Part shown: one piece after another, positions 1-20,235 of the stretch
How the letters are laid out: each line of letters begins with the position of its first letter
Numbering within the stretch: the first letter of the stretch is position 1
Virus record (IMG/VR): IMGVR_UViG_3300044213_000019
Location: 1 to 20,235 of that record
Length of the DNA stretch: 20,235 nucleotides
Source: a virus
Reading direction: 5' to 3' (one strand)
Made by a program: the position numbers and the translations under genes
The notes under the pieces: generated by a model
Told to the model about the DNA's origin: nothing
Databases searched by the model: none
What the model saw: the letters and a program-made list of their open reading frames with translations, nothing else

Positions 1-429
1 GTCGCAGTTGCATTGCTTGCAGGTTGTGATGGTAAGGACTATCGCAATAGTCAACAAATCGAGCGTGACAATCAAGAGAAGATCCTGAAGAACATGGCTC
101 AGTCAGTTGGTATGCCAGCCATTGTTAACTTCTCAGAGAAGCGTATGATGAAGGACATTCTTGAACTTCGTGACAAGATGCAACCTACATACACTTACTT
201 GGTTGGAACTAACAATCAGTTGACTAAGATTTGTGATTCGATTGGTTACGGTCTACCTTACGCAACTCAATATACTAATCCTAGTCTGGCAGATCCAAAC
301 GGATTATATGCGCCAGCCAGCGCAGATGGTACATGGGTTCAATGTATTAACCCAAGCACTAAGAAAGTTCAGCCGATGTATATCGAACCACGTATTGTTG
401 TTTCGCCATACCCATTGATTAAGGAATAA
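1..429 (+). CDS. Phage lipoprotein, paralogue A (5' end cut off)
   Basis: The reading frame is open from base 1, so the start codon lies upstream of the window. The first visible residues, VAVALLAGC, are the end of a lipoprotein signal peptide with a good lipobox (LAGC). The mature protein would begin at the Cys and have Asp at +2, which in E. coli is the inner-membrane retention signal (family knowledge, not tested for this host). The mature part contains the blocks SVGMPAIVNF, EKRMMKDI, QPTYTY, GYGLPYATQYTNP, ADPNGLY, ASADGTWV and YIEPRIV. These recur in the next gene, so the two are clear paralogues. I recognise the block pattern as one seen in lipoproteins of other tailed phages, but I know no established function. 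Surface exclusion of other phages is one possibility but is inference only. The stop is followed one base later by the ATG of the paralogue. Confidence 0.8.
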   Translation, partial: VAVALLAGCDGKDYRNSQQIERDNQEKILKNMAQSVGMPAIVNFSEKRMMKDILELRDKMQPTYTYLVGTNNQLTKICDSIGYGLPYATQYTNPSLADPNGLYAPASADGTWVQCINPSTKKVQPMYIEPRIVVSPYPLIKE

Positions 430-430
430 T

Positions 431-910
431 ATGAAAAAGATTTTGTTGGTAGTTCCATTTGTAATGATGCTCGCAGCTTGCGATGAACATCCTAACTCTC
501 GTCAAATTGAAGCTGCAAAGCAAGAAGAAATGTCTTTGCGAGCTGTTCAAAGTGTAGGTATGCCGTCAGTTAATAACTATGCCGAGAAACGTATGATGAA
601 GGACATCATCGAGAAGCGTGATCAGATGCAACCTACTTACACTTATATCGTTGATATGGGTGGTAAGTTTCATAAGGTTTGCGATTCACTAGGTTACGGC
701 TTGCCTTATGCGACGCAGTACACTAACCCACAGATGCGTGTTGCTAGCCAGAATGGTACTGTCACATTGCCTCAAGCAGATCCTAATGGATTGTACAGCC
801 CTGCAAGTGCAGATGGTACTTGGGTAATGTGCATTAACCCTAAGACTAAAAAAGCCGAGCCTCAGTACATTGAGCCTCGTATCGTAACAATGACATATCC
901 ATTGGAGTAA
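431..910 (+). CDS. Phage lipoprotein, paralogue B
   Basis: A complete 159-residue protein. Residues 1-17 form a short signal peptide (MKK, then a hydrophobic stretch) ending in the lipobox LAAC, with Asp directly after the Cys. The mature region is colinear with the preceding lipoprotein: SVGMPSVNNY, EKRMMKDIIEKRDQ, QPTYTYIV, GYGLPYATQYTNP, ADPNGLY, ASADGTWV and YIEPRIV are shared. It differs by an insertion of about 14 residues after YTNPQ. Two conserved Cys (in KVCDS and VMCIN) match those of the paralogue and could pair in the periplasm. It starts one base after the upstream stop, so the pair is probably co-transcribed. Function is unknown. The tandem arrangement indicates a local duplication followed by divergence. 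Confidence 0.85.
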   Translation: MKKILLVVPFVMMLAACDEHPNSRQIEAAKQEEMSLRAVQSVGMPSVNNYAEKRMMKDIIEKRDQMQPTYTYIVDMGGKFHKVCDSLGYGLPYATQYTNPQMRVASQNGTVTLPQADPNGLYSPASADGTWVMCINPKTKKAEPQYIEPRIVTMTYPLE

Positions 911-912
911 TT

Positions 913-1293
913 ATGTTTGGTGGTAAGTTTTATCGACTAGAAGCATCTGACCTGAAGGTTCAACTTGAATCCCTGAAGAAAGAAAATGCTGACCTGAAGT
1001 TTGCCAACGAGGCATATAAGAAACGTCTTGAGAGTGAGATGGCGAATGCTTCATACGCCATTGACTGGGATGCGATGAAGGCATTCTCTATTGAGCGTAT
1101 GTGGGAAAATGGTCTTCCGAAAACAATTATTGGATACATGTTATCTGAACCACTCGTTACAACAAGCGGCGAAGGTGTTGAACGTGTGACCGAGAAAGAT
1201 GTTATTCGCGAGTGGACATTATACTGTTCTGCAGAAACTCATGAGAAACTTGTAAAAGAATTTAATGAGTGGAGAACATCCAACAAAAAATAA
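913..1293 (+). CDS. Coiled-coil protein of unknown function
   Basis: A 126-residue protein that starts two bases after the lipoprotein stop, with a GGAGTAATT ribosome site inside the end of that gene. Residues 10-45 are rich in Leu, Lys and Glu with heptad spacing (LKVQLESLKKENADLKF), so an N-terminal coiled coil is likely. The C-terminal half (IDWDAMKAFSIERMW through KEFNEW) looks globular. I do not recognise the family and assign no function. It is the last gene before the strong promoter at 1296, whose -35 box begins three bases after this stop codon. Confidence 0.7.
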   Translation: MFGGKFYRLEASDLKVQLESLKKENADLKFANEAYKKRLESEMANASYAIDWDAMKAFSIERMWENGLPKTIIGYMLSEPLVTTSGEGVERVTEKDVIREWTLYCSAETHEKLVKEFNEWRTSNKK

Positions 1294-1295
1294 AT

Positions 1296-1324
1296 TTGAC
1301 AAACCGAGCGAAAATTAGTATAAT
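1296..1324 (+). promoter_or_regulatory. Perfect sigma70-type promoter for the clamp/clamp-loader operon
   Basis: TTGACA at 1296-1301 and TATAAT at 1319-1324 are separated by exactly 17 nt, matching all twelve consensus bases. Transcription would begin near 1331, about 33 nt before the gp45 start, leaving an AT-rich leader that carries AGAAGGA as ribosome site. It lies in one of the few real intergenic gaps of the window, which supports its being a true promoter for gp45 and the genes after it. Confidence 0.88.
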
Positions 1325-1363
1325 CTTTTATACATATTATATTATCAACAAGAAGGAAACATA

Positions 1364-2020
1364 ATGAAATTAAGTAAAGAAACCGTAGGATTGATCAAGA
1401 ACTTTGCTGGTATTAACAGCAACCTGTTGTTGAAGTCTGGTAATAAACTTGCCACAATCTCGGCTCAGAAAAACGTGATGGCTGACGCAACTGTCACAGA
1501 GACATTCCCTGACTTTGGTATCTATGACCTCAACGAGTTCTTGGGTGCCATGTCTATCTTTGAAGATCCTGAGTTGGTTTTCAGTGAGAAATATGTTACC
1601 ATTAAGCAAGGTAACATGAGCATCAAATATTTTGCAGCAGAGGCAAGCGTACTTACTGCTCCGCAAAAGTCTATCACATTCCCAGACGCTGAGATTCAAT
1701 TCAATCTCACTGCAAGCATGCTTGATATGATTCGTCGTACCGCAGGTGTCCTTCGTGCTTCTGACCTTACTATCTCTGGTGATGGTAAGAAGATCACTGC
1801 AGTTGTTGGTGATAAAAAGAATTCTACTGGTAATACTTTCCAAGAGTTGGTCGGTGAAACTGATAAGAAATTCACTGTGCATTTGAAGGTTGAAAACCTT
1901 AAGATGCTTCCTGGTGATTACAAAGTAAGCGTATCGTCAAAGAAAATCTCTCGCTTCCTTGGCGCTGGCGACTTGGTTTATTACGTTGCAGTTGAAGCGG
2001 ATTCTACATTCGATTTCTAA
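1364..2020 (+). CDS. 45: Sliding clamp, DNA polymerase processivity factor (T4 gp45 family)
   Basis: A 218-residue protein, close to the 228 of T4 gp45. It should form the trimeric ring that tethers gp43 polymerase to DNA; in T4 the same ring also activates late transcription. Clamp features are visible: MKLSKETVGLIKNFAGINSN at the N terminus, the FPDFGIYDLNEFLG segment, a strand-rich middle and a C-terminal half ending YYVAVEADSTFDF. The identification rests on this pattern and on synteny, with gp44, gp62 and RegA directly downstream in the T4 order. The ribosome site AGAAGGAA lies about 7 nt before the ATG. It is the first gene after the perfect promoter at 1296, which suits a protein needed in many copies. 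Confidence 0.92.
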   Translation: MKLSKETVGLIKNFAGINSNLLLKSGNKLATISAQKNVMADATVTETFPDFGIYDLNEFLGAMSIFEDPELVFSEKYVTIKQGNMSIKYFAAEASVLTAPQKSITFPDAEIQFNLTASMLDMIRRTAGVLRASDLTISGDGKKITAVVGDKKNSTGNTFQELVGETDKKFTVHLKVENLKMLPGDYKVSVSSKKISRFLGAGDLVYYVAVEADSTFDF

Positions 2021-2051
2021 ATTAGTCTGACATATATTATGGAGCTTTGTT

Positions 2052-2336
2052 ATGGGACGTGATGAAGTATTAAATCCAAGGGTGTTCAGAAAAGTCTTGC
2101 CAACTGTAGAACTCTACACAACTGATGTTTCTACAGGTAAGATGATCAAGAAGATGGTGTTCTGCTCGTACCATAAACGGTATGAGTGGATCGCCGACTT
2201 TTATATTGAGTCTGAATCAAAGGCGAAACATTCGAACGATATTCGTTCAATGTGTATTGAAGCATGGGATATTACGAACGGTGCTTTACCCAAAGAAGAT
2301 AAGCAACCAACAGCCACACTTTTTGAATTTATTTGA
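2052..2336 (+). CDS. Unknown small protein between clamp and clamp loader
   Basis: A 94-residue protein with a GGAG ribosome site 7 nt before the ATG. It contains TVELYTTDVSTGKMIKKMVF, the segment YHKRYEWIADFY and an acidic to neutral C terminus (TATLFEFI). No catalytic motif or membrane segment is visible. In T4 the gene next to 45 is rpbA (an RNA-polymerase-binding protein), but there it precedes 45, and I see no convincing similarity, so I do not transfer that name. Tight placement between gp45 and gp44 suggests co-expression with the replisome. Function is unknown. Confidence 0.75.
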   Translation: MGRDEVLNPRVFRKVLPTVELYTTDVSTGKMIKKMVFCSYHKRYEWIADFYIESESKAKHSNDIRSMCIEAWDITNGALPKEDKQPTATLFEFI

Positions 2337-2345
2337 GGACTTATA

Positions 2346-3296
2346 ATGATTGATTTTCGTGATGACCAATTTCTTTGGGTTGAAAAGTATCGCCCACAGA
2401 AGATTGATGACTGTGTTCTTCCTGAAAGTTTGAAAGAAACTTTTAAGCAATACGTTGCTCAGGGTGAACTCCCACACTTCCTGTTGTCTGGAACTGCTGG
2501 TATTGGAAAGACAACTATTGCCAAGGCTCTGTGTAATGAGATTGGCGCTGAGTATATTATGATCAACGGCTCAGAGGAATCTGGTATCGACACTCTTCGA
2601 GTTAAGATTAAGGGTTTCGCCTCAACTGTATCTCTCACTGATTCACCGAAGGTTATTATCATCGATGAGGCAGATTATTTGCAAGCGAACTCTACTCAAC
2701 CTGCTCTTCGTAGCTTCATTGAGGAGTTCTCTTCAAATTGTCGATTCATCTTTACTTGTAACTTTAAGAACCGAATCCTTGAAGCGATTCATTCACGTTG
2801 CGCCTGTATTGATTTTAAGATTGATCCAAAAGACAAACAGGTTCTTCTTGGTACATTCTTCAAGAGAGCAACTACCATCCTGAAGCAGGAAGGTATTGAG
2901 TTTGATCAAAAGGTTGTGGCTGAATTGATCACCAAACACTTTCCTGACTATCGTCGTGTTCTAAATGAACTTCAACGATACAGCGTGTCTGGTAAAATTG
3001 ATTCTGGTATCCTCGTCAACATGAGCGAAGAATCTTTCAAAGACCTTATTAAGTTGATGAAAGAAAAAGACTTTACCAATGTACGTAAGTGGGTCGGTAA
3101 ACATTCTGATTCAGATACTGTTGCATTGTTCCGAGAGTTCTATGATACGGCAACAAGTTTTATGGTTGCTGAAAGCATTCCGCAGATGGTTCTTATTCTT
3201 GCAGACTATCAGTATAAAGCAGCATTCGTAGCTGACCATGAGTTAAATATCATGGCGGCAATGACAGAGGTAATGGCTGACTGTAAATTTAAGTGA
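2346..3296 (+). CDS. 44: Clamp loader ATPase large subunit (T4 gp44 family)
   Basis: A 316-residue AAA+ ATPase, almost the same length as T4 gp44 (319). With gp62 it opens the gp45 ring and loads it at primer-template junctions. Visible motifs in order: the N-terminal WVEKYRPQ box (11-18), Walker A GTAGIGKT (49-56), Walker B IIIDEAD (104-110), sensor 1 around FTCNFKNR (136-143) and the clamp-loader SRC motif (150-152) carrying the arginine finger. The C-terminal third corresponds to the collar domain. The start is supported by GAGGA 8-9 nt upstream of the ATG. Confidence 0.95.
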   Translation: MIDFRDDQFLWVEKYRPQKIDDCVLPESLKETFKQYVAQGELPHFLLSGTAGIGKTTIAKALCNEIGAEYIMINGSEESGIDTLRVKIKGFASTVSLTDSPKVIIIDEADYLQANSTQPALRSFIEEFSSNCRFIFTCNFKNRILEAIHSRCACIDFKIDPKDKQVLLGTFFKRATTILKQEGIEFDQKVVAELITKHFPDYRRVLNELQRYSVSGKIDSGILVNMSEESFKDLIKLMKEKDFTNVRKWVGKHSDSDTVALFREFYDTATSFMVAESIPQMVLILADYQYKAAFVADHELNIMAAMTEVMADCKFK

Positions 3297-3303
3297 GAAT
3301 GCT

Positions 3304-3618
3304 ATGGAATACTTGTTATACATAGTAATATGGATCATGGGCGCAGTCTATGGATGGTATGCTAGAGAACGTCATGCTCAACGAACACTTAAAAGTTTGT
3401 TGTCTCAGGTTGAAGAAACCGTAAAGACAGTAGTTGATGAATCGGTCATTCCAATTGTCATAGAGAAGAACAATGGTGTCTTTTACGTTTGGGGTAAGGA
3501 CAAAAACGATTTTATGGCTCAGGGTTCTACGCGAAAAGAGCTTGAGGATAACCTTGCAAAAAGATATCCCGAGAAACGATTCGCAGCAACTACAGAGAAT
3601 CTAAAGGTGTTCAGATGA
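3304..3618 (+). CDS. Small membrane-anchored protein of unknown function
   Basis: A 104-residue protein inserted between the two clamp-loader genes. Residues 2-19 (EYLLYIVIWIMGAVYGWY) form one hydrophobic, probably membrane-spanning segment. It is followed by a basic stretch (ARERHAQRTLK), which would place the rest in the cytoplasm. The C-terminal 55 residues (VIEKNNGVFYVWGKDKNDF through ENLKVF) look like a small alpha/beta domain with two strands and a helix containing RKELEDNLAKRYP. The stop overlaps the gp62 start by 4 nt (ATGA), so translation is probably coupled. I do not recognise a named family. A membrane protein between gp44 and gp62 is unexpected. Confidence 0.75.
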   Translation: MEYLLYIVIWIMGAVYGWYARERHAQRTLKSLLSQVEETVKTVVDESVIPIVIEKNNGVFYVWGKDKNDFMAQGSTRKELEDNLAKRYPEKRFAATTENLKVFR

Positions 3619-3998
3619 GCCCATTTGATTTTTTGAACGCAATCAATTTAACTAAAGAGGACTTATTCAAAGATAATCCACAAGCAGGAAAAGATTATAG
3701 CGCATTCCTTATAAATAGAGGGCTATCATATTTTCCAGATACAGTCTTTTATGCAAACGAGATGAACCAACGTCATAGTTTGGATAAAGATATGCAGTTT
3801 TCCTTTTGCCTAAATATTATTTCTAAGAAGAAGAGATTCAGTAAGTGGTCTAAAAAAGATCCAGCTACCGAAACCCTTCAACTGGTTAAAGAGTATTATG
3901 GGTATTCAAGTGAAAAGGCGACAGAAGCGTTAAAGGTTTTGTCAGATGAAGACTTGATTATGATAAAAGAAAAACTAAATAAAGGTGGAAAATCATGA
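3615..3998 (+). CDS. 62: Clamp loader small subunit (T4 gp62 family)
   Basis: A 127-residue protein that partners four gp44 subunits in the clamp loader. Recognisable segments are the N-terminal FDFLNAIN, the block FLINRGLSYFPDTVFYANEMN (compare T4, where NRALS and ANEMN recur), then KKKRFSKWSKK. Position directly between gp44 and RegA confirms it. It is clearly shorter than T4 gp62 (187 residues), so it is a minimal version lacking part of the C-terminal region. It overlaps the upstream gene by 4 nt (ATGA) and its stop overlaps the regA start in the same way, so stoichiometry with its neighbours is probably set by translational coupling. Confidence 0.9.
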   Translation: MSPFDFLNAINLTKEDLFKDNPQAGKDYSAFLINRGLSYFPDTVFYANEMNQRHSLDKDMQFSFCLNIISKKKRFSKWSKKDPATETLQLVKEYYGYSSEKATEALKVLSDEDLIMIKEKLNKGGKS

Positions 3999-4414
3999 CA
4001 GTTGAAATGATTTATTACGACTGGACGCCAGAGTCTATGCTTGAAGTGGTCTTGCCAGAACCAGATGCGTTTCTGAAGGTTCGCGAAACACTTACTCGTA
4101 TCGGCATCGCTTCCAGAAAAGAAAACAAACTTTATCAATCTTGCCATATTTTACATAAGCAAGGTAGATATTTTATCGTTCACTTCAAAGAATTATTTGC
4201 TTTGGACGGTAAAGAGTCAAATATCACTGCTGGTGATATTGAGCGTAGAAATGCCATTGCTGGTTTGCTGGCTGATTGGGATCTGTTAAAGATACTAAAT
4301 AGTTCGCAGGCTGAGCAAAAAGCATCTCTGTCGCAAATCAAGGTTGTCTCTTTCAAAGAGAAGGACCAATGGGAATTAGTACCGAAATACAACATAGGAA
4401 AGAAAACAAAATGA
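3995..4414 (+). CDS. regA: RegA translational repressor
   Basis: A 139-residue RNA-binding protein that in T4 represses early mRNAs by covering their ribosome sites, including gp44 and its own message. Characteristic segments are FLKVRETLTRIGIA, LYQSCHILHKQGRY, FIVHFKELF, RRNAIAGLLADW and the C-terminal WELVPKYNIG; all have close counterparts in T4 RegA (122 residues). The reading frame adds about 14 residues (MTVEMIYYDWTPES) before MLEVVLPEPDAF, where T4 RegA begins. I prefer the longer start at 3995 because GGTGGA precedes it and it overlaps gp62 by ATGA. The internal ATG at 4037 has no good ribosome site. Confidence 0.95.
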   Translation: MTVEMIYYDWTPESMLEVVLPEPDAFLKVRETLTRIGIASRKENKLYQSCHILHKQGRYFIVHFKELFALDGKESNITAGDIERRNAIAGLLADWDLLKILNSSQAEQKASLSQIKVVSFKEKDQWELVPKYNIGKKTK

Positions 4415-4593
4415 TTAAACTTGAACTTGAAATTAATGAAGTAAACACTATTCTTGCAGTTTTGGGCAAGCATCCTTTCGAGGAAGTTGTTGCTTTGGTT
4501 AGCAAAATCAAAGTACAAGGCGACCCACAAGCGCAAGCCATCGCTGACGCTGCAGCTGCTGCTCAAGCTGCTGTACAAACACCAGCAGCTTAA
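4411..4593 (+). CDS. Conserved small phage protein, unknown function
   Basis: A 60-residue protein whose ATG overlaps the regA stop (ATGA), with AGGAAAG as ribosome site. The N-terminal half, MIKLELEINEVNTILAVLGK then PFEEVVALVSKIK, matches a short pattern I have seen in many tailed-phage genomes (a beta strand, then EVN-ILxxLG and a helix ending in K-I). The C terminus is an Ala/Gln-rich low-complexity tail (DPQAQAIADAAAAAQAAVQ). Start at 4411 is preferred over an in-frame ATG further upstream because that one lies inside regA and has no ribosome site. Function is unknown. Confidence 0.75.
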   Translation: MIKLELEINEVNTILAVLGKHPFEEVVALVSKIKVQGDPQAQAIADAAAAAQAAVQTPAA

Positions 4594-4608
4594 ACCAAAG
4601 GAAACGGC

Positions 4609-4770
4609 ATGACAGAATCAGTAGAACAACCTCAAGTTAATTATACTAGAGAGCAACTAGAGGCTATCGCTGCAGAAGAACTTGCTGCGCATCAGGCTAA
4701 AGTTGCTGCGGAACACGCAGCTGCTCTTGCTGAGACTGTTGCCAAGTACCCTGAGTATCATACTCAGTAA
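4609..4770 (+). CDS. Small Ala/Glu-rich helical protein
   Basis: A 53-residue ORF starting MTESVEQPQVNYTREQL and ending AKYPEYHTQ. An AAAGGAAA ribosome site lies about 6 nt before the ATG. The middle (EAIAAEELAAHQAKVAAEHAAALAE, given here only as a region of alternating Ala, Glu and His) should form one amphipathic helix. It follows the previous small gene with a 15-nt gap, and its Ala-rich helix echoes that gene's tail. No family is recognised. The case rests on ribosome site, spacing and the absence of any other gene here. Confidence 0.6.
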   Translation: MTESVEQPQVNYTREQLEAIAAEELAAHQAKVAAEHAAALAETVAKYPEYHTQ

Positions 4771-4780
4771 AAGAATTCAC

Positions 4781-4900
4781 CTTAGGACCGCTAAGTTACG
4801 AATCGTATAAAGCTGATAGTACGTTAAGCTATCCCTGCAACCAGTAAGCAGGATTATAACATGGCTCTCTTCATTTCGCCTTCGGGGATTTGCTTGAGAG
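4781..4900 (+). promoter_or_regulatory. Structured leader RNA upstream of hsp20 (three hairpins)
   Basis: The 160-nt gap before hsp20 contains a series of inverted repeats. CTTAG at 4781-4785 pairs with CTAAG at 4791-4795. CCTGC at 4834-4838 pairs with GCAGG at 4848-4852 and can be extended by two pairs past one bulge. CTCTC at 4865-4869 pairs with GAGAG at 4896-4900 and encloses CC-TTCG-GG at 4879-4886, which has a stable UUCG loop. The last hairpin is followed by TTTT and could alternatively act as a weak terminator. No good promoter is visible; TATAAA at 4806-4811 has only a poor -35 match. Multi-hairpin leaders of this kind are typical of small heat-shock genes. Confidence 0.5.
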
Positions 4901-4908
4901 TTTTCTAA
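4861..4908 (+). CDS. Possible upstream leader peptide of hsp20 (15 codons)
   Basis: ATG at 4861 opens a 15-codon frame (MALFISPSGICLRVF) ending in TAA at 4906-4908. AGGA at 4850-4853 lies 7 nt before the ATG, an ideal spacing, but it is part of the CCTGC/GCAGG hairpin. The stop codon directly precedes the CTCGCT segment that can pair with the hsp20 ribosome site. A ribosome on this frame would open the CTCTC/GAGAG hairpin and pause next to that segment. It could be a regulatory leader peptide, or a chance frame in a structured leader. The peptide resembles nothing I know. Confidence 0.3.
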   Translation: MALFISPSGICLRVF

Positions 4909-4923
4909 CTCGCTTAATAGGAG
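4909..4923 (+). promoter_or_regulatory. ROSE-like anti-Shine-Dalgarno hairpin of hsp20
   Basis: CTCGCT at 4909-4914, a TAAT loop at 4915-4918 and the ribosome site AGGAG at 4919-4923 form a short hairpin. It contains T-C-G-C-T, which fits the UYGCU motif of ROSE RNA thermometers: U pairs A, C pairs G, the G is bulged, then C-G and U-A, plus one extra C-G pair here. The ribosome site lies 7 nt before the hsp20 ATG. ROSE elements typically control bacterial ibpA/hsp20 genes and have further hairpins upstream, as here. The loop is shorter than in classical examples. Thermosensing is inference. Confidence 0.45.
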
Positions 4924-4930
4924 AACCAAT

Positions 4931-5437
4931 ATGAATAAAGCATTCATTCCCGCATTCTTTTCACAAGATGCATTCAAAGATATCGATAAACTATTCGTAG
5001 GTTTCGATGACCAATTCAAACGCATGCAAGCACTGCATGACGACTTGACTAAAGACATCCCCAACTATCCTCCATTCAATGTCCGTAAAAACGGCAACAC
5101 ATACACAATCGAAATTGCTGTAGCTGGTTTCGCGCAAAACGAAATCGACATCACTATCGATGGTGGTAAGTTGATCGTAAAAGGTAACTCTGAATCTACA
5201 GAAGCAGAAGACAGCTTCTTGTTTAAGGGTATCGCTAACCGTGCCTTCACTCGTGCGTGGGCTATCGGCGACTCTTATGAAGTTAAAGACGCAGAGATCT
5301 TCAACGGCATTCTAAAAATTGCACTTGACAAGTTGATTCCTGAAGAGCCAAAGGCTAAGAAGGTTCCAGTCAAAGCAGGTAAGGGCAAGCAGTTCCTTAC
5401 TGAGGAGGAAAAAGATGAAATTCATTCACGCCTGTAA
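4931..5437 (+). CDS. hsp20: Small heat shock protein, Hsp20/IbpA-like
   Basis: A 168-residue ATP-independent chaperone that would hold unfolding proteins in the cytoplasm. The N-terminal arm (residues 1-46) begins MNKAFIPAFFSQDAF. The alpha-crystallin domain spans about 47-135, with the IbpA-type signatures FNVRKNGNTYTIEIAVAGF, EIDITIDGGKLIVKG, GIANRAFTRAW (here W-AIGD in place of the usual F-LAD) and the A-x-x-x-NGIL strand. IPE at 136-138 corresponds to the usual end of the domain. A basic C-terminal tail (KAKKVPVKAGKGK, then acidic) is longer than in typical IbpA. Hsp20 genes are common in T4-like cyanophages and related aquatic phages. The leader structure suggests post-transcriptional control. 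The end overlaps the next small gene by 23 nt. Confidence 0.93.
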   Translation: MNKAFIPAFFSQDAFKDIDKLFVGFDDQFKRMQALHDDLTKDIPNYPPFNVRKNGNTYTIEIAVAGFAQNEIDITIDGGKLIVKGNSESTEAEDSFLFKGIANRAFTRAWAIGDSYEVKDAEIFNGILKIALDKLIPEEPKAKKVPVKAGKGKQFLTEEEKDEIHSRL

Positions 5438-5579
5438 AGACTTCCTTCGTGATGTTTTGCGTGATAGAACAAGTTCGTTAGAGGAATACATTGTATCTAG
5501 AAACCCTCAGTCGCCACTACACGTGGAGCAGCTAGAGCGTGAGTATTACGCAAAGCTAAACAGAGGGAGAATGGTATGA
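5415..5579 (+). CDS. Small conserved-looking protein overlapping the hsp20 end
   Basis: A 54-residue ORF in a different frame from hsp20, with a very strong ribosome site GAGGAGGAA at 5402-5410 inside the hsp20 3' end. The protein is basic at the N terminus (MKFIHACKDFLRDVLRDR), followed by TSSLEEYIVSRNPQSPLHVE and ending LEREYYAKLNRGRMV. The pattern S-x-L/E-E-Y-(I/L)-x-S ... V-E-x-L-x-R-x-Y resembles short phage and bacterial proteins of the DUF3563 kind, but I am not certain. Its stop overlaps the next ORF by 4 nt. Function is unknown. Confidence 0.65.
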   Translation: MKFIHACKDFLRDVLRDRTSSLEEYIVSRNPQSPLHVEQLEREYYAKLNRGRMV

Positions 5580-5662
5580 ACCAATGGATTCCAATGACCG
5601 ATGACGATTGGGATTGGGTGAACGGTAAAGTTCCACCAAATCCAAACGATAAGGCTAAGTGA
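5576..5662 (+). CDS. Very small acidic ORF (28 residues)
   Basis: ATG at 5576 overlaps the preceding stop (ATGA), with GAGGGAGA as ribosome site. The product is a Trp- and Asp-rich peptide, MNQWIPMTDDDWDWVNGKVP, then PNPNDKAK. Overlap, ribosome site and an unusual but non-random composition favour a real gene. At this length chance cannot be excluded. No function is proposed. Confidence 0.45.
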   Translation: MNQWIPMTDDDWDWVNGKVPPNPNDKAK

Positions 5663-5668
5663 TAGACG

Positions 5669-5695
5669 CAAGTATTTGGGATTCCTAAATACTTG
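5669..5695 (+). other. Strong RNA hairpin just before a start codon
   Basis: CAAGTATTT at 5669-5677 is followed by a 9-nt segment (GGGATTCCT) and its exact reverse complement AAATACTTG at 5687-5695. GG and CC inside the loop can add two more pairs. It ends one base before the ATG at 5697 and has no downstream T-run, so it is not a classical terminator. It would occupy the place where the next gene's ribosome site should be. Likely roles are translational control or an mRNA-processing or stabilising structure. Confidence 0.7.
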
Positions 5696-5696
5696 T

Positions 5697-5900
5697 ATGA
5701 AAGCAAAACTCTCACCAAATCTTATCTCGTTCTTTCTGGTTCGCAGAGGGAACTGGTATCTTAAAGTATCTGTTTACAAAAATAAGCAGATACTTGTTTT
5801 GCTTCAACATGCGTACGATATGGACAACATTGTTCTACAATATTTCCATGACCAAACCAAAGCAGCAGAATTTATTGAACACATTATAGAGGAAGTATAA
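5697..5900 (+). CDS. Small basic protein of unknown function
   Basis: A 67-residue frame from ATG at 5697 (MKAKLSPNLISFFLVRRGNW), followed by strands YLKVSVYKNKQILVLLQHAYD and a C-terminal helix AAEFIEHIIEEV. The frame also opens upstream at a TTG (5676), but that codon lies inside the hairpin and has no ribosome site. The ATG also lacks a recognisable ribosome site because the hairpin occupies that region. The gene ends 1 nt before the Sm-like gene, with AGAGGAAG near its end serving that gene. I know no family. Translation could depend on opening of the hairpin. Confidence 0.55.
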   Translation: MKAKLSPNLISFFLVRRGNWYLKVSVYKNKQILVLLQHAYDMDNIVLQYFHDQTKAAEFIEHIIEEV

Positions 5901-5901
5901 A

Positions 5902-6186
5902 ATGATTAAAGTATTTAAGTTAGTGAACGGCGAAGAACTGATTTCTAATGCGAGCGGCAACGGTGGAAACGCATACGTTCTAAAAGATCCAGCGGCAATC
6001 GTAATCCAGCAAACCCAAAAGGGTGTTGGTGTTGCGTTGGCTCCATACATGCCATATGCCAACAGTGAGATCACTTTGTACCTCACAGCCATTGTTTCTG
6101 AGTCAACCCCCAATGTGGACATGGAAAACGAGTACAACCGAATCTTTGGCTCTGGCATAGAGATTGTTTCAGCCATCCAGCGATAA
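5902..6186 (+). CDS. Probable Sm-like (LSm/Hfq-fold) phage protein
   Basis: A 94-residue protein starting MIKVFKLVNGEELISNASG, followed by YVLKDPAAIVIQQ, VALAPYMPYA and, near the end, YNRIFGSGIEIV. This order (strand with NGEELI, strand with LKDPAAIV, the APYMPYA turn, the FGSGI end) matches small proteins of marine T4-like phages for which an Sm-like fold was reported from a putative cyanophage protein in ocean metagenome data. Sm-like proteins form rings that bind RNA; the phage role is not established. AGAGGAAG provides the ribosome site. A terminator follows about 70 nt later, so this is the last gene of its transcription unit. Confidence 0.55.
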   Translation: MIKVFKLVNGEELISNASGNGGNAYVLKDPAAIVIQQTQKGVGVALAPYMPYANSEITLYLTAIVSESTPNVDMENEYNRIFGSGIEIVSAIQR

Positions 6187-6254
6187 GGCTCCAAAGTCCT
6201 CCAAAAGGCTTACAAAGGTAATAAAAAAGGTTTACTTTTCAATGACTTACGAAT

Positions 6255-6278
6255 AACCCTACTTTTTAGTAGGGTTTT
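6255..6278 (+). terminator. Rho-independent terminator after the Sm-like gene
   Basis: AACCCTACT at 6255-6263 pairs perfectly with AGTAGGGTT at 6268-6276 around a TTTT loop. The stem is followed by a short T-stretch that continues interrupted (TTTTCATCATTTT). It lies between the Sm-like gene and the promoter at 6290, the expected place for a transcription-unit boundary. The short T-tract suggests incomplete termination. The gap 6187-6347 holds nothing else I can support. Confidence 0.75.
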
Positions 6279-6289
6279 CATCATTTTGC

Positions 6290-6317
6290 TTGACATTCAT
6301 CCTAATAGGAGTATAAT
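6290..6317 (+). promoter_or_regulatory. Perfect sigma70-type promoter (16-nt spacer)
   Basis: TTGACA at 6290-6295 and TATAAT at 6312-6317 have a 16-nt spacer and full consensus in both boxes. It lies directly after the terminator and about 30 nt before the ATG at 6348, so it should drive the 6348-8514 group including DNA ligase. Confidence 0.87.
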
Positions 6318-6347
6318 TACTCTATTGATTGATTGAAAGGGTACAAA

Positions 6348-6545
6348 ATGTTCTATAAGTCTAAAGCTGAGCTTCGTGCTGAAACCGAAAAACAAATCGC
6401 TTTGTTTTTGAAGAAGGGTGGTTCCATTGAAGTTGTAAAGCCTCGCAAGGCTCCACGTTCTAAGATGGTTGCTAGAACTACCCGAGTTGCCTCAACTGGC
6501 ACCTCTGGTTTCGCTGTTGGTTTCCCTACAAAATCGTTTGTTTAA
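6348..6545 (+). CDS. Small highly basic phage protein
   Basis: A 65-residue protein: MFYKSKAELRAETEKQIALF, then LKKGGSIEVVKPRKAPRSK and a Ser/Thr/Gly-rich end (ASTGTSGFAVGFPTKSFV). An upstream in-frame TTG at 6333 exists, but AAAGGG sits 6-7 nt before the ATG at 6348 and decides the start. The helix plus KKGG-x-V/I-x-V-x-K-P-x-K-A-P pattern recurs in small proteins of aquatic T4-like phages, and the strong positive charge suggests nucleic-acid contact (inference). It is the first gene after the promoter at 6290, so it should be abundantly expressed early. Function is unknown. Confidence 0.7.
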   Translation: MFYKSKAELRAETEKQIALFLKKGGSIEVVKPRKAPRSKMVARTTRVASTGTSGFAVGFPTKSFV

Positions 6546-6557
6546 TAGGAGTTGATT

Positions 6558-7022
6558 ATGGGTCTCGATATGTATCTGAGCGGTAAACGCTATATGTCCA
6601 AGTACTTTGACGCAGAAGACACTGCTCGCATTGAGAAGGTGAATGAAGCACTAGGTTTCAAAGGTGAAGAAGACGCTGACTATGGCGCACAAGAAGTAAC
6701 CTTCCGTGTCGGTTACTGGCGCAAAGCGAATGCCATTCACAAGTGGTTCGTGAATCATGTCCAGAATGGTCAGGACGACTGTCAGGAATATTTTGTCCAC
6801 CGTGAACAGCTTGAACAACTGCGAGATATTTGTAAAGCTGTTCTTACTAACTTTGGTAAGGCAAGCGAACTTCTACCTTCTGCAAGTGGTTTCTTCTTCG
6901 GTGGCACCGACTATGACGACTGGTATAAACAAGATCTGGAATATACCGTTGCTCGTATTGAGCGGATCCTCGCCGATAAGGCTCTTGAGAAGTGTGACTT
7001 CTACTACCAATCGTGCTGGTAA
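6558..7022 (+). CDS. Conserved phage protein with GLDMYL start, unknown function
   Basis: A 154-residue protein beginning MGLDMYLSGKRY. I recognise the motif set GLDMYL, VGYWRKANAIHKWFV, YFVHREQLEQL, LLPSASGFFFGGTDYDDWY and DLEYTVARIERIL from a widespread family of hypothetical proteins in tailed phages and bacteria, with no established function. The WRKAN-x-IHKWFV and FFFGGTDYD blocks look like a binding surface rather than a known catalytic site. TAGGAG lies 8-9 nt upstream of the ATG at 6558. An in-frame TTG at 6552 is less likely. Its TAA overlaps the next ATG (TAATG). Confidence 0.8.
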   Translation: MGLDMYLSGKRYMSKYFDAEDTARIEKVNEALGFKGEEDADYGAQEVTFRVGYWRKANAIHKWFVNHVQNGQDDCQEYFVHREQLEQLRDICKAVLTNFGKASELLPSASGFFFGGTDYDDWYKQDLEYTVARIERILADKALEKCDFYYQSCW

Positions 7023-7210
7023 TGCGAGCCTTTCAAGAGACAACTAAAGACTGGGTTGGCGATGTAAGCAACCATATCTACTACCTTACAGATAACAAGG
7101 AGTATATGGTTGCCTTCTACAACGTTGACTCAGGGGTTGTCAAGAAATTCAAGAAACCTATCCGCTTCGACATGCGACGTAGAACATTTAAGGAACTGAA
7201 ACACAAATGA
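7022..7210 (+). CDS. Small phage protein of unknown function
   Basis: A 62-residue protein starting MRAFQETTKDWVGDVSNHIY. It continues through YLTDNKEYMVAFYNVDSG to a basic C terminus KKFKKPIRFDMRRRTFKELK. Both ends are translationally coupled: TAATG with the upstream gene and ATGA with DNA ligase. The short sequence with NH-x-Y-x-L and a K-P-x-R-F-D-x-R-x-R-x-F end resembles small proteins near replication genes in other T4-like phages. I cannot name it. Coupling to ligase hints at co-production, not necessarily at shared function. Confidence 0.7.
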   Translation: MRAFQETTKDWVGDVSNHIYYLTDNKEYMVAFYNVDSGVVKKFKKPIRFDMRRRTFKELKHK

Positions 7211-8514
7211 ATATCGATGCTTTTTTGACCTCCCTTGCTGCCAATGCTTCACGTAACTTTAAGAAAGAACAGTTACAGGAGAATGTTGACAACGACCTTC
7301 TGCGTAACGTAGTTCGGTTGGCTCTTGATCCATTCACACAATTTTACATTCGTAAGATTCCAGCCTATACACCCAACAAGGGTAACGGCATTGACCTTTC
7401 GTTCGCATTGGACTCGTTGTATGACCTGTCGTCTCGTCAGGTAACTGGCAACGCTGGCATTGCACACCTGAAAGGTATGTTGGAAGCGTTGAATGAATCA
7501 GACGCAAAGGTCATTGAGCGCATCATTCAGAAGGATTTGAAGTGTGGCGTTCAGGCGTCCACTGCCAATGACGTATGGATGGGATTGATTCATGAGTACC
7601 CATGTATGTTGTGTTCACCCTTTGAACAGAAGCTGGTCGACAAGATTCCTTACCCAGCCTACGCACAAATGAAGATGGACGGTATGCGATTCAACGCAAT
7701 CGTTCGTGATGGTAAGGTAGAATTCCGTAGCCGTAACGGTAAAGAAATTAACCTTCTTGGCCACCTTGAAAAAGAGTTTGCCGCACTGGCTGGAGACACT
7801 GACTGTGTATTCGACGGAGAGCTGTTGGTGATGCTTGATGGCGACCACCAGTTCGCTGATCGTCAGACTGGTAACGGCATTCTAAACAAAGCCAACAAGG
7901 GTACTATCAGCGAAGCAGAAGCCAAGCTGGTTCATGCTTCAGTATGGGATATGATTCCATATATGTACTTTATCGACGGATATTGCCCAACTCCATACTC
8001 TCAGCGTTTCTCAAAACTTGAGAAGCTGGTAACTGGTCAGAAAGCAAAAGACAAACGTATCTGGACTGTTACGTCAACCATTGTTCAATCCTTCGATGAG
8101 GCACAAGCAATCTTTGAAGAATACTTGAGTCTTGGTTATGAAGGTATCATCCTCAAGGACGGTTCTGGTTGCTGGGAAGACAAACGTGCCAAACACCAGA
8201 TTAAATTCAAGGGCGAACTTGAGTGCGACCTGAAGATTGTTGATATTGAAGAGGGTAACGGTAAAGCTGCTGGCTCTCTTGGTGCAATTATCTGTGAATC
8301 TTCAGATGGTGTTGTAAAGGTTCGTGTCGGTTCAGGGTTCAGTGATGCGCAACGCAAAGCGTACTGGGCTGAAAATATAGTTGACAAAATTGTGGCAGTG
8401 AAGTATAATAGTAGAATCAAGAATAAACTTGGTGAGAACAGCCTGTTCCTTCCTGTGTTTATTGAACTTCGTGATGACAAAGATGAGGCAGACTCATCGA
8501 AGGATATAAAGTGA
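7207..8514 (+). CDS. 30: ATP-dependent DNA ligase (T4 gp30 family)
   Basis: A 435-residue enzyme that seals nicks between Okazaki fragments and during recombination and repair, through an AMP-lysine intermediate. Nucleotidyltransferase motifs appear in order: motif I KMDG at 156-159, with K156 as the adenylated lysine (T4 ligase uses K159); motif III FDGELL (202-207); motif IV YEGIILKD (311-318); motif V around HQIKFK (330-335). The C-terminal OB-fold part contains IVAVKYNSRIKNKLGE. The N-terminal about 140 residues correspond to the alpha-helical DNA-binding region. It is somewhat shorter than T4 gp30 (487). It overlaps its neighbours on both sides (ATGA and GTGA). A perfect promoter motif lies inside its 3' end. 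Confidence 0.96.
   Translation: MNIDAFLTSLAANASRNFKKEQLQENVDNDLLRNVVRLALDPFTQFYIRKIPAYTPNKGNGIDLSFALDSLYDLSSRQVTGNAGIAHLKGMLEALNESDAKVIERIIQKDLKCGVQASTANDVWMGLIHEYPCMLCSPFEQKLVDKIPYPAYAQMKMDGMRFNAIVRDGKVEFRSRNGKEINLLGHLEKEFAALAGDTDCVFDGELLVMLDGDHQFADRQTGNGILNKANKGTISEAEAKLVHASVWDMIPYMYFIDGYCPTPYSQRFSKLEKLVTGQKAKDKRIWTVTSTIVQSFDEAQAIFEEYLSLGYEGIILKDGSGCWEDKRAKHQIKFKGELECDLKIVDIEEGNGKAAGSLGAIICESSDGVVKVRVGSGFSDAQRKAYWAENIVDKIVAVKYNSRIKNKLGENSLFLPVFIELRDDKDEADSSKDIK
8381..8409 (+). promoter_or_regulatory. Perfect sigma70-type promoter inside the ligase 3' end
   Basis: TTGACA at 8381-8386 and TATAAT at 8404-8409 are exactly 17 nt apart. It lies within codons for VDKIVAVKYN of DNA ligase, about 100 nt before the next start codon at 8511. 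Tyr-Asn codons naturally give TATAAT, so part of the match is supplied by coding. The exact -35 and exact spacing make a functional internal promoter for the following genes likely. Confidence 0.65.
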
Positions 8515-8873
8515 AAGCCTATCTACATGGAAAGATTCATGCTAAAAAGTACGGTGGGGTGCCAGATGATTACGCAGACATCGATGACTTCATCGACTCG
8601 ACCAAACAGGCAGTTGCTGACGTTAGACACCGTGCAATCTTACACTCCGCTTTTGGGTGCTTTCTTGTCGAACGAATGTTTGGACGAACTCGTGTTAATT
8701 CAGAGGGTAAGGAGTACTCTCCCCGAGATGTGGCTGAAGACCACATTCAGCAAGATCTAGGTTTTATTCCAACGATGGAGCAATACCTAAACAACATGAC
8801 AGTTCAGCCGTGGATGTCAGGAACTGAGAAGAAAAATAAATCTTCTCGTAAATTTATCAAACTTGAGGACTAA
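8511..8873 (+). CDS. Conserved phage protein, DUF6915-like, unknown function
   Basis: A 120-residue protein starting with GTG that overlaps the ligase stop (GTGA). The N terminus MKAYLHGKIHAKKYGGVPDD, then DIDDFIDSTKQ, VRHRAILHSAFGCFLVERMFG, DVAEDHIQQDLGFIPT and PWMSG form a pattern I associate with a conserved family that I believe is catalogued as DUF6915; that name is from memory. Conserved His (RHR, LHS, DH) and Asp/Glu residues could in principle bind a metal, but no activity is established. The C terminus is basic (KKNKSSRKFIK). Confidence 0.75.
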   Translation: MKAYLHGKIHAKKYGGVPDDYADIDDFIDSTKQAVADVRHRAILHSAFGCFLVERMFGRTRVNSEGKEYSPRDVAEDHIQQDLGFIPTMEQYLNNMTVQPWMSGTEKKNKSSRKFIKLED

Positions 8874-8879
8874 TATATC

Positions 8880-9275
8880 ATGGGTAAACTGGCTACTGTA
8901 ATCGCAGCACCAATCAAAGGTGCATTGGGTAATGACATTAACGTGGGCGACACCGTAATGGTTGTAACCACTGGTTATTCGCATCGTGTTCGTGTGAATA
9001 GAGGTAAGTATGTTGGATATATTGAAGGTAGTGGCTACTACAAACACCGTGCCCGAATTGAGGTTGAGAAAGAACGTCAAATTCGTGTGAAACCTGATGG
9101 GACTGACTTTGATTGGCGGAAGGATTATGACTCTAAGACATATCCAGAATTACTCAAAGTAATGACAGTTCGCACTGAGAAGTATATTCAAAAGAGCACT
9201 CTGTGCTTGAATCGCATCGCAACAATCAGTCCTGCTGAGACTGATACTGTTGAGAAAATTGGTAAACTTGTTTAA
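8880..9275 (+). CDS. Conserved-looking phage protein, possible small beta-barrel
   Basis: A 131-residue protein: MGKLATVIAAPIKGALGNDI, then VGDTVMVVTTGYSHRVRVNRGKYVGYIEG. The GDTV-x-V-V ... G-x-Y-x-G-Y-I-x-G layout suggests an SH3/KOW-like beta-barrel. It is followed by a charged region (EVEKERQIRVKPDGTDF) and a helical end. No good ribosome site precedes the ATG, only an AT-rich stretch. It may be translated by coupling, since the previous gene ends 7 nt upstream. Function is unknown; nucleic-acid or protein binding by the barrel is inference. Confidence 0.65.
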   Translation: MGKLATVIAAPIKGALGNDINVGDTVMVVTTGYSHRVRVNRGKYVGYIEGSGYYKHRARIEVEKERQIRVKPDGTDFDWRKDYDSKTYPELLKVMTVRTEKYIQKSTLCLNRIATISPAETDTVEKIGKLV

Positions 9276-9285
9276 GGAAAATATT

Positions 9286-9798
9286 ATGAGCAATCTTCAA
9301 ACCGCATTTGACCAGCTGATGGCTGACCAAGCTGAACTACAACGCAAATTCCAAACACAGGCTCAGGCTCTGTTCAAGGATATTACTAAAGAGTTCTTCG
9401 ACAAGAACCCTGGGATTACTGGTGTTGTCTGGACACAGTATACTCCATACTTCAACGATGGTGATACCTGCGAGTTCCGAGTGAACGACGCAACCTTTAC
9501 CAACGCACCTGTTGATGAGTTGAACGATGTTCGTTGGGGTGAATACAATGGCGAGACCGAAGGTGTTTGGGCTTGCGAGAATATGAGTTATGTTCTGGCA
9601 AGCGATCGTGATTACCACAAAGAAACTAAGGATGCTATCCTTGCTTCTGGTGGAGTTGACCCTGACTCATGTAAACTGTTTGGTCAGGCTATCTGCTCTG
9701 GTGAAATGGAATCAGTTATGGAAGCCATGTTTGGTGACCACGTGAAGGTTATCGCTACTCGCGATGGCTTTGAAGTTGAAGAATACGACCACGACTGA
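9286..9798 (+). CDS. Conserved phage protein, unknown function
   Basis: A 170-residue acidic protein. Start at ATG 9286 is decided by AAGGA 9-10 nt upstream; an in-frame TTG at 9250 lies inside the previous gene. Residues 1-40 form a helix (FDQLMADQAELQRKFQTQAQ). Then come FFDKNPGITGVVWTQYTPYF and NDGDTCEFRVNDATF, a segment I have met in other phage genomes as a hypothetical protein. The C-terminal half is acidic (FEVEEYDHD at the end). No catalytic motif is recognised. It is placed in a row of small early genes between ligase and DexA. Confidence 0.72.
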   Translation: MSNLQTAFDQLMADQAELQRKFQTQAQALFKDITKEFFDKNPGITGVVWTQYTPYFNDGDTCEFRVNDATFTNAPVDELNDVRWGEYNGETEGVWACENMSYVLASDRDYHKETKDAILASGGVDPDSCKLFGQAICSGEMESVMEAMFGDHVKVIATRDGFEVEEYDHD

Positions 9799-9799
9799 T

Positions 9800-10024
9800 A
9801 TGATACTTGATAGCATCTTAATTAAAAAACGATTCTTCGATCCAAGGTCGGAGCAAGATATGAAAGTGTTTCGTAACTTTGTCGAGAATCATTCATGGGG
9901 TGGGAAACCCTGTCCGTTCTTTCTGGAGTTTCCATATACAACAATTCCAGATATGATCAAAGACAAGATTACCCACAACCTTTTGGAACTTGAATTTGAC
10001 AGGTTCCACCACATCGGAGTATAA
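9800..10024 (+). CDS. Small protein of unknown function
   Basis: A 74-residue frame from ATG at 9800 (MILDSILIKKRFFDPRSEQD), followed by FRNFVENHSWGGKPCPFFLE and ending LEFDRFHHIGV. The start lies two bases after the previous stop (TGATATG arrangement) with no independent ribosome site, which favours reinitiation. The frame is open further upstream but lies inside the previous gene there. The W-GG-K-P-CPFFLEFPY segment looks like a structured core. I know no family. Its last codons carry the -35 and -10 boxes of a promoter motif. Confidence 0.6.
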   Translation: MILDSILIKKRFFDPRSEQDMKVFRNFVENHSWGGKPCPFFLEFPYTTIPDMIKDKITHNLLELEFDRFHHIGV

Positions 10025-10025
10025 T
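9996..10025 (+). promoter_or_regulatory. Full-consensus sigma70-type boxes with 18-nt spacer
   Basis: TTGACA at 9996-10001 and TATAAT at 10020-10025 are 18 nt apart. The -10 box ends directly before the ATG at 10026, so a transcript beginning about 7 nt later would miss that start codon. If active, the promoter would serve the genes from 10459 on, or an internal start of the 10026 gene. The match is exact, but its position is awkward, so activity is uncertain. Confidence 0.5.
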
Positions 10026-10457
10026 ATGAAAGTTGTGATAAATGATTGTTATGGTGGATTCTCTTTATCGAAAGAAGGGATGACACGTTACCTTGAGCGC
10101 AAGGGAATTAAAACATGGGTCGAGGACGATATCCGTTACAAATCAATGGGATTGTTCACTGTGTTTACAGTTCCACCAGAAGAACGTCTCATCACAAAAG
10201 AAGGTAAGGAATTCTATGAGATGACTCAGGACGAGCGCATCGCATATAATAAGGCTTACTCTGAGCAGACACTCTATGATCGCGATGTCCCAAGAGATGA
10301 TCCAATTCTTGTTCAACTTGTTGAGGAAGACTCTGAGGCAATGAGCGGTCGTTGTGCCAACTTGAAGGTTGTAGAAATTCCTGATGATGTTGAGTGGGAA
10401 ATTGAAGAGTATGACGGCAGCGAATGGGTTGCCGAAAAACATAGGACATGGTGTTAG
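10026..10457 (+). CDS. Conserved phage protein with CYGGFSLS motif, unknown function
   Basis: A 143-residue protein: MKVVINDCYGGFSLSKEGM, then YLERKGIKTW, DDPILVQLVEED and a C terminus VEWEIEEYDGSEWVAEKHRT. The combination of an N-terminal (V/I)IN-x-CYGGF-x-LS and a C-terminal W-x-IEEYDG-x-E-W-(V/I)-A-E-x-H-R-x-W is one I recognise from conserved hypothetical proteins in many tailed phages. No function is known to me. GGAG lies about 9 nt before the ATG. Two bases separate its stop from the next gene. Confidence 0.75.
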   Translation: MKVVINDCYGGFSLSKEGMTRYLERKGIKTWVEDDIRYKSMGLFTVFTVPPEERLITKEGKEFYEMTQDERIAYNKAYSEQTLYDRDVPRDDPILVQLVEEDSEAMSGRCANLKVVEIPDDVEWEIEEYDGSEWVAEKHRTWC

Positions 10458-10458
10458 T

Positions 10459-11001
10459 ATGGCTATTAGCGAAGACAACTATGAAGTTTTCTCAAAACAC
10501 ATGAAGGAAAAGTATCCTCGCTACTTTGGTGAGGGGAAACTCTTTGGTGGATTTGCAGTTGGACCAGGATGGTATCCTATCCTAGAAGCTCTGATTGGGC
10601 AAATTGATTCCTATACTAAGTGGCGTCGCCGCATGCGTGCCGAAGATCTGCGTAACCAACGTCTGGCTCGTAAGGGTCGTGACGCAGTTATTGACAAAAT
10701 CACTAATGGTCGTGGAGTATCATACTCATGGGAAGAAGAACGTATCAATAAGATTATGGTCGGCGCAGATATTACACAACGTGTAGATTATATTTGCATT
10801 GAACAAATCAAAGAGAAGTTCGGTGGTCTACGATTCTATTATTCTGGTGGCGATGATACGATTGGTGGTATGGTAACTATGGCTGAGGTATGGGCTTCAC
10901 ATTCATGCGAAACCTGCGGTAACAAAGGCGAAAAACGTAATGGTGGGTGGATTCGTACTCTTTGCGATCAACATGAAGAAGAACGAAAGGCAAAGCAATG
11001 A
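10459..11001 (+). CDS. Conserved phage protein with C-terminal zinc-ribbon-like end
   Basis: A 180-residue protein from ATG 10459 (MAISEDNYEVFSKHMKEKYP). It contains FAVGPGWYPILEALIGQI, a basic arginine-rich segment (KWRRRMRAEDLRNQRLARKG), IKEKFGGLRFYYSGGDD and a C-terminal C-x2-C ... C-x2-H arrangement (CETCGNK ... TLCDQH) that could bind zinc. The GWYPIL and EKFG-LRFYY-GGDD blocks occur in hypothetical proteins of other phages. The Arg-rich segment and possible zinc site suggest nucleic-acid contact (inference). In-frame codons further upstream overlap the previous gene and have no ribosome site. The end overlaps the next gene by 4 nt (ATGA). Confidence 0.72.
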   Translation: MAISEDNYEVFSKHMKEKYPRYFGEGKLFGGFAVGPGWYPILEALIGQIDSYTKWRRRMRAEDLRNQRLARKGRDAVIDKITNGRGVSYSWEEERINKIMVGADITQRVDYICIEQIKEKFGGLRFYYSGGDDTIGGMVTMAEVWASHSCETCGNKGEKRNGGWIRTLCDQHEEERKAKQ

Positions 11002-11309
11002 GCAAGTATGTTATGGTTGAGGCGATCTCCCAGTTTCGCCAGCGATATGTAATTGAAGTACCCGACGACCATGATAAAGGAGACTTTCCCTGTTCTTCTA
11101 TTGAGTGGGCTGAAGATACTGTTACGATGGAACAGATGAAAGAGTTTTCTCAGAAGTGGCTCGGTGAAGTTATCATTGACTCACGAGAAGTTACTCTAGA
11201 TGAAGTTATGGATATTTGTGATAAAGACAACGAATATCTAAGTGAGTGGACTGTGAAACAAAAGATGGATAATCTTGTCACTGAAATTGGATATGAAAGA
11301 GACTGGTAA
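10998..11309 (+). CDS. Acidic phage protein of unknown function
   Basis: A 103-residue acidic protein: MSKYVMVEAISQFRQRYVIE, then VPDDHDKGDF, WAEDTVTMEQMKEFSQKWLG and a C-terminal helix region VKQKMDNLVTEIGYERDW. The first part reads as two strands of a small alpha/beta domain. It resembles short hypothetical proteins near replication genes of other phages, but I cannot name it. Start and stop are both coupled to neighbours (ATGA upstream, TAATG with dexA), so it is part of one continuous translation unit leading to DexA and DNA polymerase. Confidence 0.68.
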   Translation: MSKYVMVEAISQFRQRYVIEVPDDHDKGDFPCSSIEWAEDTVTMEQMKEFSQKWLGEVIIDSREVTLDEVMDICDKDNEYLSEWTVKQKMDNLVTEIGYERDW

Positions 11310-11878
11310 TGTTTATTTTTGATGTAGAAACCCTTGGCGTTGAATCGACTTCAGTTGTTCTATCAGCTGCATTGATTCATTTTGACCCAGAGAAACAACC
11401 AACATATCAAGACCTTCTTGACGATGCTTTGTTTGTTAAGTTTGATTCTAAGGAGCAAATCCAAAGACTCAAGCGTGTAATTGACAAGGACACTCTAGAG
11501 TGGTGGGCTAAGCAACATGAGTATACTCGTAAGGTTTCTTTCGATGTAGACGAACATGACCTGAGTGCAGAAGCTGGTATCAAATTATTGCATGATTACA
11601 TGGCAAAGTTTCCAAAGGCTCGTGGACAAACTATGTGGGCACGTGGTTCTCTTGACCAGTTGGTGATTGATTCATTGTGTAAAAAAGTTGACATGGATCC
11701 AATTACGAACTATAATATGTGGAGAGACGTTAGAACTGCCGTTGATATCTTGTGCGGAACTACTAACGGATATTGTGAAGTCGATCATCCAAACTTCGAC
11801 AGAGCTGCAGTTATTAAACACCACCCTGTTCATGACTGCGCCCTTGATGCGATGATGTTAATGTACGGAAAAACTTAA
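11309..11878 (+). CDS. dexA: 3'-5' exonuclease DexA-like (DEDDh family)
   Basis: A 189-residue nuclease of the DnaQ-like DEDDh superfamily. T4 DexA (exonuclease A, 227 residues) degrades DNA from the 3' end; host DNA breakdown and replication-associated trimming are proposed roles. Visible catalytic pattern: FDVETLG with D5 and E7, an intermediate ARGSLDQLVID block, and HDCALD with H175 and D180 (H-x4-D). DTLEWWAKQH near residue 80 matches the W-W segment of DexA-like proteins. TAATG couplings link it to the genes before and after. In T4, dexA is not adjacent to 43, so this exonuclease-polymerase pairing is a rearrangement. A consensus promoter motif lies inside the gene. Confidence 0.9.
   Translation: MFIFDVETLGVESTSVVLSAALIHFDPEKQPTYQDLLDDALFVKFDSKEQIQRLKRVIDKDTLEWWAKQHEYTRKVSFDVDEHDLSAEAGIKLLHDYMAKFPKARGQTMWARGSLDQLVIDSLCKKVDMDPITNYNMWRDVRTAVDILCGTTNGYCEVDHPNFDRAAVIKHHPVHDCALDAMMLMYGKT
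11688..11716 (+). promoter_or_regulatory. Perfect sigma70-type promoter inside dexA, upstream of polymerase
   Basis: TTGACA at 11688-11693 and TATAAT at 11711-11716 with a 17-nt spacer match all twelve consensus bases. It lies in codons for KVDMDPITNYN, about 160 nt before the gp43 start at 11878. It would allow polymerase transcription independent of the long upstream operon. Confidence 0.65.
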
Positions 11879-14364
11879 TGGAATTTTATACTTCAGTAAA
11901 CCCAATGGGCGACAAGATCTTCGTCAGGGGTATTGAAAATGGTAAACGATACCAACGCAAATTAGACTTTAGTCCTACGCTGTATGTGAACTCGAAGAAA
12001 CCCTCCAAGTGGAAAACACTGGAGGGCACATTCGTTGATGAAGTCCAGCCTGGATCTATCAAAGAAACTCGTGACTTCATTAAACGCTACGATGGCGTTC
12101 AGGGGTTTGAAGTTTATGGGAATACAAACTACGCATACCAATACATCAGCGACACCTATGAAGGTGATGTTAATTGGGATATGGAACAGATCAAAGTATT
12201 TACCATTGACATTGAAACCAGCACGGAGAATGGATTCCCAGACATCCGATCAGCGAACGAAGAAGTCCTTCTAATCACTGTCAAAGATCTTCAAACAAAA
12301 CGAATCATTACCTTCGGTAGCAAACCCTACGTGAATCCACGTGAGGATGTTATCTATGTTACCTGTAAGAATGAACATGAACTTCTAACTCAATTCCTTG
12401 AGTTTTGGGTAAAGAGTTATCCTGATGTTATCACTGGTTGGAACACAGACTTCTTTGACGTCCCATACCTTGTCCGTCGTATTGAACGTGAACTTGGTGA
12501 TGGCGAGTCTAACCAAATTAGCCCATGGGGTTACGTAAATGAACGTAAGACCTTCATCAAGGGTAACGAAGAAATCCACTACGATATCGTAGGTATTGCT
12601 CAGCTGGATTATCTTGAACTCTACAAGAAATATACGTATCAGAAACAAGAATCATATCGCCTTGACTATATTGCTGAGCAAGAGTTGGGTGATAAGAAGA
12701 AAGAAAATCCAGGAGAGTCGTTCAAGGATTTCTATACAAACTACTGGCAACATTTTGTTGACTACAACATTCATGACGTAGAGTTGGTTGATAAACTCGA
12801 AGACAAGATGCGTTTGATTGAACTGCATCTAACCATGGCATACAACGCAAAGATTAACTTCGAAGATGTGTATTCACAGGTTCGTATGTGGGATACAATC
12901 ATCTATAATCACCTGCGTAAGAAGGGTATTGTTATTCCTGCCAAGAATCATTCTGGAAAGGATGCCCAGTTTGAGGGTGCTTTTGTTAAAGATCCTATCA
13001 TTGGATTGCATAAATGGATGGCGTCCTTCGACTTGAACTCTCTATATCCTCACTTGATTATGCAGTATAACATTAGCCCAGAGACTCTGACTTCAGAGAA
13101 GCTGAGTGTGACTGTTGATAAGCTACTCAATCAAGAAGTTGACACAAGCTACTTGAAGCAACGTGACCTTGCTCTTACTGCCAACGGATGGACATATACC
13201 AAAGAATTCAAAGGGTTTATGCCAGAGTTGATGGAGAAGATGTATAAAGACCGATCTAAATTCAAGAAGCAGATGCTTGGTGTTCAGCAGCAGTACGAAA
13301 AGGATAAGTCTCAGAAGCATCTACTCAAGGATATCTCTCGTTTGAATAACCTTCAAATGGCCATGAAGATTGCTTTGAACTCTGCCTATGGTGCCATGGG
13401 TAACCAGTACTTCCGTTACTTTGATATTCGTATGGCTGAAGGGATTACTACTTCTGGTCAGTTGTCTATTCGTTGGATGGCAAATAAACTAAATGCCTTC
13501 ATGAACAAAACTCTGAAGACCGAAGGTATAGATTATGTTGTTGCCATTGACACTGACTCAATCTACCTGACACTTGAACATTTAGTTGAGAAAACCTGCG
13601 AAGGTAAAACAACTGAACAGAAAATTAAGTTTATGGACAAGATCTGCGAAGATGTCTTCCAACCATTCATTGACTCTGGTTATCAAGAGTTGGCTGAATA
13701 TATGAATGCCTACTCTCAGAAGATGCAGATGAAGCGAGAAGTTCTTGCCGATAAAGGTATTTGGACTGCCAAGAAACGCTACGTTCTCAATGTGCATAAC
13801 TCTGAGGGTGTTCAGTTTGCCAAGCCGAAGGTAAAGGTGATGGGTCTTGAGATGGTCAAGTCATCTACTCCAGCAATCATTCGTGACAAGCTGAAAGATT
13901 CCATTGACGTTATTCTTCAGGGTGACCAGAAGGTGTTACATAAATACGTAACCGACTTCAGAGAGGTGTTTAATAAACTTCCAGTTGAAGACATTGCGTT
14001 TCCTCGTGGTGTGAATGGTATGAAGCAATATGCTGGTTCTCCAATCTATACAAAAGGTACACCGATTCATGTTCGTGGTGCTTTGTTGTTCAACCACTAT
14101 GTTAAGAAGCAGGGTCTTGATAAGAAATATCAACCTATCCGCGATGGCGACAAGATTAAATTCGTGTATGTTCGCAAACCAAATCCATTCCAAGAGGATG
14201 TGATTGCGTTCAGCCAGAAGTTGCCAGAGGAGTTTAATATTGAAGCATACATAGATTATGATAAACAATTTGAAAAGGTTTTCTTAGACGCACTTCAGAA
14301 TGTTATTGAACCGCTTGGTTGGAAAACACAGGAAGAAAGTTCTTTGGAGGATTTCTTTGGATAA
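11878..14364 (+). CDS. 43: Family B DNA polymerase (T4 gp43 family)
   Basis: An 828-residue replicative polymerase with proofreading, a little shorter than T4 gp43 (898). Exonuclease motifs: Exo I FTIDIET (D111, E113), Exo II around NTDFFDVPY (189-197), Exo III YNIHD (296-300). Polymerase motifs: A SFDLNSLYP (383-391), B K-x3-NSAYG (497-505), C DTDS (558-561) and KKRY (632-635). All catalytic residues are present. The C terminus SSLEDFFG looks like the clamp-binding peptide that docks on gp45. The start overlaps the dexA stop (TAATG). The last codons hold the ribosome site and TTG start of the next gene. No intron or homing endonuclease interrupts it. Confidence 0.98.
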   Translation: MEFYTSVNPMGDKIFVRGIENGKRYQRKLDFSPTLYVNSKKPSKWKTLEGTFVDEVQPGSIKETRDFIKRYDGVQGFEVYGNTNYAYQYISDTYEGDVNWDMEQIKVFTIDIETSTENGFPDIRSANEEVLLITVKDLQTKRIITFGSKPYVNPREDVIYVTCKNEHELLTQFLEFWVKSYPDVITGWNTDFFDVPYLVRRIERELGDGESNQISPWGYVNERKTFIKGNEEIHYDIVGIAQLDYLELYKKYTYQKQESYRLDYIAEQELGDKKKENPGESFKDFYTNYWQHFVDYNIHDVELVDKLEDKMRLIELHLTMAYNAKINFEDVYSQVRMWDTIIYNHLRKKGIVIPAKNHSGKDAQFEGAFVKDPIIGLHKWMASFDLNSLYPHLIMQYNISPETLTSEKLSVTVDKLLNQEVDTSYLKQRDLALTANGWTYTKEFKGFMPELMEKMYKDRSKFKKQMLGVQQQYEKDKSQKHLLKDISRLNNLQMAMKIALNSAYGAMGNQYFRYFDIRMAEGITTSGQLSIRWMANKLNAFMNKTLKTEGIDYVVAIDTDSIYLTLEHLVEKTCEGKTTEQKIKFMDKICEDVFQPFIDSGYQELAEYMNAYSQKMQMKREVLADKGIWTAKKRYVLNVHNSEGVQFAKPKVKVMGLEMVKSSTPAIIRDKLKDSIDVILQGDQKVLHKYVTDFREVFNKLPVEDIAFPRGVNGMKQYAGSPIYTKGTPIHVRGALLFNHYVKKQGLDKKYQPIRDGDKIKFVYVRKPNPFQEDVIAFSQKLPEEFNIEAYIDYDKQFEKVFLDALQNVIEPLGWKTQEESSLEDFFG
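14346..14350 (+). promoter_or_regulatory. Ribosome site that fixes a TTG start
   Basis: GGAGG at 14346-14350, inside the last codons of the polymerase gene, lies 6 nt before TTG at 14357. That TTG begins the dioxygenase frame with MDNIRIIKTG. An in-frame ATG-type start at 14300 would add 19 residues that are merely polymerase codons read in another frame. Confidence 0.8.
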
Positions 14365-14908
14365 TATTAGAATCATCAAAACAGGCATCAACGTATCAAA
14401 GATTTTGCAACAGTTGAAAGAAAATTCTGGAGACTGGGGAGCGCAAAAGAAAATCGAAGGTATCCATAATGTTCATGACGACCATGGGTTTCCTGATGTT
14501 GATGCAGGTGTTTTGCAATTAGTAATCGGTGGGATATCCAAACAAGGAGAATATGTTGGTGACACTGAACTTTGCAAACCAACAGACGCATTTTATAAAC
14601 ATACACACATAGTTTCTTTTTTGAAAAGACACTTTCACACATTTCGTAGATGTGGGTTTCTTTCCTTGCCAATTGGTGGTGAGGTTGGTACTCACATTGA
14701 CGTTGGTAACTACTACCAAACAAAGGACAGGTATCATCTATCAATTCAGGGTAGATACATATACACAGTGGGAGAGGAATCCGTAACTGTTGAACCTGGA
14801 ACCTTGTTGTGGTTCAATAATAAACTACCCCACGGAACAAAGAACATTGGTGATTGTGTTCGTGTTACTTTTGTATTTGATGTTCCTCATCACAAGAGTA
14901 ATCCATAA
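14357..14908 (+). CDS. Aspartyl/asparaginyl beta-hydroxylase-like 2OG-Fe(II) dioxygenase
   Basis: A 183-residue protein with TTG start, overlapping the polymerase end by 8 nt. The double-stranded beta-helix iron site is readable: HID (H113, D115), then KDRYHLSIQG (R125 region), EPGTLLWFNN, the distal histidine H159 in LPHG, and R169 before VTFVFD for 2-oxoglutarate binding. The order H-x-D ... dRyHL ... pG-x-x-w-x-f-N-x-x-x-H ... R-x-x-x-x-F-D is the Asp/Asn beta-hydroxylase pattern (Asp_Arg_Hydrox family). The family hydroxylates protein side chains or small molecules; the phage substrate is unknown. It sits between gp43 and uvsX, where T4 carries gene 42 and beta-gt. Confidence 0.85.
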   Translation: MDNIRIIKTGINVSKILQQLKENSGDWGAQKKIEGIHNVHDDHGFPDVDAGVLQLVIGGISKQGEYVGDTELCKPTDAFYKHTHIVSFLKRHFHTFRRCGFLSLPIGGEVGTHIDVGNYYQTKDRYHLSIQGRYIYTVGEESVTVEPGTLLWFNNKLPHGTKNIGDCVRVTFVFDVPHHKSNP

Positions 14909-14937
14909 TTGCTTTGCAATGAAATTTATAGTATAAT
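14909..14937 (+). promoter_or_regulatory. Likely promoter for the thioredoxin-uvsX unit
   Basis: TATAAT at 14932-14937 has TTGCTT 17 nt upstream (14909-14914), a weaker -35 than the other promoters here. The -10 is centred in a perfect inverted repeat, TAGTAT-AAT-ATACTA at 14929-14943. A small hairpin, ATTGC-TTT-GCAAT at 14908-14920, overlaps the -35. The only gap in this gene run and the strong AGGAG ribosome site at 14945-14949 support a promoter here. Confidence 0.65.
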
Positions 14938-14955
14938 ATACTAAAGGAGAATGAT

Positions 14956-15402
14956 ATGAAAATTTTACGTTTCTACGCCGACTGGTGTGCGCCCTGTACT
15001 CAGTTTAGTCAAATTCTAAAAGAAGTCAAAGAGAAGTACGGTGGTAACTTTCCAATTCAAATTGACTCTGTGAACATCGAGGAAAATATTATGGAAAGTA
15101 TTGCCTTCGATATTAAGAATATCCCAACACTTGTTATGATTGATGACAAACGTAACGAAATCAAACGCAGCGTTGGTGTCATGACTGTTGAGCAAACAAT
15201 GGCATGGATGGATGACACTTCTGCTCCTTCAAAGTCAGAGGTAAAACCTAAAGCAACTGCCAAGAAAACACCAGCTAAGAAAGCTCCAGCGAAAAAGGTT
15301 GCTGAAAAGAAACCAGCTGCTAAGAAGGCTCCTGCTAAAAAGGTTGCTCCAAAAACAAAAGCTCCAGCAAAGAAAGTAACAAAACCAAAGGCTGATAAAT
15401 GA
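14956..15402 (+). CDS. Thioredoxin with histone-H1-like Lys/Ala/Pro-rich tail
   Basis: A 148-residue two-part protein. Residues 1-88 are a thioredoxin fold: FYADWCAPC with active-site C11 and C14, strand and helix order intact, and the cis-proline at P57 in NIPTLVMID. Residues 97-148 are a low-complexity tail of AKK, PAKK and APAKK repeats, strongly basic and resembling the C-terminal tail of histone H1 or bacterial AlgP/HU-type tails. Thioredoxins reduce disulfides, for example in ribonucleotide reductase. The tail would be expected to bind DNA or acidic partners (inference). It is first in a unit with its own promoter at 14909 and an AGGAG ribosome site 6 nt upstream. It overlaps a second, tail-less thioredoxin by ATGA. 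Confidence 0.9.
   Translation: MKILRFYADWCAPCTQFSQILKEVKEKYGGNFPIQIDSVNIEENIMESIAFDIKNIPTLVMIDDKRNEIKRSVGVMTVEQTMAWMDDTSAPSKSEVKPKATAKKTPAKKAPAKKVAEKKPAAKKAPAKKVAPKTKAPAKKVTKPKADK
15244..15399 (+). repeat. Coding repeat region for the Lys/Ala/Pro tail
   Basis: The segment encodes imperfect tandem units of PAKK, AAKK and APAKKV type in the thioredoxin tail. Codon choice varies between units (for example GCTAAGAAG, GCGAAAAAG and GCTAAAAAG), so the protein repeat is better kept than the DNA repeat. That suggests selection on charge and composition rather than very recent slippage. Confidence 0.75.
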
Positions 15403-15647
15403 AAGTATTAAAATTTTATGCTGACTGGTGCGGACCATGTAAGTCTTTGAGCGCTACGTTAGAGAAACATTATACTGGCGAAGTTCCAGTTGAGAGTGTT
15501 AACATTGACACCAACCAAGAAGCTGCTATTACCTACGGTATTCGTGGTGTGCCTACTTGCATCTTGATCGATGAACATGGTACTGAGGTTCGTCGTAAGA
15601 GTGGTGTTATGATGATCGATGAATTTGAGAAATTTGTAAAAGGATAA
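15399..15647 (+). CDS. Thioredoxin (second, minimal copy)
   Basis: An 82-residue thioredoxin: MKVLKFYADWCGPCKSL with the classical WCGPC site (C11, C14) and cis-proline in GVPTCILID (P52). It is short, ending soon after EVRRKSGVMMIDEFEKFVKG, and lacks the first strand and helix of E. coli thioredoxin, as is common for phage versions. It is paralogous to the preceding gene: FYADWC, the S-V-N-I segment, the (I/V)PT block and the SGVMMIDEF/VGVMTVEQT end align. An ATGA overlap couples the two genes, and uvsX follows 2 nt after the stop. It may reduce a nucleotide-metabolism enzyme encoded elsewhere (inference). Confidence 0.93.
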   Translation: MKVLKFYADWCGPCKSLSATLEKHYTGEVPVESVNIDTNQEAAITYGIRGVPTCILIDEHGTEVRRKSGVMMIDEFEKFVKG

Positions 15648-15649
15648 TC

Positions 15650-16723
15650 ATGGGCATTTTAGATAAGCTGAAAAAGAACTCTACCATCAAAGATTCTTCG
15701 CTTCTATCAGAATCGAAATTCTTTAAGAAGAAGGATATGATTCCTACTTCAATTCCAGTTGTTAACGTAGCTCTGTCTGGTCGCCTAGACGGTGGTCTAA
15801 CTCCTGGACTTACAATGTGGGCTGGTCCATCGAAGCACTTCAAGACTGCCTTCAGTTTGTTAATGGCGAAAGCATATTTGGACAAGTACGATGATGGTGT
15901 TGTTTTGTTTTATGATTCTGAGTTTGGTACTCCTCAGTCCTACTTTGATAGTTTCGGTATTGATACTGAGCGAGTTATTCACACACCGATAACTGATATC
16001 GAACAGTTGAAGACTGACCTTTCAAACCAACTCAATGGTATTGAACGTGGCGACCATGTTATCATTGTGATTGACTCGATTGGTAACTTGGCTTCTAAGA
16101 AAGAAGTAGACGATGCCCTTGACGGCAAGTCTGTTGCTGACATGACTCGAGCAAAACAACTCAAGTCAACTTTCCGTATCGTTACACCTCATCTAACAAT
16201 CAAGGATATTCCTATGGTTGTTGTGAACCATACGTATATGGAAATCGGTATGTTCCCTAAAGCCATCGTTGGTGGTGGTACTGGTTCATACTATTCTGCC
16301 GACAACATCTTCATCCTTGGTCGTCAACAAGAGAAGGAAGGTACTGAGATTGTCGGATACAATTTTATTATCAATGTGGAAAAATCTCGTTATGTTAAGG
16401 AAAAGTCTAAGATACCTGTTAGCGTATCTTTTGACGGTGGTATTAGCCGTTGGTCTGGCTTACTCGATATCGCAATCGAATCTGGACATGTCATCAAGCC
16501 TTCTAATGGTTGGTATCAAAAAGTAGACAAAGAAACTGGTGAAGTTGATGAGAAGAAGTATCGTGCAAAAGATACAGATACCAAAGACTTCTGGATGTCA
16601 ATTCTTACAAGTAAATCGTTCAATGATTTTGTGAAGAACAAATACTCAATTGCCCATGGTGAAGCGATCATGCGCGATGATGTTGATGCAGCTTTGGAAG
16701 CGTTGGAATTTGAAGATGAGTGA
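15650..16723 (+). CDS. uvsX: UvsX RecA-like recombinase
   Basis: A 357-residue strand-exchange ATPase that drives recombination-dependent replication and repair in T4-like phages. The Walker A motif is the UvsX-type GPSKHFKT (59-66; T4 has a similar GPSKSFK), Walker B is IVIDSIGN (139-146), and the loop region KEVDDALDGKSVADMTRAKQ and GGGTGSYYSAD blocks are typical. The acidic C terminus (DDVDAALEALEFEDE) is a RecA/UvsX feature. AAGGA before the ATG supports the start. It follows the thioredoxins and overlaps gp40 by 8 nt. The uvsX-40-41 order is the same as in T4. Confidence 0.96.
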   Translation: MGILDKLKKNSTIKDSSLLSESKFFKKKDMIPTSIPVVNVALSGRLDGGLTPGLTMWAGPSKHFKTAFSLLMAKAYLDKYDDGVVLFYDSEFGTPQSYFDSFGIDTERVIHTPITDIEQLKTDLSNQLNGIERGDHVIIVIDSIGNLASKKEVDDALDGKSVADMTRAKQLKSTFRIVTPHLTIKDIPMVVVNHTYMEIGMFPKAIVGGGTGSYYSADNIFILGRQQEKEGTEIVGYNFIINVEKSRYVKEKSKIPVSVSFDGGISRWSGLLDIAIESGHVIKPSNGWYQKVDKETGEVDEKKYRAKDTDTKDFWMSILTSKSFNDFVKNKYSIAHGEAIMRDDVDAALEALEFEDE

Positions 16724-17045
16724 TCATCTTGTAAAACCACCTTACATTGCAGTTGAGAATCGCAAGACAGGTGTTGTCGCATTAAAGTTGACAGAACAAC
16801 CATTTGAGGGTATAATTATCTCTTACGGTAAAGTTGACTTCAATGAGCAGGGCGACACCTGCAAATTGCACTTCGAATATGATGTGCATGAAAGTCCTGT
16901 CGATTACGACCGAGCTGAACTTGAGCATTACCTTGGAGATCTTCTTCAATTTTTGATTATGGATCAATTGTCCAAGAACGAAATTATTTACACTGGTGGA
17001 ATTGATGAGAATAGAAACAAAGATTCTGAGCAATCTGATTTATGA
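16716..17045 (+). CDS. 40: Probable head vertex assembly chaperone (T4 gp40 family)
   Basis: A 109-residue protein from ATG 16716 (MSDHLVKPPYIAVENRKTG), overlapping the uvsX end by 8 nt. The core QPFEGIIISYGKVDFNEQG, LHFEYDV and HYLGDLLQFLIMD matches the pattern I expect for small gp40-type proteins (a P-x-x-G-x-x-x-x-Y/F-G-K-V-x-F strand pair, an F-x-Y strand and a GD-L-x-x-(I/L)-I helix). Exact position between uvsX and the helicase, as in T4, is the stronger argument. In T4, gp40 assists formation of the prohead initiator vertex. A perfect promoter motif lies inside it. Confidence is moderate because the family is short and divergent. Confidence 0.65.
   Translation: MSDHLVKPPYIAVENRKTGVVALKLTEQPFEGIIISYGKVDFNEQGDTCKLHFEYDVHESPVDYDRAELEHYLGDLLQFLIMDQLSKNEIIYTGGIDENRNKDSEQSDL
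16788..16816 (+). promoter_or_regulatory. Perfect sigma70-type promoter inside gene 40, upstream of helicase
   Basis: TTGACA at 16788-16793 and TATAAT at 16811-16816 with a 17-nt spacer match the full consensus. It lies about 190 nt before the helicase start at 17005 and so could give a separate transcript for gp41 and the dioxygenase genes after it. Confidence 0.65.
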
Positions 17046-18399
17046 TGAACAATACTGCAGAAAAGTCATTCCATTTATTAAAACAGAATACTTTTCTGAC
17101 AGGAAAGAAGCGATTCTTTCAAAGGTTATTACTGAGTTTTTCACAAAGTATAACAAACCCCTAACAAAAGAAATCCTTTCGATTGAAGTTGGTAACAGAA
17201 CTGACATCAACGATAAAGAACTTGGGGAACTTAACACATACATTGACACACTAGCCCATGAGGAAATCAATGACTCATGGATGATTGAGCAAACTGAAAA
17301 GTTTTGTAAAGACAAGGCAGTATATAATGCAATTCTACACTCAATTAAAATCATCGATGGAGGAGATAAGGTACACACCAAAGATTCGATTCCTTCTATT
17401 CTCTCTGATGCTCTTGCCGTTTCTTTTGACAACCATGTTGGTCATGATTACCTCGAAGATAGTAACTCTCGTTACGAATTTTACCATCGGGTTGAAGAAA
17501 AGATTGCTTTCGATTTGGACATGTTCAACAAGATTACTAAGGGTGGTCTTTCAAAGAAAACATTGAACATTGCTTTGGCTGGTACTGGTGTTGGTAAGTC
17601 TTTGTTTATGTGCCATGTTGGCGCATCTGTTCTGACTCAGGGCAGGAATGTTCTGTATATCACAATGGAAATGGCTGAAGAACGTATCGCTGAACGTATT
17701 GACGCAAACCTTTTGAACCTGACAATGGATGAGTTAAAGGTTATCGACAAAGATATTTTCGACAATCGTCTTCAAAAGATCTCCAAGAAAACACAGGGTA
17801 AACTAATCGTCAAAGAGTATCCAACTGCAGGTGCTCATGCTGGACACTTCCGTGCGTTGCTTGAAGAACTTAAACTGAAGCGTGAATTTACTCCAGATAT
17901 TATCTTCATCGACTATCTTAACATCTGCGCAAGCCAGCGTATGAAGCAGGGAGCCAATGTAAACTCTTATACATATATTAAGAGTATCGCTGAAGAGTTG
18001 CGTGGTTTGGCTGTTGAATATAATGTTCCTATTGTATCAGCTACACAAACAACAAGAAGTGGTTACTCAAATAGCGATCCAGGACTTGAAGATACTTCAG
18101 AGTCTTTTGGGTTACCAGCCACGGCTGACTTTATGTTTGCGTTAGTTTCGAATGAAGAACTTGAAGCGTTGAACCAGATTATTGTTAAACAGTTAAAGAA
18201 TCGTTACAATGATCCAAGTTTCTATAAGCGTTTTGTTGTTGGGATTGATAGATCTAAGATGAGATTATATGATGTTGAGGCTTCTGCGCAGGTAGGGTTA
18301 TCTGATTCTGGTCAAGAAAAAGATGATGTTCCTATGTTCGACAAGAGCGATTTCGGTAAACGTCAAAAAGAAGAAGCATTCCGTGGGTTTAAGTTTTAG
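17005..18399 (+). CDS. 41: Replicative DNA helicase, DnaB-like (T4 gp41 family)
   Basis: A 464-residue hexameric 5'-3' helicase that unwinds the fork and works with a gp61-type primase. From ATG 17005 it begins MRIETKILSNLIYDEQYCRK, matching the start of T4 gp41 (475 residues). GGTGGA at 16995-17000 precedes this ATG. An in-frame GTG at 16996 is possible but lies in that ribosome site. Walker A GTGVGKS is at 193-199, then the RecA-core blocks ITMEMAEERIAERI, the Walker B FIDYLNI and VSATQTTRSG. The C terminus DKSDFGKRQKEEAFRGFKF is basic and could contact primase or loader. It overlaps gene 40 by 41 nt, as a coupled pair. Confidence 0.95.
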   Translation: MRIETKILSNLIYDEQYCRKVIPFIKTEYFSDRKEAILSKVITEFFTKYNKPLTKEILSIEVGNRTDINDKELGELNTYIDTLAHEEINDSWMIEQTEKFCKDKAVYNAILHSIKIIDGGDKVHTKDSIPSILSDALAVSFDNHVGHDYLEDSNSRYEFYHRVEEKIAFDLDMFNKITKGGLSKKTLNIALAGTGVGKSLFMCHVGASVLTQGRNVLYITMEMAEERIAERIDANLLNLTMDELKVIDKDIFDNRLQKISKKTQGKLIVKEYPTAGAHAGHFRALLEELKLKREFTPDIIFIDYLNICASQRMKQGANVNSYTYIKSIAEELRGLAVEYNVPIVSATQTTRSGYSNSDPGLEDTSESFGLPATADFMFALVSNEELEALNQIIVKQLKNRYNDPSFYKRFVVGIDRSKMRLYDVEASAQVGLSDSGQEKDDVPMFDKSDFGKRQKEEAFRGFKF

Positions 18400-18408
18400 G
18401 AGAAAGAA

Positions 18409-19773
18409 ATGGTAAAAGTAATTGTAGCTGAAAAGAAAATTGATTGCTCACATCTGTTGGGTAAGTTTGTTGATGAATCACATTACGACATTTTGGTAGA
18501 GGAAGATGCTGACGTTTATATGCCAGCAACCTGCGATATCGCAACTCAAGCTACTTGCGAGTTGAATAAAGATTGCGCTTCATGCTCGAAGGGTACTGAT
18601 GAATTGCGCATCGCTTTCAAATTCCGCAAGAACTACTTCACCAAAGAAGAGCAGGATGCTGCATATCTTGGACTAAGAGAAGCTGCTGGTAGAACTGAGA
18701 ACCGTGGACTCGCCTCTGGTATTAAAGACGGTGTTCTTGCTACTTCTGAAGGTCGTGAGTGGGTTACCAACTATCAAGACGAGATGATGCAAATGATTCT
18801 TAAGAATCGTACTGAGTCATTGATTGATGAAGACGTTATCGACATTATTCGTGCCAAATATCCACGTGAAGTTGATAAGAAGATGGCTGGTGGTGACGGT
18901 AAAAACAACGTCTGGGTTATCTCTCGTTTCCGTGGTAAGTTTGACTTTGAACAGTGGCTTGATTCTATCAAACCTTTGACTCGCGAAGAACGAGCAAAGG
19001 CAACGGAAGAAGTCATGAAGATGGTTAGCACAACTACTTACGGTAACGCAGTTAACTCTGGTATTGCTGGTTGGTTTGACCGCTACCCACGTATCCCTTA
19101 TGGTCGTGCGACTTCTTATACTCGCGACAACTTTGACAAATTTAAGATGGCATACCCATTCCTTCAAACACTTGCCAAAGGTTTCAAGGATCTGTTGCCA
19201 TGGCGTTATAACAATCAGATGGAAGCTGCCAAGAAAGTTGACCCACGTTACTTGGTTCCAGAAACTCCATTCACAACTATCACTGTGAATAAAACTTTCC
19301 GTACAGCTGCCCACTTTGACGCTGGTGATTTACATACTGGTTTGTCTAACCTTTTGGTTCTGTCTAACAATGGTAACTACAAAGGCGGATACCTAGTTGC
19401 GCCTGAGTATCGTGTTGCTGTCAACGTTCGTCCTGGCGACTTGCTGTTGATTAACAACCACGAAGTATTGCACGGCAACACTCCAATTGAATTGTTGGAC
19501 GAGGAAGCTGAGCGTGTTTCGTTGGTTTGCTACTTCCGTGAGAAGATGTTGGAACTTGGTTCTTATGAATATGAAGAATGCCGTTACAACTTTGTTGAGA
19601 AACGCAGACTGAATAAAGAACACCCATTGTGGAAACATTTATGGAATGGTGTTTCTGAAGGTATGTGGGAAACAAAAGAGTGGTATGACTATCTTGAAGA
19701 ACAACTTGGTCGCGACGTTCTTGTTAAATACCACCCAAAGGCAAACGCAGGTTCTCTTGAGGGATTCTTTTAA
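18409..19773 (+). CDS. Probable TET/JBP-type 2OG-Fe(II) dioxygenase (DNA base oxidation)
   Basis: A 454-residue protein with an AGGAG ribosome site 6 nt before the ATG. Residues 285-380 form a dioxygenase core: R298, HFD (H302, D304), GLSNLLVL, GGYLVAPEY, a PGDLLLIN turn, distal histidine H355 in VLHGNTPI, and R369 in ERVSLVCYFRE for 2-oxoglutarate. The H-x-D, GLSNL, GG-x-L-x-PEY, GD-LL, HGN, R-x-S-L-V-C-Y order is that of the TET/JBP family, which hydroxylates 5-methylcytosine or thymine in DNA; I am inferring family from motifs. Residues 13-59 carry five Cys (C13, C42, C50, C56, C59) that could bind zinc. It follows the helicase where replicated DNA is produced. The base substrate is unknown. 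Confidence 0.68.
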   Translation: MVKVIVAEKKIDCSHLLGKFVDESHYDILVEEDADVYMPATCDIATQATCELNKDCASCSKGTDELRIAFKFRKNYFTKEEQDAAYLGLREAAGRTENRGLASGIKDGVLATSEGREWVTNYQDEMMQMILKNRTESLIDEDVIDIIRAKYPREVDKKMAGGDGKNNVWVISRFRGKFDFEQWLDSIKPLTREERAKATEEVMKMVSTTTYGNAVNSGIAGWFDRYPRIPYGRATSYTRDNFDKFKMAYPFLQTLAKGFKDLLPWRYNNQMEAAKKVDPRYLVPETPFTTITVNKTFRTAAHFDAGDLHTGLSNLLVLSNNGNYKGGYLVAPEYRVAVNVRPGDLLLINNHEVLHGNTPIELLDEEAERVSLVCYFREKMLELGSYEYEECRYNFVEKRRLNKEHPLWKHLWNGVSEGMWETKEWYDYLEEQLGRDVLVKYHPKANAGSLEGFF

Positions 19774-20235
19774 TGGATCATAACATTATTCCGATATTTC
19801 CTCGTCCATTATATCTTGCGAATATCGGTACACTCGAGAGCGAAAGTGTTTCGTTTCTCAGAGGACTACCTTTTCATGAGCAAATAAATGGTAAGAACTT
19901 CTACAGCGATAATACAAATATACTTGATACAGTAGAGATGTCATCATTAAAGTCTAGAATACAAACACATCTTGACACATACGTTAAAGAAGTTTTGTGT
20001 ACAGATAATGAAGTTAGTTTGCGTATAACTCAGTCATGGGTAAATGTTAATCCACCAGGAACATTTCATAATGCGCATATGCATACTAATAGCATAGTAA
20101 GTGGTGTGTTTTACATAGAACCATCCACTTTACCATCTATGATGTTTCATAAGGAAACTCCTCATGGTATAGATTTTGTATGTGACAGTGAACGTAACAT
20201 GTTTAACTCTCCACACTTTAAGATAAAATGTGAGG
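19773..20235 (+). CDS. 2OG-Fe(II) oxygenase, 2OG-FeII_Oxy_5-like (3' end cut off)
   Basis: ATG at 19773 overlaps the previous stop (TAATG), and the frame stays open for 154 codons to the window edge. The N terminus MDHNIIPIFPRPLYLANIGT and the segment ITQSWVNVNPPGTFHNAHMH, then SIVSGVFYIEP, match the putative 2OG-Fe(II) oxygenase family common in T4-like cyanophages (S-W-x-N-x-x-x-x-G-x-x-x-x-x-H-x-H then S-G-x-(F/Y)-Y). H102 and H104 lie in the expected iron-binding region; the distal histidine and arginine lie beyond the window. The substrate in phages is unknown. Coupling to the TET/JBP-like gene suggests joint expression. Confidence 0.85.
   Translation, partial: MDHNIIPIFPRPLYLANIGTLESESVSFLRGLPFHEQINGKNFYSDNTNILDTVEMSSLKSRIQTHLDTYVKEVLCTDNEVSLRITQSWVNVNPPGTFHNAHMHTNSIVSGVFYIEPSTLPSMMFHKETPHGIDFVCDSERNMFNSPHFKIKCE

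Follow-up and report, generated by a model that had tools for sequence, protein, structure and literature searches.

A mini-thioredoxin with a conserved basic C-terminal tail in a small clade of T4-like phages

Small redoxins such as the T4 thioredoxin NrdC and the Escherichia coli NrdH-redoxin reduce class I ribonucleotide reductases (RNR) with which they are co-encoded, and what redoxins reduce in these enzymes is the C-terminal cysteine pair of the RNR large subunit. To our knowledge, neither NrdC nor NrdH carries a basic tail. A thioredoxin is also found at a phage replication fork, namely that of E. coli at the T7 replisome, where its action as processivity factor depends on a thioredoxin-binding domain of the T7-type polymerase. 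The thioredoxin described here, trx1, was set beside NrdC and NrdH by description and is like them in size and proposed role; NrdH is discussed in PMC3653736. Moreover, 1t7p is among the fold matches of trx1, but a function as T7-like processivity factor was rejected, since the polymerase of this phage, gp43, belongs to family B, is of T4 type and comes with its own gp45 clamp and gp44/gp62 loader.

The phage mini-thioredoxins of phrog_22/PF00085 (82–86 aa), encoded by T4-like aquatic phages either 5' of uvsX or between nrdA and nrdB, share with trx1 a minimal fold devoid of β1 and α1, the WCxPC motif, the cis-proline and the place between a 2OG-oxygenase gene and uvsX. These proteins end at the last helix, whereas trx1 adds a tail rich in lysine, alanine and proline (K/A/P; 42–54 residues among the tailed forms) and shares only 33–44% identity with the thioredoxins resident in sister phages. 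As in trx1, KKAPAKK-type C-terminal repeats follow a folded domain in mycobacterial Hlp/HupB and HBHA and bind a polyanion; unlike trx1, these proteins contain no redoxin fusion, and the ligand shown for the tail peptide is heparan sulphate (PMC2409343).

The window, i.e., the whole analysed stretch of 20,235 nucleotides (IMG/VR record IMGVR_UViG_3300044213_000019), is a 20-kb virus record carrying the replication cluster of a T4-like phage. Genes for a sliding clamp, clamp loader, RegA, Hsp20, DNA ligase, the gp43 polymerase and a 2OG-oxygenase-like protein are followed by two thioredoxin genes, uvsX, the gp41 helicase gene and a Tet_JBP dioxygenase gene. Among named phages, marine T4-like viruses and cyanophages have the closest polymerases (approximately 55% identity). 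The features of the thioredoxin locus are as follows:

14300..14908, + strand: 2OG-oxygenase-like protein, upstream neighbour of trx1 (phrog_32420; conserved neighbour)
14933..14949, + strand: AT-rich palindrome with -10-like element and Shine-Dalgarno-like AAAGGAG, 5' of trx1 (aligned upstream sequences, consensus scan)
14956..15237, + strand: mini-thioredoxin domain of trx1, residues 1–94, with WCAPC at 10–14 and cis-Pro at 57 (PF00085, 47.3 bits; AlphaFold2)
15238..15399, + strand: K/A/P-rich C-terminal tail of trx1, residues 95–148, net charge +18 (sequence, composition, predicted structure)
15399..15647, + strand: trx2, tail-less 82-aa mini-thioredoxin of another lineage (PF00085, 58.5 bits; trees, AU test)
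15650..16723, + strand: UvsX recombinase, downstream neighbour of the thioredoxin pair (conserved neighbour)

Further observations were made in the window. The Tet_JBP-type 2OG dioxygenase gene (18409–19773) lies directly after the gp41 gene, has counterparts in several relatives (48–96% identity) and possibly functions in DNA-base modification. At 13–910, two neighbouring, similar small ORFs encode lipoprotein-like products with lipobox-like LAGC/LAAC motifs; no Pfam match was obtained for them, and none was found in the related phage G001. Upstream of trx1, a 47-nt gap (region 14930–14955 of the window) was observed in all four phages encoding the tailed form. There, the palindrome TAGTATA-A-TATACTA overlaps the -10-like element and precedes AAAGGAG, with a single change in locus L003; both labels derive from a consensus scan and are no evidence of function. 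The nearest tail-less sisters (L145, L040, L203) feature a gap of only 8–9 nt at the same place, and a related GTATAAT element occurs in L070, L173 and L052.

The reading frame of trx1 runs from ATG to TGA at 14956–15402, exactly as originally predicted, and encodes 148 amino acids. Residues 3–86 belong to the thioredoxin family PF00085 (47.3 bits, cut-off 23.5), featuring the active site W10-C11-A-P-C14 and the cis-proline loop I56-P57-T58. Since the match begins at profile position 22 of 103, approximately at residue 24 of E. coli thioredoxin, and the first strand and helix are missing, as in relatives of approximately 83 aa, trx1 is a minimal thioredoxin and not a full one. The earlier description as a complete thioredoxin domain with CAPC motif and cis-proline thus holds for the motifs and the family, but not for completeness, the canonical N-terminal β1-α1 unit being absent. 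The same reduced fold was found in the 82–86-aa thioredoxins at the same place in relatives. For the core, AlphaFold2 predicted the order β-α-β-α-β-β-α (strands 2–7, 35–40, 58–62 and 68–73; helices 12–27, 45–50 and 78–86) with high confidence (block means 91–95 for residues 1–80). The nearest solved folds are true thioredoxins, headed by the thioredoxin chain of the Bacillus subtilis RNR complex (9bxs). Furthermore, W10, C11, C14, P57 and G74 are invariant across 48 relatives, and the active-site surface of trx1 is kept. Since redox site and cis-proline loop are retained, the tailed protein should be, as judged from its sequence, a still active dithiol reductant.

Of 13 related phage records, 12 encode both the large and the small subunit of class I RNR, among them the closest long genome, G001. 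Ten of the 13 have a PF00085 thioredoxin, which is missing from the single record devoid of RNR. The thioredoxin gene of G007 and that of G015/L006 are located between nrdA and nrdB, and the RNR large subunit of G001 ends in ...CLACEG and hence has the C-terminal cysteine pair. Based on the co-encoded RNR, this gene position and the CLACEG end, electron donation to the phage RNR appears to be the best reading of the role of the family, and trx1 would accordingly be placed, by family and neighbourhood, among the mini-thioredoxins that supply the phage's own class I RNR. This assignment is weakened by the position of the tailed gene itself, which lies elsewhere than at an nrd locus; the window, a fragment of 20 kb, contains no such locus. 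Moreover, the partnership is not obligatory, since the RNR-encoding relatives G006 and G011 matched neither PF00085 nor PF00462 in the Pfam search; these phages may rely on host redoxins. No glutaredoxin was found in RNR-encoding phages without thioredoxin, the sole match to a glutaredoxin model overlapping a thioredoxin gene. Between nrdA and nrdB of G001 (L134), a tryptophan-halogenase family gene (L134:10568-12082; PF04820, 167 bits) and a DUF6445 gene were also observed.

The original prediction had named absence of the architecture from all relatives as a reason to regard the tail as incidental. A search of phage genomes for a thioredoxin with K/A/P tail recovered it from four IMG/VR records, namely the window, L003 (part of the 165-kb genome G001), L004 and L139; this number is a lower bound, as the scans used short patterns. 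In all four, the tailed form is encoded between the 2OG-oxygenase gene and uvsX, and the same build at the same place argues against a chance architecture. These records form one T4-like polymerase subclade together with five tail-less relatives. Among 90 loci containing both gp43 and uvsX, four encode a tailed thioredoxin between the two genes, 43 a tail-less one and 43 none. Within G001, no second protein with a tail of this kind was found, even under a looser filter. Among named and annotated phages, 25 gave a thioredoxin match, none of them over 80% of the query and none covering the tail. A bacterial origin was rejected because a pattern-based scan of bacterial contigs yielded only ordinary tail-less thioredoxins among the matches listed, and the literature collection searched contained no relevant report of a thioredoxin with an H1-like or lysine-rich tail. 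As judged from these comparisons, the tailed thioredoxin is a real and conserved architecture of a small clade.

Directly downstream, the second thioredoxin noted earlier was verified as real and tail-less (trx2, 15399–15647). Its start overlaps the trx1 stop by four bases (ATGA), and a TAA directly before the ATG in the trx2 frame makes this an ordinary overlap and rules out a frameshift fusion of the two genes. The two thioredoxins are 41% identical. Phylogenetically, trx2 of the window and of L003 groups with L005, L173, L181 and L192 (support 100/96), and the four tailed domains form a clade of their own (100/100) on a long branch of 1.2–1.6 changes per column near the 83-aa residents. A topology uniting the tailed forms with trx2 of the window and L003 alone was rejected in the AU test (p-AU 0.025), which disfavours a tandem duplication; trx1 and trx2 probably come from different lineages. 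Uniting the tailed forms with the whole trx2 lineage was not rejected (p = 0.43), so that the test does not fix the deeper placement of the tailed clade. In L004 and L139, both of which are fragments, the locus contains no thioredoxin besides the tailed form, and the second thioredoxin, of different lineage, was added in the window and in L003. A division of the pair into a tethered and a soluble form, as had been suggested, is therefore no general design, and the apparently separate lineages (p = 0.025) likewise speak against it.

At approximately 90% gp43 identity, resident thioredoxins of sister phages are 59–88% identical to one another, whereas trx1 is only 33–44% identical to them. On this comparison, the locus looks like a site of thioredoxin allele swapping, or the tailed form evolved very fast: within a small T4-like subclade, a divergent tailed version has taken the place of the thioredoxin normally found just upstream of uvsX, or has arisen from it by rapid change. 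Another possible meaning of the long branch is that trx1 no longer serves RNR, above all in phages that also encode trx2. Consequences of this kind are drawn furthest in an explanation in which trx1 serves a new substrate, e.g., the neighbouring oxygenases or UvsX, on which the tail docks electrostatically, and RNR is left to trx2 or a host thioredoxin. The low identity to the residents and the gain of a second thioredoxin in the window and L003 would fit; however, the retained active-site surface and the occurrence of the tailed form as the only one at the locus in L004 and L139, albeit in fragment records, make this explanation very improbable.

The predicted AKK/PAKK tail of about 50 residues was confirmed as a stretch of 54 residues (95–148) comprising 21 lysines, 14 alanines and 8 prolines (net charge +18). 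No secondary structure was predicted for it, pLDDT block means being 48–67 from residue 91 onwards (AlphaFold2). In composition it resembles the histone H1-like family HC2, of which it is not a member, residues 91–146 scoring 23.5 bits against PF07382 with a curated cut-off of 40. Among the four tailed phages, tail length varies from 42 to 54 aa and repeat number shifts, whereas net charge stays at +16 to +18; in a three-sequence alignment (A1), no change affects the lysine pairs of the repeat core, whereas the letters between them vary. Pairwise dN/dS of the tail is 0.10–0.39, a rough estimate from a short, gappy repeat alignment and a small sample; pairs further apart give 0.10–0.20, and the 0.39 of the closest pair, L004/L139, derives from seven changes only. 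Across the four phages the tail thus looks maintained, as had been suggested. The codon variation between repeat units that had been put forward in its favour applies to the window, where Tandem Repeats Finder gave unit matches of only 63–85%, but not to L003, whose tail contains 4.3 exact copies of a 15-mer. In view of these perfect 15-base units, tail length likely changes by repeat slippage, with the observed charge held nearly constant; the sequence would thus turn over beneath a preserved charge.

A tail that is nothing but a low-complexity slippage extension, tolerated or helping solubility and stability without a specific partner, would account for the exact array in L003, the variable length, the few changes behind the dN/dS of 0.39 and the presence of like tails on unrelated phage proteins. 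It would account less well for charge and lysine pairs being kept without stop codons across gp43 divergences of 8–17% or less while the intervening letters change. The held charge, the invariant pairs and the low dN/dS suggest that pure drift is not at work, and this explanation is rated as rather unlikely.

Regarding the meaning of such tails, a DNA-level scan for AKKAPAKK returned at least 120 stretches, 78 of the 120 listed being located near the C-termini of small, diverse proteins. Ten longer proteins were searched against Pfam, and three of them had domains, namely those of a terminase small subunit (in L221), a Clp protease and an amidase. On viral contigs L218–L337, phage proteins of many kinds bear such tails, among them a small membrane-like family that recurs (e.g., L220, L286, L311). 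We know of no general explanation for these repeat tails on phage proteins. In phages with a conventional thioredoxin of approximately 100 aa, a separate small protein encoded about 2 kb away ends in long KKAPAKKAPAKK arrays (L007:8478-8717, L012:7842-8099, L015:8507-8734, L018:8529-8744, L026:8127-8336, L028:6459-6683, L030:4313-4558); these loci were possibly picked by the AKKAPAKK pattern itself, and the linkage was not counted as evidence.

Since many unrelated phage proteins carry AKKAPAKK motifs C-terminally, a K/A/P tail does not specifically mean DNA binding, and in mycobacterial Hlp and HBHA the ligand of similar tails is heparan sulphate (PMC2409343). The specific role in DNA binding or near the replisome given in the original prediction was accordingly not upheld. 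As an explanation, a DNA or nucleoid tether that holds the thioredoxin at the replication fork and couples dNTP synthesis or the redox control of replication proteins to DNA is consistent with the gene position among gp43, uvsX and gp41, with the H1-like composition at constant charge and with the uniqueness of the tail within G001. It is opposed by the identical motif on terminase, Clp-like protease and amidase, by the other polyanions bound by tails of this type, and by the adjacency to uvsX, which is common to many tail-less forms and hence no consequence of the tail; we regard such a tether as unlikely. Its fuller version, with an H1-like tail tying the redoxin to phage or host nucleic acid and electrons for dNTP synthesis or redox control of replication proteins coupled to the fork, appears decidedly improbable.

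The simplest reading of a conserved, disordered tail of about +17 is that of a polyanion anchor. Most likely it would act non-specifically and enrich the redoxin locally, either on nucleic acid or on an acidic protein partner, DNA representing only one of the candidate ligands. Combining the parts, an RNR-type mini-thioredoxin whose resident predecessor was replaced or rapidly changed, and which carries a disordered basic tail as polyanion anchor, is tentatively proposed, with a probability that we place a little short of even.

Among phage proteins, K/A/P repeat tails are so common that, alone, they should not be taken as a sign of DNA binding. If the tail of trx1 does localise the enzyme, it would provide a simple case of a phage reductant for dNTP synthesis placed near DNA, with the tail-less sister proteins at the same locus as a natural control, and would speak to a long-standing question, namely whether dNTP synthesis of the T4 type and the replisome are physically coupled.

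Follow-up and report, generated by a model that had tools for sequence, protein, structure and literature searches.

A gene in the replication block of a T4-like phage is confirmed to encode a protein of the TET/JBP family, with a TET-type double-stranded beta-helix fold in its structural model, and in related viral loci it is followed by one of several mutually exclusive decorating modules. It lies at positions 18409 to 19773 of a 20,235-base virus record, the whole of which was analysed here and is called the window. The explanation that we find best as a whole, with a probability of about two in three, is that the TET enzyme makes a hydroxymethyl handle, most likely on thymine, and that this handle is decorated by the product of an interchangeable next gene.

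In the proposed mechanism, TET would act on phage DNA after its replication and hydroxylate a pyrimidine at its 5-methyl group, the likeliest substrate being thymine and the product 5-hydroxymethyluracil (5hmU). The hydroxymethyl group would then serve as a handle for the gene directly after TET, the interchangeable part. Where that gene encodes an amino acid:DNA transferase (ADDT), a P-loop kinase would activate the hydroxyl and the ADDT would swap the phosphate for an amino acid, perhaps elaborated further by amidotransferase, amidoligase and GNAT genes. In the glycosyltransferase versions, a TET-associated glycosyltransferase (TAGT), a GT4-like GT-B enzyme or a protein with the fold of T4 beta-glucosyltransferase (BGT) would attach a sugar directly. 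Hypermodified in this way, the DNA would withstand the nucleases of the host. Such modular exchange of decorations would account for a rapid change of DNA chemistry among related phages in the face of host defences. We consider it slightly better than an even bet that a large T4-like clade uses JBP-like thymine oxidation in replicated DNA to reach base-J-like glycosides or aminoacyl-thymines by gene swapping, with an unannotated T4-BGT-like glucosyltransferase among the swapped genes.

The general idea is not new, since Iyer et al. reportedly predicted in 2013 that TET/JBP products are starting points for further base modification, and the Pfam families ADDT, TAGT and Ploopntkinase3 presumably derive from that line of work. 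No literature description was found of the T4-like clade, of strict module exchange after TET, of TET replacing the hydroxymethylase in ADDT phages or of the BGT-like 335-aa family described below. As of 2019, glucosylated 5hmU was stated to be unreported in phages (PMC6449724).

Gene layout of the window

The replication block in the window comprises genes for a sliding clamp, clamp loaders, RegA, ligase, DNA polymerase, UvsX and a helicase. The features used in this report are:

15650–16723, + strand: UvsX-like recombinase (PF21134, PF00154, PHROG 97)
16996–18399, + strand: DnaB-like replicative helicase, gp41 type, upstream neighbour of TET (PF03796, 5.8e-20; PHROG 19, 1e-127)
18400–18408, + strand: likely ribosome-binding site GGAGAAAGA, from the helicase stop to the TET ATG (direct sequence reading)
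18409–19773, + strand: TET/JBP-family 2OG-Fe(II) DNA-base dioxygenase gene, 454 aa (Pfam PF12851, PHROG 24024, modelled fold)
19312–19320, + strand: codons H302-F-D304, predicted Fe(II) ligands (conservation in homologues)
19471–19473, + strand: codon H355, predicted third Fe(II) ligand, in the HGN block (conservation in homologues)
19513–19515, + strand: codon R369, predicted 2-oxoglutarate-binding Arg (conservation in homologues)
19773–20235, + strand: second 2OG-Fe(II) oxygenase gene, 2OG-FeII_Oxy_5 / PHROG 81 (PF13759, 1.4e-7; PHROG 81, 1.7e-20)

The original prediction placed TET directly after the replicative helicase, and the coordinates bear this out: the open reading frame begins 10 bases past the helicase stop codon, with AGGAG near its start. 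By neighbour-gene clustering, a helicase of the same cluster adjoins TET in 64 loci. The second oxygenase gene shares bases with the TET stop codon and is truncated by the window end at 20235. Further upstream, two adjoining small open reading frames (14956–15647) both match the thioredoxin-domain PHROG 22.

Family, catalytic residues and fold of the TET protein

The 454-aa protein matched Pfam Tet_JBP (PF12851) over residues 235–378 with an E-value of 1.7e-26 and 92.9 bits, far above the curated cut-off of 34.9, and PHROG 24024 over its whole length (2e-154). Across 68 near-full-length homologues, the catalytic residues named by the original prediction, H302, D304, H355 and R369, are kept in 97% or more, and they are invariant even among phage TETs of 23–25% identity. 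The sequence blocks that it described are also present (GLSNL at 311, PEY at 332, HGN at 355), except that the PEY block reads GGYLVAPEY and is one residue longer than given.

An AlphaFold2 model was built from 30 sequences (the window and viral contigs; mean pLDDT 82.8). In structural comparison its nearest fold was TET2 (Z 20.9, 264 residues, rmsd 3.9), followed by NgTet1 (Z 18.7), CMD1 (18.7) and CcTet (17.1); the top 16 structural entries belonged to the TET family throughout, with AlkB/FTO enzymes ranking lower at about 14 or less. The matches are thus not confined to hydroxylases of proteins or small molecules. The TET/JBP identity is supported by the profile match, the catalytic residues and the modelled fold alike, and from it we infer an oxidation activity.

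The N-terminal 280 residues, previously regarded as unfamiliar, proved to be part of the family fold: the TET2 and NgTet1 alignments begin at residue 1, which rules out a separate N-terminal domain of unknown type, and the region is retained by compact phage TETs of 288–307 aa. The five early cysteines do occur (13, 42, 50, 56 and 59); of these, C13 (78%) is the only one with good conservation. Residues 42–60 form a low-confidence loop in the model, so that with four of the five cysteines poorly conserved and in a disordered loop a metal site is unlikely, and a zinc-binding N-terminus was rejected. Pfam detected no JBP DNA-binding or SNF2 domain in the 454 aa, only Tet_JBP and weak 2OG families. 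The label "SNF2 DNA repair protein" attached to TET in several records is misleading, and PHROG 6059, labelled queuine tRNA-ribosyltransferase, also matches TET under what looks like a wrong label.

Decorating modules downstream of TET

A scan gave 71 related viral loci, and TET genes were also present in two isolated phages, Stenotrophomonas phage DLP6 (TET and TAGT) and Caulobacter phage Cr30 (TET, ADDT and kinase), and in phage C48C1. The order in the relatives is helicase, then TET, then the decorating module. Because the window stops 462 bases past TET, no methyltransferase or glycosyltransferase had been visible to the earlier reader. Downstream cassette genes matched the Pfam families ADDT (1e-20), TAGT (5e-19), Glycos_transf_1 (GT1; 9e-9) and GATase_6 (7e-8); other members are GNAT acetyltransferases, ParB, radical SAM proteins, a weak Amidoligase_2 match and a P-loop kinase of the Ploopntkinase3 family.

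Modules were scored with profiles built from gene clusters in the 45 loci whose downstream sequence extends for 4 kb or more. ADDT was found in 33, a GT4-like glycosyltransferase in five, TAGT in four (one of them DLP6), the 335-aa protein in two and another arrangement in one (C48C1); no locus carried two modules (0/45), a weak TAGT-like match in Cr30, below the Pfam cut-off, being left out of the count. The P-loop kinase accompanied ADDT in 32 of 33 loci and occurred in none of the other 12, so that ADDT and kinase share one cassette in 32 of 45 relatives. The association gives a Fisher p of 5e-10 when relatedness is ignored, and with phylogenetically independent pairs about five of five agree (p 0.06), five being all the contrasts that exist. 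An apparent kinase in L002, from a single-linkage clustering match, was spurious. The hydroxyl must be activated for ADDT chemistry but not for that of the glycosyltransferases, so the kinase pattern fits a shared hydroxymethyl handle.

We regard it as extremely improbable that TET is a passenger gene and that the modules have nothing more in common than a recombination hotspot behind the helicase. In favour of it, the window shares 87% identity with L002 across 10 kb, and this homology ends 33 bases beyond the TET stop codon, which marks a recombination boundary. Against it, TET has been kept through six to eight module swaps (on the TET tree, at least eight changes counting unclassified loci, and six for ADDT versus the rest), and every module is of a type that acts on hydroxymethylated DNA. 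Moreover, TET is under purifying selection, with dN 0.023 and dS 0.405 against the 96.5%-identical L002 homologue (dN/dS about 0.06).

It is also improbable, if less so, that TET acts on something other than phage DNA bases: a free nucleotide, RNA or tRNA, or, as a counter-defence, 5mC or 6mA marks of the host. 2OG oxygenases are catalytically versatile, and the structural neighbour CcTet was crystallised with 6mA DNA. This is opposed by the position of TET within the replication gene block and by its linkage to DNA-specific transferases (ADDT, TAGT and the BGT-like protein), the kinase occurring only with ADDT.

Several cassettes have further genes of interest. In C48C1, TET is followed by a 344-aa protein of unknown function and then, two genes past TET, by a UDP-galactopyranose mutase (L075:14375–15385), which suggests a galactofuranose decoration. 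A myo-inositol-1-phosphate synthase near TET and ADDT (L062:12602–13960, and L074:17293–18474 in Cr30) may supply an unusual decoration, and a radical SAM protein adjoins the ADDT cassette in seven loci (e.g. L068:13725–15155). The kinase at L055:15515–16108 matches PHROG 800, "terminase small subunit", a name that its Cr30 homologue also bears in RefSeq and that looks wrong. At the genome start of the mycobacteriophage Magpie (L212:1–3462), ParB, a divergent TET-like protein, ADDT and Ploopntkinase3 stand in a row.

A 335-aa protein with a BGT-like model

In L022 (11321–12328) and L023 a gene after TET encodes a 335-aa protein for which no Pfam match was found. A separate scan for this protein gave 30 loci. 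In 29 of them TET lies upstream, either adjoining or, in loci with complete sequence, no more than about 800 bases away; the thirtieth locus starts inside the 335-aa gene. None of these loci had an ADDT, TAGT or GT4-like module in the stretch covered by the records. The structural model (pLDDT 82.2) had T4 BGT as its best match (Z 20.4, 294 residues, rmsd 3.3), the next enzyme reaching Z 17.4. By Foldseek, other GT-B enzymes were slightly ahead by E-value, and the TM-scores of BGT were the highest among those listed. As the protein was picked by position only, its predicted BGT-like fold speaks independently for a hydroxymethylated-DNA product. The family could become a new DNA-labelling tool.

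Substrate base

The original prediction left the substrate base and any further decoration open; the relatives narrow this, with glycosyltransferase or ADDT modules and no detected C5-methyltransferase. The C5-methyltransferase family PF00145 was found in none of 59 TET-carrying records, of which 12 are complete or of full genome size and many others are fragments, in a search that would miss a divergent methyltransferase or 5mC made by the host. As a positive control, the same search finds the C5-methyltransferase of the TET phage Melnitz.

A second line of evidence is the thymidylate-synthase-type hydroxymethylase (PF00303, dUMP or dCMP type), which was absent from the tested TET records of the relatives, Cr30 excepted. 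The Cr30 match scores 373 bits, in the manner of an ordinary thymidylate synthase; Ackermannviridae-type enzymes score 27–59. All four Ackermannviridae-type ADDT phages tested have PF00303 and none has Tet_JBP, whereas the ADDT phages of the present clade have Tet_JBP without PF00303, the only overlap being Cr30 (TET with an ordinary thymidylate synthase). Magpie likewise combines TET (a match under the curated cut-off) and ADDT without PF00303. From this alternation, TET seems to take over the role of the hydroxymethylase in supplying ADDT. In characterised relatives of the ADDT pathway, 5hmdU is acted on by a kinase and then by a transferase (PMC6449724). The failure to find a C5-methyltransferase, the apparent replacement of the hydroxymethylase by TET and ADDT pathways that start from 5hmdU together favour thymine; by this argument by exclusion we infer thymine over the alternatives by about two to one. 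Each of the eight large TET genomes from viral contigs that were tested encodes ThyX, the ordinary dTMP route; this is weak support for thymine, ThyX being common in such phages.

The main competing reading, which we judge unlikely but by far the most serious, is that TET oxidises 5-methylcytosine to 5-hydroxymethylcytosine, subsequently decorated, with the methyl group added by the host or by a methyltransferase that escaped recognition. The phage TETs described so far serve cytosine hypermodification (Burke 2021, as cited in PMC10273834 and PMC11404850). In Melnitz (L211:4010–8090) the gene order is C5-methyltransferase, TET, a 427-aa protein of unknown function and P-loop kinase; the logic recurs here in a cytosine form, with a 427-aa step that has no known family. 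Since this kinase family and TET occur in Melnitz together with a C5-methyltransferase, the kinase alone does not imply thymine. Near-base active-site positions differ between Melnitz and the window, in a comparison that included no thymine-specific enzyme sequence. Also counting against thymine are a gene annotated "DNA methyltransferase" in C48C1 and the T-even phage TAGT homologues annotated as acting on glucosyl-hmC. Cytosine derivatives are the substrates of these homologues and of T4 BGT, for which 5hmU in duplex DNA is a poor substrate (PMC4111573), and the glycosyltransferase sub-groups could therefore differ in base. What lowers the cytosine reading is the PF00145 result, with positive controls that worked, and the fact that the commonest module, ADDT, is the transferase of 5hmdU pathways. 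DLP6 DNA is listed in PMC8228603 as restriction-enzyme resistant, which is consistent with a modified genome and silent on the base; the enzyme panel used on DLP6 comprised 18 enzymes, GC-only cutters among them.

Comparison with known systems

Phage cytosine hypermodification by TET and C5-methyltransferase (Burke et al. 2021, as cited in PMC10273834 and PMC11404850) resembles the present loci in having a phage TET/JBP oxygenase followed by transferases that decorate the product. The clade described here differs in its lack of a detected C5-methyltransferase, in ADDT as the commonest module and in a full-length 454-aa TET beside a T4-type helicase.

The thymidine hypermodification of ViI, M6 and phiW-14 (5hmdU, kinase, then transfer of an amino acid or alkylamine) shares with the ADDT loci the ADDT-family transferase plus a P-loop kinase, with 28% identity to Ackermannviridae proteins over almost the whole length; the kinase here is from a different P-loop family. 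In those phages a hydroxymethylase of the thymidylate-synthase type supplies 5hmdU ahead of replication, whereas here that enzyme is missing and TET appears to stand in its place; known thymidine hypermodification begins with a pre-replication nucleotide, a step that an oxidase acting on finished DNA seems to replace.

The JBP1/2 and base J system of kinetoplastids is similar in its TET/JBP oxygenase, predicted thymine hydroxylation and subsequent glycosylation. It differs in that the phage protein has no Pfam-detected JBP DNA-binding or SNF2 domain and in its glycosyltransferases. The T4 5hmC pathway (gp42 hydroxymethylase, alpha- and beta-glucosyltransferase) also has a modification gene adjoining the uvsX–gp41 block, and one module here has a modelled T4 BGT fold; in the present proposal, however, the handle would be made after replication by oxidation and not by a dCMP hydroxymethylase.

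Module of the window phage

Homologues of the second 2OG oxygenase occur in L010, L011, L019, L027, L028 and L065, where they lie between TET and the ADDT cassette in six of six. That the window phage carries an ADDT cassette is a guess that we lean towards, and it stays a guess because the nearest TET relatives of the window, L002 and L003, carry a GT4-like glycosyltransferase and no ADDT. Exact DNA patterns across the right end of the window found no contig that continues it, and no close relatives of the partial second oxygenase were found, the best being 32–44%. The genome of the nearest sibling (G001) encodes a tryptophan-halogenase-like protein (L085:7345–8862; 1.4e-75).
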